Assembly (NCBI RefSeq): GCF_903064525.1
Contig: NZ_LR797830.1
Span: 310,001 to 374,000 of the forward strand
Source of the DNA: Methylacidimicrobium sp. AP8
GTDB lineage: Bacteria > Verrucomicrobiota > Verrucomicrobiia > Methylacidiphilales > Methylacidiphilaceae
Length of the DNA stretch: 64,000 nt
Reading direction: 5' to 3'
Positions 1 through 64,000 of this stretch are shown here, piece after piece (the first letter of the stretch is position 1; every line of letters starts with the position of its first letter). Both the position numbers and the translations under genes were made by a program. The notes under the pieces were generated by a model. The model made no database searches. It was given only the letters and a program-made list of their open reading frames with translations, and was not told the origin of the DNA.

Positions 1-580
1 GCTGGAGCTCCTCGCGGCTGAGCGAAGGGCTTCCGCTTTCGGGCGGCGGAAGGGCGAAGCCGAGCAGCCGGAGGAGCAGGTCGGCGGTCTCGTGCAGGAT
101 CCAGACGAATGGGTAGAAGAGGTAGTAGAAGACGAGGAGCGGAGGGCTGAGCAGGAGGACGATCTTTTGCGAGTGTTGGAGGGCCAGGAACTTCGGGGTG
201 AGCTCGCCGAGCGCGATGCAGACGAAGGTGATCAGGATGAAGCCGAGCAGCGAGCTTACCGAGTGGAGGACAGGCCCTTTCGGCAGCCCGACCGAGAGAA
301 GGAGGGGATTGAGCCAATCGGTCATGATCGGCTGCCCGGCCCATCCGAGCCCGATGCTGGCCAGGGAAACGCCGATTTGGATGGCCGGCAGGAAGCGGTC
401 GGGCTCGCGCACCATCTGCAAGGCCAAAGGAAGCCTCCAATCGGAACCTTTCAACAGGGGCTTGAGCTGGGTGACCCGGACCTTGACGATCGCGAATTCG
501 ATGGCGACGAAAAACGCGTTGGCCGCTACCAGCAGCGGCAGCAGAAGGGCTCTCCACCCGGAATCCGCCCCTGTATCCAT
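1..580 (-). CDS. CNNM-domain (DUF21) membrane protein, HlyC/CorC-like, partial
   Basis: The 193 visible codons begin with ATG at 580 and run off the left edge, so the C-terminal part (usually two CBS domains and a CorC/HlyC domain) is missing. The protein opens with a hydrophobic segment (LLLPLLVAANAFFVAIEFAI) and has the family signature of acidic and small residues after it, then further membrane helices around residues 80-160 (SSLLGFILITFVCIALGE, and VLLLSPPLLVFYYLFYPFVW). The Gly-Glu-Leu-Thr-Pro-Lys stretch between helices is typical of CNNM transporters, which are linked to divalent-cation (Mg/Co) efflux. It is transcribed divergently from folC. Family assignment is firm; substrate cannot be told from sequence. 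Confidence 0.85.
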   Translation of the reverse strand, partial: MDTGADSGWRALLLPLLVAANAFFVAIEFAIVKVRVTQLKPLLKGSDWRLPLALQMVREPDRFLPAIQIGVSLASIGLGWAGQPIMTDWLNPLLLSVGLPKGPVLHSVSSLLGFILITFVCIALGELTPKFLALQHSQKIVLLLSPPLLVFYYLFYPFVWILHETADLLLRLLGFALPPPESGSPSLSREELQ

Positions 581-654
581 CCTTTGTTCGACTTTCCGCT
601 TGCCGAAAGTTGCGCCTTGTCCGAATTCCCTTGGGTAAAAGCCTTTCCCGTTAC

Positions 655-2064
655 ATGACGACCGGACGCTTCCTTAGAAATCCCGCAGCCCCCTCGTTCC
701 CGTGTCGTCCGCGGGGCTGCTTAAAGAAGGCGGAAGGAGAGGCGTACCGGGAGGCGCTCTCGTTCCTGGGTCAGTGCCGCCGATGGGGCATGAAGCTGGG
801 TCTGGAGAACATGGAGCTTCTCGCGCAGGCTGTGGGATCGCCTCAGGACGGCTTGCATTTTCTTCACATCGCTGGCACCAACGGAAAAGGTTCGACGGCC
901 TCCTTCCTGGCCGCCGCTCTCCGCGCCGCCGGCTACCGTGTCGGTCTCTATACTTCGCCCCATCTTTGCACTGTCCGCGAGAGAATTCAGATCGACGGGG
1001 CAATGGCAACTCAGCGGCAATTTACTCGGTGGATCCGAACCGTTCAAGCAGCAATCGGAACCCTGGAACGGAAGCATCCCGGATTTTCCCCCACCTTTTT
1101 TGAGGTCCTGACCGCCGCGGCGCTGCTCGCCTTTCGGCAAGCGGAAGTGGATTGGGTGATATGGGAGACCGGTCTGGGCGGAAGGCTCGATGCGACCAAC
1201 ATCGTACGTCCGGAGGCCTGCGTCATCACCACGATCGGGATCGAGCATACCGCCCAGCTCGGCGATTCCCTGTCCGAAATCGCTCGGGAGAAGGCGGGAA
1301 TCCTCAAGCCCGGGGTCCCGGTCGTCGTGGGCGTGGTCCCGGAGGAGGCTCGGAAAGCGATCGAGGAGAGGGCCGCCCAGATTGGCAGCCCGCTCCTGGC
1401 GATTGGCCGGACTGCAGCGGAGCCTTGGGACGGGCGGGAGGCTTGCCAGAGGGTTCGGATCGACGGGCAACGGTTCGTTCTTGGTCTTCTGGGCGAGCAT
1501 CAGCTGCACAACGCGGCCTGCGCCTACGCGGTCCTCCGGTTGCCGATCTTTTTGGGGAAGCCGCTTCCCCGGAAGTCGATTCGCGCCGGCTTCCGGGCGG
1601 TGCGCTGGCCGGGGCGATTCCAGGTATGGAAGAGAAGCCCTCTCTGGATCCTGGACGGTGCCCATAACCCCCAGGCGGCCGAGGCTCTGTTGCACGCCTG
1701 GCGCACCTGTTTCGGCGGGCGGTCCTATCACCTGGTTTTTGCCGTCTTAAGAGACAAAGACTTCCGGGCGTTGGCCGCCGTTCTCGCCCGGCAGGCGCAC
1801 CGGGTCAGCCTAGTCAGGCTTGCTACGGAGCGCGGGCTCGACCCGGTCCGGCTGGTCGAATGTTTTCCTTCCGTGCCGTCCCGGGTTTACGGCTGCTGGA
1901 GGGAAGCGAGAGCAGATCTGGCCGAGGATCCAGGCCCCGTGCTCGTGGCCGGTTCCCTCTTCCTGGTCGGGGAGGTGCTGGCCGATCAGCCGGGATTCGA
2001 TCCCGGACTCGAGTTCAACGAGCTTCTCGAGCCTTCGCATGCCGATTCGCATGGTTCTCTTTGA
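655..2064 (+). CDS. folC: Bifunctional folylpolyglutamate synthase/dihydrofolate synthase
   Basis: FolC adds glutamate to folates in the cytoplasm using ATP. The Mur-ligase-type P-loop GTNGKGST lies about 65 residues in, followed by the family segments YTSPHL, WETGLGGRLDATN and, later, LDGAHNP. From the ATG at 655 the protein has 469 residues, a little longer than usual. An in-frame TTG at 610 would add 15 residues. The canonical family start resembles the YREALSFL segment, which follows an AGGAGA-like sequence that has no start codon behind it, so the true start is uncertain. The 3' end overlaps the next gene by 26 bases, which suggests coupled expression. Confidence 0.95.
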   Translation: MTTGRFLRNPAAPSFPCRPRGCLKKAEGEAYREALSFLGQCRRWGMKLGLENMELLAQAVGSPQDGLHFLHIAGTNGKGSTASFLAAALRAAGYRVGLYTSPHLCTVRERIQIDGAMATQRQFTRWIRTVQAAIGTLERKHPGFSPTFFEVLTAAALLAFRQAEVDWVIWETGLGGRLDATNIVRPEACVITTIGIEHTAQLGDSLSEIAREKAGILKPGVPVVVGVVPEEARKAIEERAAQIGSPLLAIGRTAAEPWDGREACQRVRIDGQRFVLGLLGEHQLHNAACAYAVLRLPIFLGKPLPRKSIRAGFRAVRWPGRFQVWKRSPLWILDGAHNPQAAEALLHAWRTCFGGRSYHLVFAVLRDKDFRALAAVLARQAHRVSLVRLATERGLDPVRLVECFPSVPSRVYGCWREARADLAEDPGPVLVAGSLFLVGEVLADQPGFDPGLEFNELLEPSHADSHGSL

Positions 2065-2713
2065 TCTCGTCGGGACGATCCTCCGGCCGGCGGTTCCCGT
2101 GGAAGAGACCTACGCGGCCGCAGCGGCCCGGCATGGGCTCCCCATCGATCCTGCGGTCGTGGCGGAAAACTTCCAACGCGCGTTGGCGAACCACGGCCAT
2201 CGCCTTCGGGCCGGCGTTCCCTCGGATGGAGACGACCGCGTCTATTGGCGAGAGATCGTGGGGGAGAGCCTCGCTCCGGCGCTTGCGCGCTGCCCGGGGA
2301 AAGCGGGCGAGATAGCCGAAGAGCTCTACCTCCGCTACGGGAGCGGCGAAGCCTGGCGGCTCTATCCGGAAGTTCGAGGAGTTTTGGACGCTTTGCAGTG
2401 CGCGAAACGACCGCTGGGGATTTTATCCAATTGGGATCGGCGGGCGCGGCGCGTGCTGGCCGACCTAGGCATCTCGGACTTTTTTTCGGCTCTGTTCCTG
2501 AGCGCCGAGATGGGCGTAGCCAAGCCCGACCCGCGCGTCTACCGCCTGGCTGCCGAGCGGCTGGGCCTTCCGCCGACTGCCCTTCTTCTGGTCGGCGACG
2601 ATCCGGAAAGCGACGGCACGGCGCCGCGAGCCTGCGGCTACTCGACGTGGTTGGTCCGGCGGCCCGAGGATGACCTGGAAAGCTTGCTGCCTTGGCTGGC
2701 CGGCGGTGTATAA
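2039..2713 (+). CDS. HAD-superfamily hydrolase-like protein with altered motif I
   Basis: A 224-residue HAD-like protein of the IA subfamily. Motif I is FDLVGT: the nucleophile Asp is present, but the second Asp of the usual DxD is Val, as seen in some HAD members that are not typical phosphatases. Motif II is the Ser of ILSNWD, motif III the Lys of GVAKPDPR, and motif IV the GDD plus downstream SD. The start at 2039 lies inside folC; ATG 2051, right before VLFDL, is an alternative. Linkage to folC hints at, but does not prove, a role in folate or phosphoester metabolism. Substrate unknown. Confidence 0.8.
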   Translation: MPIRMVLFDLVGTILRPAVPVEETYAAAAARHGLPIDPAVVAENFQRALANHGHRLRAGVPSDGDDRVYWREIVGESLAPALARCPGKAGEIAEELYLRYGSGEAWRLYPEVRGVLDALQCAKRPLGILSNWDRRARRVLADLGISDFFSALFLSAEMGVAKPDPRVYRLAAERLGLPPTALLLVGDDPESDGTAPRACGYSTWLVRRPEDDLESLLPWLAGGV

Positions 2714-2754
2714 GTCTTTGTGCTTTTCTCCCGGCTGTGCGATAGGAATCCCCG

Positions 2755-3447
2755 GTGACAGAGCAGCGGACCGGCGTCTCGACCATAGGCTTGAAGATCC
2801 TCATGGGGGTCACAGGACTCATCCTGGTCGGCTATGTCTGCCTGCACATGCTGGGGAACTGGGAGGTCTTCCTTCCGCCGGTCTACATCAACCAGTACGC
2901 CTATCTTCTGAAATCGTTTCCTCTCCTTCTCTGGACCGTGCGGCTACTGCTCCTCGCTTCGTTCCTCATCCACGTTGCCTGCGCGGCTCGACTCGCGGAG
3001 CTCCGTCGAGCGGCTCGGCCAGTTGCCTACGATCGGCGGAAGCCCAATGGAGCCAGCTGGGAATCTCGAACCATGCTGCTGACCGGGGTCGGGCTCGGTC
3101 TCTTCGTTCTCTTCCACCTCTACCATTTCACGTGGCACCTCCCCCCGTTTTCCGCGTTCGAGGGCTTCACCACCCACCTTTCGGACTCGAGGCGCGCCGT
3201 GCCCGATGTGCATCGGATGATGGTCGAAGGGTTGAGGAACCCGTTGGTGGCCGCCATCTATTTGCTCGGCATGGGGTGCCTCTTTTTTCACGTTCGGCAC
3301 GGGGTGGACGGAATCTTCTGCTCTCTTGGGCTGGTCAACCGGCGGCGCTTTCCCTGGCAGCGGTGGCTCTCCCACGCTCTGGGTTGGATCTTGTTCCTTG
3401 GCTTTTCCGCCATTCCGGTGGCTATCCTCGCCGGGTGGGTTCGGTGA
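2755..3447 (+). CDS. sdhC: Succinate dehydrogenase cytochrome b558 subunit
   Basis: A 230-residue integral membrane protein with about five hydrophobic helices, the form found in Bacillus-type complex II where a single anchor subunit binds two hemes b and the quinone. His residues suitable as heme ligands sit in the helices (near [27 protein letters not shown] and [10 protein letters not shown]). It starts with GTG at 2755, and sdhA and sdhB follow in the same direction, which settles the identity. There is no separate sdhD in the window, as expected for this subtype. Confidence 0.92.
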
Positions 3448-3481
3448 GGGGCGAAGGCGGCTGAGGAAAGGAAGGACGCCG

Positions 3482-5398
3482 ATGAACGTTCCGGATGCCC
3501 GGATTCCGGATGGACCGCTCGAGCGGAAGTGGGAGCGATGCCGCGATCAGCTCGCCTTGGTATCCCCCGCCAACCGGCGGCGCCGGCGCCTGATCGTGAT
3601 CGGGACCGGATTGGCCGGATCCTCGGCGGCGGCCTCTTTGGGAGAACTCGGATACACCGTCGACTGCTTCTGCATCCAGGATAGCCCGCGGCGGGCCCAT
3701 AGCGTCGCCGCCCAGGGGGGGATCAACGCGGCCAAGAACTACCGGAACGATGGAGACTCGGTATTCCGGCTGTTCCAGGATACGATCAAAGGAGGAGACT
3801 TCCGTTCGCGCGAGGCGAATGTCTACCGGCTGGCGGAGCTCAGCGGCCGGATCATCGATCAGTGCGTGGCCCAGGGGGTTCCTTTTGCCCGGGAGTACGG
3901 CGGCCTATTGGCCAACCGCTCCTTCGGCGGAGTGCAGGTCTCTCGGACGTTCTACGCGCGGGGCGCGACCGGGCAGCAGCTCCTGCTCGGCGCCTACGGT
4001 GCGCTCAACCGGCAGATCGCATCGGGCCAGGTGCGGATGCATCCGCGAACCGAAATGCTCGACCTGGTCGTAAGCGACGGCTGCGCCCAGGGCGTGATCG
4101 TCCGGAATCTGGTGAGCGGCCGGGTCTATGCTTGTAGCGCGGACGCGGTCGTCCTGGCGAGCGGCGGATACGGGAACATCTTCTATCTCTCGACGAACGG
4201 GCGGCTGTCCAACGCCACCGCGATTTGGCGTGCGTACAAGCAAGGGGCCGGGCTCGCCAATCCCTGCTTTACCCAGATTCATCCGACCTGCATCCCCCCC
4301 TCGGGGGGCTCCCAGTCGAAGCTCACCCTGATGTCGGAGTCGTTGCGCAACGACGGTCGGGTCTGGGTCCCGAAAACACCGCACGATCCTCGGCCGCCGA
4401 ATGAAATTCCCGAATCGGAGCGGGACTATTTTCTCGAGCGCCTCTATCCCAGTTTCGGGGCTCTGGTCCCTCGAGACATCGCGAGCCGGGCCCTCAAACG
4501 GATGTGCGACGAGGGATACGGCGTCGGTCCCCATGGGCGCGGCGTCTATCTCGACCTCCGCGATGCCCTCCGCCGGCTCGGGCGCCGGACCGTCCTGGAA
4601 AGGTACGGAAATCTCATCGATATGTATCGCCAGGTCACCGGGAAAGATCCGCTCGTTGAGCCGATGCGGATCTACCCTGCGATTCATTACGTGATGGGCG
4701 GGCTATGGGTCGACTACCACCTGATGTCGACCATCCCGGGACTTTTTGTCCTGGGAGAAGCCAACTTCTCGGACCACGGAGCCAACCGTTTGGGAGCCAG
4801 CGCCCTGATGCAAGGCTTGGCCGACGGGTATTTCGTGCTGCCCAACACGATCGGGGATTACCTGGCGCGGAAGAAGAGCAGCTGCCTGCCGCCGGACGCC
4901 GCCCCTTTCCGGGACGGCGTCCGGAGGGTGGAGGAACGCTTGAAGAAACTCCTTTCGCTGCAAGGCCGGAAGACCGCGGCCGAATTCCACAAGGAGCTGG
5001 GGGCCCTGCTTTGGGACCATTGCGGCATGGTGCGCAACGCGTCCGGTCTGCGGACGGCGGCCGAAAGGATTCGGGAGCTCCGGGAGTCCTTCTGGACCGA
5101 GGCGCGGTTGGTCGGAGATGCCTACGGCTATAACCAGGCGCTGGAGCAAGCGGGGCGGGTCGCCGATTTCCTCGAGCTCGGCGAGCTCCTCTGCCTCGAT
5201 GCGCTGGCGCGGGAAGAATCGTGCGGCTGTCACTTTCGCGAGGAGCACCAGACGGCGGAGGGAGAATGTCGGCGGGATGATGATCGCTTCGCTCACGTGG
5301 CCGTCTGGTTCTTTCGCGGAGAGGAGGAGCCTCCGGAGCGGGCGGTCGAGCCGCTCCGCTTCGAAAACGTGGAGCTGGCCCCGAGGAGGTACCGATAG
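3482..5398 (+). CDS. sdhA: Succinate dehydrogenase/fumarate reductase flavoprotein subunit
   Basis: The catalytic FAD subunit of complex II, oxidising succinate to fumarate. The 638-residue protein has the dinucleotide-binding Gly pattern [17 protein letters not shown] near residue 40, the FAD-attachment region [14 protein letters not shown], the substrate loop with HPT ([12 protein letters not shown]), and the C-terminal [20 protein letters not shown] segment. ATG 3482 follows AGGAAGGA at good spacing; the reading frame is open upstream into sdhC but that extension has no support. The stop codon is immediately followed by the GTG of sdhB. Confidence 0.96.
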
Positions 5399-6175
5399 GT
5401 GAAGATCACCTTGCGCATCTGGAGGCAGCGCTCTCCCGAGGAGCCCGGAGCCTTCGTGGAGTACGTTCGGGAGAACGTCGCAGCCTCGATGTCCTTCCTG
5501 GAGGTGCTTGACGACCTCAACCAAGACCTGGAGAAGAGCGGAAACGATCCTGTCGCCTTCGAGCACGACTGTCGCGAGGGCATCTGCGGGAGCTGCTCGC
5601 TTGTGATCGACGGACGTCCCCACGGCCCCGGCAAGGGAACGACGACCTGCCAGATCTACATGCGCAGCTTTCCGGACGGAGCCCGGATCACCGTGGAGCC
5701 CTTTCGCAGCAAGGCGTTCCCCTTGATCAAGGATCTTGTGGTCGATCGAAGCGCCTTCGACAGGATCTTGCAGGCCGGGGGCTACATTTCGGTCGCGACC
5801 GGACAGGCGCCGGAAGCGAACACCGTGCCGATCAGCCACGACGTGGCCGAGGAAGCCTTCGATGCCGCGCACTGCATCGGTTGCGGGGCTTGCGTCGCCG
5901 CCTGCATTAACAGCTCCGCCGTCCTTTTCGTCGGTGCCAAGGCGAGGCATTTAGGGATGCTCCCCCAGGGAAAGATCGAGCAAGATGCGCGCGTGGTCCG
6001 GTTGGTGAGGGCGATGGACGCCGAGGGCTTCGGCGGCTGCAGCTTCACCCGGGCTTGCGAGGCGGTATGCCCGAAGGACATTTCCGTCGGGGTCATCTCC
6101 TCGCTCAACCGGGCGTACCTCTTGGCGCGGGCCAAGGAACTCCTGGGTTGGATTCCGCCGATCCGCCGTGCCTGA
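5399..6175 (+). CDS. sdhB: Succinate dehydrogenase iron-sulfur subunit
   Basis: The 258-residue electron-transfer subunit linking the flavoprotein to the membrane quinone site. The N-terminal ferredoxin-like domain has the [2Fe-2S] cysteines (CREGICGSCS and a later TTC), and the C-terminal domain has the two other clusters (CIGCGACVAAC and CEAVCPKD with an upstream GGCS). It begins with GTG directly after the sdhA stop codon, with GAGGAGG in the end of sdhA as ribosome site, so the two are translationally coupled. Confidence 0.96.
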   Translation: MKITLRIWRQRSPEEPGAFVEYVRENVAASMSFLEVLDDLNQDLEKSGNDPVAFEHDCREGICGSCSLVIDGRPHGPGKGTTTCQIYMRSFPDGARITVEPFRSKAFPLIKDLVVDRSAFDRILQAGGYISVATGQAPEANTVPISHDVAEEAFDAAHCIGCGACVAACINSSAVLFVGAKARHLGMLPQGKIEQDARVVRLVRAMDAEGFGGCSFTRACEAVCPKDISVGVISSLNRAYLLARAKELLGWIPPIRRA

Positions 6176-6221
6176 CCAGCGCTGATCGTCCGCCCGCGTT
6201 CGGAAGGAAGAAAAGGAAGCC

Positions 6222-7334
6222 ATGGAGGAAAAAAGACCCTCTTCTTTCCGGGTCTTGAGCCTGGTCCTTGACCGCCTCCATCGCCGCTTCTTCTGGCTTC
6301 TGCTTGCGGTGCACGGGCTAGCGGCGATCGCGCCCGATCCGGGCCGGCGTGCGCGCGGCCTTGTCTTCGGGTCGGTTTCGATCCTGGGGGAACCCTTCTC
6401 GATCTCCCTGCCGGTCGTCCTCCTTTTTCTCCTCCTCGGAAACAGCGGGTTCGGTGTCTCGGCGGGCGGGATGAAAAAGCTTTTCGGCAACCCCCGCCCC
6501 CTTGTTTTCGGGCTTCTGGTCAACATCGTTCTCCCGCTGCTCTTTCTCGCGGGGCTGCGAGCGGCCTTGGGGCGATGGCATAATCGGGAGGAGGCGGAGA
6601 GCCTCGTGATGGGGCTCGGCCTAGTCGCGGCCATGCCCATTGCGGGGGCTTCGGCGGCCTGGTGCCAGAACGCCGGCGGGGACATGGCCCTTTCCTTGGG
6701 CCTGGTGCTCGGCTCGACGGCGCTAAGTCCGTTTGCGGGGTCCCTCTCCCTCCATGTCGTGGCGGCGATGGTAGGTGGCGACTACGCGGAGGATCTCCAC
6801 GAGATGGCCGGACGCAGCATGGGGGTCTTCCTTTCCCTTTGCGTCGTCCTGCCTTCCGTGCTCGGCATTCTGTTCCGCCGCCTGGCGGGCGAAGGCGTCT
6901 TCGAACATCTCCGTCCGGCCCTGCGCCCAGCCAACGAGCTGATTCTTCTCGGATTGCTCTATATGAACGCCTCGATCTCCCTTCCCTATGCGTTCCGTCA
7001 CTTCGACCCGGATTTTCTCGCGATGCTCCTGGTCGGCTCCGGCACCCTCTGTCTGCTCCGTTTTCAGTGCGGAGAATGGTTGGGACGGCTTTTGCGGACC
7101 TCGCCCTCCGAACGGACCGCGCTCGTCTTCGCGCTGGGCATGAACAACAACGGAGGCGGATTGACCTTGGCGACCATCGCCATCCCCGACCATCCCCTTG
7201 CGATCCTGCCGATCGTTTTCTATACCCTGCTCCAGCAGCTGACGGCCGCTTGGTACTACAGCTATCGGATCCCTCGTCGTGACCAAGCGGAGGCGGGCGA
7301 CTCGGGGCGCAGGGCTACCCGAAGCGGCCGGTAA
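6222..7334 (+). CDS. Bile acid:sodium symporter (BASS/SBF) family transporter
   Basis: A 370-residue polytopic protein with about nine or ten hydrophobic helices. The central stretch [18 protein letters not shown] and the later [11 protein letters not shown] carry the conserved polar residues inside helices that form the sodium and substrate site in this family. BASS members carry organic anions or, in some bacteria, other anions; the substrate here is unknown. It sits 46 bases after sdhB, which raises the possibility of a dicarboxylate or keto-acid substrate, an inference from position only. Its last 20 bases overlap the 3' end of the convergent pstB. Confidence 0.82.
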
Positions 7335-8142
7335 GGTAATCCTCGGTCTGCTGCTGGCTTGGATTGGTAAAGAGTTTCTTCGTCGATTCGAACTCGATCA
7401 ATTTCCCTTCGAGGAAAAAGGCGGTGAAATCCGCTGTCCGTCCCGCCTCCTGCAAGTTGTGGGTGACGAGCACGATCGAATAGCGTTCCCCCAGCTCCCG
7501 AATGAGAGATTCGATCTGGGCGGTCGCAATCGGATCGAGCGCCGAGCAGGGCTCGTCCATCAGCAGGACTTCCGGGCGGACGGCCAGGGCCCTGGCGATG
7601 CAAAGCCGCTGCTGCTGGCCACCGGACAGCTCGGTCCCCGGCGCATGGAGCCGATCCTTGACCTCGTTCCAAAGCGCCGCCATGCGGAGCGCTTCTTCGA
7701 GCCGTTCCTCGAGGAGCTCGCGGTTCCGGATGCCCGCAAGCCGGAGGCCGACCAGGACGTTTTCCTGGACGCTCATCGTAGGGAAAGGGGTCGATCTCTG
7801 AAAGACCATGCCGACGCGACGCCGCAGCAGGATCGGATCGACCTTCGGGTCATAGATATCCTCGCCGAAGAGGCGGACCTTTCCCTGTACGCGCGCGCCA
7901 GGGGCGAACTCGTGCATCCGGTTGAGCGTCCGCAGGAAGGTACTCTTGCCGCACCCGCTCGGACCGATGATCGCCGTCACGCGGCGGGCCGGAATCTTCA
8001 TCGAGATCCCGTGGAGCACGGCACGCTTCCCGAACCAGGCGTAGAGATCCTCGACGTCGAAGGCGGGTAGGCCGCCATGGGTTGTATCGCCTCGGGAGGC
8101 GCTTCTTCGTGCGGGATCGGATGCGCCGCCGGTCATTCTCAT
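7315..8142 (-). CDS. pstB: Phosphate ABC transporter ATP-binding protein
   Basis: The ATPase of the PstSCAB high-affinity phosphate importer, on the cytoplasmic face. The 275-residue protein has Walker [10 protein letters not shown], the signature LSGGQQQR, Walker B VLLMDEP and the switch His of VTHN. The ATG at 8142 overlaps the pstA stop as ATGA; the frame is open further upstream but inside pstA. It is the last gene of the minus-strand pst operon. No phoU is adjacent, although phoU normally accompanies pst. Confidence 0.96.
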
Positions 8143-9044
8143 TTCCCCCGATAGAGCAAGCGGACGACTACATTCATGAGAAAGACGAGGGCGAAGAGAA
8201 CCAGGGCTCCCGCCCACGCTTGGCTGTGCCAGTCCGGATAGGGAGAGATGGCGTAGGTGAAAATTTGGAGCGGGAGCGCAGCCATCGGCTCTTGCAGGCG
8301 GGTGGTCCAGACGCGGTTGCCGAAGGCGGTGAAAAGAAGGGGTGCGGTCTCGCCCGCCGCGCGGGCAGCAGAGAGCAGCACACCCGCGACGATCCCCCGC
8401 CGGGCGATCGCGAGTACGATGTGCGGCAGGATTTGGCTCTTTCGAAGGCCGAGCGCCAGTCCGGCTTCGTAGTAGGCGGGCGGAACGAGCCGGAGGGTGT
8501 CTTCGGTGGTTCGCAAGATCAACGGGATCATAATAAAGGCGAGGGCGAGGCCTCCGGCAAGGCCCGAGAAGGTCTTCATGCGGAGGACAACCCAGGAATA
8601 GACGACGATCCCCCAGATGATGGAAGGAACCCCGTTGAGCACGTCCGCCGTTAACCGGACGGCAGCACGCAGCCGCGGCTCCTTGTGCCCGAGCAGGAAG
8701 ACGCCTCCGAGCACCCCGATGGGCGCTGCGATCACGGTCGCCAAGGCGACCAGAAGGCAGCTTCCGGCGATGGCATTCGCCATCCCGCCGCCGGCTTCTC
8801 CCACCGGCTTCGGCAGCTGCGTGAGAAAATCCCAGGTGAGGGAGGCCCCTCCGGAGGAGAGAAGGAAGATCAGGACGAGCACCAGCGGGCTTAGGACGGT
8901 CACTGCAGCCAGGAGGGAGAGGATTCGGAAGAAGCGGTCGACGGCCTTTCGGAAGTGGAATCGGCGGGCCTCAGCCCGTCTTTGGCGGGAACCCCGGTCC
9001 GCCGGAACCGGCTTAGGACCGGAATCGCTCGTCGACGCGCTCAT
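8139..9044 (-). CDS. pstA: Phosphate ABC transporter permease PstA
   Basis: One of the two inner-membrane permeases of the Pst system. The 301-residue protein has an N-terminal charged region, about six hydrophobic helices, and the permease coupling (EAA-like) loop around [19 protein letters not shown]. Its ATG overlaps the pstC stop by four bases and its stop overlaps the pstB start in the same way, so pstC, pstA and pstB are probably translated together. Confidence 0.95.
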
Positions 9045-10078
9045 CGGACCCCCTCCGTCGGCCGGCTGGGGAGCGTCCGCGGAGCGAAGAAAAAGGGCAC
9101 ATTGTGGATCAGCAGGCGGGCGAGGAAGTTGACGACCAAGGTCAACGCGACAAGGAGCAAGCCGATTTCGAAGAGAGCGGAGAGATGCTCTTCGGAGGTG
9201 GCTTCGGCAAATTCGTTCACCAGGACACTGGCGAGCGTGTAGCCCGGCGAAAAAAGGGAAAGCAGGATTTCCGGCCGATTCCCGATCACCATGGTGACCG
9301 CCATCGTCTCGCCCAGGGCACGTCCCAAGCCGAGAACGCCCGTGCCGAGCAGGGCGCTCCGGACATAGGGAAGGACCGCCACGCGGATCACTTCCCATCG
9401 CGTGGCTCCCAAAGCCCAGGCCGCCTCGCGGAGCACGGGAGGCACCGCCTCGAGGATCTCGATGGTCAGGGAGGTGATGATCGGGGTGATCATCATCGCG
9501 ATGACCAGCGCTCCCGCCAAGAGGCTCACCCCGTAGATCGGACCCTGGAAAAGTGGAATCCACCCGAAGACCCTCTGCAAGAACGGGAAGGCCGCCTCCC
9601 GCAGCCAGGGGACCATTTCGAAAATGGCCCAGAGCCCCCAGACCACGCTCGGGACGGCGGCCATGAGGTCGACGAGCGCGCGTACGGGACGGCGGATCCA
9701 CAACGGAGCGAATTCGGTCAAGGCCAGCGCGGTGGCGATCGATAAGGGGAACGCGAGGAGCAGGGCGAGGGTGGAGGAGACGAAGGTCCCGTACAAGAAC
9801 GGGAGAGCGCCGAATCGACCCGCCACCGGGTCCCAATGGGATCCGGTGAGAAATCCGGCGCCGTAACGGCGGATTGCGAGCTCCGCACCCTGGTAGAGCT
9901 CCCATCCGAGCAGTCCGGCCAGAGCGAAAACCGAAAGCCCGGCCAACCCGACCACGATGTCGAACCCGACGTCTAGGAGGCGGCCTATGTTGAAGCAGGC
10001 GGCCAGAGGCTTCGCGCCGGAAGCGGCCGACGACGACGAAAGAGGGGAGTCCGACGGACGGTCTACGTGATGGTTCAT
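9041..10078 (-). CDS. pstC: Phosphate ABC transporter permease PstC
   Basis: Second permease of the Pst importer, 345 residues from the ATG at 10078. It has about six transmembrane helices, and the coupling loop reads LREAAWALGATRWEVIRVAVLP, typical of PstC. The N-terminus up to about residue 35 is Ser- and Ala-rich and poorly conserved. A further in-frame start 11 codons upstream is possible but less likely. pstS lies 86 bases upstream. Confidence 0.95.
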   Translation of the reverse strand: MNHHVDRPSDSPLSSSSAASGAKPLAACFNIGRLLDVGFDIVVGLAGLSVFALAGLLGWELYQGAELAIRRYGAGFLTGSHWDPVAGRFGALPFLYGTFVSSTLALLLAFPLSIATALALTEFAPLWIRRPVRALVDLMAAVPSVVWGLWAIFEMVPWLREAAFPFLQRVFGWIPLFQGPIYGVSLLAGALVIAMMITPIITSLTIEILEAVPPVLREAAWALGATRWEVIRVAVLPYVRSALLGTGVLGLGRALGETMAVTMVIGNRPEILLSLFSPGYTLASVLVNEFAEATSEEHLSALFEIGLLLVALTLVVNFLARLLIHNVPFFFAPRTLPSRPTEGVR

Positions 10079-10164
10079 GGTAGGGTCTCGCTGCGTTCGG
10101 GAAGAGGACAATGCCTCGCCTCGCCTTCCCTCACATTACGTGCCTCTCGGTGTTGTCTCTATCC

Positions 10165-11196
10165 TTAGCGAATCTCCGGCAACGAGGCCAGCACCTGTTC
10201 CCGCAGCCGTGGAGGTAGGGGGGCGTAGTCGAAAGAGGAGGCAAGGGCCTGGCCCTCGGTGAGACACCAACGCACGAAGGAGAGCAGCTTTTGCGCCTTG
10301 CGGCGATCGGGCGGGTTTTCGTAGAGGAGCAGCCAGGTGAGTCCGGCAATCGGGTAGGAACCGGGGCCGGCCGCATTGGCGATCGAGAGGCGGAAGTCAT
10401 GCGGATCGGGCATGCTGGATGCCAGCGCCTGCGTCACCGACTCGGGCGATGGGAGAATGAAATTTCCGGCGAGGTTCTCGACGGCGGCATAGGGGATGTT
10501 GTTCTGCACAGCGTAGGCGAGTTCCAGATAGCCGATAGCACCGGGCAGAGAGCGGATCTGGCCGGCCACTCCCTCGTTCCCTTTGGCCCCGATCCCCGCC
10601 GGCCAGTGCACCGCCGTCCCTCGCCCGGCGATCCGGGCCCATTCCGGACTCACCTTCGTCAGATAGTCGGTGAAGATATAGGTAGTGCCGCTTCCGTCGG
10701 ATCGGTGAACCACGACCAGAGGTAGGGAAGGCAGCGGGATGCCTGGGTTGATGCGCGCGAGCCGCGAATCGTTCCAATTCCGGATTCTGCCTAGGAAGAT
10801 TTCGGCGATGATCGCCGGGGTGAGGCGGAGGGGAGGAGAACCGGGAAGATGATAGGCGAGCACGTCCGCGCCGGCGATCATCGGGATATGGAGGATCTTC
10901 CCCGGGGCTCTCGCCAGGAGACTGGTGCGCATGGGGCTATCGGACGCCCCGAAGTCGACGGTCTGATGCACCAACTGCTGCTGTCCCCCTCCCGATCCGA
11001 TCGCCTGGTAGTTGAAGCGGACTGTCGGATCGAGCCGCTCGTAGGCGGCGAACCACCGGGTGTACAGAGGGTAGGGGAAGGAAGCGCCCGCGCCATTGAT
11101 GAGGAGAGGCGCATCCTTGCGCGTTGGTGCCAGCGTAAGCCAGAGCAGGGCGGCTAGAAGCAGGAGGAAGAGGCTTCCGGGGCCCGGTATCTTCAT
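10165..11196 (-). CDS. pstS: Phosphate-binding periplasmic protein PstS
   Basis: The substrate-binding component of the Pst importer. The 343-residue protein begins with an export signal (SLFLLLLAALLWLTLAP) with no clear lipobox, then INGAGASFPYPLY, the usual N-terminal sequence of mature PstS. Phosphate-contacting patches are visible: GSGGGQQQ, DFGASDSPM and HRSDGSGTT. It is first in the pst operon; about 195 bases of non-coding sequence lie upstream, in which I could not find a convincing Pho box. Confidence 0.95.
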   Translation of the reverse strand: MKIPGPGSLFLLLLAALLWLTLAPTRKDAPLLINGAGASFPYPLYTRWFAAYERLDPTVRFNYQAIGSGGGQQQLVHQTVDFGASDSPMRTSLLARAPGKILHIPMIAGADVLAYHLPGSPPLRLTPAIIAEIFLGRIRNWNDSRLARINPGIPLPSLPLVVVHRSDGSGTTYIFTDYLTKVSPEWARIAGRGTAVHWPAGIGAKGNEGVAGQIRSLPGAIGYLELAYAVQNNIPYAAVENLAGNFILPSPESVTQALASSMPDPHDFRLSIANAAGPGSYPIAGLTWLLLYENPPDRRKAQKLLSFVRWCLTEGQALASSFDYAPLPPRLREQVLASLPEIR

Positions 11197-11391
11197 GGGA
11201 AGGAGGCGATGGCGGCGATCGAGACTCCTCCGGGGCTAATGTCGGATGGTCCGCCTGGATGGGAAGGCCGGCGGCCGCGGTCCTTCGGAGCGGAATAGGG
11301 GAAAGAGCGCCTTCTCCTCCTTTCCGGGCGCTTGACCCGGGGGGGACGCTATGCCACAAGAGGGGGCGGCGCTCCCTTTCATCCGGCAGGA

Positions 11392-11682
11392 GTGGGCATC
11401 GAAAAGCAGATCCTCGTGGTGGTGGAAGCCGATCCCTCCCGGAGCGGTCGGGCTGCGGAAGGGCTTCGGGTGGCAGCGGGGTTGTCGATGCATCCGGAGA
11501 TCCGCGTCACGGTAGTCCTGGCTCGGGTCGCGGCGCAAGCTTGGAAGAAAGGGGCGGCCCGGTGCGTCGACAGGGAGGTTTGGGATCGGGCGCTGGCCGA
11601 TCTTGCGGAAAACCGGGTCCCGCTGCTGGAGGAAGAGCCGTGCGGAGGCGCCTGGCATGGGGTGATACGGTTCGCAGACTAA
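11392..11682 (+). CDS. Small DsrE/DsrF-like protein (tentative)
   Basis: A 96-residue frame ending just before ispA. The start shown is a GTG with an AGGAG placed too close to it, so the exact 5' end is uncertain; the frame is also open to a TTG at 11332. The sequence ILVVVEADPSRSGRAAEGL followed by a second beta strand VTVVLA resembles the alpha/beta fold of DsrE-type sulfur-relay proteins, but the usual active Cys is not clear (Cys occurs at RCVDRE and EPCGG). Function unknown. A second DsrE-like gene lies at 33634-33948. Confidence 0.5.
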   Translation: MGIEKQILVVVEADPSRSGRAAEGLRVAAGLSMHPEIRVTVVLARVAAQAWKKGAARCVDREVWDRALADLAENRVPLLEEEPCGGAWHGVIRFAD

Positions 11683-11710
11683 CCGGGCAAAACGGGAGAG
11701 GAGAAGGGGC

Positions 11711-12595
11711 TTGAACAACGACATCCATGCCTATCTGGCTGAGCGAAGAAAGATGATCGAGGAGGCGTTACGGGGCTATGTGCCGTCGCCGTCCAGCAAG
11801 CCCAGGCTGCTTCATGAAGCGATGGACCATAGCTTGTTTGCAGGAGGCAAGCGGTTGCGGCCCATCCTCTGCCTGGCGGCCTGCGAAGCGATGGGGGGGG
11901 ATCACCGCCGCGCTCTGCCGCTCGCCTGCGCGGTGGAGTGCATTCATACCTATTCGCTGGTCCACGACGACCTTCCCGCGATGGATAACGACGATTGGAG
12001 GAGAGGGAAGCCCACGCTGCACAAGATTTACGGAGAGGCCATGGCGATTCTGGCGGGAGACGCGCTGCTCGCGCGGGCTTTCGAGATCGCCAGCCGCTAT
12101 ACCGGGGGAAGATATGGGACCGGGATCGTGGTTGCCGAGCTTGCGCGCGCTTGCGGCAGCCGAGCCTTGGTGGGCGGGCAAGTTTCCGATTTGGAGGCGG
12201 AAGGCAAGGAGATTTCGTTCCGAGAGCTCCGGGCGATCCACTTGCGGAAAACCGGCGCGCTGATCACCGCGGCTCTTCGATTGGGGGCCATGGCGGGCGA
12301 TGCGAGCCGCGAATCGTTGCGGGCCGTCACCGAGTTCGGCCGATTCCTGGGGCTGGCTTTCCAGGTGATCGATGACATCCTCGACCTTACGCAGACGCGG
12401 GAGGCTTTGGGCAAGAGCGCCGGGAAGGACCTTGCGGCCGAAAAGGCTACCTTCCCCCGCCTGCTCGGCCTCGAAGGCGCCCAGCGCGCGGCCGAGCGGT
12501 ACACGAGCCGGGCGCACCGGGCGCTCGCGCCGCTGGGAACTAGAGGGGCGATCCTCGATAGGCTGGCGCGTTACCTGCTGGCCAGGGAGAGCTGA
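11711..12595 (+). CDS. ispA: Polyprenyl (farnesyl/geranyl) diphosphate synthase
   Basis: Condenses isopentenyl diphosphate with allylic diphosphates to give short prenyl chains, the precursors of squalene and quinones. The 294-residue protein has the first Asp-rich motif DDLPAMDND and the second DDILD, as well as GGKRLRP near residue 45 for diphosphate binding. Two bulky residues (His-Thr-Tyr) shortly before the first motif are consistent with a short-chain product such as farnesyl diphosphate. It starts with TTG at 11711 behind a purine-rich GGAGAGGAGAAGGGG. Directly upstream of squalene-hopene cyclase. Confidence 0.92.
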   Translation: MNNDIHAYLAERRKMIEEALRGYVPSPSSKPRLLHEAMDHSLFAGGKRLRPILCLAACEAMGGDHRRALPLACAVECIHTYSLVHDDLPAMDNDDWRRGKPTLHKIYGEAMAILAGDALLARAFEIASRYTGGRYGTGIVVAELARACGSRALVGGQVSDLEAEGKEISFRELRAIHLRKTGALITAALRLGAMAGDASRESLRAVTEFGRFLGLAFQVIDDILDLTQTREALGKSAGKDLAAEKATFPRLLGLEGAQRAAERYTSRAHRALAPLGTRGAILDRLARYLLARES

Positions 12596-12628
12596 TCGGA
12601 AGAGGCGGGGCAACGGATCTGTTTTGAA

Positions 12629-12657
12629 TTGACGGCGAGGGGTTTGGCACGCTATCT
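12629..12657 (+). promoter_or_regulatory. Candidate sigma-70 promoter for squalene-hopene cyclase
   Basis: TTGACG, a 17-base spacer and CTATCT lie in the 74-base gap between ispA and shc. The predicted start of transcription would be about 12664, only some six bases before the shc ATG, and no ribosome-binding site precedes that ATG, so the message could be nearly leaderless. Inferred from base pattern alone. Confidence 0.45.
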
Positions 12658-12669
12658 GCCGACGTTCCT

Positions 12670-14733
12670 ATGCAATCCGGAAAATTATTTTCCCTAGTCA
12701 GGGAAGGCAATGCCGGGACCAAGCCCGTCTTGGTCGTTGCGGAGAGCCTGGATGCCGAGCAGGCGATCGGGGTCGCCATCGCTCGCGCGCAAAAGTATCT
12801 GCTCTCTATCCAGAAACCCGATGGCCACTGGGTCGGCGAGCTCTTCGCCGACGTGACCCTGGCTTGCGACCGGATCCTGCTGATGCACTGGCTGGGCAAG
12901 GTCGATTATCGCCGGCAAGCCCGGTTGGTAAAGCACATCCTGGACCGGCAACTTCCGGATGGGGGTTGGAATATCTACCCGGGCGGTCCGAGCGAACTCA
13001 ATGCGACGATCAAGGCCTACGCGGCGCTGAAGCTTGCCGGGTTCGCCCCCGAGGACCCGGTGATGGAGAAGGCTCGTTCGACGGTCCTGCGGCTGGGCGG
13101 AATCCCGAAGGCGATGACCTACACCAAGCTGGGCTTGGCGCTCCTGGGGATCTACCCATGGAAGGAGCTGCCCGTCATACCGGTGGAGATCGTGCTCTTC
13201 CCGAGCTGGTTCCCCTTCCACCTGTACAAGATGTCGGCCTGGACGCGAACGATGCTTGTCCCGCTGGCGATCATCCATCACTTCAAGCCGACGCGGCAGC
13301 TGCCCGGTCACTTGCAGCTCCACGAGCTCTTTCCCGCGGGCACGGAGCAAGACGGCCTCTCCTGGATCTGGTCGACCCGCTTCTTTTCCAAGAGAAACTT
13401 CTTTCTGCTCTGCGACAAGCTGCTTCAGCTCTGGGATCGTTCCGGCTGGAAGCCGCTGCGGCGGCGCGCCTTGAAAAAGGCCGAAGAGTGGCTTGTCGAG
13501 CGGATGGGCAGCGGATCCGACGGGCTCGGCGCCATCTTCCCGGCGATGCATTACGCGATCGTAGCCTTGAGGGCCCTGGGCTATCCTGAGGAGAATCCGA
13601 TCTATCAGAAGGCGCTCCGTGACTTCGATAGCTTGCTTGTGGATGAAGGCGAGGATAAGGATTTCCGAGTGCAGCCATGCCTCTCCCCCGTCTGGGACAC
13701 GGCGGTAGCGAGCGTGGCCCTGACCAAGTCCGGCCTCGCGCCCGATCGGCCGGAGATGCGTAAGGCCGCGGCATGGTTGATGGAGAGGGAGGTTCGGGTG
13801 CGCGGGGACTGGTATGTCAACAATCCCCATCCCGAATGCAGCGGCTGGGCCTTCGAGTACAATAACGTCTACTATCCCGACGTCGACGACACGCTGATGG
13901 TGCTTCTGGCCTTGCTCCGGATGGACACCGGCGACCCGGCCAAGAAGCAGGAAGTGATTGAGCGCGCCTTCCGCTGGGTGGTCAGCTTCCAGTGCCGGAA
14001 CGGCGGTTGGGCCGCCTTCGACAAGGACGTCAACAGTCCCTGGCTTGAGGATGTTCCTTTCGCCGATCACAATGCGATTCTCGATCCTCCCTGCTCCGAT
14101 ATTACGGCGAGGGCGCTCGAACTGGCCGGCATGATGGGAATCAAACGGACCGAACCGTTTGTCCAGCGCGGAATCCGGTTCCTCCGGGAGACACAGGAGC
14201 CCGACGGGTCCTGGTTCGGCCGGTGGGGCGTAAACTATATCTACGGCACCTGGCAGGCCCTCCGGGGCTTGCGGGCGATCGGCGAAGATATGAACCAACC
14301 GTGGACACTGCGGGCGCGGGACTGGCTGGAATCGTGCCAAAACGAGGATGGCGGGTGGGGAGAAACGCCCGACTCCTACGAAAATCCCCAACTCAAGGGC
14401 CGGGGACCGAGCACGGCCTCCCAAACCGCTTGGGCCGTCATGGGAATCCTCGCTTGCGGCGAAGCCGATCGGCCGAGCCTGCGGCGGGGGGTTGCCTATC
14501 TTCTGCGGAAGCAGGACCCGGATGGTTCGTGGCCGGAAGAATTTCTCACGGGGACGGGCTTCCCGGGCGTCTTTTACCTTAAGTACGACATGTACCGGAA
14601 CGCCTGGCCTCTCCTCGCACTTTCCGAGTATGCCAAAGCTCTCTCGGTGGCCAAAGAGCAGACCGAGGCCTGGGTACGCGCGACCCTTTCCGTTGCGGCC
14701 CGTTCCCGTTCCCGGAACGGCGGAATGGGATGA
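12670..14733 (+). CDS. shc: Squalene-hopene cyclase
   Basis: Cyclises squalene to hopene/hopanol at the membrane surface. The 687-residue protein has the catalytic DVDDT motif (preceded by NNVYYPDVDDTLM) in the central part and several QW repeats (for example PDGHW, PDGGWNIY, RNGGWAAFD, PDGSWFGRWG, EDGGWGE, PDGSWPEEF). Length and motif order match bacterial SHC. It begins with ATG 12670 and lacks a visible Shine-Dalgarno. The stop overlaps the start of the next gene as ATGA. Confidence 0.97.
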   Translation: MQSGKLFSLVREGNAGTKPVLVVAESLDAEQAIGVAIARAQKYLLSIQKPDGHWVGELFADVTLACDRILLMHWLGKVDYRRQARLVKHILDRQLPDGGWNIYPGGPSELNATIKAYAALKLAGFAPEDPVMEKARSTVLRLGGIPKAMTYTKLGLALLGIYPWKELPVIPVEIVLFPSWFPFHLYKMSAWTRTMLVPLAIIHHFKPTRQLPGHLQLHELFPAGTEQDGLSWIWSTRFFSKRNFFLLCDKLLQLWDRSGWKPLRRRALKKAEEWLVERMGSGSDGLGAIFPAMHYAIVALRALGYPEENPIYQKALRDFDSLLVDEGEDKDFRVQPCLSPVWDTAVASVALTKSGLAPDRPEMRKAAAWLMEREVRVRGDWYVNNPHPECSGWAFEYNNVYYPDVDDTLMVLLALLRMDTGDPAKKQEVIERAFRWVVSFQCRNGGWAAFDKDVNSPWLEDVPFADHNAILDPPCSDITARALELAGMMGIKRTEPFVQRGIRFLRETQEPDGSWFGRWGVNYIYGTWQALRGLRAIGEDMNQPWTLRARDWLESCQNEDGGWGETPDSYENPQLKGRGPSTASQTAWAVMGILACGEADRPSLRRGVAYLLRKQDPDGSWPEEFLTGTGFPGVFYLKYDMYRNAWPLLALSEYAKALSVAKEQTEAWVRATLSVAARSRSRNGGMG

Positions 14734-15458
14734 TCGGAGTCGCCTTCGCCGTCAAGCACGAGGCCGGGGAGTTCCTCGCCGCTCTCCAAGAGAAACGCTG
14801 GGATAAGGAGACATCGCCCCCGGTTTGCCTCGGCCGGGCTGGAGGCCGCCGGGTGGCGGTCGCTATTATCGGGATGGGGCGGGAAAGAGCGGCGCGGGGC
14901 GCCGAAGTTCTCCTGCGCCACTCTCCCATCCGACTATTTATCCTGGCCGGATACGCGGGCGCGCTACGATCCGGAATACAGCGGGGACAAGTCGCGGTGG
15001 CCGCCAACTACCTGAACACGGGCTTGGCCCTCTGGTTTTCCGGAGGGGGCGTGCCGGCATTGCGGCTGGCGACGGCGGACGTCGTGGTGGGCGACCCGGA
15101 GAGCCGGAAAAGGCTCGCGGAAGAAACCGGGGCGGATCTGGTCGACATGGAAACCGATGCGGTGGCCGCTATCGCGCAAGGACGAGGAGTCCCCTTCGTC
15201 AGCCTGCGCGTCGTCACCGATACGCTGGAAGACCGGCTTCCGGTCGAAGCCATCGCGGCGGCCTGGGAAAGCGAGGGAGGGACCGTTCGGCCCCTGGCGC
15301 TCGCGCTCCGTCTGGTTGCTCATCCGGGAGAGATCGGACCGCTGCTCCGCTTTGTCCGATTCCTTCCGGAGGCTCGGCACCGGTTGACACAGAGGCTCAT
15401 GGAGCTAGTGTACAGTCTGGAAGGGAGCGGCGGGACGAGTGGAAGCGAAACCGATTGA
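14730..15458 (+). CDS. hpnG: Nucleoside phosphorylase-like protein, probable HpnG
   Basis: A 242-residue protein of the purine-nucleoside/MTA phosphorylase fold: an N-terminal strand (IGVAFAVKHEAGEF), a Gly-rich AGYAGAL segment and the ribose-binding VDMETDAVA stretch. In hopanoid clusters this family (HpnG) removes adenine from adenosylhopane to give phosphoribohopane. Its ATGA overlap with shc strongly supports that role. The adenosylhopane-forming radical SAM enzyme HpnH is not in this window. Confidence 0.8.
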   Translation: MIGVAFAVKHEAGEFLAALQEKRWDKETSPPVCLGRAGGRRVAVAIIGMGRERAARGAEVLLRHSPIRLFILAGYAGALRSGIQRGQVAVAANYLNTGLALWFSGGGVPALRLATADVVVGDPESRKRLAEETGADLVDMETDAVAAIAQGRGVPFVSLRVVTDTLEDRLPVEAIAAAWESEGGTVRPLALALRLVAHPGEIGPLLRFVRFLPEARHRLTQRLMELVYSLEGSGGTSGSETD

Positions 15459-15765
15459 AATCACCGCGAAGGCGAAGGAAGAGATTCGGCGGTTGGCGCC
15501 GGCTCACGGAGGAGTCCCCCTGCGCATAGCCGTGACGAGAGGTGGCTGCGCCGGATGGGAGTATCAAGTTGCGTTTGCAACAGCGCAGCCGGGCGACATC
15601 GAGTGGGAGGAAGGGGAAATCCGGATCGCCGTCGATCGGGCTAGCGTCGATCGCCTTGCGGGGTCGGTGCTCGATTACCAAGGCGGGCTTTCCGGGGCGG
15701 GGTTTCGCTTTCGGAATCCCCATGCGCGGGGAACCTGCGGCTGCGGCATTTCCTTCGAGGCTTGA
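15439..15765 (+). CDS. A-type Fe-S carrier (HesB/IscA/ErpA family)
   Basis: A 108-residue member of the A-type iron-sulfur carrier family, with the three expected cysteines: one in TRGGCAGWEY and two in GTCGCGISF near the C-terminus. Such proteins hand Fe-S clusters to target enzymes. It starts with GTG at 15439, 20 bases inside the end of the hpnG-like gene. The overlap suggests co-expression with hopanoid genes, perhaps to serve a cluster-containing hopanoid enzyme, which is inference. Confidence 0.85.
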   Translation: MEAKPIEITAKAKEEIRRLAPAHGGVPLRIAVTRGGCAGWEYQVAFATAQPGDIEWEEGEIRIAVDRASVDRLAGSVLDYQGGLSGAGFRFRNPHARGTCGCGISFEA

Positions 15766-15891
15766 CCGCGTCCCGTTCGCTGCCCTCGGGCGCGACGAGC
15801 CGCCCGCCTCTTTCCCGGTCTTCGCCGGCCCCGCTCAGTGCGCGAAAAAACCCTTTTGCTTTCGATGGCGTCATGCCATGTAGAGGCGGTC

Positions 15892-18366
15892 ATGGAAGCG
15901 CGCAGGGCCTACCCGTTTGATCAGATCGAACCGAAATGGCAGCGGATCTGGGAAGAGCGTGCGCTCTTCCGCGCGGCCAACCCGGGCGAGCCGGGTGCGG
16001 AAAAACCGAAGTATTACGTGCTCGACATGTTTCCATACCCGTCGGGACACGGACTGCACGTCGGTCACTTGGAAGGCTATACGGCCAGCGACATCGTCGC
16101 CCGCTACAAGCGGATGCGCGGGTTCAACGTTCTGCATCCGATGGGCTGGGATGCCTTCGGGCTGCCCGCCGAGCAGCACGCGGTCGCCACCGGTATTCAT
16201 CCGCGGATTACGACCGCGCGCAATATCGCCAAGTTCCGCGAACAGATTGCGGCCATGGGCTTTTCCTACGACTGGTCTCGGGAGATCAACACCAGCGATC
16301 CGCGCTACTACCGCTGGACCCAGTGGATCTTTCTCCAGCTCTTCCGCCGCGGCCTCGCCTACGTTGCCGAAGCCCCCGTCTGGTATTGCCCGGCGTTGCA
16401 GACCGTTTTAGCCAACGAGGAGGTCGTCCCCTCTCCGGAAGGGCCGGTCTCGGAGAGGGGCCACCACCCGGTCGAGAGGCGGCCGCTGCGGCAGTGGATG
16501 CTGCGCATCACCGCATATGCCGAACGGCTGCTGGCCGACCTGGACCTCGTCGACTGGCCGGAGTCGATCAAGGAGATGCAGCGGAACTGGATCGGCCGGA
16601 GCGAAGGGGCTATGGTCCGCTTCCCCATCGATGGAACCCGCAGAGAGGTCGAGGTCTTCACGACGCGCCCGGACACCCTTTTCGGCGCCACCTATCTGGT
16701 CTTGGCTCCCGAACACCCGTTGGTCGATGAGATCACGCAACCGCAATGCCGGGAGGCCGTCGAAGCCTATCGGCGCGAGGTGGCCAGGAAGAGCGATTTG
16801 GAGCGGACGGAACTGGCGCGGGAGAAGACAGGGGTTCCCCTCGGTGCCTTCGCGATCAATCCGGCCACCCGGGAAAGAATTCCGGTGTGGATCGCCGATT
16901 ATGTCCTCTCCTCCTACGGGACCGGGGCGATCATGGCGGTTCCGGCACACGACGAGCGCGACTTCGCGTTCGCCACTCGCTATGGCCTTCCCGTGCGTTC
17001 GGTCGTCCGGCCGAAGGATGCTCCCGATCCTCTCCCCGGGTGCTTTCCCGGCGAAGGCATCGCCTGTTCCTCCGGCTTCTTGAACGGCTTGCCCACCCCG
17101 GCGGCCAAGGAAGCCATGATCCGCTGGCTCGAGCAGACCGGTTCCGGCAAGCGGGCCGTTCAGTATCGCCTGCGGGACTGGCTCTTTTCCCGCCAGCGGT
17201 ACTGGGGAGAGCCCTTTCCGATCGTCTGGCGGCAGGGAGAACCGCAACCGGTGCCCGAAGCGGAACTCCCTGTCCTGCTTCCGGATCGGAAGGATTTTTC
17301 TCTGGAAAAAGGAGGATTCGCCCCGCTCTCCCAAGAGAAGGGATGGGTGGATTTGCCCGACGGCGGCCGGAGGGAGACCAACACGATGCCCCAGTGGGCG
17401 GGCTCCTGCTGGTACTACCTGCGCTACCTCGATCCCCATAACGGTCGAGAGCTGGTTTCGCGGGAAGCGGAACGCTATTGGATGCAACCGAAGGGAGTGG
17501 ACCTCTACATCGGAGGAGCGGAGCATGCGGTGCTCCACCTTCTCTATGCCCGGTTTTGGCACAAGTTTCTCTTCGACATAGGAGTAGTCTCTACCCCCGA
17601 GCCTTTTTACCGGCTGGTAAACCAGGGAATCATCCTTGGGGAAGACGGCCGGAAGATGTCCAAATCCTTCGGGAACGTCGTCAACCCCGAAGGCCTCATC
17701 CGGCAGTACGGTGCGGATACCGTGCGGCTCTTCGAGATGTTCCTGGGTCCTCTCGAGCAGATGAAACCCTGGTCCTCGCAAGGGCTCGAAGGGCCCCATC
17801 GCTTTCTGGCCCGCGTCTGGCGTCTGGTGATGGAGGAGGATGCGGAAGGCCGCTGGGTTCCCCGCTCGGACATCTCCACGGAGCCGGCTCCGCTCGACAT
17901 CCGGCGGCTCCTCCATCGGACGATCCGGAAGGTGACCGAAGATCTCGAGCAACTCTCCTTCCACACGGCGATCGCGCAGATGATGATCCTGGTCGGCGCG
18001 CTGACCAAGGCTGCCGTCCGATGCCGAGAGGTGCTCGAGCCGTTCCTCCTGCTTCTCGCCCCCTTCGCCCCGCATCTATGCGAGGAGCTCTGGTCGGTGC
18101 TCGGGCACTCCGAATCCCTGACTTTCGCCCCGTGGCCGGAAGCCGACGAGCGGCTCCTGCAGGAGGCGGAGGTCCAATGGATCATCCAGGTCGACGGCAA
18201 GGTGCGGAGCCGGATGACGGCGGGTGTGGATCTCACTCGGGAGGAAGCGGAAGCGCTGGCCCGCCGGCGGCCCGAGATCGCCGCTTGGCTCGAGGGGAAA
18301 TCGGTCCGGAAGGTGATCTTCGTGCCGGGCAAGCTCCTCAACTTCGTGCTGGGAGGAGAAGGATAA
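15892..18366 (+). CDS. leuS: Leucyl-tRNA synthetase
   Basis: Charges tRNA-Leu. The 824-residue class I synthetase has the HIGH-type motif HVGH (after YPSGHGL), the editing-domain segment [14 protein letters not shown] with the conserved Asp in PAHDERD, the zinc-region equivalent after [16 protein letters not shown], and KMSKS (RKMSKSFGN). ATG 15892 follows GAGGCGG; in-frame starts at 15838 and 15865 are possible. The gene ends ten bases before the palindromic repeat element at 18381. Confidence 0.96.
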
Positions 18367-18380
18367 GGCACGGACCCTAG

Positions 18381-18558
18381 CGGCCAATTCTCACAAGCTT
18401 TCTCCGACGGCTTGCAAAACGGGCTCGTCTGCTTGGCTCCCGCTTGGTTTTCCATCCTCGCAGTATGTCTTCATACAGCTCCGGTGGAAAACCTGCGCCC
18501 GCCTTGCACCCAAGCCCATTTGCGGCGCCTCGGCTACGAAACTTGGGAGAAATGGCCG
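18381..18558. repeat. Palindromic MITE-like element, copy A
   Basis: A 178-base imperfect palindrome bounded by CTAG on both sides (18377-18380 and 18559-18562). Left and right arms (about 70 bases each) are recognisable inverted copies: one reads CGGCCAATTCTCACAAG, and the other, on the opposite strand, CGGCCATTTCTCCCAAG. The centre forms a hairpin from GGTTTTCCATC and GGTGGAAAACC. A second copy is at 48414-48613 and a single arm at 41364-41400. The ends resemble the terminal repeat of the neighbouring IS1380-family element. It may also serve as a transcription end for leuS. Confidence 0.85.
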
Positions 18559-18788
18559 CTAGCCCCCATTTCTCACCAGTACGAGCTTTCGCGCGAGAGA
18601 GGTGCCGGTTGAGTCGCTTGCGAGCAGTTCCGGCCGCGCAGAGCTCTTCGTGAGGCAGGATCGAGCAAGATTTTCATTCGATTTGCCTTAACGCGAGCGC
18701 TGCAAAGCGCAAAAAGCCGGTTGTGGAGCAAGGCTCCGCCCGATCGTAGGCTTTGCGGAAGGAGAAGAGGTGGGGTTTTGATACCTGC

Positions 18789-20138
18789 TCAGCAACGCAG
18801 CACTCGGAAGACGTGGGTAAAGAGGCTCTTCCAAGGATAGGCGCTGCTCATCGAGAGGAAGACGCGGCGGACGCTGACTCGGACCAGCGTGCCGATCTTA
18901 AAGAGCTTGAGCCGTAGGGTGTCGACCTGGGCCTCGGCCCAGTCCGTTCCTCGCAGACCGAGCCGTCGCAGCGCTTCGACCAGGGTGTAAGCAAGAGCCG
19001 AGAAGTAGAGGCGAAGTTGGTTGCTGGCCATTTGCGCGGTCGAGAGCCGGTCGGCAAAGAGGTGGAGTTGTTCCTTGATCCGATTCTCCATGTCGCCACG
19101 AGCACAGTAGAGCTTCTCGTAAAGGTTTTGGGCGGGCCACTCCTCGGTGGAGAGAGAGGTCACGACAAAGCGCGGATTCTCCCCTTTCCAGGTACTCGGC
19201 TTTGGCGACCACCCGGCGCTCCCTCGACCAGCTGCTCAAGGTGCGGTAGGCAAACTCGGTAAAGAAGCGGGCCGGCTTGCCACTCGACTCGTGCAGACGA
19301 CGGGCTTGCTCCATCGACCCCCCTGAATGGTCCGGCACAAGCGCTCGTTGCGCGCCAAGCCGAAGAGGTAGTCGACTTGATTGGCTTCGCACCAAGCCAT
19401 GATCTCTTCCCGGCAGAAGCCCGAATCGGCCCGGAGCACGATCCGGACTCCGGGCCAACGGGTACGGAGTTGTTCCACGATCCGGCTCACCTCCGTAAGG
19501 GAGCCCGCCGACGCATCCTGGTTCGATGGCCGAAGCCGGACGCCAAGGAGTTGATCGCCAGCAAAGATGTAGAGCGGCAAATAGCAGTAGGAGTCGTAGT
19601 AACCATGGAAGAAGCGCTCCGGCTGATGTCCGTAAAGGGGGATGTCGGTCGCATCCAGATCGAGCACCACCTCCTCAGGGGGCTGGGGATGCGATTGGAG
19701 GTAGAGATCGACCAGAAGACGGTCGATCGCTTCGGCCGAGTAGTCGATCTTGTGGTAGCGCTCGCTTCGACCCACCAGTTCCAGCCGGTTGAGCGTGCTC
19801 TTGCCCGCCAGATCCTCTTCCAGATCGCTTTTCCCGCTCAGGAGAGCAACCAACGGATCGGTCCGCAACTGCTCATGGTCGTTGAGGTCTTCGTAGCCCA
19901 TCGCAATCCCGAAAATGCGCTGGGCAAGCATCTCCCGTACCCGATGCACAATGCGTTTCGGATGGCGTCGATCCACGAAGCAACCCTCTAACCGTCTTAA
20001 CAAACCGATCTTCCGATCCGCTTCCCGCAACAGAATTGCGCCCCCATCGCTGGAGATCCGACCCGCGGTAAATCCCGCTTCCACCCGTCGCGAAAAATGA
20101 TCTGTAAACGCAAAAGTCTCTTGGCTACACTCTGTCAT
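18789..20138 (-). pseudogene. IS1380-family transposase with two frameshifts
   Basis: Three reading frames together rebuild one transposase. The first (from ATG 20138) covers the N-terminal part, including GRISSDGGAILLREADRK, DLDATDIPLYG and the RADSGFCRE segment. After a run of six G (plus-strand C run at 19318-19323) the sequence continues in another frame with EQARRLHESSGKPARFF, and near 19180-19195 it shifts again to the C-terminal PRFVVTSLS, YCARGDMENRIKEQ and NQLRLYFSALAY. The order and content match intact IS1380 transposases, so this is a single broken gene. A sequencing error or frameshifting at the G run cannot be excluded. Confidence 0.85.
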
Positions 20139-20212
20139 GGAAGGCCGTTTCTTTTTCCTGGTTGTAGTAACGTCTTCTTAACGCACTTATACCAGGGAAA
20201 GACGGCCTTTCC
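20139..20212. repeat. Inverted repeat upstream of the IS1380 transposase
   Basis: Arms at 20139-20162 and 20191-20212 pair imperfectly (GGAAGGCCGT against ACGGCCTTTCC, with T-rich interiors). The structure sits just before the transposase ATG and partly persists in the remnant at 41086-41465. Such hairpins in insertion sequences can shield the transposase gene from outside transcription; that role is inferred. Confidence 0.6.
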
Positions 20213-20305
20213 TATGCCCTTTTGCCGGATTTTTTGCCTTCCGCTATGCCTGCCATTGGTGAGAAATCGGGGCTAGGCGGGAGAGGCGGACTCGGCCCCC
20301 TCCGA

Positions 20306-21640
20306 TCAGGAGGCCTGCGAGACCGAAGAAAACGTAAACTCCTTGGAGAGGACGGCGGGCACCCGGGCGGGAAGATCATCGATCTCCGACCCCACCGTCA
20401 CTTCCGATTTCCCGAGAGCCAGAACGTTTTTGAGAAGCCGGACAGGGCTTTCGTTGAAGCGGAAGTTGTTCACCGGATAGGCGATCTTCCCCTTCTCGAT
20501 CCAGAAGGTGCCGTCCCGGGTAAGGCCGGTGAGGAGGAGGGTGCGGGGATCGACCGTCCGGATGTACCAGAGTCGCGTGACGAGCACGCCGCGATCGACG
20601 CCCGGAATCAGTTGATCGGTCGACCTTTCCCCGCCGCAGACAAGCAAGTTGGTCGGCTCGGGGACCACCGGAGCGTTCTTCTTCTGCGCCCAGAAGCGCG
20701 GGCGGATCAGCTCCAGGAGCTTTCCCTTCTCCACCCAGTTCGTGGGTGTGGCGGGCAGGCCGTCCGTCGAGTAGATCGAACCGGGAGCCACCGGATCCTC
20801 CGGGTCCGATCGGAGAGAGACCGAATCCGCGAAGAGCTGCTCTCCCAAAAGCGTTCCCCCTCCGGGACGAGAGAGAAAGCTTCTTCCTTCATCGGCCGGG
20901 CGGGCCTGGAGGGAAAGCAAAAGAATGCCGATCAGGTCGCAGGCGGCCGAAGGCTCGAGCAGGACGGTGTACCGTCCCGGGGCCAAGGGTTTCGGATGGC
21001 GGGAAAGGAGCGCCTTCTCCACGGCCCGGCGACCGAGGGCCGGCAGATCGATCTCCGCCGGTGAATAGGCCGCAGCCGCCGCCCAACCGGCACCCCCTCC
21101 GTCCCGTGTCCGTGCCGAGACCGCGTATTGCAGGCGGGTCGACTGCTGAAACACCCAGAGGCCGCTTGTGGCCGCGTAGGCCGAAAAGCTGCTTTCGCAT
21201 TCCAAGAAGGCGGCGGCGACGACGTGCTTGGCCTCCGCGAGATCCAAAATCATCCTCCCGTGCTCGGCCAGATCCTTGGCCGTCAAGCGGGCCGCCTCGG
21301 GGGAGTACCCCTTGGGGGGAGGATAGACTTGGGGCCCCGGCGGCGGGAGAAACTCCGGATCTTCGGGACAAACGCGTGCCACCTCTTCCGAAAGGCGGAC
21401 GAGCTCGGCCAAGTCCCCGAGCCCCGCCTTGTTTCCCGTCGCCTCGCCCCGTCGCTTTCCGAAAGAGGAGGCGACACGGCAATGAAAACCCTCGTCCGCT
21501 CCGTCGGTTGTGATCGTGTTGCAGGCGATGCGGACGTTGAGCCGGCTCCAGCCGGTCATCTCCGCAACCGCGGATTCGGCGCGGGAGTAGGAGAGAAGCT
21601 TGGTGGCGAGCTCGCGCGCTTCTCCTTCCGAAAGGATCAT
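20306..21640 (-). CDS. tldE: TldE/PmbA-type metalloprotease partner
   Basis: A 444-residue PmbA/TldE-family protein. In the known TldD/TldE heterodimer TldD carries the zinc site and TldE is the non-catalytic partner; accordingly no HExxxH is seen here. Family segments include NTITTDGADEG, a central ECESSFSAYAATSGL and a C-terminal GLTRDGTFWIEKGKI with PVNNFRFNESP. The ATG overlaps the tldD stop as ATGA. No export signal is visible, in contrast to its partner. Confidence 0.88.
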   Translation of the reverse strand: MILSEGEARELATKLLSYSRAESAVAEMTGWSRLNVRIACNTITTDGADEGFHCRVASSFGKRRGEATGNKAGLGDLAELVRLSEEVARVCPEDPEFLPPPGPQVYPPPKGYSPEAARLTAKDLAEHGRMILDLAEAKHVVAAAFLECESSFSAYAATSGLWVFQQSTRLQYAVSARTRDGGGAGWAAAAAYSPAEIDLPALGRRAVEKALLSRHPKPLAPGRYTVLLEPSAACDLIGILLLSLQARPADEGRSFLSRPGGGTLLGEQLFADSVSLRSDPEDPVAPGSIYSTDGLPATPTNWVEKGKLLELIRPRFWAQKKNAPVVPEPTNLLVCGGERSTDQLIPGVDRGVLVTRLWYIRTVDPRTLLLTGLTRDGTFWIEKGKIAYPVNNFRFNESPVRLLKNVLALGKSEVTVGSEIDDLPARVPAVLSKEFTFSSVSQAS

Positions 21641-23214
21641 GTCTGGCTCCCGGTGTTGAGGACTGTGATTCCCCGGAAGCGGGCGGGAACGACGCCGTGG
21701 GATACCGGCGCGGATTGGACCGGTTGACCCTTGCCGCAGGAGAGCGTCCCGCCGAGCCAGTATTCCTTGGCGCCGCCGATCCCGTCGCAGGCATTCCAGA
21801 AAGGCACGGTCGTCCCCTGGTAGGCGACGTCGCGGAGCATCTCTCCGAGCTTGCCCTTTCGGATCTTGTAGAAGAGCTGCCCGCCGAACTGAAAGTTCTT
21901 TCGCTGTTGGTCGATGCTCCAGCTGCCGTCGCCCACGATGTAAACGCCGTCCTCGACGCCGGAGATCAGCTCTTCGAGGGAAATGTCCTGCTCGGAGGGT
22001 TGCAGCGAGATGTTCGGCATCCGCTGAATCGGAAAGTAGGCGTGTCCTTCCGCGAAGGAGCAGGCGTTGGAATGGGGCAGCCCGATCCAGCGGGACTGGC
22101 CGATGGCCATTTGAAAATTTTCGAACCGGCCGCGCAAAAGGATGGGGAAGCGGGCATAGCGTGCGGGCATCCCGTCGTCGTCGTAGGCGGCCGTGGCCAA
22201 CCCTCCCGGCTGATCCCGGTCCGCCATCACCGTCACCAGCTCGCTGGCGAATTGGAGGCGTCCCCGATCGGCGGGGCTGACGAAGGTCGTGCCGGCGAAG
22301 CCCGCCTCGTATCCGAAGGCGCGGTCGAGCTCGGTCGAGTGGCCGACCGTCTCGTGGAGGGTGAGCCACAGGTTGGTGGGATGGAGGACCAGGTCCATCT
22401 TGCCCGGGGCTACGGGCTTGGCCTTCAGCTTGCGGAAGGCATCCTCGGCCGCTTGTCGCGCCTCCTGCTTCCAATTCTGGGCGCGGACATATTCGTAGCC
22501 GGCGGCCCGCGGCGGGAAAAAGCTCGAGCGGCTAGCGAACCGGCCGGAGGCCGGATCGGTCGCGGTCACGGTGAGCCGAGGATAGGTACGGAAAAAAAGT
22601 TGTTCGAGGAAGGAGCCGGCGCTCGAGGCGAAAAACTTTTCCTGCCGGAGAAAGAGGAAAAAGCTATAGGCGAACGGGGCGCCGGCCGCCTTCGCCTCGG
22701 CATTGATGCCGAGAAGCGCCTCGGCTTTCCGGTCGAGCGGGATCGAAAAAGGATCCTGCTCTATCGGAGCCCGCCAGCGATCGATCTTCGGTTCGATCCG
22801 TTCGATCTCGACGGGCTTGGTCGCAAGCGGGCGGTTGGCCTTGGCTATTTCCACGGCGCCTCGTGCGCAATCGCTCGCATGCGCCGGATCGAGCACACTG
22901 GCCGAGCGGAATCCCCAGACCCCGTTGACCAGGACGCGTACCCCGAGGCCGCTGCTGCTCGACACCTCGACATTCTCGATGCGTTCCTCGCGGGCCGAGA
23001 GGAACTCGGATTGGGAGTATACGATGCGCAGATCGGCATATTCCGCTCCGGCGGATCGAGCCGCGGAGAGGGCGGCTTCCGCGAGGCGGGCGGATTCCTC
23101 CCGCCGGGAAGACGAGGCCTCGTCGGAGGCCGCCGCCACGGTTCCCAGGGGGACTCCCCCGCCGAGAAAGCCCGCAGCCAGGCTTTGGAGGAATTTTCTG
23201 CGGGAAATGCCCAT
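21637..23214 (-). CDS. tldD: TldD-type metalloprotease with Tat signal
   Basis: A 525-residue TldD-family metalloprotease. The zinc motif HETVGH is present in TLHETVGHSTELD with the downstream Glu/Cys region intact, and the family end GFAGTTFVSPAD, SISLEELISGVEDGVYI-like and RNFQFGG segments are all recognisable. Unusually, the N-terminus starts with MGISRRKFLQSLAAGFLGGG, a clear twin-arginine signal, followed by a Ser/Glu-rich linker. The frame is open 53 codons further upstream without support. Translation is coupled to tldE. The pair is therefore probably exported, unlike the cytoplasmic E. coli enzyme. Confidence 0.9.
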   Translation of the reverse strand: MGISRRKFLQSLAAGFLGGGVPLGTVAAASDEASSSRREESARLAEAALSAARSAGAEYADLRIVYSQSEFLSAREERIENVEVSSSSGLGVRVLVNGVWGFRSASVLDPAHASDCARGAVEIAKANRPLATKPVEIERIEPKIDRWRAPIEQDPFSIPLDRKAEALLGINAEAKAAGAPFAYSFFLFLRQEKFFASSAGSFLEQLFFRTYPRLTVTATDPASGRFASRSSFFPPRAAGYEYVRAQNWKQEARQAAEDAFRKLKAKPVAPGKMDLVLHPTNLWLTLHETVGHSTELDRAFGYEAGFAGTTFVSPADRGRLQFASELVTVMADRDQPGGLATAAYDDDGMPARYARFPILLRGRFENFQMAIGQSRWIGLPHSNACSFAEGHAYFPIQRMPNISLQPSEQDISLEELISGVEDGVYIVGDGSWSIDQQRKNFQFGGQLFYKIRKGKLGEMLRDVAYQGTTVPFWNACDGIGGAKEYWLGGTLSCGKGQPVQSAPVSHGVVPARFRGITVLNTGSQT

Positions 23215-23432
23215 CGTCCGCCGTCTCCGCTCGCGAGCCGGCTGGCTCGCCGATCCGTTCCGCCATCCGCAGGAGAATGCTTGCGGAGAGGCTAAGCTAG
23301 CAAGGCGGTCCGGCGGAGGCAAGCGCCGGCAGATGCGATCCGGAGGAGGATGCGGAGCGAAAAAGCCTGCCATCCTTCGCCGGAATGCTAGAATGCACGC
23401 GAGGTAAGCACAGCAGGGAAAGGCGGAGAGAA

Positions 23433-24695
23433 GTGAAGACCGGAGCGGAAGCCTGGCTGGTGGAGCACGAAGGGGAACTCTGCTCCTTTCTAGGCGAGAT
23501 CGTCCGCATCCCTACGGTGAATCCTCCGGGGGACCATTACACGGCGCTGGTCGAGCGGCTGGAGGCCAAGCTACGGAAGATCGGCCTCTCCACGGAGATT
23601 TTCACGGTCCCGCCGGAGGTCGCCGCCAAGGTTCTGCCCCCGCAGCAGGCCGGCTTGCCTCGGCACAATTTGGTCGGGAGATGGGAGGTGGGTGCGGAGA
23701 GGACCGTCCAATTCAACGCCCACTATGATGTGGTGCCCGCTGCGGGTCGGTGGAGGCACGCCCCCTTTGCCGGGGAGCGCGACGGCGACTGGATTTTCGG
23801 CCGCGGGACGGCCGACATGAAAGGGGCGCTGGCAGCTGCCATTTTCGCGGTGGAGGCGCTCTTGAAGACCGGGAGCGTGCCGCGGGTGAACGTGGAGCTG
23901 GCCTTTGTCGCGGATGAGGAAATCGGCGGGGAGCTCGGCACCGGGTACCTTGTGACCCGCCGAAGAAGGGGTCCTGACTTCGCCGTCGTTTGCGAGGGTG
24001 GCGCCGGAGGGAAGATCGGCATCGGTCACAATGGGTTGGTGCAACTCGAGGTCACGGTTCTGGGCAAAGGCGGGCATTCGGCTTATCCCGATGGGACCGT
24101 GAATGCTTTCGAGCGGATGGTCGCCCTGGTCTCCCGGCTTGAGCCGGTGCTTAAGCAATCGCTGGCCGAGCCGCAGAGGCGTTTCGCCACCCCCTCCGGA
24201 GAGGTTCTGGAACCGGTGGTCAACCTCGGCGGGGTTTTCGGACCCGGGGATGCGGCAAAAGTGAACATCATTCCGGGCGAAGCCTCCTTCACGATCGATC
24301 GGAGGCTTACCCCCGCGGAGCAGGTGCCCGCGGTGGAGCGGGAGTTGCGGGAATGGATCCGGTCGGCTGCGGCAAAAAGCGGGGTGCGGACCCGAATTCG
24401 AACGATCCATGCGACCGCCCCCTGCTCGCTTTCCCCCGGCGCACCGCTTCCCCGGGCTTTCCGGAAGGCCGTGGAGGGTGTGCGCGGAGGACGCGCCCGC
24501 TTCACGGTGAATCGCGGTGCCACCGACATGCACTACTACGTGCGGAAGCGCCGGATCGATGCGGTAGGCTATGGGGTCGACGGGAAGAACATCCATGCCG
24601 TCGAAGAACGGATTCCGGTCAAGGATCTTGTGACCACCGCCCGCGTCTACGCCCGCTTCCTCTACGATTTTGCGCCCGAATCCGGGAAGCGGTAG
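23433..24695 (+). CDS. M20-family metallopeptidase (ArgE/DapE/CPG2 group)
   Basis: A 420-residue cytoplasmic-type peptidase. Metal ligands are visible in the usual order: His of FNAHYDVVP, Asp of RGTADMKG, the Glu pair of VADEEIGG, and the final His of NIHAVEE, with the lid/dimer domain between. GTG 23433 follows GGAGAG; ATG 23385 is in frame but lacks a site. The family removes terminal amino acids or acyl groups from peptides and amino-acid derivatives; the exact substrate is unknown. It is followed by a secreted protein and a kinase-MurQ fusion, so wall-peptide turnover is a possibility. Confidence 0.85.
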   Translation: MKTGAEAWLVEHEGELCSFLGEIVRIPTVNPPGDHYTALVERLEAKLRKIGLSTEIFTVPPEVAAKVLPPQQAGLPRHNLVGRWEVGAERTVQFNAHYDVVPAAGRWRHAPFAGERDGDWIFGRGTADMKGALAAAIFAVEALLKTGSVPRVNVELAFVADEEIGGELGTGYLVTRRRRGPDFAVVCEGGAGGKIGIGHNGLVQLEVTVLGKGGHSAYPDGTVNAFERMVALVSRLEPVLKQSLAEPQRRFATPSGEVLEPVVNLGGVFGPGDAAKVNIIPGEASFTIDRRLTPAEQVPAVERELREWIRSAAAKSGVRTRIRTIHATAPCSLSPGAPLPRAFRKAVEGVRGGRARFTVNRGATDMHYYVRKRRIDAVGYGVDGKNIHAVEERIPVKDLVTTARVYARFLYDFAPESGKR

Positions 24696-24709
24696 ATGAT
24701 CCCTGGGGA

Positions 24710-25306
24710 ATGAGGGAAATCGGCTCTTTCCTCCTTTTGCTTCTGCTGGGGGCGTCCCTGGCCGGCTTGCCGCGCGCCTATCCGCAGCAACATCCGTTCG
24801 AAGGCGGCGTGGGCATAGTCTATGCACCCGGGCATGCCTTCCTCCTCAAGGCTCCCGATGGTTGGGTCCTCGATCGGGAGTGGCGCGGCAGCGAACCGCC
24901 CGAACCGGTGTTCTATCCTGTCGGCTTCACGGCAAAGGATTCCCCCGTGCTCATCCGGTCGGGCTCGATGCGCGCCGAGTCCGCCGGTACCGCGCCGATC
25001 GAGCGGTTCTTGGAGGAGAGGGCGCAGGTGTTGGCGCCGCCGAGCGGAGCAGGGGCCAGGGCCGAGCGCGTGGGGGAATGTCGGCTCGGCAAGGGAGCCC
25101 TTGCGGAAGTCTACTCCTTCGTGAGCGAGCCGGGCGGACAGGCCCTTTTGGAGAGAATCGGCTGCGTCGCCACCGCGGACTCCGTCGATTATATCATCCT
25201 CGATGCGAAGGATCGGGCGTTTTACGAAAGATCCCTTGCCGCCTTTGCCTCGATACTGAAGTCCTATATCCCGTTCCGGGGAGGCCCGGTTTATATTCCT
25301 CGATGA
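24710..25306 (+). CDS. Secreted protein of unknown function
   Basis: A 198-residue protein with a good signal peptide (SFLLLLLLGASLAGLPRAYP) and cleavage near the Ala/Tyr region. The mature part starts with EGGVGIVYAPGHAFLL and has a middle strand pattern KDSPVLIRSGSM; no catalytic motif is recognised. ATG 24710 lies 14 bases after the M20 gene and the stop codon overlaps the next start as ATGA, placing it in the same operon. Likely periplasmic or surface located. Confidence 0.7.
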   Translation: MREIGSFLLLLLLGASLAGLPRAYPQQHPFEGGVGIVYAPGHAFLLKAPDGWVLDREWRGSEPPEPVFYPVGFTAKDSPVLIRSGSMRAESAGTAPIERFLEERAQVLAPPSGAGARAERVGECRLGKGALAEVYSFVSEPGGQALLERIGCVATADSVDYIILDAKDRAFYERSLAAFASILKSYIPFRGGPVYIPR

Positions 25307-27156
25307 GGGGGCTCGCCGAGAACCGGGGAAGGAGAAAAAAAGAAACGATCCCTCGGGGGAGGGAAAGAGAGCGGCTGGTGGGCACCATCCTGGGCATTGA
25401 AGGAGGAGGGACCAAGACGACATGGGCCGTCCTGGATTCGACGGGGACGGTGTGCGCGCGGGGAACGGCCGGCCCCGGCAACGTCAGCCTGCTTCCGGAC
25501 GAGGAGATCCGGAAGCTGCTTGCGGGAATCCGCTCGGCGGTCGGCGGCGGGATCGAGGCGATCGGTGCCGCCTTCGCCGGCTGCCATCTCCCGGTGCAGC
25601 GGCAGCGCCTTGCCGGGATGCTGCAAGCCCTCTGGCCGACGGCGCTGCGGATCGCCGTCGCCGAAGATACCTACTCGGCATTTGCGGGCGCCTTCGGCTC
25701 CGGCGATGGAATCATCGTCATCGCGGGCACCGGCTCGAACGTCCTGGGCCGTAGGGATGGCCGCACGCTGCGGGTAGGCGGCTGGGGCCATATTCTGGGG
25801 GATCCGGGCAGCGGCTACGATTTGGCGCACACCGGCCTTTGGCGCGTTTATGACGCTTTCGATGCCACGGGCAGTGTCGTTCCTCTAGGCGAAGCCTTTC
25901 TTCAGAGAACCGGGCAAAACAGCCTCGAGGAGCTCTTTGTCCATCTCCTGCGCGATCCGTCCAAGGATCGGATCGCGGCCCTGGCTCCTTGCGTCTTGGA
26001 GAAGGCGGCCGCCGGCGATCCGCTCGCCGCCGACATCGCCCGATCCCGTGCCGGTCTCTTGGCGGAGCAGGTGAGGTACGTCACCCAAAGACTCGGCTAC
26101 CCCGAACCGAGGGTGGCCTTGGTCGGCGGGCTCTTCGAGCACAGCGAGGCCTATGTCGCGCTCTTTAGCGGCGAGGTCCGATCCCGAGTGGCGGTCCGCG
26201 AGATCTTCGTTTCCCGGGTCCCGGGAGCGGTGGGCGCGGCGCGGTTGGTCGACGATACGCTGCCCATCCCGCAGACGATCGCGGCGCAGCCGGCTCTGCC
26301 CTTCTCGCGGGAAGCGGCCGCCTCGCTCGAGGGGGCGCTGACCGAGGAGCGGAATCCCCGTTGCCGCTTCCTGGATCGCAAGACGGTGCCGGAGCTCGTG
26401 GAGCTTTTCCTTTCGGAAGAGGAGTTCGTGGAGCGGGCTCTCCGGGACCGGAAAGAGGTGATCGCGGCGGCGGCGGCCGCAGTGGCGGAGGCCTTGGAGG
26501 CCGGAAGACGCCTCTTTTACGTCGGCGCCGGGACGAGCGGACGGCTGGGGGCGCTTGACGCGAGCGAAATCCCGCCGACCTTCGGTGTCCCGACCGACTT
26601 GGTGCAAGCCATCCTGGCAGGAGGACCCGACGCATTCCTGCGGAGCCAGGAAGCGGCGGAGGACGATCGGGAGGCCGGCGCCCGCAGCGTGATCCAGCGC
26701 GGCGTCCGCCCGGGCGACGTCGTTTGCGGCATCACGGCTAGCGGGCGCACACCGTTCGTCCTGGGCGCGCTCGAGCAGGCCCAAACGGTCGGGGCTCTGA
26801 CGATCCTTTTGACCTGCAATCCTAAGCACGCGCCGCTCCCTTTCGTCCGGTTGTCGATCGATCTGCCCACCGGGCCCGAAATCGTGGCGGGCTCGACGCG
26901 CCTCAAGGCCGGAACGGCGACGAAGATCGTCCTCAACATGCTTTCCACCATCGCGATGATCCGAACCGGGCGGGTTCGGGACAACCTGATGATCCACCTG
27001 CGGCCCACCAGCGAAAAGCTTCGCTACCGGGCTCTGCGGGTTGTGATGGAGCTGGTCCCGTGCGGCGAAAAGGAAGCTCTGGCCCGGTTGGAAAGGACGG
27101 GGTGGCGGGTGGCCGAGGCGATCGACCTCCCGAAGCCGGACTTAGCGATCGGCTGA
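25303..27156 (+). CDS. murQ: BadF/BadG-type sugar kinase fused to MurQ etherase
   Basis: A two-domain protein of up to 617 residues. Residues about 28-325 form a BadF/BadG/BcrA-type ATPase/amino-sugar kinase (LGIEGGGTKTTWAV phosphate loop, IAGTGSNVLGR, GWGHILGDPGSGYDL). Residues about 335-617 are a complete MurQ N-acetylmuramic acid 6-phosphate etherase (YVGAGTSGRLG, catalytic Glu in DASEIPPTFG, ITASGRTPFV, STRLKAGTATK). Together they could phosphorylate MurNAc and then cleave the lactyl ether to give GlcNAc-6-phosphate. ATG 25303 gives an ATGA overlap; GTG 25378, just before the kinase core, is an alternative start. Confidence 0.88.
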   Translation: MRGLAENRGRRKKETIPRGRERERLVGTILGIEGGGTKTTWAVLDSTGTVCARGTAGPGNVSLLPDEEIRKLLAGIRSAVGGGIEAIGAAFAGCHLPVQRQRLAGMLQALWPTALRIAVAEDTYSAFAGAFGSGDGIIVIAGTGSNVLGRRDGRTLRVGGWGHILGDPGSGYDLAHTGLWRVYDAFDATGSVVPLGEAFLQRTGQNSLEELFVHLLRDPSKDRIAALAPCVLEKAAAGDPLAADIARSRAGLLAEQVRYVTQRLGYPEPRVALVGGLFEHSEAYVALFSGEVRSRVAVREIFVSRVPGAVGAARLVDDTLPIPQTIAAQPALPFSREAAASLEGALTEERNPRCRFLDRKTVPELVELFLSEEEFVERALRDRKEVIAAAAAAVAEALEAGRRLFYVGAGTSGRLGALDASEIPPTFGVPTDLVQAILAGGPDAFLRSQEAAEDDREAGARSVIQRGVRPGDVVCGITASGRTPFVLGALEQAQTVGALTILLTCNPKHAPLPFVRLSIDLPTGPEIVAGSTRLKAGTATKIVLNMLSTIAMIRTGRVRDNLMIHLRPTSEKLRYRALRVVMELVPCGEKEALARLERTGWRVAEAIDLPKPDLAIG

Positions 27157-27911
27157 AGACCGGGAGGGCGCGGGCGACCGGGGGCTTGGCGGGAGCGGGG
27201 GAGCCCTTGCCGCGGGCAGAGCGAGAGCAGCTCGCAGTGGAGGCAATCCGGCTTGCGGGCCCGGCAGCGCGCGCGACCGTGAAAGATCAGGCGGTTGGCG
27301 AAGGCGATCCACTCTTTGCGGGGCACCCGTTCCTTTAGGTCGGCTTCGATCCTCTCCGGGAGCTTCTCCCGGGTCAGGCCGAGCCGGTAGGAAACACGTG
27401 CCACATGGGTGTCGACGACAATGCCGAGCGGCAGGCCGAATCCGTTGCCGAGCACGACGTTGGCGGTCTTGCGGCCGACGCCCGGCAGGGCGGTCAGCTC
27501 TTCCATTGTCGCCGGCACGCGTCCTCCATGGCGCTCCACGAGGAGCCGAGCGGCGGCACGGATATGGCGCGCCTTGGTGCGAAAAAAACCGAGCCGGCGC
27601 AGCGCCTGCTCGAGCTCTTCCAACGGAGCGGTGGCATAGCTGGCGGCATCCGGATAGCGCGGGAAGAGCTCGGCGGTCACCCGATTCACTTGCCGGTCCG
27701 TGCACTGTGCGGAGAGGATCGTGGCGATCAGCAGCTCCAGAGGATTCCGGTACTGGAGAGCCGGCCGGCTCTCGGGATAGGTCGCGGCTAGGCGCCGACA
27801 GATTGCGGCGATTCTCCTGTTTTCCGCTCGGCGCGCCCTCGGTGCGGAGTCGTCGGCCGACTTGGACCGCCCGCGAGGTGGCGCCGCGGCTCCTTCACCG
27901 GCGCTCGGCAT
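27024..27911 (-). CDS. nth: Endonuclease III with antisense C-terminal tail
   Basis: DNA glycosylase/AP lyase for oxidised pyrimidines. The helix-hairpin-helix LPGVGRKTANVV, the catalytic Lys in it, the Asp of VVDTHVARV, and the [4Fe-4S] spacing C-x6-C-x2-C-x5-C (CRARKPDCLHCELLSLC) are all intact. The protein is 295 residues against about 210 in the family: an N-terminal basic extension and some 65 residues after the cluster. The tail runs 133 bases antisense to the end of the kinase-MurQ gene. The start overlaps the end of rimO by 17 bases. Confidence 0.93.
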   Translation of the reverse strand: MPSAGEGAAAPPRGRSKSADDSAPRARRAENRRIAAICRRLAATYPESRPALQYRNPLELLIATILSAQCTDRQVNRVTAELFPRYPDAASYATAPLEELEQALRRLGFFRTKARHIRAAARLLVERHGGRVPATMEELTALPGVGRKTANVVLGNGFGLPLGIVVDTHVARVSYRLGLTREKLPERIEADLKERVPRKEWIAFANRLIFHGRARCRARKPDCLHCELLSLCPRQGLPRSRQAPGRPRPPGLQPIAKSGFGRSIASATRHPVLSNRARASFSPHGTSSITTRRAR

Positions 27912-29283
27912 GCGCTGCCTCCCTGGCGATCAAGTCGTAATCCGAGGCCCCCCGCACGACCACATCGGCGAAGGTTCCCGGGGAGAGCTTCGGGGAGACA
28001 TAGACCCTTCCGTCGACTTCCGGGGCGTCGGCGGCGGAACGGGCGATGCCGGGAGAATCGACGAGCACGCGGATGCGCTGCCCGACCTGATCAAGAGCCC
28101 GGCGGCGGGCGATCTCTTTTTGCTTCGCCATGAGCTCTTCCCATCGCCGCTTCTTCACCGTCTCCGGAACCTGCACCTTCTGTCGCGCGGAACGGGTTCC
28201 CTCCTCCTGAGAGTAGGAAAAGACGCCGAGGCGGTCGAAGCGGGCTTCCTCGACGAAACGGAGGAGCTTCTGAAAATCTTCTTCGCTCTCCCCGGGGAAG
28301 CCGACCAGGAACGTCGTCCGTATGGCGACCCCGGGGATTCTTTGTCGAAAGGCGGCGAGAAGCTCCCGGAGCTGGGTCTCGGAGGTGCCCCGTTGCATCC
28401 TTTCGAGAACCGGATCGGCGATGTGCTGGAAGGGGACGTCGATGTAGCGCACGAGCTTGCGGGCCTCGGCGAAGGTTTCCATGAGCCGCTCGGTCCAGTG
28501 CGCGGGGTGGGTGTAGAGGACGCGGATCCAAAAGTCTCCCGGAATCTCTTCCAGGGTGCGAAGAAGATCCGCGAGCGTCTCCCCGCTGGCGGAGGAACCT
28601 AATGGGGTGCGAGGGGACCGGTCCCTGCCGAAATAGGTCGAATCCTGGGAAACCAGGATCACCTCCCGCACGCCGCGGGCAATGAGCGCCCGCACTTCCG
28701 GCACGATCGAGGCGATGGTGCGGCTACGGAAGCGGCCGCGGATCCGGGGGATGATGCAGAAGGTGCAGGGATGGTTGCACCCTTCGGCGATCTTGACATA
28801 GGCCAAGTGGGCGGGCGTGAGAGGAAAGCGAGGCGAGGAGAAGTCCGGAAGAAAGCGGGAGTCGGGAGAAATCGCGTCGCGACGCGCGCCTCCGATCGGA
28901 AGGAGAAGATCGGAAAGATGCTCGGCGATCTTGTCGACCTCGTCGAGGCCGAGGAAGAGGTCTACTTCCGGGAGGAGCGAGGGGAGGTCGTTGCGGTAGC
29001 GCTGGGAAAGACATCCGGTCACGACGATCTTCTGCCGTTCCCCTTTCCCCGAAGTCTCGCGTTCCTGATGCGCGGCGAGAACCGTGCGGATCGCCTCCTC
29101 CTTGGCCGGGTCGATGAAGCCGCAAGTGTTGATGATGAGGATATCCGAGGAAGCGGGATCCAAGGAGATCGCCGCCCCCGCCTCCGCCAGCCGCCCGAGC
29201 ATGATCTCGGCATCGATCAGGTTCTTCGCGCAACCGAGCGGAATTATTCCGACGGTCTTCCCCACGAGGGACGGGGAGGTCAT
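27895..29283 (-). CDS. rimO: Ribosomal protein S12 methylthiotransferase
   Basis: A radical SAM enzyme that methylthiolates an Asp of ribosomal protein S12. The 462-residue protein has the N-terminal cluster cysteines (LGCAKNLIDAE, INTCGF, VTGCLSQRY), the radical SAM CxxxCxxC (EGCNHPCTFCIIP) and a C-terminal TRAM-like domain (DSPGIARSAADAPEVDG). ATG 29283 overlaps the stop of the RodZ-like gene. It belongs to the ftsK-rodZ-rimO-nth minus-strand run. Confidence 0.95.
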   Translation of the reverse strand: MTSPSLVGKTVGIIPLGCAKNLIDAEIMLGRLAEAGAAISLDPASSDILIINTCGFIDPAKEEAIRTVLAAHQERETSGKGERQKIVVTGCLSQRYRNDLPSLLPEVDLFLGLDEVDKIAEHLSDLLLPIGGARRDAISPDSRFLPDFSSPRFPLTPAHLAYVKIAEGCNHPCTFCIIPRIRGRFRSRTIASIVPEVRALIARGVREVILVSQDSTYFGRDRSPRTPLGSSASGETLADLLRTLEEIPGDFWIRVLYTHPAHWTERLMETFAEARKLVRYIDVPFQHIADPVLERMQRGTSETQLRELLAAFRQRIPGVAIRTTFLVGFPGESEEDFQKLLRFVEEARFDRLGVFSYSQEEGTRSARQKVQVPETVKKRRWEELMAKQKEIARRRALDQVGQRIRVLVDSPGIARSAADAPEVDGRVYVSPKLSPGTFADVVVRGASDYDLIAREAAHAERR

Positions 29284-30359
29284 GGAGTCGGAGTCGGAAG
29301 GGTTAATTCCTGCGCCGGGGAAGCATTGGAAGCCATCGAGACCGTCTGGCCATCCAGCACGATATCGACGACGGAGCTGTTAGCCACCTTAATTTGGAAC
29401 TTGGGCCCGACAAACTCCTTCCGTTCCCCCGTATGCAGGACACCCGCGAAAAGCTGCCGGCGGTGGCCGTCTTCGATGACGTTCACGTGGATCCAGGATT
29501 CCTTTCGGGCCTGCAGCACCAGGTGGTACGCTTTCGTCGGAGGCGGGAGATCCGCTTCCCGAGAAGCGGCCGGGGCGCCCGCATCCACGGTGCTCGGCTC
29601 ATCATTATCGTTGTTCGCATCCGTCTCCTCCCCCGACTCGACGGCCGACGGGCGCCCTTGTTCCGGAGGCGGGGCCGATGCTTCGTCGGGATGGACGGGA
29701 ATGGCCCGGGCTACCCGGATCGGCGGCTCCGCAACCGAAGGGGTCGCGGCTGGCGACTGCACGGGCAGCGCCCGGCGAACCTCCATCTCTTCCAGAGGCG
29801 GGGGAGGGAGCGGCGGCCGCTTGCGGATTACCGCTCCCTCCGGCTTCCGGGACGAGCCCGCTTCCGGAGAGAGTTCCAAGCCCGTGATATCCTTGGATTC
29901 GGAGGGTAAGGGCCGCCGGTACGAGGCGACCTGGTAGACGCGATAGGCGCCGACCGCGCACATGAGGGCGAAAAGCCCGGCGGCGACGAGGAAAGCCACC
30001 ATCTGGGATGTGGTCCTCCCCCGCTTGGGAGGCGCATCCCCCCGACCCATCAGGAGGAGCGGCTTCTGCGCCGGAAAAGGGCCTCGGCGCATCGGCAAGA
30101 AGGCTTGATCGAGCTGCTCGAGCAACGCCTTCTCGTTCAGGTGGAGCACTCGGGAATACGTGCGGAGAAAATTCCGCACATAGGCCGGAGCGGCGAAGCT
30201 CCGGTAGTCGTCCTGCTCTAGAGCCACAAGCTGTTCGGGCAGGATCTTGGTGGCTTTGGAAGCCGTTTGGATGCTCCACCCCAGGGCCGTGCGCGCCTCC
30301 CGTAATTGCCGGCCGATGCTTTTCCCCGGCGGAAGCTGCTGGATGTTGTCGGTTGCCAT
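29280..30359 (-). CDS. rodZ: RodZ-like helix-turn-helix membrane protein
   Basis: A 359-residue protein with an N-terminal Xre-type helix-turn-helix (GRQLREARTALGWSIQTAS, KILPEQLVALEQDDY), one transmembrane helix near residues 120-140 (MVAFLVAAGLFALMCAVGAY), a Pro-rich linker and a C-terminal beta domain (WIHVNVIEDGHRRQLFAG). This is the layout of RodZ, which links MreB to the cell-wall machinery. It lies between ftsK and rimO and overlaps rimO by four bases. Confidence 0.85.
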   Translation of the reverse strand: MATDNIQQLPPGKSIGRQLREARTALGWSIQTASKATKILPEQLVALEQDDYRSFAAPAYVRNFLRTYSRVLHLNEKALLEQLDQAFLPMRRGPFPAQKPLLLMGRGDAPPKRGRTTSQMVAFLVAAGLFALMCAVGAYRVYQVASYRRPLPSESKDITGLELSPEAGSSRKPEGAVIRKRPPLPPPPLEEMEVRRALPVQSPAATPSVAEPPIRVARAIPVHPDEASAPPPEQGRPSAVESGEETDANNDNDEPSTVDAGAPAASREADLPPPTKAYHLVLQARKESWIHVNVIEDGHRRQLFAGVLHTGERKEFVGPKFQIKVANSSVVDIVLDGQTVSMASNASPAQELTLPTPTP

Positions 30360-30373
30360 GACGGAACGCGCCT

Positions 30374-32722
30374 TTACGCGACCGGAACCGGGCCGTCAAG
30401 ATCGGCAAGAATTTCCCTGGGCTTTGCCCCGTTTTCCGGCCCTACCAACCCTCGCTGGTGCAGCAGATCCATTACCCAAGCTGCACGATTGTAGCCAAGG
30501 CGCAGGCGTCGTTGCAGAAGGGAGGTGCTGGCACGTCTTTCCTGCCAGATGATTTCCAAGCACTTCTGAACCAGTTCGCGATCGGCGGCCGACAGGTCGC
30601 CGCCGGCAGGATCCCCGGCAAGCTGCTCGTGGAGCTCGTTCTCGATCGTCGCCCCACCTTGGGCGCGAACGTAGTCCACAACCTCGGCCACCTCCTCTTC
30701 CGAGACATAGGCTCCCTGCCCTCGGACCATTTGCCCGACGCCCGGGGGCAAGTATAGGAAGTCTCCTTTGCCCAGCAGATTCTCCGCTCCATTTTCGTCA
30801 AGAATGACGCGCGAGTCAAGCGAACTGCTGACCTGGAAGGCGATCCGGCAGGGGATGTTGGCCTTGATCACCCCCGTCACGACTTCTCTCCGCGGCGTCT
30901 GCGTGGCGACGATCAGGTGAATCCCGGCCGCCCGGGCCTTTGCGGAAAGCCGTGCAATCGCCACCTCGACGTCCGCGGAGGCGGTCTGCATCAAGTCGGC
31001 CAGCTCATCGACAATCACCACGATGGCGGGGAGCGGGCGCGGGGTCTCCTCTTCGGCCGCTTCTGTGCCGAGGGGAGGCGGGGAAGCCGCGGGCGGCGGC
31101 CGCCGAGCGGAGAGGGCTTTCCGAGCTTGGGCGTTGTAGGCGGCAATGTTGCGTACGCCGGCCGACGCCAGCAGCTTGTAGCGCTTCTCCATTTCGAGGA
31201 TCACCCACTTAAGGGCGGTGATCACTTTCTTGGGGTCGACGACCACCGGAACGATCAGGTGCGGGATCCCGTTATAGATTTGCAGCTCGACCTGCTTCGG
31301 ATCGACGAGGATGAGGCGCAGCTCTTCCGGGCCGAAGCGAAACAGCAGCGAGAGCAGAAGAGAGTTGATGCAGACCGACTTGCCCGAGCCCGTGGCTCCC
31401 GCGATCAGTAGGTGCGGCATTTCGGCGAGGTCGGCGATCAACGGTTGGCCGTAGACGTCCTTGCCGAGGGCGATCGGCAGCCGCGCCCGGCTCTGCTGGA
31501 ACTCCGGCAGCCCGAGGATGTCGCGGAGCACCACGGCCGACTTGTTCGGATTCGGAATTTCGACCCCGACGCTGTCCTTCCCCGGAATCGGCGCCAGGAT
31601 GTTGATCTTCTCCGCGCGGGTGGCCCGGGCGATGTCCCTTTGGAGGCTCAGGATCCGGTCGACCCGTACGCCTTCCGCAGGATAGAGCTCGAACCGGATC
31701 ACGGTCGGTCCCTTCGTGATGGTGCCGAGAGTCGACTCGATGCCGAAGCTGCCAAGAGTTTTGACGAGAAGCTCCCCGGTTGTGCGAAGGTCGTTGTCGC
31801 CGGGGCCGCCCTTGCGGGGAGCGGGACTTTCCCGCAGCAGGCGTAGAGGAGGAGGGCAGTAACCGGCCGAGCCCCCGGCCGGCGGCGCCGCCGGCCGAAG
31901 AAAGTCGGACACTGGGCGGAGGCCAGGCTCCAGAGCGGCCGGAGGGGGGGTGTGCAACCGGGCGCGGTCGGCTGTGTCGACGATCTCGGGCGGGGCCGCC
32001 TCCCTGCGGTTCTCAGAGCGGTTCTCCTTCTTGGTGGACACCTTCTGGGAGAGCTCCTGGGCGAGGAGCCGCTCTTCCTCCGCGAGCTTCCTCCGGGCGA
32101 TCTCGATGCGACCGAGAACCCCTTCCCGTCGCAGGCGTTTTTCTTGGTAGCCGGCCCAGCGCTCCTTCGCCCACCGCGCGAGCCGGAGCAGGCTGCGGAT
32201 CGGTTCGGTCTCATAGAGGATGATGAGCAAAAGCAGGCAGGCGATCCCGAGGAAGATCTGGCTCCCCGTCTTCCCGAGCGCCGGGGTGAGCAGAGGGCGG
32301 TCGAGCAGCTCGCCGACGAACCCCCCCGTGCTGCCGATGTTCACCCAGGATCGGAACCCGCTGCCGAAATAGGGCTGCACGTTGAAGAATGCGGAGGCCG
32401 CGATTAAGAAGAGAGCGGTCCACAGGAGCTTTCGGCTCCAAGCCACCCGGACTTGCAGGCTGAACGCCATCCCGGCGGTCAAGAGCAGGAAGGGGATCAG
32501 ATAGGCTCCAAGGCCGAAGAGGGAGTAAAGGGCGAAGGCCGTGTAGGCCCCCATCGGCCCGATCGCGTTACCCACTTCGGGCTGGCTCGGCCACTGATTG
32601 AAGGCGATATCGCGGGGCTGGTAGGAGACAAGACTCAAGAGCAGGATGAGGGCCAGTCCGAAACAGAAGACGCTACCGACTTCCGTCAGAAGGCGGCTCT
32701 TCGCTCTCTCCCAGAGCTTCAC
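30374..32722 (-). CDS. ftsK: FtsK/SpoIIIE-type DNA translocase
   Basis: A 782-residue septal DNA pump. Four hydrophobic helices occupy residues about 20-180, followed by a charged linker, then the motor with Walker A AGATGSGKSV, Walker B IVVIVDELADLM and the C-terminal winged-helix gamma domain (LLQRRLRLGYNRAAWVMD). It starts with GTG at 32722. FtsK resolves and segregates chromosomes at division. The linker is short compared with E. coli. Confidence 0.95.
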   Translation of the reverse strand: MKLWERAKSRLLTEVGSVFCFGLALILLLSLVSYQPRDIAFNQWPSQPEVGNAIGPMGAYTAFALYSLFGLGAYLIPFLLLTAGMAFSLQVRVAWSRKLLWTALFLIAASAFFNVQPYFGSGFRSWVNIGSTGGFVGELLDRPLLTPALGKTGSQIFLGIACLLLLIILYETEPIRSLLRLARWAKERWAGYQEKRLRREGVLGRIEIARRKLAEEERLLAQELSQKVSTKKENRSENRREAAPPEIVDTADRARLHTPPPAALEPGLRPVSDFLRPAAPPAGGSAGYCPPPLRLLRESPAPRKGGPGDNDLRTTGELLVKTLGSFGIESTLGTITKGPTVIRFELYPAEGVRVDRILSLQRDIARATRAEKINILAPIPGKDSVGVEIPNPNKSAVVLRDILGLPEFQQSRARLPIALGKDVYGQPLIADLAEMPHLLIAGATGSGKSVCINSLLLSLLFRFGPEELRLILVDPKQVELQIYNGIPHLIVPVVVDPKKVITALKWVILEMEKRYKLLASAGVRNIAAYNAQARKALSARRPPPAASPPPLGTEAAEEETPRPLPAIVVIVDELADLMQTASADVEVAIARLSAKARAAGIHLIVATQTPRREVVTGVIKANIPCRIAFQVSSSLDSRVILDENGAENLLGKGDFLYLPPGVGQMVRGQGAYVSEEEVAEVVDYVRAQGGATIENELHEQLAGDPAGGDLSAADRELVQKCLEIIWQERRASTSLLQRRLRLGYNRAAWVMDLLHQRGLVGPENGAKPREILADLDGPVPVA

Positions 32723-33000
32723 GGCGCACTTTAATGTGCCCGGAGCATAGGGCGCAAATGTTTCTTTGCTTGCGCCGCGAGGGCCGGCACCCCGACGGAC
32801 GACCTCGAGGAGATTCCGAGGCGTCCGGGAGAAATTCCTTGTAGTTTCGGATCCCTTGGCACTTGACTCCCATGCGTTCTGGTGAAAGCTTGACTGCCGC
32901 GGCTTCGGGATGGCGGCGACCGGAAAAGCGCGGCAATCCCGGATAGCGGTTCGCCGGAAAGCGGCGAACGGTTGGAAAACGACAGGAGGAGTTCTTATAT

Positions 33001-33615
33001 ATGGCGTACGAAGTCCCTCAGCTTCCCTATTCTTTCGATGCCTTGGAGCCCTACGTCAGCACCATGACGATGGATTGCCACTACAACGGCCACCACAAGG
33101 CCTACGTGAACAACCTCAACAAAGCCCTGGCCGACCATCCGGATCTGGCGGCGAAGAGCCCGGAAGAGCTGATCCGGAACTTGAGCGCCGTTCCGGAAAA
33201 TATCCGCACCGCCGTGCGCAACAACGGCGGGGGCCATGTCAACCACTCGATGTTCTGGAAGATGATGGCGCCGCGCGCCGGGGGAGAGCCTTCCGGGAAG
33301 CTCCTCGAGCAGCTGAAGGCGACCTTCGGCAGCTTTGCCGAATTTCAGGCAAAGTTCGAGGCTGCGGGCTTGGCCCGATTCGGGAGCGGCTGGGTCTGGC
33401 TCGTGCGCGTTCCTTCCGGGGGTCTGGAGATCACCTCCACGGCCAATCAAGATAATCCACTCATGGAGGGCAGCTACCCCGTGCTCGGCTGCGACGTCTG
33501 GGAGCACGCCTACTACTTGAAGTACCAGTTCCGGCGCGGGGATTGGCTCAAGGCCTTCTGGAACGTAGTGAACTGGCCGGAAATCGAGCGGCGCTTCGAA
33601 GCCAAGGAAGCATAG
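33001..33615 (+). CDS. sodA: Fe/Mn superoxide dismutase
   Basis: A 204-residue cytosolic-type superoxide dismutase. Metal ligands are visible: His of [12 protein letters not shown], His of [10 protein letters not shown], and Asp and His of [14 protein letters not shown]. Length and the absence of a signal fit the cytoplasmic enzyme; Fe or Mn preference cannot be fixed from motifs alone. ATG 33001 has a strong AGGAGGAG ribosome site. The 278-base gap upstream contains no gene I recognise. Confidence 0.94.
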
Positions 33616-33633
33616 CCGCCTGCGGCCGTGAGC

Positions 33634-33948
33634 TTAGAATGCCAGGAGCTCGTCGGTGCCGGAGATCAGATCCGCCAGCAGGCCGAGTCCCCCGTAAAGG
33701 ACCTCTGGGTTCCGGGGCAGGGAGCGGCGCATGGCGGCATAGGCGCAGCCGAAGAGCCGCAGTTGCGGTCCGGCTTGGGGAATAAAAGAGTCGATCTCCC
33801 GGATCCCCTCGTCGAGGCAATAGAGGTAGACGAGGTCCCCTTGCTTCCTTCGTTCTTCTAACGCCTGGAGAAACGAGGCGAACCGCTCGCTCCTCCGATC
33901 GACCGTCAGGAGGAGGCAAATCTGCTTAGGAGAGGGAGGACCCGGCAT
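33634..33948 (-). CDS. DsrE-family protein
   Basis: A 104-residue protein with the DsrE/TusD-type alpha-beta pattern: ICLLLTVDRRSERF at the start, VYLYCLDEGI as the second strand, and a conserved-looking Cys in LFGCAYAAM where sulfur-relay members keep their active cysteine. Possible role in persulfide transfer; partner unknown. The frame is open upstream across the divergent DUF192 gene, but ATG 33948 before PGPPSPKQI is the sensible start. Confidence 0.7.
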   Translation of the reverse strand: MPGPPSPKQICLLLTVDRRSERFASFLQALEERRKQGDLVYLYCLDEGIREIDSFIPQAGPQLRLFGCAYAAMRRSLPRNPEVLYGGLGLLADLISGTDELLAF

Positions 33949-33988
33949 GGGGAGAAAGGCGGTGGCGGAAAGCGGTGGAGGACCGGCT

Positions 33989-34555
33989 GTGAGACTTCCG
34001 GAGGATCGAACGGAGCGCGGCGGCCATCCGGCTATTCTTACGCCGGGCTTGGCGTGGGGCAAGGAGGTCCTTCGCCGAAGAGTTGCCTTTCTCCTCGTCA
34101 TCATGCAGCTTGGCCCGATGGCGCTGCTTCCCCGCTCGATCGCCTCGGAGGCCGGGCCTGCGGCCCTGCGGCTATCCGTCGGCACGGGTCGCCTGACCGT
34201 GGAGGTGGCGCGCACGCACGAGGAGCTTTCCCGCGGGCTCATGTTCCGCCGGAGCCTGGGCGAAGATGCGGGAATGCTCTTCCTGCTTCCGCGCGAGGGG
34301 GTGGCTTCCTTTTGGATGGCGAACACGACCATTCCGCTTTCCGTGGCTTTTCTCGATCGAAGAGGGGAGATTCTCGAAATCCATGACCTTCAGCCGCTCG
34401 ACACCCGCATCGTCTCAAGCCGGAGCGCGCGGGTACGCTTTGCGCTCGAAGTCAATCGCGACTGGTTTTCCCGTCACGGTGTGCGGGTGGGCCAGCCGGT
34501 CCGGCCGGAAGGAGTGAGTTGGGAGCAGATCGTCGGCGGGGGACAAGATCCGTGA
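33989..34555 (+). CDS. DUF192-family secreted protein
   Basis: The C-terminal 125 residues match the DUF192 family (VARTHEELSRGLMFRRSL, GMLFLLPREG, FWMANTTIPLSVAFLD, ALEVNRDW), small beta proteins usually exported. GTG 33989 follows GGAGG at seven bases, so it was preferred over ATG 33947; an export signal follows (RRRVAFLLVIMQLGPMALLP ending in SIASEAG). Function unknown in the family. The stop overlaps the PHP gene as GTGA. Confidence 0.75.
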   Translation: MRLPEDRTERGGHPAILTPGLAWGKEVLRRRVAFLLVIMQLGPMALLPRSIASEAGPAALRLSVGTGRLTVEVARTHEELSRGLMFRRSLGEDAGMLFLLPREGVASFWMANTTIPLSVAFLDRRGEILEIHDLQPLDTRIVSSRSARVRFALEVNRDWFSRHGVRVGQPVRPEGVSWEQIVGGGQDP

Positions 34556-35349
34556 ACCTGTTTAGTGACTATCATATGCATCCGCAGGGCCACCGTCCGC
34601 AGCCCTATGATCGCGCGCTGCTCGACCCATGGGCGAAAGCCGCCCGGGAACGGGGAATCCGGGACTTTGTCCTTACCGATCACGACCGGTACCACGAAGG
34701 GGTCGACTTCGAGGTCTTTCGGCGGTGGCGCGAGGAAAACGGGGACTTGGCGATTCGACTGGGGATCGAGCTCGATAACGATCCCCGGAGCAGCGAAGCG
34801 GGGCTCGGGTGGGTTCAGCGGAATTGGGAAAAGCTCGACTTCGTGCTGGGCTCGGTCCATTTCCTCGGGGATTGGCCGTTTGACCGTGCCGGAGAGGATG
34901 CCGGCTTCACCCGCCGGCCGATCGAGGAGATTTATCGGGAGTATGCCGAAGCCTTGCGGAGGCTCGTGCAGCGCGGTTGGATCGATTGCTTGGCCCATCT
35001 GGACTTGATCAAGATCTTCGGATTCCGGCCGAAGGCGGGCTTCCTCGACTACTTCGAGGAAATCTTGGTGCTCGCGCGAGAAAAGGACTTGGCGCTGGAG
35101 ATCAGCACGGCAGGATGGAGAAAGCCCGTCGGCGAAGCCTATCCCGATGAAGCTATCATACGGCGGGCCAAGGAGCTGGGCATTCCCTTCACCTTGGCTT
35201 CCGACGCCCATTCCGCCTTTCAGATCGGGGAAGAGTATGAGCGGCTTTCCGGGCTGCTCGAAAGGCTGGACATTCGCGAAGTGGCCCTTTTCGAAGGGCA
35301 TCGGCGGACGCTTGTTCCGCTGGCCGCGCCGGGGCTACGCGCCTCGTGA
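34552..35349 (+). CDS. PHP-domain phosphoesterase, histidinol-phosphatase-like
   Basis: A 265-residue PHP-superfamily metalloenzyme. Metal-binding clusters are visible: DYHMHPQGH near the start, TDHDRYHEG, the Glu of GIELDND, GSVHFL, and SDAHSAFQIG at the end. The layout matches HisK-type histidinol-phosphatases, but related PHP enzymes act on other phosphates. GTG 34552 overlaps the preceding stop. It converges on hpnC with a 15-base overlap. Confidence 0.8.
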   Translation: MNLFSDYHMHPQGHRPQPYDRALLDPWAKAARERGIRDFVLTDHDRYHEGVDFEVFRRWREENGDLAIRLGIELDNDPRSSEAGLGWVQRNWEKLDFVLGSVHFLGDWPFDRAGEDAGFTRRPIEEIYREYAEALRRLVQRGWIDCLAHLDLIKIFGFRPKAGFLDYFEEILVLAREKDLALEISTAGWRKPVGEAYPDEAIIRRAKELGIPFTLASDAHSAFQIGEEYERLSGLLERLDIREVALFEGHRRTLVPLAAPGLRAS

Positions 35350-36270
35350 GGCCGACGGCCGGCTTGCGGGAGCCGCCGGCTCCGCCGGCGGAGTCAGGCC
35401 GTCCCGGATGCGGAAGATCGTCTTCGCCAGCAGGGTCGGTGCATCGAGGGCGTCCAGGGTGGGGCGATGGTGGAGAGTATCGAAGTCGAGGTCGACGATC
35501 TTTTCGAGGATGCGACGGCCGGAATGCCACGTGAGCTCGATCTCCCAGCGGAGAGGGCAAGGAAGGGTTTCGATCAGGCCGTAGCCTCGCTCGAAAAGCC
35601 GGAAGGCCCTCCGCACCTCCATGGCGAGCAGCTCGCGGAATTCGGGGCCGGCGCACCCGGCGAAGAGGCTCTCTTCGGTGACCCCGAAGCGCTTCATCTC
35701 GTCCTGCGGGAGATAGATACGGTCCTTGAGCAGGTCGACCGAGATGTCCTGCCAAAAGTTGGTGATCTGCAAGGCCGTGCAAATCGCGTCCGAAGCTGCG
35801 AGCTGTTTCTCTTCCTTCTGGCCGTGCAGGAGAAGGACGAGCCGGCCGATCGGATTGGCGCTGCGACGGCAGTAGTCGAGCAGCTCGGCGAAGGAGGCAT
35901 AACGCCGCTTCTCGGTGTCCTGGGTGAAAGCGCTCAGCAGGTCGAGAAAAAGTCGGATCGGAAGGTCGAACTGGCGGATAGTCCGGTGGAGGGCCACGAA
36001 GACCGGGTCCTCGGGCGCGCTGGCCGGATCGTGGAGAGCGGCTTCGAAACGGCGCAGGGCTTTCCGGCGTTCCGAAGGCGTCTGTTCCGGATGGGCCGGG
36101 CGGCCGGAAGGGCCGTATCCCTCGTCGGCGATGTCGTCGGCGAGCCGCGCGAAGGCGTAGACCGCGTGGATATGCGGTTGCAAGGCCGGGTGGACGAGGA
36201 GGCCGACCGGGAAGTTTTCGTAATGTCGCGCAATGCGCCGGCAGGCGGCGTAGGCTGTTTCGGGAGTCAC
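35335..36270 (-). CDS. hpnC: Squalene/phytoene synthase family protein HpnC
   Basis: A 311-residue head-to-head prenyl synthase. The N-terminal HYENFPVG is typical of HpnC, the first Asp-rich motif is ARLADDIADEG and the second TNFWQDISVD. HpnC with HpnD and HpnE turns farnesyl diphosphate into squalene through hydroxysqualene; HpnD and HpnE are not in the window. Start is a GTG at 36270. It complements the shc/hpnG cluster some 20 kb away. Confidence 0.88.
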   Translation of the reverse strand: MTPETAYAACRRIARHYENFPVGLLVHPALQPHIHAVYAFARLADDIADEGYGPSGRPAHPEQTPSERRKALRRFEAALHDPASAPEDPVFVALHRTIRQFDLPIRLFLDLLSAFTQDTEKRRYASFAELLDYCRRSANPIGRLVLLLHGQKEEKQLAASDAICTALQITNFWQDISVDLLKDRIYLPQDEMKRFGVTEESLFAGCAGPEFRELLAMEVRRAFRLFERGYGLIETLPCPLRWEIELTWHSGRRILEKIVDLDFDTLHHRPTLDALDAPTLLAKTIFRIRDGLTPPAEPAAPASRPSASRGA

Positions 36271-36435
36271 CCGCCCCTTCTTTGCCGAAAGGGAGAGCTT
36301 GTCAACAAGAAATGGACGCGGCTAACCCATGAGCGGGCGTAAATCGATGACCGGGGAAATGACGAGTCGGCAAGCGGGAGAGCCCGCCTTTGGAGGCGGG
36401 AGATGTCGCCCGCGCGCATGCGCTGCGGGAGCGGA

Positions 36436-37059
36436 ATGAGCGTGCCTTCGGCTATGCCGGTATCCTCGTGTATCGGGCTGACCGGCGGAATCGCGGCCGG
36501 CAAGTCGACGACTTCCGAGAGGCTCCGGCGCTGGGGCTGGTTCGTAGTCGATTCGGACGAGATTGCGCATGAGCTGATGGCCCCGGGAGGGGAAACATGG
36601 CAGAAACTGGTTGACGTCTTCGGGGAGCGGATCTTAAATGAAGAAAAGGCTATCGACCGGAAAAAGCTCGGGTCGATAGTTTTTCGTGATCCTCAGCTGC
36701 GGGAAACACTAAACAGGCTCACTCACCCAGCCATTATCGAAAAGTGGCGTAAGGAAGTGGCCGATTTAAGGGCTCGGAATCCAAACGGAAAAATCGTCGT
36801 TTCGGTTCCCCTCTTGCATGAAGCAGGCCTGGAAGGAGAGTTCGAGACGATTCTCTGCATAGGTTGCTCCTATGCGACGCAGCTGCGGCGGCTTCTGACA
36901 CGCGGGTTGGAAAGGGAGGAGGCGGAGGCACGGATCAAAAGTCAGTGGCCGATCGAGAAAAAGGCGGCACGTAGCGACGTGCTCCTCTGGAACGACGGTT
37001 CGTTGGAACTTCTTGAGCAGCAGATTTCCCGTTTTGTCCTCGTCTCCTCCTCGCCTTGA
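36436..37059 (+). CDS. coaE: Dephospho-CoA kinase
   Basis: Last step of coenzyme A synthesis. The 207-residue protein has the P-loop [12 protein letters not shown] about 13 residues in, the VDSDEIAH substrate motif and LTHPAI later in the chain. ATG 36436 follows GGAGCGGA; 36403 (frame start) would extend it by 11 residues. It precedes rho by 107 bases. Confidence 0.94.
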
Positions 37060-37166
37060 GGCATCGTCCCTTGTGTCGTGGACGAGGGAGCTCCTCGCGG
37101 AATCCCAAGCCAGACGGGCGAAGAGGCGGCTTCGGCAACAGAGAGGAAAACCTCGGTAGGAAAAGA

Positions 37167-38630
<1,464 letters not shown>

Positions 38631-38651
38631 GCTCCGCCTCCCTCGCTTGCC

Positions 38652-39665
38652 GTGAAGATCTTGGTCACCGGAGGGGCGGGGTACGTGGGAAGCGTCTGCG
38701 TCGAGTTTCTCCTGGATGCGGGCATCGCCACGGTGGTCGTCGACAATCTTTCCGAAGGACATCGGGCGGCGGTGGACGATCGCGCCGCCTTCTATCGGCT
38801 TGATTTGTTCGACCGGGAAGGGCTTTTCGCCCTGTTCCGGGCGGAGAGGCCCGATGCGGTGATCCATTTTGCGGCCAACGCTTTGGTCGCCGAGTCGATG
38901 CGGGATCCATCGACCTACTTCCGCAACAATGCCTTCCACGGAATTCACCTGCTCGATGCCATGGTGGCCACCGGGGTGCGGAAGATCGTCTTCTCTTCCT
39001 CGTGCGCCGTCTACGGCCTTCCGCTCAAGATTCCCATCGACGAGCGGGGAGAGACCAAGCCGATCAATCCCTACGGCGAATCCAAGCTCTTCTTCGAAAA
39101 AATCTTGCGCTGGTACTCGGAGATCCACGGGATCATTCCGCTCGTTTTGCGCTACTTCAACGCCGCCGGGGCCTCCGAGCGATACGGAGAAGACCACAAG
39201 GAAGAAACTCACTTGATTCCCAATGTGTTGCAGGTTGCGTTGGGAAAGCGGAATGTGGTGGAAATCTATGGGGATGAATTTGCCACACCGGATGGCACCG
39301 CGATCCGGGATTACGTGCATGTGCGCGACCTGGCGTCCGCCCACTTGGCCGTCCTGCGGCGTGAGCAGCCCGGCCTCTATAACGTAGGGACCGGGGAAGG
39401 ATATTCGGTCCGGCAGGTCATCGATCTTGCGTGCAAGATCACCGGCATGGCGATTCCCTTCGAGGTCCGTCCCCCGCGTCCGGGCGACCCGCCGCGGCTG
39501 GTGGCGAACGTTCAGAGGATCTGCCGGGAGCTCTCCTGGAAACCGGAGCACTCGCGGCTTTCCGAAATCATCGAGAGCGCTTGGCGTTGGCATCAGGCGC
39601 ATCCCGACGGATATCCGGATGCCGGGGAAGCGGCGGGCGCAAACGAAGCCAGCGGCCGATCATGA
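38652..39665 (+). CDS. galE: UDP-glucose 4-epimerase
   Basis: Interconverts UDP-glucose and UDP-galactose. The 337-residue SDR protein has the NAD motif TGGAGYVG, the catalytic Ser region FSSSCAVYG and the YxxxK pair NPYGESK, followed by LRYFNAAGA. Start is GTG. A role in lipopolysaccharide or exopolysaccharide sugar supply is likely. Confidence 0.94.
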   Translation: MKILVTGGAGYVGSVCVEFLLDAGIATVVVDNLSEGHRAAVDDRAAFYRLDLFDREGLFALFRAERPDAVIHFAANALVAESMRDPSTYFRNNAFHGIHLLDAMVATGVRKIVFSSSCAVYGLPLKIPIDERGETKPINPYGESKLFFEKILRWYSEIHGIIPLVLRYFNAAGASERYGEDHKEETHLIPNVLQVALGKRNVVEIYGDEFATPDGTAIRDYVHVRDLASAHLAVLRREQPGLYNVGTGEGYSVRQVIDLACKITGMAIPFEVRPPRPGDPPRLVANVQRICRELSWKPEHSRLSEIIESAWRWHQAHPDGYPDAGEAAGANEASGRS

Positions 39666-39915
39666 GGCATGCGCCCCGGCAGGGCTGCCTCTAGTGCGCA
39701 GAGGGTGCAGGATTGGAAAGACCGCGGTGAAGGCATCGGGCTGCGGATGCGCTCTTTTCCCTTGTGGGGAAGGCAATCGGGCAGTAGATCCAAAAAAAAT
39801 GGGCGGTAATCGCCGAGCAGGGAAAGAGGGCGGCCGGGCGGATGGCGGTGCGTCTCGGGTGGGGAGCTTCGCCCCTCCGGGAAAGCAGCCGGGATCTTCT
39901 GCGGATTCGTATTCG

Positions 39916-41085
39916 ATGCCTGCGGCGAAGACGGCTTGTCCGGATCGGTTGCCGCACCGGGTCGCTGGGAAAAGGCGAGGCGGGGTGCGTGCGGCCGCTC
40001 TGCTTTTCCTGGCGGCAGTTCCCGTCAGCGGTCGGGCCGGCGGAATACACCTGGATCGTGACGACCCCGCGAACGCGGCGATTGTCCGGATAGTTACCTA
40101 TCAATCCGTCGCCGGCGGCATCGTCCGGGTTACCGGAACCGGCTTTTTCGTCAATCGCCAGGGGCAACTGATCACCAATCGGCATCTGCTCTCTCGAGCG
40201 CTCTTTTCCGCCGCGCTGGGACCCGGATGCGAACCTTTCCGCGTCGATCGGGTTCTGGCGGAGGCGGGGGACTTGGTCATGGTGCAAATCGCGCTTCCCT
40301 CCGGAATTCGGCCGCCATGCCTGGAGCTAAGGAAGGAACCCCCCGTTCCGGGCGAACCGATCCGTATCGAAGGGTATCCTCTGGGAGTAGGCCTCGCCTC
40401 GGCATGGGGGAAGGTGGTCGGCTATCGGCAGAAACCCTATTATGGGACCCGTTCCTTCGAGGTAGACGCTCCGACCTTTTCGGGGAATAGCGGAGGTCCA
40501 ATCGTCGACGAGCGCGGACAGGTCGTGGGTGTGACGACGTTTCGTTCCCAGGAGGGATCGAGCAGGCTCGCCGGCGCCCTTTGCCCGCATGTCCTTATGG
40601 AAGAGAGCCGCGTCATCGATCTCCCGTTCGCCGTCTGGTCTCGGCGATCCGGAGGCGCGGATGGAGCGATCGGTTCGGCCGCCAGAGGGTGGAGAGCGCT
40701 GCAATCCGGAGAGAGCGAGCCGGCATGCCGCTATTTCCAAGCGGCACTCCGCAAGCGGGGGCGCAGCCCTTTGCTCCATCAGGGATTGGCCGAGGCGCTG
40801 CTGGAAAGCGGAAGGGTCGGGGAAGCCGCTTCGTCTCTCTGCGCCGCGATCAAAGAGAGACCGAACGATTTTCTCGCTCACCTTCGTCTTGCCGCTGTCT
40901 ACCGCCGGCTCGGGAAGCCCGAGCTCGCTGCCGTCCAGGAAGCCGCCGGCCGGAGGCTCGAGGGAGCGATCTTCGCGCGGATCCAGACGGCGGTGGCAGC
41001 CAGAGAGCAGACCGGTCTAGCCGGTCTCTGGCAAAAGGTACGCTACATCCTCCAGCCTCCGGTCGAGTCCGAACCCTCGCATTAG
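39916..41085 (+). CDS. Secreted trypsin-like serine protease with TPR C-terminus
   Basis: A protein of 389 residues. After a basic segment there is a signal-like stretch (AAALLFLAAVPVSGRAGG), then a trypsin/HtrA-type domain with all three catalytic residues: His in LITNRHLL, Asp in EAGDLVMVQ, Ser in GNSGGP. The last 130 residues look like tetratricopeptide helices (ALLESGRVGEAASSL, LAAVYRRLGKPELAAV). GTG 39985 is an alternative start. The 250 bases after galE hold no gene I recognise. The stop codon TAG coincides with the edge of the IS remnant at 41086. Confidence 0.75.
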   Translation: MPAAKTACPDRLPHRVAGKRRGGVRAAALLFLAAVPVSGRAGGIHLDRDDPANAAIVRIVTYQSVAGGIVRVTGTGFFVNRQGQLITNRHLLSRALFSAALGPGCEPFRVDRVLAEAGDLVMVQIALPSGIRPPCLELRKEPPVPGEPIRIEGYPLGVGLASAWGKVVGYRQKPYYGTRSFEVDAPTFSGNSGGPIVDERGQVVGVTTFRSQEGSSRLAGALCPHVLMEESRVIDLPFAVWSRRSGGADGAIGSAARGWRALQSGESEPACRYFQAALRKRGRSPLLHQGLAEALLESGRVGEAASSLCAAIKERPNDFLAHLRLAAVYRRLGKPELAAVQEAAGRRLEGAIFARIQTAVAAREQTGLAGLWQKVRYILQPPVESEPSH

Positions 41086-41465
41086 CCTGCATGTCTCACC
41101 GATAGCGGGCATAGCGGAAGGCAAAACATCCGGCAAAACGGCTTAGGAAAGGCCGCCTTCTGCTGGCATGCGTGTTGTCAAGACGGTACTTCCACCAGAG
41201 AAAAGAAACGGCCATCCCTGACAGAGTGTAGCCAAGAGACGTTTGCCTTTAGCGGCCATTTTTCGTGACCGGGGGAGGAAGTGGGGATTTGCCGCGGGTC
41301 GGATCTCCAGCGATGGGGGTGCAATCCTCTTGCGGGAAGCCGATCGGAAGATCGGTTGGTTAACGGCCATTTCTCACAAATTTCGTAGCCGAGACGCCGC
41401 CCGAAGCGTGTTGTCCATCGGCGACCGGAGATGCTGGCCCACCGCCTCTTTCGGGATTGGGAGGT
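41086..41465 (+). mobile_element. Degraded IS1380-family left end
   Basis: Matches the 5' end of the IS1380 element at 18563-20272. The remnant starts with a decayed terminal repeat (ATGTCTCACCGAT) after TTAG, retains CATAGCGGAAGGCAAAA and a damaged form of the internal hairpin, and still codes for the transposase N-terminus (GRISSDGGAILLREADRK, with stop and shifts elsewhere). After a 37-base interruption at 41364-41400 it resumes with CGGGATTGG and fades out near 41465. No intact gene remains. The bases up to rbfA at 41541 hold nothing recognisable. Confidence 0.8.
41364..41400. repeat. Single arm of the palindromic repeat, copy C
   Basis: The sequence CGGCCATTTCTCACAAATTT and the following GTAGCCGAGACGCCGC match one arm of the palindromic element at 18381-18558 and 48414-48613. 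Here it lies inside an IS1380 remnant, replacing about 35 bases of the element, as if produced by recombination between the two repeat types. Confidence 0.7.
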
Positions 41466-41540
41466 CGACGCCGACGGAAATCGACCTACGTATGTCCTGA
41501 AAATTGCGGGATGGGTTCTCGTCGCGGGAGGGAGTTGGGC

Positions 41541-41930
41541 TCAACCCATGGAGGATGCGGATTGTTCCGCCGGCGGCCCTCCGTTTCCCTGCTCGCTCTC
41601 GATTTCCTGAAGGATGCGCAGGATGCGGTCGCCACGCTCCAGGGAATCATCGATGTGGAACGTCAGGTGCGGGGTGAACTTCGACTGGAGCTTCTTTCCC
41701 AGGCGATGCTGCCATTCCCTCCGATGACGCTGGAGGAGAAAGAGCAGCTCTTCGCTCGGCATGGGAGATTCCCAGGCGCTGATGAAGACGAAAGCTTCCT
41801 TCAAATCGGGGGTGGTTTCTACCGCAGAGATTGTCAGCAGCAACCCTTCGAGCGAAACTTCCCTGCGAAAGCATTCGGAAAGCTCCTTTCGGATCACTTC
41901 CGATACCCGGATGGTTCGATGCGTACCCAT
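41541..41930 (-). CDS. rbfA: Ribosome-binding factor A
   Basis: A 129-residue KH-fold protein that helps 30S maturation in the cold. Family segments: RVSEVIRKELSECFRREV, a VFISAWESP strand and a C-terminal TPHLTFHIDDSLERGDRI. ATG 41930 has GGAG at good spacing; the frame is open into infB. It is last in the nusA-infB-rbfA run. Confidence 0.92.
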   Translation of the reverse strand: MGTHRTIRVSEVIRKELSECFRREVSLEGLLLTISAVETTPDLKEAFVFISAWESPMPSEELLFLLQRHRREWQHRLGKKLQSKFTPHLTFHIDDSLERGDRILRILQEIESEQGNGGPPAEQSASSMG

Positions 41931-42007
41931 GATGGCGACTCCGAAGTATTCCGCGCGACGGTGCGGCACCGGCGGCCCGCTCGGCCCGAACCGATCGAGA
42001 GCGACGC

Positions 42008-43921
42008 TCAAAGGCTTTGTGGCACCCGCTCCAGTTGATAGCACTGGATGATGTCGTTCGGCTCGTAGTCATCGAAGTTGCCCAGCCGCAGACCGCATTC
42101 GAGTCCGGCACGCACCTCCGCCACCTCGTCTTGAAAGCGCTTGAGGGTTTGGATGCTCCCGTCGTAGATCGGCTGCTTGCCGCGCAGCACCCGCGCCTGG
42201 CCTTTGCGGATCATCCTGCCGGTTTGCACCAAGACTCCGGCAACCGAGAATTTATGGAGCTGGAATACCTTTTTGACCAATGCCGTCCCAAGCACTGTCT
42301 CGCGCAGCTCCGGCTCGAGTAGCCCTGCCATGGCCTCACGGACCTGGTCGACCAGCTCATAGATGATGCTGAAAAGCTTGATCTGCACGCCCTCCCGCTT
42401 GGCGGCGGCGGCGGCGGAGCTGTCGGTCTTGACATGGAAGCCGATCACGATCCCTCCCGATGCCTTCGCCAGCAGAATGTCCGATTCCGTGACCGGCCCG
42501 GCCGCCGCGTGGATGATCGCCAGCTCTACCTTCTTGCTCGGAATCTTCTCGAGTTGGCCGATCAGGGCTTCGATCGATCCCTGGGTGTCCGCCTTGAGCA
42601 CCAGGTGCAAGGTCTTGCGCTGTCCTTCCGCGATCGCCTCGTAGAGGTTCTCCAGCGTGATTTTCGGGCCTTCGTCCCGACGCGGACGCTTCAGGGCCGC
42701 CAACCGTTCCTCGGCGATCTGCCTCGCCTTGCGCTCATCGCTCTCCACCACCAGCTCTTCTCCCGGCGTCGGCAATCCGCTCAAGCCCAAGACCTTGACG
42801 GGCGTGGACGGTGTCGCCTCCTTAACCGTCTTGCCCAGATCGTTGATGAGCGCGCGGACCCGCCCCCAATAAGGTCCGCATACCGCAATGTCTCCCGCGT
42901 GCAGAATTCCTTGTTGGACCAGAACCGTCGCCGTCGGTCCCCGACCGGTCTCCATTTGCGCTTCGATGACCCGCCCGGTCGCCGGACCGTGAAAGGCGGC
43001 GCGCAGCTCGAGAACCTCCGCCTGGAGAAGGATCATGTCCAGAAGATGATCAATCCCTTTCCCTTTCAAGGCGGAGACTTCGCAGAAGATGGTATCGCCG
43101 CCGAACTCCTCCGGGACCAATCCTCGCTCCTGGAGCTGTGTCTTCACCCGGAGCGGATTGGCTCCCGGAACGTCGATCTTGCTGATGGCGACAAGGATCG
43201 GAACTTTCGCCGCTCGGGCATGATCGATGGCTTCGATCGTCTGCGGCATGACGCCGTCGTCGGCGGCGACAACGAGCACGACCAGGTCGGTGATCGAAGC
43301 GCCGCGCGCCCTCATGGCGGTGAACGCTTCATGGCCGGGGGTGTCGATAAAGGTGATCGACTTGCCCCCGCGGTTGATCGTGTAGGCTCCGATATGTTGG
43401 GTGATCCCGCCGGCTTCCCCCGCCGCCACCCGGGTATGTCGGATGGCGTCGAGCAGGGTGGTTTTCCCGTGGTCGACGTGGCCCAGAAAGGCGACGACAG
43501 GCGGGCGAGGCTGGAGATCCGGCTTCGCCACCAAAGCGGGAGGCGGTTCTTCGACGACCTTGGGTGCCGACGGCGGCCCATGCCGCTCCTTGCGCTCCGT
43601 CTGGACTTCGAAGCCCATGCGGTTCGAAACTTTCCGGGCGATATCCTCATCCAGAAGTTGGGTCAAGGTAGGAAAGATGTTCATCTCCATCAGATGATGG
43701 ATCAATTGGAAGGGCTTGATCTCCAAAAGCCCCGCCAATTCCTTGACCGTGATCGGCCCTCGCAGGGAAATCGTCTTCCGGGCGGCCCCGGCGGATTCGC
43801 TTCCCGGCGTCGGTGCGGGAGGAGCCGGCCGGGGTTGGCGATCGGCAACCGTTTGCCCGGCAGGGTGGGTGCGGTCCTCTCTTCGCTCCGGAGGCGGGAT
43901 GGTCTGCTTGGTTTTCGGCAT
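42008..43921 (-). CDS. infB: Translation initiation factor IF-2
   Basis: GTPase that places initiator tRNA. The 637-residue protein carries G1 [13 protein letters not shown]3 DTPGHEAF and G4 SKIDVPGAN, then domains II-IV. The N-terminal region before the G domain is only about 145 residues, so this is a short-form IF-2, as in many bacteria outside the enterics. An IF2-N-like helical segment ([19 protein letters not shown]) is present. Confidence 0.96.
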
Positions 43922-43951
43922 GAAAAATTCGGGATTCCTTTCCTTTAACGC

Positions 43952-45205
43952 TTACGAGGCTTTGGCGCATTGGCGCGCGTTTTCGCGCAACTTCTTCAGG
44001 GCTGCCGGGTCCAATTCGGGCAGCACCGAAGCCAGATCGGCCTCTTCGCTTTCGGCTACGGCGGCCGGACTCAAGAAGCCCGCCCGCACGATCTGCTCGG
44101 CCGTCGAGGGATCGATCGAGAGCGCGTTTGCCATCTCCTCGGTGGCCCGGGCCAGCTTTTGGGCGAAGTTTTCCTCCGCCGACTGCTCCCGGAGGATGTC
44201 GATCTCCCATCCGGTGATCTTGCTGGCCAGCCACGCGTTCTTCCCTTTTCGGCCCAGCGCGATCGAATAGTTCTCCTCGTCCACGACGGCCTTGACCCGC
44301 TTGGCCGCCTCGTCCAGCTCCACGCTCTTGATACGGGCGGGTTTGAGCGCTTCGACGGCCAGCTCGGCCACGTCCGGCGACCAGCGGAACAGATCGATCT
44401 TTTCGACATGGAGCTCGCGCACGATGTTCTTGACGCGGGCCCCCCGCACCCCCACGCAGGCTCCAACGGGATCGATCTTGGGATTGGTGCTCCGCACGGC
44501 GATTTTGGTCCGGAAGCCGGGCTCCCTAGCCATGGCCTTAATCTCCACCGTATGGTCGGCCACCTCGCTCACTTCCAACTCCAGGAGCTTCCGGACGAAG
44601 TTAGGATGGCTCCGGGAGAGAACCACCTGCGGACCATGGGAGGTGTTGTCCACCGCGAGCACGTAGGCGCGGATCCGGTCGCCGACCATGTATTCCTCGC
44701 CCGGGACACGCTCCCGCGCTGGCATCACCCCTTCGTAGCGGCCGAGGTCGAGAATGACATCGGATCGGTCGAAACGCCGGACGGTGCCCATGACGATGTG
44801 ATCCACACGATCCTTAAACTCCGCGAGCACCATCTCCCGCTCGATCGAGCGGAGAGCCTGGTTGATCGTTTGCTTGAAAACCTGCGCGGCGATCCGCCCG
44901 AAATCCTTGGGCGTCACCTCGACGTCGATGATCTGCCCCAGCTGCGCCCCCGGATCGATCTCCCTAGCTCGCTTCAACGATACCTGACCCCGCGGATCGT
45001 CGACCTTCTCCACCACCTCCAGATTCGCTCGTGCCGTGATGTTTCCGGTCTTCGGATGGATCTCCACCCGCAGGTCGCGCGCCGGCCCGATGCTCTTACG
45101 GGCGGCGGCGAGAAGCGCCGACTGCATGGCTTCCAGAAAGGCTTCTCGGCGAATGCCCTTCTCTCTTGCCATGTACTCGATGATGGCCAAGACTTCTTGA
45201 TTCAT
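43952..45205 (-). CDS. nusA: Transcription termination/antitermination factor NusA
   Basis: The 417-residue protein has the N-terminal RNA-polymerase-binding domain, an S1 domain (VDHIVMGTVRRFDRSDVILDL is split), two KH domains (GACVGVRGARVKNIVREL and IALGRKGKNAWLAS) and a short acidic C-terminal part. ATG 45205 follows GGAGACCGTC. rimP, which usually precedes nusA, is absent. A strong promoter and an intrinsic terminator in the leader precede it, which suggests control by attenuation. Confidence 0.95.
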   Translation of the reverse strand: MNQEVLAIIEYMAREKGIRREAFLEAMQSALLAAARKSIGPARDLRVEIHPKTGNITARANLEVVEKVDDPRGQVSLKRAREIDPGAQLGQIIDVEVTPKDFGRIAAQVFKQTINQALRSIEREMVLAEFKDRVDHIVMGTVRRFDRSDVILDLGRYEGVMPARERVPGEEYMVGDRIRAYVLAVDNTSHGPQVVLSRSHPNFVRKLLELEVSEVADHTVEIKAMAREPGFRTKIAVRSTNPKIDPVGACVGVRGARVKNIVRELHVEKIDLFRWSPDVAELAVEALKPARIKSVELDEAAKRVKAVVDEENYSIALGRKGKNAWLASKITGWEIDILREQSAEENFAQKLARATEEMANALSIDPSTAEQIVRAGFLSPAAVAESEEADLASVLPELDPAALKKLRENARQCAKAS

Positions 45206-45231
45206 GACGGTCTCCGGCGATACTTTCAAAG

Positions 45232-45262
45232 AAAAAAAAGTGGAAACCCTGCAAGTTTCCAC
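45232..45262 (-). terminator. Intrinsic terminator/attenuator in the nusA leader
   Basis: On the minus strand GTGGAAAC, a seven-base loop and GTTTCCAC are followed by eight T, a textbook Rho-independent terminator, ending 26 bases before the nusA ATG. A promoter lies upstream of it (45295-45323), so transcripts of the nusA operon must pass it. The plus-strand side has a weaker T-rich stretch. Confidence 0.8.
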
Positions 45263-45294
45263 CTTTTCTTTGCTGGAGAATCGCCTTGCTCTAA

Positions 45295-45323
45295 AACTTA
45301 CGAACGGTTCATCCAACGGTCAA
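45295..45323 (-). promoter_or_regulatory. Probable sigma-70 promoter for the nusA operon
   Basis: On the minus strand TTGACC, a 17-base spacer and TAAGTT. The predicted transcript would begin near 45288 and carry an 83-base leader containing the terminator hairpin. It lies in the divergent gap between nusA and lpxI. Confidence 0.6.
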
Positions 45324-45373
45324 GGTTTGAATTGCTCCCGCCGGCTCCGGAGCGGCGGGGATGAGAAAAGCGC

Positions 45374-46255
45374 GTGGAAAGTCAAAAGGGCGGCCACGAG
45401 GGGGGCCGGAACGACCGTTTGGGGTTGATCGCCGGCCGTGGCGTCTACCCGATCTTGATGGCGCAAGCCGCGCGCCGAGCCGGAGTCGAGGAGCTCAGCA
45501 CCGTCGCTTTCATCGGGGAGACCGATCCCGAGATCGAGAAGCTGAGCCGTCGTGTCGAGTGGCTCCGTGTCGGTCAGCTGGGGAGCCTCCTCCGCTTCTT
45601 CCGCGGCTGCGGGGTCGCCCGCGCCGTGATGGCGGGAGCGATCGCCCCTTCCCACCTCTTTGATTTGCGCCCGGATCTGAAGGCGCTTTTGCTTCTGGCC
45701 CGCCTAAAGGTGCGCAACGCGGCGACGATCTTCGGCGCGATCGCCGATGAGTTGCGCAGGGTCGGGGTCCTTCTTTTGCCCGCCACCACCTACTTGGAGG
45801 ATCAGCTGGCTCCGGTGGGCCACTTCGGCGGACCGCCTCTGCGGCCGCGACAGTGGGAGGATGCGGCGTTCGGGTTTCGGATGGCCAAGGAGATCGCCCG
45901 GCTGGACATCGGGCAATCCCTGGTCGTGAAGCAAGGTACGGTTTTGGCTGTGGAGGCGTTCGAGGGGACAGACAAGACCTTGGAGCGCGGGGGCGGATTG
46001 GGTCACGGCAAAGCCGTTTTGATCAAGGTCAGCAAGCCGGGCCAGGACTTTCGATTCGACGTGCCCGTGATCGGGCGGCGGACGATCGAAATGGCGCGAA
46101 GATCCGGAGTGGAGCTGATTGTCTGCGAGGCGGGCAAGACGTTGATCCTGGAGAAAGAGAAGGTCGTCGATCTTGCCGGAGAACTGGGAATTTCTCTTTA
46201 CGGAATGCGGGAGGAGGGAGAAAAGGCGGGATGCAGCCTATCGAGATCGGTGTAG
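45374..46255 (+). CDS. lpxI: UDP-2,3-diacylglucosamine diphosphatase LpxI
   Basis: Lipid A pathway enzyme that makes lipid X from UDP-2,3-diacylglucosamine, in place of LpxH. The 293-residue protein has GLIAGRGVYPILMA at the start, MAGAIAP, and the C-terminal LGHGKAVLIKVSKPGQDFRFDVP and VPVIGRRTIEMA parts of the LpxI (DUF1009) fold. Start shown is GTG; a TTG at 45419 behind AGGGGGG is an alternative. It overlaps the next gene by 25 bases and is in an operon with lpxB. Confidence 0.9.
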   Translation: MESQKGGHEGGRNDRLGLIAGRGVYPILMAQAARRAGVEELSTVAFIGETDPEIEKLSRRVEWLRVGQLGSLLRFFRGCGVARAVMAGAIAPSHLFDLRPDLKALLLLARLKVRNAATIFGAIADELRRVGVLLLPATTYLEDQLAPVGHFGGPPLRPRQWEDAAFGFRMAKEIARLDIGQSLVVKQGTVLAVEAFEGTDKTLERGGGLGHGKAVLIKVSKPGQDFRFDVPVIGRRTIEMARRSGVELIVCEAGKTLILEKEKVVDLAGELGISLYGMREEGEKAGCSLSRSV

Positions 46256-47160
46256 TCGGGGTTGGCCATATCGGACGTCACCACGCCCGCATTTGCGCGG
46301 ATCTCCCCCAGGCCAGGCTTGCCGGGGTTTTCGATATTGATGCGCAGCGATGCCGGGAAGTGGCGGAACGTTATCGCACCGAGGCGTTTGATTCCCTGGA
46401 GGCTCTTGCGGCCAGATGCCAAGCGGTGACGATCGCCACTCCCACCGGGACCCATTTTTCGGTTGCCGCCGCCTGCCTGGAGTCCGGGTGCCACGTGCTT
46501 GTGGAGAAGCCGATTGCGGATCGGGTGGAGCACGCGCGGGAGCTTGTCCGGATGGCCGGCGAGAAGGGCCTGCTCTTGCAAGTGGGCCATGTGGAACGGT
46601 TCAATCCCGCTTTCCGGGCGATGGAGCCGCTTTTGCGCGCGCCGCGGTTCATCGAAGCGCACCGCCTCTGTCCCTATCCGGGGAGAAACACCGAGATCGG
46701 CGTCGTCTTCGATTTGATGATCCACGATCTGGAAATCGTGCTCCATCTGGTTCCCGGGCCGGTTGTCTCGATCGATGCGGTCGGGGTGGCGGTCCTGAGC
46801 GCCACCGAGGACATTGCCAACGCCCGCATCCGGTTCGGGGGCGGAGCCGTTGCCAATCTGACCTGCAGCCGCATCAGCCCGGAAAAGATGCGGAAGATTC
46901 GGATCTTTCAGGAAGACGCGTACCTCTCCCTCAATTACGGCGAGCAGTGCGGCGAAATCTACCGGAAAAGAGACGGGCGGATCGAGCGGCAGCCGATTCC
47001 GGTCGAGAAGGATGAACCCCTTCGGCTTCAGCTCCGTTCATTCCTTGAATGCGTCCGCTCGCAGATGACGCCGGTCGTGGATGGGGGAAAGGGGGTTGCG
47101 GCTCTGGACTTGGCTATGCAGATTTCCGATCGCATCAGCCGGGGTATGGTGAGGACATGA
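46231..47160 (+). CDS. Gfo/Idh/MocA-family oxidoreductase
   Basis: A 309-residue NAD(P)-dependent sugar oxidoreductase: Rossmann motif GVGHIGRHHARI, ATPTGTHF, and the EKP triad of LVEKPIAD. It lies between lpxI and lpxB, overlapping both. In Acidithiobacillus-type lipid A synthesis a member of this family (GnnA) oxidises UDP-GlcNAc for a 3-amino sugar; a similar role is plausible from position, but the aminotransferase GnnB is not seen here. Confidence 0.85.
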   Translation: MQPIEIGVVGVGHIGRHHARICADLPQARLAGVFDIDAQRCREVAERYRTEAFDSLEALAARCQAVTIATPTGTHFSVAAACLESGCHVLVEKPIADRVEHARELVRMAGEKGLLLQVGHVERFNPAFRAMEPLLRAPRFIEAHRLCPYPGRNTEIGVVFDLMIHDLEIVLHLVPGPVVSIDAVGVAVLSATEDIANARIRFGGGAVANLTCSRISPEKMRKIRIFQEDAYLSLNYGEQCGEIYRKRDGRIERQPIPVEKDEPLRLQLRSFLECVRSQMTPVVDGGKGVAALDLAMQISDRISRGMVRT

Positions 47161-48617
47161 GGCGATCGCATCGCAGGAGAAAGATCTATCTGGTCGCCGG
47201 AGAGCCGAGCGGCGATACCCTCGGCGCGCTTTTGATCGAGGCCCTCCGGCGGCAGGACCCCGAGATCGTATGCCGCGGCGTCGGCGGCCCGAAGATGGCG
47301 GCCGCGGGCCAGCGGCAGACCGTCGACCTCACGGAGCACGCTGTCGTCGGCCTCGTGGAGGTGCTCCGTCATTATCGCGGGCTGCGGAAGCTCTTTCATC
47401 GCCTGCTGCGGGAAATCGAAGCGGCTCGCCCCGACGTGGTGGTGCTGATCGACTATCCCGGGTTCAACCTGCGTCTGGCTGCGGCCGTTCGTCGCCGATT
47501 GCCGAGCATCAAGCTGATCTATTACGTCAGTCCCCAGGTTTGGGCTTGGAAGCCCGGACGGGCCGAGCTTTTGTCGAAGACCGTCGATGAGCTTCTCGTC
47601 CTCTTCCCCTTCGAAGAGGAGTGGTATCGGCACCGGGGAATTCCGCTGACCGTCTCGTGCGTCGGTCACCCGCTCTGGGATCGCCTCCTGGTCAACCAGA
47701 GGCGGGAGCGGAAGCCGGGGGCGCCCATGACGATCGGGCTTTTGCCCGGCAGCCGGGAAAGTGAAATCGAGCGCCATCTTCCTCTCCTTCTGGAAACGGC
47801 AGCGGAGATGGACTGGCGGCGCGGCAACTTGGAATTTCTTTTGGTGACGCCCGATGCCCGCCGCGAAGCGTACGTCCGCCAGCAGTGGGCGGCTCGCGGG
47901 CCGGGCCCGGCGATCCGCCTGCGGGTCGGCTACGCCCTCTCCCACCTGGCCCGGTGCGACCTGGCGCTGCTCTGCTCCGGGTCGGCCTCGCTCGAATGCG
48001 CGGCGGTCGGAACCCCCCAGCTTCTCGTCTACAAGGCCAACCCCATCACCTATGCCGTGGCCAAGCGGGTGGTTCAGGTCCGCTATTTGAGCATCGTCAA
48101 CCTTTTGGCCGATGCGCCGGTCGTGCCGGAGCTCATCAGCGAAAAACTGACTTCCGGCGCGATCGCTGAGGCGGCCCTGCATCTTCTGGATCATCCGGAA
48201 GAACGCGCGGCGATGGTCCAAGCCATGCAAGCGGCGATTGAGCCGATCGCCCGGGCGGGGGCGAGCGCTCGGGCCGCGGCCCACGTCTTGGCGCTGGCCG
48301 ACCGGCCGTGCCAGGCCCGCGAGGCGGACGGATCGGCGGTGGGGCGTTTCCCGGGGAAGCGAACCCCGGAGGCGCTCGACGATTCTCGGGTCGGCAGCCT
48401 TGCTTCGGGAGGGCGGCCATCTCCGAAAAGCTTTCTCCTGCGGCTTGCCGAAAGGGCTCGTCTGTTTCGCTCCGGCTTGGTTTTCCATCCTCGCAGTGAG
48501 TCTTCTCATACGGCTGCGGTGGATTCATACAGCTCCGGTGGAAAACCAGCGCCCGGCCTCGCACCCAAGCCCATTTGCGGCGCCTCGGCTACGGAATTTG
48601 TGAGGAATGGCGGCTAG
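47157..48617 (+). CDS. lpxB: Lipid-A-disaccharide synthase with repeat-derived tail
   Basis: Joins lipid X and UDP-diacylglucosamine. The core shows AGEPSGDTLGA, the VGLVEVLRHY segment, YYVSPQVWAWKPGR, GLLPGSRESEIERHLP and NPITYAVAKR. The core ends near residue 385, as is usual for LpxB, but the frame continues to 486 residues. From about residue 420 the coding sequence is the palindromic repeat at 48414-48613, and the stop is the TAG of the CTAG next to the IS1182 element. Start ATG overlaps the preceding stop as ATGA. Confidence 0.9.
   Translation: MRRSHRRRKIYLVAGEPSGDTLGALLIEALRRQDPEIVCRGVGGPKMAAAGQRQTVDLTEHAVVGLVEVLRHYRGLRKLFHRLLREIEAARPDVVVLIDYPGFNLRLAAAVRRRLPSIKLIYYVSPQVWAWKPGRAELLSKTVDELLVLFPFEEEWYRHRGIPLTVSCVGHPLWDRLLVNQRRERKPGAPMTIGLLPGSRESEIERHLPLLLETAAEMDWRRGNLEFLLVTPDARREAYVRQQWAARGPGPAIRLRVGYALSHLARCDLALLCSGSASLECAAVGTPQLLVYKANPITYAVAKRVVQVRYLSIVNLLADAPVVPELISEKLTSGAIAEAALHLLDHPEERAAMVQAMQAAIEPIARAGASARAAAHVLALADRPCQAREADGSAVGRFPGKRTPEALDDSRVGSLASGGRPSPKSFLLRLAERARLFRSGLVFHPRSESSHTAAVDSYSSGGKPAPGLAPKPICGASATEFVRNGG
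48414..48613. repeat. Palindromic MITE-like element, copy B
   Basis: About 200 bases homologous to copy A at 18381-18558, including the GGTTTTCCATC / GGTGGAAAACC central hairpin (with some 22 extra loop bases) and the GCACCCAAGCCCATTTGCGG arm. The right end is followed by CTAG at 48614-48617, where the IS1182 element is inserted. The left flank is AGGG rather than CTAG. It lies within the 3' part of the lpxB frame. Confidence 0.85.
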
Positions 48618-50188
48618 CAGCCTGTCGGACTTTCCTTTTCCTTCTGGAATATGGTAAAAGAGGGCATGGCTGAGCGATTTGTGACGGTGGATCGGATGAC
48701 GCCGATGCTTTTGCCCGAGGACCTGCGAGATTGGGTGGAGGAGGACGACTTGGTGCATTTTGTCATCGAGGCGGTGGAGAGGATGGATCTGCGGGGCTTT
48801 CGGGTGAACGTACGCGGGACTGGGGACGCACAGTATCCGCCGTCGATGATGCTCTCGCTTTTGATTTATTGCTACGCCAACGGAATCTTTTCGAGTCGGA
48901 GGATTGAGGCAGCGACGCGGCGGGACGTGGCGGTGCGTTATCTTTGTGCGAACACCCATCCGGATCACGACACGATCTGCCGGTTTCGGCGGGAGAACTT
49001 TGCTGCGGTGGCGGACTGCTTTTTGAAGGTCTTGGAGTTGGCCCGGGAGATGAAGCTTTTGAAGGTCGGGGTGGTGAGTGTCGACGGGACGAAGATTCGG
49101 GCCAAGGCGAGCAAGCATCGGAATGTGACCTACGAGCGGGCCGGAGAACTGGTGGAGCTTTTGCGGGCGGATGTGGCAGATCTCTTGAAGAGGGCGGAGG
49201 AAGCGGACCGGAGAGAGGAAGCGGATCCGGGCAAGCTACCTGAGGAGATTGGTCGGCGGGAGCGGCTCCAGGCAAAGCTAGAGGAAGCGCAACGCCGACT
49301 GGAGGAACGGGCCAAGGAGCGAGCGGAGCGGGAGCGTGCGGATTACGAGCGGAAGGGAAAAGAACGGGAAGCTCGCAAGGGGAGTGCCAAAGGGCGGCAT
49401 ATCCACCCTCCGGAGGAGAAGCTTGGGGCGGAGGAGCAAAGCAAGCTGACCGATCCCGAGAGTCGGCTGATGCGCAAGAGTCGCAACGAAGCCTTTGAAC
49501 AGAGCTACAATGCGCAGGCGGCCGTGGATGCGGAAGGGAGTGCCTTGGTGCTTTCGGCTCGGGTGAGTGTGTGCGCCAACGATGCCGGCGAGTTGGAAGC
49601 CGACGTGCGGGCCATTCCTACGGAAGCCGGTCGGGTCCGTGCGGTGCTGGTAGACACGGGGTATGCCAATGGCGAACAGGTCGAGGCTCTGCAGGCGGAG
49701 GGAATCGAAGTCTACTGTCCGATGAGGGCTGAAGCTCTGGAATGCCGCCGGCGATACGAGTTCCGGCCCACCGATCGTCGACGGGAGAAGCCCGTGGAAT
49801 ATACCGCCCCGTGGAGACGCAAGATGGTTGAGAAGCTCGCCAGTCCGGAAGGCCGCCGCCTCTATGCTCGACGCAAGCAGACGGTCGAACCGGTCTTCGG
49901 CATCATCAAATCGGTAATGGGCTTCCGGGCGTTTCGGCTCCGCGGGCAAGCCAAAGTCCAGGGCGAATGGTCCTTGGTCTGCTTGGCGTACAACTTCAAG
50001 CGACTTTGGAAGCTTGGGGGAGCCCGCAAGCCCGGTTCCCTTCCGATTGGATCCCTATGGTCGCTCTCCGCCGGAAAAACGGTCGTCGCATTGTCTTGGT
50101 TTTTAGGGTTCCCGAGACAATCGCTCCCCATGCCGCATCGGACCGTCGCCGCATCGTGGCAAACTCTCGTACTAAGGCCGACAGGCTG
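48618..50188 (+). mobile_element. IS1182-family insertion sequence
   Basis: An intact-looking element of 1571 bases with terminal inverted repeats. The left end is CAGCCTGTCGGAC and the right end, on the other strand, CAGCCTGTCGGCC. CTAG occurs on both sides (48614-48617 and 50189-50192), consistent with a target duplication of four bases. It carries one transposase gene. It is inserted at the end of palindromic repeat copy B. Confidence 0.9.
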
Positions 50189-50192
50189 CTAG
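48651..50192 (+). CDS. IS1182-family transposase
   Basis: A 513-residue DDE transposase, apparently intact. The N-terminal domain reads RFVTVDRMTPMLLPEDLRDW and the catalytic acids are visible in order: Asp of VVSVDGTKIRAKAS, Asp of AVLVDTGYANGEQ, and Glu of KQTVEPVFGIIK. A charged coiled-coil insertion of about 100 residues (EERAKERAERERADYE) separates the first two. The stop TAG is supplied by the CTAG duplication just outside the element. Confidence 0.93.
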   Translation: MVKEGMAERFVTVDRMTPMLLPEDLRDWVEEDDLVHFVIEAVERMDLRGFRVNVRGTGDAQYPPSMMLSLLIYCYANGIFSSRRIEAATRRDVAVRYLCANTHPDHDTICRFRRENFAAVADCFLKVLELAREMKLLKVGVVSVDGTKIRAKASKHRNVTYERAGELVELLRADVADLLKRAEEADRREEADPGKLPEEIGRRERLQAKLEEAQRRLEERAKERAERERADYERKGKEREARKGSAKGRHIHPPEEKLGAEEQSKLTDPESRLMRKSRNEAFEQSYNAQAAVDAEGSALVLSARVSVCANDAGELEADVRAIPTEAGRVRAVLVDTGYANGEQVEALQAEGIEVYCPMRAEALECRRRYEFRPTDRRREKPVEYTAPWRRKMVEKLASPEGRRLYARRKQTVEPVFGIIKSVMGFRAFRLRGQAKVQGEWSLVCLAYNFKRLWKLGGARKPGSLPIGSLWSLSAGKTVVALSWFLGFPRQSLPMPHRTVAASWQTLVLRPTGC

Positions 50193-50213
50193 AAGCCCCT
50201 GCCGGTCGCGCGC

Positions 50214-51605
50214 TTAGTTCCTTCTGGCTGTAGGCAGGCGGACGAGCAGCTCGGGCGGGTCGGCCCGCTGATCCTGCAGCAGCCCGCTGTAGAAGAGGCG
50301 GAAGACATAGCCGTAGAAGCGCTGGTGCGGAACGGGATGATCGAGGCGATAGGTCACGCGGAGAACCTCGACCCCGTTGGCTCCCCAGCGCGGAAAGGCG
50401 TTTTCGAAGCCGACCGTCAGCCGCGCATTCGTCGGCACGATGATGCCCGCGTCGATCTGATCGTAGGCGTAAAACTGGTAGCTGATCTGATCCAGTGCGA
50501 TTTTCGACCGGGGGCTCGCGGCGATACGGAAGCGGAAGATCAGCTCCTGGCCGAACGGACTCCCGCTCCCGCTCCGCCGTTCGACTCCGAGAAGCTGCAA
50601 GGGGGTCTTGGCCCGATGGAGAAATGCCGCCTCGCTGGCGTCGATCCCCGCCGCCTGGGCCTCCGCTTCCAAGCGGATCCGCGCCTTCTCGTAGGATGCG
50701 CCCGCCACGGCGGGGCCTAACGAAACGATCCGGCTCCAGTATTCGGTCGCCCGGGAAACATTCTTCTGCTCCTCTGCGAGCTCGCCTTGTTGTTCTAAGA
50801 CGGCGGGGTTTTGCGGATCGAGCTCTTCGGCGCGCGAGAGGGCGGCGCGGGCCAGATCCCGGTCACCCTCGTTCCGGAAGCGTTTGGCTTCCTGGAGCAG
50901 GGCGGCCACTCGTTCGCCGTTGGTCAGGGCGGGAGGGGCCAGGCGCCCGCCTGTAGGGCGCGGATCGAGGAGCAGCGAGAGGGAGTGGCCGTCATCATGG
51001 GTCGACGGAAGGGGTGCCCGCGGGGCTAAAAGCGACGGGATCGGCGAGTCTTGTGCCGTAGACCCGGCCGCGGAGGCGGGCATCAGAGCGGGAGCCTGCG
51101 TGTCTCCCTTGATCCGGTGGCGGAACCAAAAAACCGAGAGAAGGGCGATCCCTTGGAGGCCTACCACGAGGGCGGCAAAACGGAGGGACCAGGAGTAGAT
51201 CTTGGAGGCTGCCGGCTTCGGGGATGGCGGCGGGCGCTGCGGGGCAGTCGAGCCGCGCGGCTCCGGAAGCGGGGAGACCTCGGTCGGCTCCTCTTCTGGG
51301 GGTGCCGGCGGGGAAGCAGAAGCGCCGGCAACCGGTGCGGGGCGCAGGCCGAGAAGGGATCCGGAAGGGGAGGAGGTCGGCGGAGGCGGGGGAAGAGATA
51401 GATCCGGCCGGCGCGCCGCCAGAAGGAGGGGCAATCGCCTGGCCGCGGCCCGCAGAGCGGCTGCGTCGATGGCCTTGGCTGCTGCAACCGGCTCCGAGGT
51501 GGGCGTCGTCGGTGCGATCGAGGCGGGGGACGAGGCGAAGGAAGGCGTTGATTCTCGATTCGGCGCGGCTAAGCTAGCTGCGTCAACCTCTTTCTGATCT
51601 TGCAT
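50214..51605 (-). CDS. TPR-containing single-pass membrane protein
   Basis: A 463-residue protein of unknown function: a Pro/Ala/Ser-rich N-terminal region of about 150 residues, one transmembrane helix (LRFAALVVGLQGIALLSVFW), a short tetratricopeptide stretch (ALSRAEELDPQNPAVLEQQG) and a C-terminal beta-rich domain. The start at 51605 shares bases with the divergent sigma-factor ATG; TTG 51626 and GTG 51617 are alternatives. Shared regulation with the sigma operon is likely. Confidence 0.7.
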   Translation of the reverse strand: MQDQKEVDAASLAAPNRESTPSFASSPASIAPTTPTSEPVAAAKAIDAAALRAAARRLPLLLAARRPDLSLPPPPPTSSPSGSLLGLRPAPVAGASASPPAPPEEEPTEVSPLPEPRGSTAPQRPPPSPKPAASKIYSWSLRFAALVVGLQGIALLSVFWFRHRIKGDTQAPALMPASAAGSTAQDSPIPSLLAPRAPLPSTHDDGHSLSLLLDPRPTGGRLAPPALTNGERVAALLQEAKRFRNEGDRDLARAALSRAEELDPQNPAVLEQQGELAEEQKNVSRATEYWSRIVSLGPAVAGASYEKARIRLEAEAQAAGIDASEAAFLHRAKTPLQLLGVERRSGSGSPFGQELIFRFRIAASPRSKIALDQISYQFYAYDQIDAGIIVPTNARLTVGFENAFPRWGANGVEVLRVTYRLDHPVPHQRFYGYVFRLFYSGLLQDQRADPPELLVRLPTARRN

Positions 51606-52209
51606 GGAAAAACCCACGCCGAACAACCCGATACGGGAGCCGACGGACCGCGAACTAGTCCTGTCCCTGCAGAATGGGGATCTTGGCGCGTTCGATCAGC
51701 TTGTCAAGAGGTATCAAGCCCGGCTCTATCGGGTGATCTATGGGGTCCTGCTGCATCATGAGGACACGAATGACGTTCTCATGGAAACACTTGTGAAGGC
51801 ATATCGCAATATCGGCCGGTTTCGGATCGGAGCATCCTTCTATACCTGGATTTATCGGATCGCGATCAACGCCGCGATCAGCTACCGGAGAAAGACCGCC
51901 CGCTTCCGGCAGGCCGGCGGGGCCGGGAGCCAGGCGGATGACGAAGAGAAGATGCCGGAGGCCTTCGTGGACGAGCCGGCGGGAAAGGAGGCGCTGCGCA
52001 AGATGGAGCTTCAGGAGCTGCACCAGGAGATCGAGCGGGCGCTCTCTCAGTTGAGCGAGGCCCATCGCGCGGTGGTCACCCTCTTTGATATCGAAGGGTT
52101 GAGCCATGCGGAAATCGCCAAGATCGTGGGGTGCAGCGAAGGAACCGTTCGCTCTCGGCTCTTTTACGCCCATAAACGTTTGCGAGAATCGCTGCGTAAT
52201 TATGTTTGA
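51604..52209 (+). CDS. ECF-type RNA polymerase sigma factor
   Basis: A 201-residue group 4 sigma factor. Region 2 is visible (FDQLVKRYQARLYRVIYG, ending with TWIYRIAINAAISYRR) and region 4 with a helix-turn-helix (AHRAVVTLFDIEGLSHAEIA, GCSEGTVRSRLFYAHKRL). Region 3 is absent, as expected. No ribosome site is obvious before the ATG. It heads an operon with a membrane protein, an HtrA-like protein and a MotB-like protein. Confidence 0.92.
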   Translation: MEKPTPNNPIREPTDRELVLSLQNGDLGAFDQLVKRYQARLYRVIYGVLLHHEDTNDVLMETLVKAYRNIGRFRIGASFYTWIYRIAINAAISYRRKTARFRQAGGAGSQADDEEKMPEAFVDEPAGKEALRKMELQELHQEIERALSQLSEAHRAVVTLFDIEGLSHAEIAKIVGCSEGTVRSRLFYAHKRLRESLRNYV

Positions 52210-52247
52210 CGTCGGAGTTGAGAGCGGAGCAAAGTTTGAGGTCAACG

Positions 52248-52772
52248 ATGAACGGGCAGCAAGAGAATGAAACGAAATTGAACGAGCAGTTGCGGTTTTT
52301 TTTCAGCCGTAGACTGGCGGAGAGGGCGACGCCCGAGTATTTCGAGGAAATGCTGGGGCAGGTGCATCGCAGGCTGCATCAAGATCTTGTGCAACAGCCT
52401 AGCTGGTGGGAACGGCTAGGGGACCTGCTCGCTCCTTTCTCCCCGGGGTTGCGCCCGCTGCTCGTTCGGTTCGCGTTGCCAGCGATCCTGCTCACCGCGG
52501 GCGCGGGCTTCCTGCTGCAACATGACCGCGCCGGGGAGCAGTCCCTCGCCCGTTCCCAGGCGGTCGAAGCCTCTTCAGCGGCGAGCCTCGCCGACGCGAG
52601 CCCGGCCCTGCTCGCGAAGGTGAAGGAAGAGAGCAGGCGGTCCCTAGTCGCGCCGGCAAGGGGCTCGGGAGTCAGGGAGGAAATGGCAACTAAGGCGAAA
52701 GACCCGGAGAATGGAGGACGATCGTTCGTGAGTGTGCTCCCCGTCCGGTATGAAGCCAGCGTTGACTTTTAA
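52248..52772 (+). CDS. Putative anti-sigma factor, single-pass membrane protein
   Basis: A 174-residue protein directly after the sigma factor: N-terminal polar domain of about 75 residues with RRLAERATPEYFEEML, one hydrophobic helix (LLVRFALPAILLTAGAGFLL) and a polar, probably periplasmic tail. Size, topology and position are those of ECF anti-sigma factors, but no zinc-binding HxxxCxxC motif is present. ATG 52248 follows GAGG; 52206 is a longer alternative. Confidence 0.6.
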   Translation: MNGQQENETKLNEQLRFFFSRRLAERATPEYFEEMLGQVHRRLHQDLVQQPSWWERLGDLLAPFSPGLRPLLVRFALPAILLTAGAGFLLQHDRAGEQSLARSQAVEASSAASLADASPALLAKVKEESRRSLVAPARGSGVREEMATKAKDPENGGRSFVSVLPVRYEASVDF

Positions 52773-53823
52773 CCACTCCCTCTGCGCAGCCGTTCTCCTT
52801 TCCTTGTCGGGTGCAGGTTCCTGCCTGGCAGGACAGGAGTCGGTATCGTCGCTGGCATCGGACGTCGGTCGAATTTTCCGCACCGCCAGGCATGCGGTCG
52901 TACGCGTGCGGGTCCGGCACGAATCGACGGATGCGGTCTGCAGCGGGTTCTTCATCGATGCGAACGGCACGGTCGCGACGGTTTCCGAACTGGTATCCCC
53001 GGGACAGGAGATCCGCGTGGAGTCGGAAAGAGGGGTTCTACCCGCGGTTCTCCTCGGGCAGGACAGCCGGACCGGTTTGGCCCTTTTGCGGACGCCGTCG
53101 AACGGGCCGACCCCATTTCTCCGGGTTGCCGGGGACACGGAGCCCGAGGCGGGATCCTTCGTCGTAGGAGTGGGCTATCCCTTTAACCTCTCCGCTTCGC
53201 CGATCGTCGGACTGGTTTTGGGCTCGGACCGGCAGTTCCAGGACCGCCTCTTTTGTGTCTCCCATATCCGCGTCGATATGACCATCAGCCCGGGGGAGCT
53301 AGGAGCCCCCCTGCTCGATCTTCAGGGCCGCGTGATCGGAGTGGCCACGATGGTCGTCAACGAGGGAAGGTGGGCCTACGCGCTGCCGGTACGGGCTGTG
53401 AAGCGCGTGGTCGCCGACTTGCGCCGGTACGGGCGTGTGCGGTATGCATGGGCCGGAATCGGGGTATCTCGGGTCGGAGGGGACCGGGGGGAGAGCTTTG
53501 TCGCCATCACCCGGCTTTTCCCCAACTCGGCGGCGAGAGCCAGCGGGCTGCAGGAAGGAGACCGGCTGGAGCAGATCAACGGCAAGCCGGTCCATCATCT
53601 GTCGGACGTGGTGGACGCCTCTTTTTACGCTCCGGTAGGCCGTCCGATGGTCATCGCCGTCTCGCGAAACGGGAAAATCGAGCGCTTTTCTCTGCTGGTG
53701 GGTGACCGGCCGGCGGACAATCCGGGAGGAGCGCCGGGCTCGTCCCCGGCGACGGCCGAAGCCTCGCCGACTGCACCTCCATCGGCGGGATCGGCGGAGA
53801 AAACGGGAGGCGGTGCCAATTAG
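52732..53823 (+). CDS. HtrA-like protein lacking the catalytic triad, with PDZ domain
   Basis: A 363-residue exported protein (signal stretch SLCAAVLLSLSGAGSCLA) with a trypsin-like domain and a C-terminal PDZ domain (ARASGLQEGDRLEQINGKPV). Aligned by eye with DegP, the catalytic His position is Glu (VATVSELV), the Asp position is Gly (SRTGLALL) and the Ser position is Leu (GELGAPLLD). It is therefore probably a non-cleaving sensor or scaffold. Start is GTG 52732 (GGAGG 13 bases upstream); ATG 52750 is an alternative. It overlaps the putative anti-sigma gene. Confidence 0.8.
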   Translation: MCSPSGMKPALTFNHSLCAAVLLSLSGAGSCLAGQESVSSLASDVGRIFRTARHAVVRVRVRHESTDAVCSGFFIDANGTVATVSELVSPGQEIRVESERGVLPAVLLGQDSRTGLALLRTPSNGPTPFLRVAGDTEPEAGSFVVGVGYPFNLSASPIVGLVLGSDRQFQDRLFCVSHIRVDMTISPGELGAPLLDLQGRVIGVATMVVNEGRWAYALPVRAVKRVVADLRRYGRVRYAWAGIGVSRVGGDRGESFVAITRLFPNSAARASGLQEGDRLEQINGKPVHHLSDVVDASFYAPVGRPMVIAVSRNGKIERFSLLVGDRPADNPGGAPGSSPATAEASPTAPPSAGSAEKTGGGAN

Positions 53824-53925
53824 CGTGCTCTGCGAGCACTCCGGCTATCCGGGAGGCGAAAGGGGCGGATTACGCCGGTCGGAGGAGAGAGGCCGTGCGC
53901 GAGGCCGCCTAGGCGGATCGTTGCG

Positions 53926-54840
53926 ATGGCGGACAGAGAGAGCCAAAACCCTGTGGTGATTCCGGCCGACCCGCCGCCCCGGACGCGACCGACGGTGGTG
54001 CCGTACGGCGGGATCGGGGGACTCCTTTTTTGGGTCAGCGTTTCCGTCTTTCTCGGGATCGGAACCTTCCACTTTTATCGTCTCTTCACGGTTCGCGATC
54101 GCGAAGCGCGGGCCTTGCAGGGAGACTCGGAGCTTCTCCGGAGAGAAAACCAGAAGATGCGCGCGGTCGTCGATCAGCTGCAAACCGAGCTCAGCCAAAC
54201 GGGCACCCTCTTGCGGCTCCAGCAGGACCTCTTGAGCCAGGCCCCGGCGGCGAACGGAGCCGGGCAGAAGGTCGAAGAGAAGGGCGAAGCGTTAACCCCT
54301 TCGCAAACCCTGGAGCTTCGCGCCCTGGAGGAACGGCTCGACAAGGCGTTGGCCGCCCGGATCTCCGCCAAGGAAGCCTCGATCCTCCCGCAAGAAAGGG
54401 GGGTTGTCATCGCCCTCGACTCGCGTGTGCTCTTTCCGGGAGCCGGCCCCAAGATCGGAGCTCCCGGCGAGGCGCTTCTCCATGAAGTCGCGGCCGGCCT
54501 GCAGCCGATCCTGGGATCGGCGGAAGTGCGGATCGTGGCGTTCGCCGATTCTGCGCCGGCGGTCCCCGGCGCCCGCAAGAACGCCGCAGGCAACTGGGAA
54601 GCTTGCTCCCTGCGTTCGGCGGCCGTGGCCAAGGCCTTGGTCGAGGTCGAGCACCTGCCGGCCGGTCAAGTCGTGGCCTCCTGCCGCGGGGCCGTGCCCG
54701 TCGCGGAGAGCGGTAGCGCGGACAACCAGGGATATTCCGGGCGCCGGTTGGAAATCGGCATCTTCCTGGACAAAACGCCGGTGACAGCCGAGGCGAGCCC
54801 GGACCGCGGGCCGGTCAGCGGCCGCCAAGGTGAAAGGTAG
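53926..54840 (+). CDS. MotB/OmpA-like envelope protein
   Basis: A 304-residue protein with one membrane helix (GLLFWVSVSVFLGIGTFHFY), a coiled-coil region (SELLRRENQKMRAVVDQLQT) and a C-terminal domain resembling the OmpA/MotB peptidoglycan-binding fold (DSRVLFPGAGPKI, EVRIVAFADSA, SLRSAAVAKALVE, GYSGRRLEIGI). No MotA partner is nearby, so a structural or signalling role is more likely than motility. It ends antisense to rpsU (26 bases shared). Confidence 0.7.
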   Translation: MADRESQNPVVIPADPPPRTRPTVVPYGGIGGLLFWVSVSVFLGIGTFHFYRLFTVRDREARALQGDSELLRRENQKMRAVVDQLQTELSQTGTLLRLQQDLLSQAPAANGAGQKVEEKGEALTPSQTLELRALEERLDKALAARISAKEASILPQERGVVIALDSRVLFPGAGPKIGAPGEALLHEVAAGLQPILGSAEVRIVAFADSAPAVPGARKNAAGNWEACSLRSAAVAKALVEVEHLPAGQVVASCRGAVPVAESGSADNQGYSGRRLEIGIFLDKTPVTAEASPDRGPVSGRQGER

Positions 54841-55009
54841 ACATCTTCAGCCGGGCTTCCTTCGCCTTCCTTCGGCGGCGATCGGAAGGTTTTTCGAAGG
54901 CACGCCGCGCGCGCGCTTCGCGTAGGGTTCCTTCGCGGTCGAGCTTGCGTTTGAGCCGTCGGAGAGCCTTGTCGATCGACTCCCCTTTCTTCACTCGGAC
55001 TTCGGTCAT
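54815..55009 (-). CDS. rpsU: 30S ribosomal protein S21
   Basis: A 64-residue, strongly basic protein with the S21 start VRVKKGESIDKALRRLKRKL and the Arg/Lys-rich C-terminus. ATG 55009 has a GGAGG site. Length is normal. It is one of the few genes here whose 3' end overlaps a convergent gene. Confidence 0.93.
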   Translation of the reverse strand: MTEVRVKKGESIDKALRRLKRKLDREGTLREARARRAFEKPSDRRRRKAKEARLKMSTFHLGGR

Positions 55010-55066
55010 TAGCCTCCAGTTTCCTTTGTTGCCGTTACGGGAAATCGCGCCTCTTTTTCCCGAAAA

Positions 55067-56070
55067 TTAGTTTTCCTCGGCTTCCGTATCGGGGAACAAC
55101 ACGGCTGCACCCGTGACACGGCCTTCGCGCAGGGCGCTTAGCGCCTCGTTCGCGTGCGCGAGCGGATACGAGCGGAAGTGAGTACGAAAATGGATCTCTC
55201 CTGCTAAGGAAAAGAATTCTTCGCCGTCCTGCCGCGTCAGGTTGGCTACCGACACGATCTCCCTTTCTTCCCAAAGCAGGCGGTAGGGAAAGGAGGGAAT
55301 ATCGCTCATGTGGATCCCTGCGCAGATGACTTTCCCCCCGCGATCGACGGCCCGCAGGGCGGCCGGAACCAGATCGCCGACAGGCGCGAAGAGGATGGCC
55401 GCCTCAAGAAGGTCGGGCGGAGAGTCGGTGGAGGCGCCTGTCCAGACCGCGCCTAGGTCGCGAGCCAAGGACTGCGCCGCGACGTCGCCCGGGCGGCTGA
55501 AGGCGTAGACCTCTTTCCCTTGGGCGACGGCGAGCTGGACCAACAGATGCGCGGCTGCGCCGAATCGTAGAACCCCAGCCTCTTGGCCGACTGCGCCTTC
55601 CGGTAGGATCGGTACCCGATGAGCCCGGCGCAGAGAAGAGGGGCCGCTTCTCCGTCGGAGTATCCCTCGGGCAGAGGAAAAGCGAAACGCTCGTCGGCCG
55701 ACACGTATTCGGCGTACCCGCCGTCCCGGGTGTAACCGGTGAATTCCGGATGCTCGCAGAGATTTTCGCGCCCGCTGCGGCAGAAACGGCAGGACCCGCA
55801 GGTCCTGCCCAGCCAAGGAATTCCGACGCGATCACCCACCGAAAATCGGTGCGCCCCCGGGCCGGAGCGGACGACCACCCCTACGATCTCATGGCCGGGA
55901 ACGAGCGGCAATTTCGGCTTCGGGAGCTCTCCATCGATGACGTGGAGATCAGTCCGGCAGACGCCGCAGGCCAGCACGCGGACGAGGATCTCCCCCTCGC
56001 GGGGTTCGGGCGTCGGCAGCTCGCTCTCCACCAGAGGCTTGCCCGGTCCGGGCCACACCATGGCTTTCAT
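55067..56070 (-). pseudogene. Zinc-dependent alcohol dehydrogenase, frameshifted
   Basis: Two frames rebuild one AdhP-type alcohol dehydrogenase of about 334 residues. The N-terminal part (from ATG 56070) has the catalytic-zinc CGVCRTDLHV and GHE and the structural-zinc CGSCRFCRSGRENLC. After RLGFY near 55565 the frame is lost, and the C-terminal NAD-binding half continues in another frame with RFGAAAHLLVQLA. Inserting one G would restore TAC GGA TTC GGC. Either a real single-base loss in the Rossmann motif or a sequencing error. Confidence 0.85.
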
Positions 56071-56286
56071 CGATCGAAGAAAGATTTCCTTTTCCGCGTT
56101 CGCGCGGTTGAAAACACCCAGACTATCCCGCCGGCCCCGCGCCGTCAACCGGATCCCCTCCTGGAGTCTTGACGAACGCGCAAGCGAGCCCCTACGCTTC
56201 GCGAATCAGCTCGAAAGCCGGTTCGGGAGAACCGGCCTGGAGCCTGGGAGCAACAAAAGCGACAATCGGGCTGGTCGGAAGATCTC

Positions 56287-56742
56287 ATGCAGATAGACAC
56301 CTTGATCACGGCGGACTTGGGACACCTGAAGGCTTACCGGGTGTCGACGGACGAACTCTCCGGAAAGACTCATATCCAGCTCCTGGAAGACCGGGTCCTT
56401 CCGGACGCGCACAAGAAATTGACGGACATGGAAACCGATGTGCCCGGGCGCTATTCGGTCCGAACCGGAAAAGTCGTCCTCGGGCGCCCTGCCGGAGAGC
56501 TGAACAACCTGGAGTTGGAAATCCGCAAGCGGCTCCTCTGCCAGCTCGCCCGGGAGATCGAAGCGCTCCTGGAGCGGGAGGGCGGCCAGGTCAAGCGCTG
56601 GGGCTTGGCCGTCGGCGCCGAGCTGCTCCCCAGGCTCCTGGAGAGGCTCTCCCCCGCGGTCCGGGGGAAGCTGGTGAAGACGATTCCCGGCGACTTGACG
56701 AAGCTCGACAAGGACCAGGTGCTCGCCCGGTTCATCGGGTAG
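56287..56742 (+). CDS. Host attachment family protein (baeRF-like)
   Basis: A 151-residue protein resembling the Host_attach (PF10116) family, related to eRF1-like domains: RYSVRTG and a C-terminal AVGAELLPRLLERLSP followed by IPGDLTKLDKDQVLARF. The family name comes from early Agrobacterium work; its biochemical role is not established. It lies between two broken genes. Confidence 0.7.
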   Translation: MQIDTLITADLGHLKAYRVSTDELSGKTHIQLLEDRVLPDAHKKLTDMETDVPGRYSVRTGKVVLGRPAGELNNLELEIRKRLLCQLAREIEALLEREGGQVKRWGLAVGAELLPRLLERLSPAVRGKLVKTIPGDLTKLDKDQVLARFIG

Positions 56743-58224
56743 AGCCGCCGGGGCCGCTCCGGCGCCGGGCGGGACGACGGCTGCCGCCTGGCTCGAAAAG
56801 ATCGGCCAGGCGCAGACGGCGGAGCATCGATCGCTTCTTGGTCTGATGCGCTTCCATCCTTTGCAGGACATCGTGCAGGAAGCGGAGCGTCTCTTCGATG
56901 TGAGGCCCTTTGTTCAGAATCACGCATTCCGAACGCTCCGCCATGGCCGCGTCGGTGACTTTCGCCCGGGAAGGGAGCCCGATCGTCGCAAGAGTTTCCA
57001 AGACCTGAGTAGCCCGGATTACGGGAAGATGGGCGGCTTCCGCGACCCAAAGGATTTCCTCCTGGACCTCCGCCAGCCGCTCGTAGCCGCATTCGACCGC
57101 CAGATCCCCTCGGGCGATCATCACCCCCACCGACGGGCTCTCCATGGCGGTGAGCAGGATCGCCGGGAGCGGATTCTTCGGGCCGGCGCGAAAACCTGGC
57201 GGCACCAGCCGGACCCGGCTACCGCTCTGGAGCAGCAGGAATGAGCCGGCATCGCCGAGCGCCTGGGGAAAGGCAGCCCGCGGGGCGGGATGCTCCGGCC
57301 GGGGCGCCGGATCGAAGGGAGAGAAAGCCGTCTCTTCCGATACCGTGCCTCCTTGGTCCGCTTCGGCAAGGAGGCCGTCCGGGAGCCGCTCCACGATCCG
57401 GAGGAAACGGGGCCTTCCCCGCATACCGAAAAAAGAGAACCTCCCATCCGGGAGCCAGGCGCTCGAGCCATTCCTCGGGGAAAAGCAGCGCGGCTGCGAT
57501 CCCCTCGGGCATGCGGCCGCCGGGCGATTCCGGCGCGAGCCGGAATCCGAGCGGGCGCCAGCAACCGTCCGAATCGGTCGCTCGCTCTGGCTTCCAGCTG
57601 CAAAAACGCGGCCCCTGGCGGATTTCGCCGGTCCTCAACTTCGGGTCCCGCCAGGTCCATGAGGATGCGGATCGTCCTGCCCCTCTCCCGCGCCGCCCGG
57701 CGGAGATTCTCCACCATTCGCGCCCAGACGGATTCGCTGTCGTGGGCGCAGTGGATGCGGGCGATGTCCATGCCGGCCTCCAGGATCCGGCGGGCAAGCT
57801 CGGGATCCTGAGCGGTTTCGGCCGGCATCGTCACCATGACGGACGAGTTCCGGCCCCTGGGCTTCGGTCCCAGCAGGGCGGCCGTATGGGCCTCCAAGAG
57901 CCCGGCGCTTTCGAGCGGGCTGAGCGGAAGACCCGACCGGAGCAGCCGCGCGGGAACCTCCGCGCCCATGGCGCGGATGACGGCCAGAAGGGTCAACAGC
58001 ACGCAGCCTTCCGCCCGGCCGAGCGAAGAAAGTCCTCGATCGGCCAGCCCCTCTTGGATCTCCCGCAAGTCGAAGCGGCGGAGGGCGAGGTAGTGCACCC
58101 GGTTGCGCGCGCTCGCCCGGTGGCGGGGGTGGACTTTCTCGATCAAGCTCCGGAACTTCTCCTCCAGCGCGAGCATCGCGTCCGCGATCTCGACGAGCTT
58201 TTGGATCAGCTCCCCGGGACTCAC
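56732..58224 (-). pseudogene. Decayed pyruvate-kinase-like gene
   Basis: The opening half (GTG 58224, GTGA overlap with deoC) reads in one frame up to RTIRILMDLAGP. After that the match to pyruvate kinase needs shifts near 57643 (KLRTGEIR), 57612 (AFLQLEARASDRFGRLLAP), 57555 (LLFPEEWLERLAPG) and 57430 (RGRPRFLRIVERLPDG). The last part (SPSVGVMIARGDLAVECGYE, PVIRATQVLE, ECVILNKGP) is in frame, but about 100-150 residues normally before it are missing. Several frameshifts plus an internal deletion mark a dead gene. Confidence 0.8.
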
Positions 58225-58931
58225 CCGGCCTCCGGCCGCACGATCGCGATGCTGGCGGAGGTGCCCAGCCGCGTCGCTCCGGCGGCGACGAGCCGCAACG
58301 CCGCGGCCCGGTCCCGAATCCCGCCCGAAGCCTTGATCGGCATCTCCGGACCGACCGTCGACCGGATCAGCGCGACGGCTTCGGGAGTGGCTCCGCCGAA
58401 GCCGAACCCGGTAGAGGTCTTCAGGAAAGCCGCGCCTCCGCGCGCGGCGCGAAGGCAGGCGGAGCGGATTTCGGTCTCCGTGAGCGCGCCGACTTCCAGG
58501 ATCGCCTTGACCGGATGAGGGGCGGCCGCTTCCACCACGGCCGCGACGTGGGCTTCGACAACGTCCCAATGCCCCCCTTTGACCGCTCCGAGCGGGATCA
58601 CCATGTCGAGCTCATCGGCTCCCTCCTGCACGGCGATTTCGGCCGCGCGCGCCTTCAGCCGCAGGCACGACGCGCCGTGGGGGAAATCGATCACGGTGCA
58701 AAGCCGCACTCGGGTTCTCTCGAGTCGGCGACGCGCCTCCGCGAGCCACATCGAATGGACGCAGACCGCATGGAATCCGTAGAGGGAGGCCTCCCGGCAG
58801 AGCCGGACGATATCTTCCGCGCGCGCTTCGGGCCGCAGCAGCGTGTGGTCGATCAGAGAGGCGAGCCTTTTCCCCGTCTCATCGAGCTGGGGAGCCTCGG
58901 TCGGCTCCTTCATTTCGGGCCTTCCGGACAT
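58221..58931 (-). CDS. deoC: Deoxyribose-phosphate aldolase
   Basis: Splits 2-deoxyribose-5-phosphate into acetaldehyde and glyceraldehyde-3-phosphate. The 236-residue TIM-barrel protein has the early LIDHTLLRPEA, the DMVIPLGAVK segment and the Schiff-base Lys of FLKTSTGFG, followed by KASGGIRD. ATG 58931 shares one base with the TAA of the upstream gene, so it is co-transcribed with the deoxyribosyltransferase-like protein. Confidence 0.93.
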   Translation of the reverse strand: MSGRPEMKEPTEAPQLDETGKRLASLIDHTLLRPEARAEDIVRLCREASLYGFHAVCVHSMWLAEARRRLERTRVRLCTVIDFPHGASCLRLKARAAEIAVQEGADELDMVIPLGAVKGGHWDVVEAHVAAVVEAAAPHPVKAILEVGALTETEIRSACLRAARGGAAFLKTSTGFGFGGATPEAVALIRSTVGPEMPIKASGGIRDRAAALRLVAAGATRLGTSASIAIVRPEAG

Positions 58932-60067
58932 TAGGGTTGCGCGTCCGATCGGTGCCGGGGGAGATAGCCCGTCATCGACGGCTCCTGCGCCCGGGATGCG
59001 TCACCGTCCGCAAAGCCGATCTCGCCCTGCACTTCGAGCCGTTCGGTGAATTTGGGCCGTTTCTCGACTTCGTCCAAATAGCGGAAGAATTCGTCGGCGG
59101 TCTCAAAAAGGTGTCCCTTTTCGACGTACGAGTCGGTCGTGAACGGCGAGAAGCCTCCCGGGAAGATCATGTAACGGGCCTTCATGTAGTCCCGGGCATG
59201 GCCGAGCTCGTCCATCATGCCGGCGGAAAGCGGGGGACGCTCCGGATAGGGATGAATCGCGACCACGGCATCGACCTTTCCGACATACCAATGCAGGTCG
59301 CGGTGGACGGTGTAGGCGTAGATGACTTCGCGATCGATGGGGGAGTCGAACTCCCGCGCGATCTCGACCGTTTGTGGATCGATGACGACCGCGTATTCCC
59401 GCAGCCGCTGGATCACGCTGTTGATAGCTTGCCGCATTGACGGATCCGCATGCGTCATCGAGTAGCTGACGTAGACGACCCAGGGCCGGGGATAGCAGAC
59501 CAGCTTGTAGAGCGCGTCGGCGGGTTCGTTGACCGCCAGAACATAATGAGGGATTCCCATGTAGCGGGCCCAATCCTCGGAAAGCGACACCTCCTCGTTC
59601 ATCCAGGAGAGAATCTCGTAGATGGTGTGATGGCGCTCCTTGAGGGCCTGGAGGAAGCGGTCGGGATGGTCGAGGGACTCGAGCTCCTTCTTGATGACCC
59701 ATTCGGCTTCGATCAAGGTCACGACGACGTCGGGCGCGATAAAATCCCGAATAATCCTCTGATCCTTGAACTTCCGGTTGATTCGGTTCCATTCGATCGT
59801 CGCCGGCAGGCGCACGATCACGTCCGTGCACCCCTGCTTGGCGATCTCGTAGCCGATCTTCTCGTACTCCCGCTCGCGGGTGAGCTCGAAGACATAGTCG
59901 GTCGTTCCCAAAAGCCGCTCCAGCGGCTTTTTTCCCTGCTTGGTGAACTCCCGCACCGCATCGAAGATCCGGATCTCCCTTCCGTTCTGCTTCCCCAGAG
60001 CGACGACCTTTTGCAGGTAGAGGGCGTCGCTCATGCCGGCCACCATGCCTGTAACCAAGACTTTCAT
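58931..60067 (-). CDS. Two-domain protein with nucleoside deoxyribosyltransferase-like C-terminus
   Basis: A 378-residue protein. The N-terminal half begins MKVLVTGMVAGMSD, placed like a P-loop but lacking GK[ST], and resembles adenylate-kinase-like NTPases. The C-terminal half (about residues 205-330) has a WVVYVSYSMTH strand, RDLHWYVGKVDAVVAI and SAGMMDELGHARD, where the Glu fits the nucleophile of nucleoside 2-deoxyribosyltransferases. ATG 60067 has GAGGAG. deoC downstream supports a link to deoxyribose salvage. Assignment is by eye only. Confidence 0.6.
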   Translation of the reverse strand: MKVLVTGMVAGMSDALYLQKVVALGKQNGREIRIFDAVREFTKQGKKPLERLLGTTDYVFELTREREYEKIGYEIAKQGCTDVIVRLPATIEWNRINRKFKDQRIIRDFIAPDVVVTLIEAEWVIKKELESLDHPDRFLQALKERHHTIYEILSWMNEEVSLSEDWARYMGIPHYVLAVNEPADALYKLVCYPRPWVVYVSYSMTHADPSMRQAINSVIQRLREYAVVIDPQTVEIAREFDSPIDREVIYAYTVHRDLHWYVGKVDAVVAIHPYPERPPLSAGMMDELGHARDYMKARYMIFPGGFSPFTTDSYVEKGHLFETADEFFRYLDEVEKRPKFTERLEVQGEIGFADGDASRAQEPSMTGYLPRHRSDAQP

Positions 60068-60088
60068 GAGGCCACTCCTCAAAGAAAT

Positions 60089-61045
60089 TTAGCGCAGGGG
60101 GAGCGGCTGCGATAGATCCTCCACTTCGGCCGCCTTCCGTCCCGGCTTCCCCCCGCCTCCCTCCCGGTCGCGCCGCAGCGACACGGCGACCCCTTCGGCA
60201 TGGGGAAACGGGAACTTTTCCAGGACGACCGAAACGCTCCTCACCTTGGATCGGCACAGGACGGCGTCGGCGATCTCCTCGGCCAACCGCTCCAGGAGGT
60301 TGCGGGGCGGGGAGGCGGCGAGCCGCCGGATGTCGCGGGCCAGCTCGTCGTAGTCGACGGTTTCCTCGAGCCGGTCCGAACGGGCGGCTCCCGAGAGGTC
60401 GCCCACCTCGAGTCGCAGCGAGACCCGCAAGGGCTGCGGCCGGCTTCGTTCCGCCTCGGTGACCCCGATCCGGCTTTCGAGCCATAGCCCTCGGACTTCA
60501 ATCGTGTCCTTCCGGGTTTCGCCGGCTTCCGGCCCTGGCGTCGCCGGCGCGGAGGTCTTTGGCGGGAAAGCGGAAAAATAGGCTTCCTCCAGGGTGAGCC
60601 AGACGAATCGGCCGACACCCGGCTCGCGGCTGGCCCGGGAACCGGCGACGTTGAGCACGCCGATCCGGTGTTCTTCCAGGAAGGTGCGTAGCGCCTCCGC
60701 CGGCCGCGGTGTCCCGCTGTGCAGGTGGATCCACGGCTTGTGCAGGCGCGCGGCCTCCGCGGCGGTGAGCCGGGAGCCGCCGGTCAAGACCGGATCGAGG
60801 GTGAAGATCGCGGTCCCGTCGCTATCCCGAACGTTCCAGAGCGTCCGCTCCGCGTAATCGCTGCCGGGCGTCTCCCGGAGCGGGTAGCGCTCGGGGATCG
60901 CGCCCTCCTCGGAGCGCCGGCCCAGCGGGCACCATCCTCCGGCCGGAATGCCGTGCGCCATCGCCCAATCGAGAGCCGCGCGATCCGCGCCGGTCTGCCC
61001 CCCCGAAACGATCTTCTGGAGCGGAGAGCGGCGGTCCTGGCCCAT
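60089..61045 (-). CDS. folB: Putative molybdenum carrier fused to dihydroneopterin aldolase
   Basis: A 318-residue fusion. Residues 1-155 match the putative molybdenum/nucleotide carrier family (VSGGQTGADRAALDWA, WCPLGRRSEEG, WNVRDSDGT, LTGGSRLT). Residues about 180-300 match FolB (GLWLESRIGVTEAER, VDYDELARDIRRLA, RNLLERLAEEIADAV, VVLEKF), the 7,8-dihydroneopterin aldolase of folate synthesis. The catalytic Glu of the IGV..E region and the Lys of LEKF are present. Two pterin- or nucleotide-related domains in one chain is unusual. Confidence 0.85.
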   Translation of the reverse strand: MGQDRRSPLQKIVSGGQTGADRAALDWAMAHGIPAGGWCPLGRRSEEGAIPERYPLRETPGSDYAERTLWNVRDSDGTAIFTLDPVLTGGSRLTAAEAARLHKPWIHLHSGTPRPAEALRTFLEEHRIGVLNVAGSRASREPGVGRFVWLTLEEAYFSAFPPKTSAPATPGPEAGETRKDTIEVRGLWLESRIGVTEAERSRPQPLRVSLRLEVGDLSGAARSDRLEETVDYDELARDIRRLAASPPRNLLERLAEEIADAVLCRSKVRSVSVVLEKFPFPHAEGVAVSLRRDREGGGGKPGRKAAEVEDLSQPLPLR

Positions 61046-61161
61046 ATACGGCTTTCTATCCTAATTCTTCCCTCTTGGCCAGAGCCGTTGCCGGGAAAGC
61101 GGGAGGCCCGCCGTCTCCTTTCTCCCTTTCGCTCGACCCGCAGCCATGGCAGAAAGGACGC

Positions 61162-61620
61162 ATGAGCGCCCTGCCCCCGGAGCCGCGGACCGAGACGCGC
61201 ATCAAGGTCTACTATTTCGATACCGATGCGGCGGGAGTGGTCCACAACGTAGCCTACCTCCGGCTGATCGAAGTCGCGCGCTCGGAGCTGGCGGAGCGGC
61301 TCGGGTGGAGCTTGGCCGAGATGGGGAGGTCGGGTCTGGTCCCGGTCCTGGTGCGGACCGAGATCGACTATCTGCGGCCGGCGCGGCTCGGGGAGGAGCT
61401 GATCGTCGAGTCGCGCCTGACCCGGCTGGAACGGTTGCGTTTCTTCATCGAGAGCGCGATCCGGCGGGAAGGGGAGCCGGCCGTGCTCGTGCGTTGCCGC
61501 CAGACCCTCGTCACGGTGCGCCTCGCCGACGGCCGCCCCCGGGCGGTGCCGGAAGCCTGGGCGGAAGCCTACCCTCATCTCCTGGCAACGGCGGACCGGC
61601 CGAAGCCCGGAGCCGGATAG
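61162..61620 (+). CDS. Acyl-CoA thioesterase, YbgC/4HBT family
   Basis: A 152-residue hot-dog-fold thioesterase. The signature YYFDTDAAGVVHNVAYL contains the catalytic Asp of the YbgC/FadM group. ATG 61162 follows AAAGGA. YbgC is often linked to the Tol-Pal system, but no tol genes are nearby. Substrate unknown. Confidence 0.87.
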   Translation: MSALPPEPRTETRIKVYYFDTDAAGVVHNVAYLRLIEVARSELAERLGWSLAEMGRSGLVPVLVRTEIDYLRPARLGEELIVESRLTRLERLRFFIESAIRREGEPAVLVRCRQTLVTVRLADGRPRAVPEAWAEAYPHLLATADRPKPGAG

Positions 61621-61641
61621 CGCGTCCCGGGCGCGTGTCGG

Positions 61642-61714
61642 GGCGGCCGACGGGACTCGAACCCGCAACAGCCAGAACCACAATCTGGAGCTCTACCATT
61701 GAGCTACGGCCGCC
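61642..61714 (-). tRNA. tRNA-His (GUG anticodon)
   Basis: A complete cloverleaf on the minus strand: acceptor GCGGCCG pairing with CGGCCGC, D-arm AGCTCAATGGTAGAGCT, anticodon loop TTGTGGT with GTG, and T-arm GCGGGTTCGAGTCCCGT. The extra G at position -1 and the matching C73, identity elements of tRNA-His, are both encoded. CCA is not encoded. Confidence 0.95.
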
Positions 61715-61730
61715 GTCTGCTTCTGCAGCC

Positions 61731-61759
61731 ACCATAGGGGAGAGCGCCGAAGGGTGCAA
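61731..61759 (-). promoter_or_regulatory. Probable promoter for tRNA-His
   Basis: On the minus strand TTGCAC, a 17-base spacer and TATGGT, with the tRNA 5' end 16 bases after the -10 box. Spacing and position fit a sigma-70 promoter. Confidence 0.6.
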
Positions 61760-61852
61760 GCATCCACCCGGGCTGACCGTCGCGGCTGGCGGGCGGTGGG
61801 GAGCGTTTCCCGCTTGTGCTCGGCGGTCGCCCGGCGATAGTCAACAGGAACC

Positions 61853-63427
61853 ATGATCATCCTTTCCACCGGTGCGATCCGGGATCTCGAGGAACGGGAG
61901 ATGTCGCGCGGCGTCTCGCAGGAAGAGCTGATGGAGCGGGCCGGGAAAGGATGCGCCGAGCGGATTCTCGAAGCCTTTCCCGGAAAGCGGCGGGCGCTGG
62001 CCCTGATCGGGCGGGGAAACAACGGGGGCGACGGTCTGGTCATCGCCCGGACGCTGGCCCGAGCCGGCTGGGAGGTGGCCGTATTTCTCTCTGCGGAACG
62101 GACGAAGCTCGGGGCACTCTGTGCCCGGAAGCTGGAGGAATGGGAGCGCCAGGGGGGGCGCATTGCGTCGGGAGGGTCCCCTCCGTGGCGGGAGGCCGAC
62201 GTCGTGATCGACGCCCTATTGGGCATCGGGATGAGCGGAGAGCTCCGTGGGACTCTGGCCGACCTCGTCTCCGCTTGCAACCGCGAGCGAGCCAGGCGGT
62301 TTTTCCGAACGGTCGCCGTGGACACCCCATCGGGTCTTTGGGAAGGGGCGGATGCGGCTTCCACGGCGGTCGAAGCCGACCTCACGCTGACGATCGGCTA
62401 CGGCAAGGAGTTCCTCTTCCGGGAAGGACTTTCCCGCTTCGTCGGCCGGATCGAGGTGGTGCCGATCTTTTCGGAGCGTCCGGAGGGCGCCGGGAGCCAG
62501 GCGATCGTTCCCGAGGAGCTGGCGCCCTGGCTCCCGAGGCGGAGCGCCCACTGCCACAAGGGCCGTTTCGGCCGGGTCCTCCTTGTCGGAGGGTCCCGCG
62601 GATTCAGCGGAGCCGCCGTCCTGGCCGCACAGGCCGCTCACCGGGTCGGCGCCGGACTGGTGAACCTCGGGGTCCGGGAGGAAATTTACCCGATCGTCGC
62701 CTCCCGGTGCCCGCCGGAGACGATGGTCTTCCCGATCTCGGACCTTGAGCTCTTCTCCGCGAACCGCAGCCGGGCGACCGTCATCGCGATCGGGCCAGGC
62801 CTTGGGTTGGATCGAGCGGCCGAAGAGCTTCTCGCGGATCTGGTCGAACGGGGCGGGCCTCCGATGATCTTCGATGCCGACGCCCTCACCCTCCTGGCGA
62901 GAAATCCTGCGCTTTTTGAGCGATTCCGCTTTCCGGCGGTCCTCACCCCCCACCCCGGGGAGTTGCGCCGCCTTCTCGGCCGGGAGATTCCCGATGCGCA
63001 GAGAGAAGAAGCGGCGCGCGAGTTTGTGGAGCGGGTTCCGGCGACCCTCATCCTCAAGGGCACCCGGACGCTCGTCGCCCGGAAGGGAGAGCCCCTCTGG
63101 TACAACACTACCGGCAATCCCGGTCTGGCCGCCGGGGGATCAGGAGACACCCTCCTGGGCGTACTGGCCGGGCTGGTCGCGCAGGGAATCCCTCCCTGGG
63201 AGGCGGCCAAGCTCGGAGTCTGGCTTCATGGGCGCGCCGCCGACCTGCTCCTCCGGAGTCGGGGTGTGGAGGAGGGGATATTGGCTACCGAGGTGGCCGA
63301 GGGACTGGGCCCGGCTCTGCGAAGCCTTCGCGAGGCGGCGGCCCGCGCTTTGTGCGAACAGGAGGAGTGGACCGGCAAGGGTTTCCGGCCGCCTGCGGCT
63401 ACCACCAGCCCTCGGTCCCCATCGTGA
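61853..63427 (+). CDS. nnr: Bifunctional NAD(P)H-hydrate epimerase/dehydratase
   Basis: Repairs hydrated NAD(P)H. The N-terminal epimerase domain (NnrE) has GRGNNGGDGLV and the VDTPSGL segment; the C-terminal ADP-dependent dehydratase (NnrD) has VLLVGGSRGFSGA, the IGPGLG loop, DADALT, LTPHPGE and the NPGLAAGGSGDTL phosphate loop. The 524-residue length fits the fused form. Its last 29 bases overlap the convergent Slp gene. Confidence 0.93.
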   Translation: MIILSTGAIRDLEEREMSRGVSQEELMERAGKGCAERILEAFPGKRRALALIGRGNNGGDGLVIARTLARAGWEVAVFLSAERTKLGALCARKLEEWERQGGRIASGGSPPWREADVVIDALLGIGMSGELRGTLADLVSACNRERARRFFRTVAVDTPSGLWEGADAASTAVEADLTLTIGYGKEFLFREGLSRFVGRIEVVPIFSERPEGAGSQAIVPEELAPWLPRRSAHCHKGRFGRVLLVGGSRGFSGAAVLAAQAAHRVGAGLVNLGVREEIYPIVASRCPPETMVFPISDLELFSANRSRATVIAIGPGLGLDRAAEELLADLVERGGPPMIFDADALTLLARNPALFERFRFPAVLTPHPGELRRLLGREIPDAQREEAAREFVERVPATLILKGTRTLVARKGEPLWYNTTGNPGLAAGGSGDTLLGVLAGLVAQGIPPWEAAKLGVWLHGRAADLLLRSRGVEEGILATEVAEGLGPALRSLREAAARALCEQEEWTGKGFRPPAATTSPRSPS

Positions 63428-63986
63428 CCGTCGGTTCCCAGCCGACGGAATTCCAGTATTGCTCGGTCGCTCCGTATTCGTCGAGCGCACCGGCGGCGGC
63501 GAGCCCCTGCTGCTGCTCCTCCTCGACGGCCTTCGGCTCATGAGGCCAGAGGCAGAAGTATATCCCTTCGATCCGGATGGTCGGGCCGCGCCTGAGCGGA
63601 GGACCGGCGAGCACCCGCCCGGCCACGGTAATTCTCTTGCCGGGGCTGTACACGGCCGGGTCGAGGCGGCCCCGATATTCGACGAGGATGCGGCCGCCCG
63701 ATTCCGCCGTGCGGGCCGGCCGGTCGTGCCGGGAGAGCGGCCGCTGGGAAATGAGCACGATGCTTCCTTTCTCGTAAACGTGGCTCTCGATGATCCGGCC
63801 CCCGAAGATGACGATTCGTCCCTGATAGGCGGCCGGATCGGCCGCGATCTGCGAAAGAAGGGGCTGGCCCGCGGCCTTCTTGCGCAGGGGTTCGGGAATG
63901 GGGCTGAGGTTCGCGCATCCGGCCAAGGGAAGAAGCGGAAGGGTCCAGAGGCAGAAAAGAGCCAGCCGCTTTGTCCCTGTTCCCAT
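63399..63986 (-). CDS. Slp-family outer-membrane lipoprotein
   Basis: A 195-residue lipoprotein: signal LALFCLWTLPLLPLAG followed by the lipobox Cys in LAGCANLS. The mature part fits the Slp family (YQGRIVIFGGRIIES, RILVEYRGRLDP, KRITVAGRVLA). Slp proteins sit at the outer membrane, and in E. coli they respond to starvation or acid. The Glu/Gln-rich C-terminus with a terminal WW is unusual. Confidence 0.85.
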   Translation of the reverse strand: MGTGTKRLALFCLWTLPLLPLAGCANLSPIPEPLRKKAAGQPLLSQIAADPAAYQGRIVIFGGRIIESHVYEKGSIVLISQRPLSRHDRPARTAESGGRILVEYRGRLDPAVYSPGKRITVAGRVLAGPPLRRGPTIRIEGIYFCLWPHEPKAVEEEQQQGLAAAGALDEYGATEQYWNSVGWEPTVTMGTEGWW

Positions 63987-64000
63987 CGCCGGAAGGGAGT

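Follow-up and report, generated by a model that had tools for sequence, protein, structure and literature searches.

A palindromic MITE family of Methylacidimicrobium sp. AP8 and its probable mobilisation by IS1380-family transposase

Copy A is a palindromic element in the window, which here means the whole 64,000-nucleotide stretch that we analysed (positions 310001-374000 of a single 2,300,970-bp contig). We estimate at about 0.91 the probability that copy A belongs to a multi-copy MITE family moved in trans by an intact IS1380 transposase with duplication of a YTAR target. The initial annotation had proposed a non-autonomous MITE mobilised by IS1380, and the copies, their duplications, the empty sites in relatives, and the ends and target common to both elements all supported this proposal. 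The G+C content of the window was 64%, and the 2.3-Mb genome contained two PF02461 (AMO/pmoA) genes, features that point to a verrucomicrobial methanotroph.

Copy A, its family and the duplicated target

The order at copy A was CTAG-MITE-CTAG-IS1380-CTAG, so that the right CTAG of copy A doubled as a CTAG of the IS1380 (Table 1). Copy A had been described as a 178-base imperfect palindrome with CTAG on both sides, and its coordinates proved exact. Folding agreed with the palindrome: the RNA of the consensus copy had a folding energy of -91.5 kcal/mol (z = -9.4) and the DNA of copy A one of -52.6 kcal/mol (z = -8.0). None of 200 shuffles did as well in either case, and in both folds the strand folded back over its entire length. 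At 178 bp the element has the short length of a MITE (< ~500 bp) and is too small to hold a transposase gene. A search of Rfam with the MITE gave no match to a curated RNA family at E <= 1.

Table 1 Coordinates of the MITE copies, insertion sequences and target sites in the window
Feature	Position	Strand	Remarks
Left target-site duplication of copy A	18377..18380	.	CTAG
MITE copy A	18381..18558	+	Imperfect palindrome, 178 bp; 96.8% to consensus copy L007
Left terminal inverted repeat of copy A	18381..18396	+	CGGCCAATTCTCACAA (consensus CGGCCATTTCTCACAA)
Right terminal inverted repeat of copy A	18543..18558	-	CGGCCATTTCTCCCAA on the minus strand
Target site common to copy A and the neighbouring IS1380	18559..18562	.	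CTAG
IS1380-family IS	18563..20272	-	1710 bp; ends CCCCCATTTCTCACCA / CCCCGATTTCTCACCA; transposase frameshifted; PF13701 E = 3.2e-90
Split transposase ORFs of this IS1380	19236-20138 and 18898-19458
Right target-site duplication of this IS1380	20273..20276	.	CTAG
IS1380 remnant adjoining the MITE fragment	41083..41363	+	Opposite orientation to the full IS1380 of the window
Target of the MITE fragment	41360..41363	.	TTAA; matches IS1380 position 1435, unbroken in the intact IS
MITE end fragment	41364..41400	-	37 bp
MITE copy B	48414..48613	+	Diverged (82%), with ~21 bp inserted internally; left CTAG absent
Target site common to copy B and the IS1182-like IS	48614..48617	.	CTAG; also stop of the lpxB ORF
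IS1182-like IS	48618..50188	+	Ends CAGCCTGTCGG; PF01609/PF13751/PF05598
Duplication of the IS1182-like IS	50189-50192		CTAG

To collect the copies, we searched the genome with copy A, scanned it for the end-motif pattern and re-aligned the results. This gave 45 near-full copies, or 53 places when fragments were included; the end motif had 96 matches in the genome, and the reversed motif, used as control, had 0. The dispersal that the initial annotation had claimed, with a genome-wide search as its suggested check, was thus borne out by about 50 copies, far more than are visible in the window. Nine copies were letter-identical, which means that the family has spread recently. A plasmid search for the end pattern found no match, and a wider collection of genome contigs (possibly without this genome) gave three isolated and unrelated matches, as chance could produce.

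Both further copies listed by the initial annotation were indeed MITE sequence, but copy B had a CTAG on its right side only, and the other was a mere end fragment at a TTAA. The lpxB reading frame (window 47049-48617) continued through copy B to the TAG of its right CTAG, so its final ~67 residues are encoded by the MITE; LpxB matches in congeners stopped near residue 458-466. As for the fragment, the full-length IS1380 of the window ran unbroken across the TTAA of its position 1435, the point at which MITE sequence occurred at window position 41364 and genome position 409403. At both places (window 41360-41400 and locus L062 at 409403) the MITE was joined to this same TTAA of an IS1380 fragment, and the remaining part of the IS was absent.

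Two pairs of copies shared flanks. Those at 80927 and 802243 (L014 and L016) had a common 1.5-kb flank, 99.7% identical and beginning at CTAG, which is possibly another CTAG-targeting element; a Pfam search of its ORFs found no family. Those at 1324499 and 2197873 (L008 and L003) had a common left flank (1077 bp, 98.9%) and different right flanks, and the copy at 1324499 had the unmatched flanks CTAG/CTAA, which suggests recombination between MITE copies.

Identical 4-bp flanks stood on both sides of 34 of the 45 near-full copies (CTAG 20, TTAA 6, TTAG 3, CTAA 2, TTGA 1, TGAA 1, CTAT 1), and an exactly matched duplication was absent in the other 11. When right flanks were shuffled among copies, a mean of 14.3 matched, with a maximum of 24 in 100,000 trials, against the 34 observed. 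Positions beyond the 4 bp held at most 0.08 bits in the target logo; the information is therefore confined to the 4 bp, with the consensus YTAR. Tabulating the flanks, as had been suggested, corrected the earlier claim of a CTAG target in part: CTAG is the commonest target, but the true one is YTAR and includes TTAA, TTAG and CTAA. Copies lacking both CTAG and empty sites had been named as evidence against a MITE, and most non-CTAG copies in fact carried other matched YTAR-like duplications. CTAG itself is strongly under-represented in the window (37 occurrences in positions 1-64000 vs 211 expected from base composition).

IS1380 as the probable mobilising partner

By PF13701, 23 stretches of IS1380 transposase were present in the genome. 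At least 11 IS1380 copies were complete or nearly so from end to end, and four (L031-L034) had an intact transposase, a 462-aa ORF without stops. Their target duplications in the genome were CTAG, TTAG, CTAA, ATAG and TTAA, so the MITE has the 4-bp YTAR duplication of its probable partner. The left ends of IS1380 read CCCCC, CCGCC or CGGCC followed by ATTTCTCACCA. Two loci (L034 and L042) started with CGGCCATTTCTCACCA, which equals the MITE end CGGCCATTTCTCACAA in 15 of 16 bases with one base different, and the window IS1380 equalled it in 13 of 16; the resemblance of the ends that had been claimed therefore held at 13-15 of 16 bases across IS1380 copies.

An IS1380-like interior was sought in the MITE, and no convincing homology was found beyond the terminal ~16 bp. 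We therefore rejected an internal-deletion derivative of IS1380, as the MITE interior is not a remnant of the IS, and its unrelatedness implies that the MITE would be mobilised in trans. Since the window IS1380 is frameshifted, the transposase has to come from an intact copy elsewhere; the earlier naming of the IS1380 element as mobiliser is supported for the family, but the window copy itself is broken.

From these comparisons we infer that IS1380 transposase is the enzyme moving the MITE. In the proposed mechanism, transposase from intact copies would act in trans by binding the 16-bp MITE ends, and would join the MITE to a YTAR target, with the 4 bp becoming duplicated. Insertions that persist would be those tolerated by the host, chiefly intergenic ones or ones exactly on stop codons, where a CTAG or TTAA duplication would regenerate the stop.

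Relatives, gene context and rival explanations

The joined flanks of ten insertions were searched in six congeners and then aligned. At site 975431, five congeners aligned without a gap over 339 bp (334 in one); the site lies inside an ORF reading like an ACR3-type transporter (a name taken from the reading frame alone), and in this genome the MITE shifts that frame to a stop. Site 3981, inside a response-regulator-like ORF, was ungapped in four congeners, and at site 533727 G003 (89% identity) had just one CTAG. The empty-site comparison that had been recommended thus found orthologous sites without the insert, two of them within ORFs. Conserved positions across species had been named as the mark of a REP-like element, and the compared sites were empty in relatives.

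We searched 40 genomes for the MITE, namely this genome and 39 relatives (six congeners and 33 from outside the genus). Matches occurred in this genome and in G001, G003, G004 and G006, all of the same genus; the MITE was absent from congeners G002 and G005 and from all 33 genomes outside the genus. Among the 40 genomes searched, the family is confined to one genus. Congeners G001 and G005 had IS1380 with few MITEs or none. In G003 and G006, IS1380 ends CCGCCAT... accompanied type-1 MITE ends CCGCCATTTCTCACAA (CCGCCAT...). These two genomes also had a diverged type-2 subfamily (loci L181-L209) with CCTGCATGTCTCACAAG ends (CCTGC(A/C)TGTCTCACAAG) and YTAR flanks; many of its copies were decayed, and some were internally deleted to ~126 bp. 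When we looked in G003 and G006 for an autonomous element with type-2 ends, nothing but MITE copies and their fragments turned up.

Covariation was analysed over 39 aligned copies. RNAalifold gave a poor consensus on the free alignment and was replaced by counting the pairs of a hairpin taken from one copy. Over the 39 copies, 90.3% of cells were paired, and double-change cells numbered 88 vs 31.8 in shuffles and 13-20 in slid structures. Some covarying pairs lay far inward of the terminal repeats (columns 19/168, 36/147, 45/139 and 75/107). This pattern suggests selection on the hairpin, unproven because many of the double changes separate the two subfamilies and may reflect few events.

With crude gene calls (codon-usage scoring), 5 of 45 MITE copies lay inside predicted genes vs 147 of 307 background CTAG/TTAA/TTAG/CTAA sites (p = 9e-7). 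Thirteen of 45 overlapped a predicted stop codon (naive p = 3e-6), about 11 after correction: the cases at 855508 and 1543589 were dropped because the CTAG there is the stop of an abutting IS1182-like transposase. Against non-coding sites only, the excess was modest (11/38 vs 24/160, p = 0.04). Avoidance of gene interiors is the stronger signal, and with so modest an excess on stop codons, tolerance suffices to explain the positions, with no need of targeting. Since YTAR includes TAA and TAG, the ~11 copies exactly on a stop leave the gene intact. Comparison with orthologues bore out several of these stops. At 533727, the frame ended ...FAWKF-stop, and the orthologues had CTAG in G003, G006 and G002 and TAA in G001 and G005. 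The stop at 746517 was TGA and was conserved in three orthologues, and congeners had a stop at the place equivalent to 1624470. At 1400922, two convergent reading frames ended in one TTAA, and each retained its own copy after the insertion.

A bolder reading, which we consider doubtful, is that the family exploits a "stop-codon niche", that the whole hairpin is selected as terminator or transposition substrate, and that the new CTAGs are landing pads for other ISs. If the niche were real, CTAG and TTAA, being palindromic with TAG or TAA on both strands, would allow even a stop common to convergent genes to be duplicated with no gene damaged, and the hairpin would perhaps act as a terminator in both directions or as the substrate for transposition.

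Among rival explanations, another mobiliser has to be weighed because the IS1182-like element also uses CTAG, so CTAG alone does not identify the partner of the MITE. The transposase ORF of the window's IS1182-like element finished on the TAG of its duplication. Among the clean full copies of this element in the genome, six in number, five abutted a MITE or IS1380 at a common CTAG, which gives p ~ 2e-6 if ~5% of CTAGs lie at such places (an estimate from window density, in a post hoc comparison). Frequent abutment and CTAG duplications would fit mobilisation by this element or by another IS instead of IS1380, but the IS1182-like ends CAGCCTGTCGGACTT are unlike those of the MITE, with which IS1380 ends agree in 13-15 of 16 bases, and TTAA, TTAG and CTAA duplications were seen for MITE and IS1380 alike, which leaves such a partner highly improbable. 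CTAG is scarce in this genome, and its duplicated copies appear to act as landing pads on which other ISs insert. Another possibility is that the MITE-CTAG-IS1380 pair of the window moves together as a composite unit. Three MITEs, at 328381 (copy A), 469827 and 1939216, shared a CTAG with an abutting IS1380, but the junctions differed, with the MITE at the left end of the IS in two and at the right end in one, and the outer flanks differed too. As MITE and IS are each bordered by a YTAR of their own on either side, independent insertion into a pre-existing CTAG is simpler, and we regard a composite unit as very unlikely.

The copies might also be REP/BIME- or terminator-like palindromes held at conserved positions by function and not transposons at all. 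Such elements would account for a long and stable hairpin, for arms that covary over the subfamilies (the 88 double-change cells vs 31.8 in shuffles) and for the many copies between convergent genes or at stop codons. They would not account for duplications that vary from copy to copy yet match in pairs, for empty orthologous sites in congeners, for insertions within ORFs, or for the lack of the family in two congeners and every outgroup searched. On the duplications and empty sites we rejected this as the primary nature of the family, and it seems to us barely credible; the hairpin of a MITE moved by IS1380 could still have a secondary terminator role.

Known systems and significance

The IS1380-family elements (DDE_Tnp_1_4, PF13701) of this genome resemble the MITE in having ends of the kind CNNCCATTTCTCACMA and 4-bp YTAR duplications, but they are 1710 bp long with a gene, whereas the MITE is 178 bp and gene-less with no internal similarity. 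For IS1247, another member of the IS1380 family, the listed repeat is 5 bp long (PMC3281130), which makes the 4-bp YTAR a feature of the subgroup found here. MITEs are known from bacteria and archaea, for example in Haloquadratum (PMC3119063) and as TIMEs (PMC4133298). As here, these share their terminal inverted repeats and duplication with an autonomous element, whose transposase acts on them in trans, and an interior unrelated to the partner is usual for MITEs (PMC3119063). TIMEs are derived from Tn3 (PMC4133298), whereas here IS1380 is the partner and a single palindrome makes up the entire element. The family is new, and its kind, an IS-linked MITE, is already known; we found no description of an IS1380-linked MITE in the open-access literature searched, and we claim no priority.

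IS1380 transposases are described as distant prokaryotic relatives of the piggyBac superfamily, and piggyBac duplicates TTAA (PMC10140906). The likeness between the MITE and this eukaryotic element is that TTAA is used and is the second commonest MITE target; the difference is that CTAG is favoured here, with the consensus YTAR. If IS1380 is seen as a distant bacterial relative of piggyBac, the minimal 16-bp end and YTAR are useful for studying the chemistry.

The family offers a clean natural case of a recently active IS1380-linked MITE: its target is defined, empty sites are seen in relatives, and the partner still has intact transposases. Other ISs reuse the target duplications that it leaves, and a target that contains a stop lets dozens of transposon copies build up in a small, gene-dense genome with little damage.
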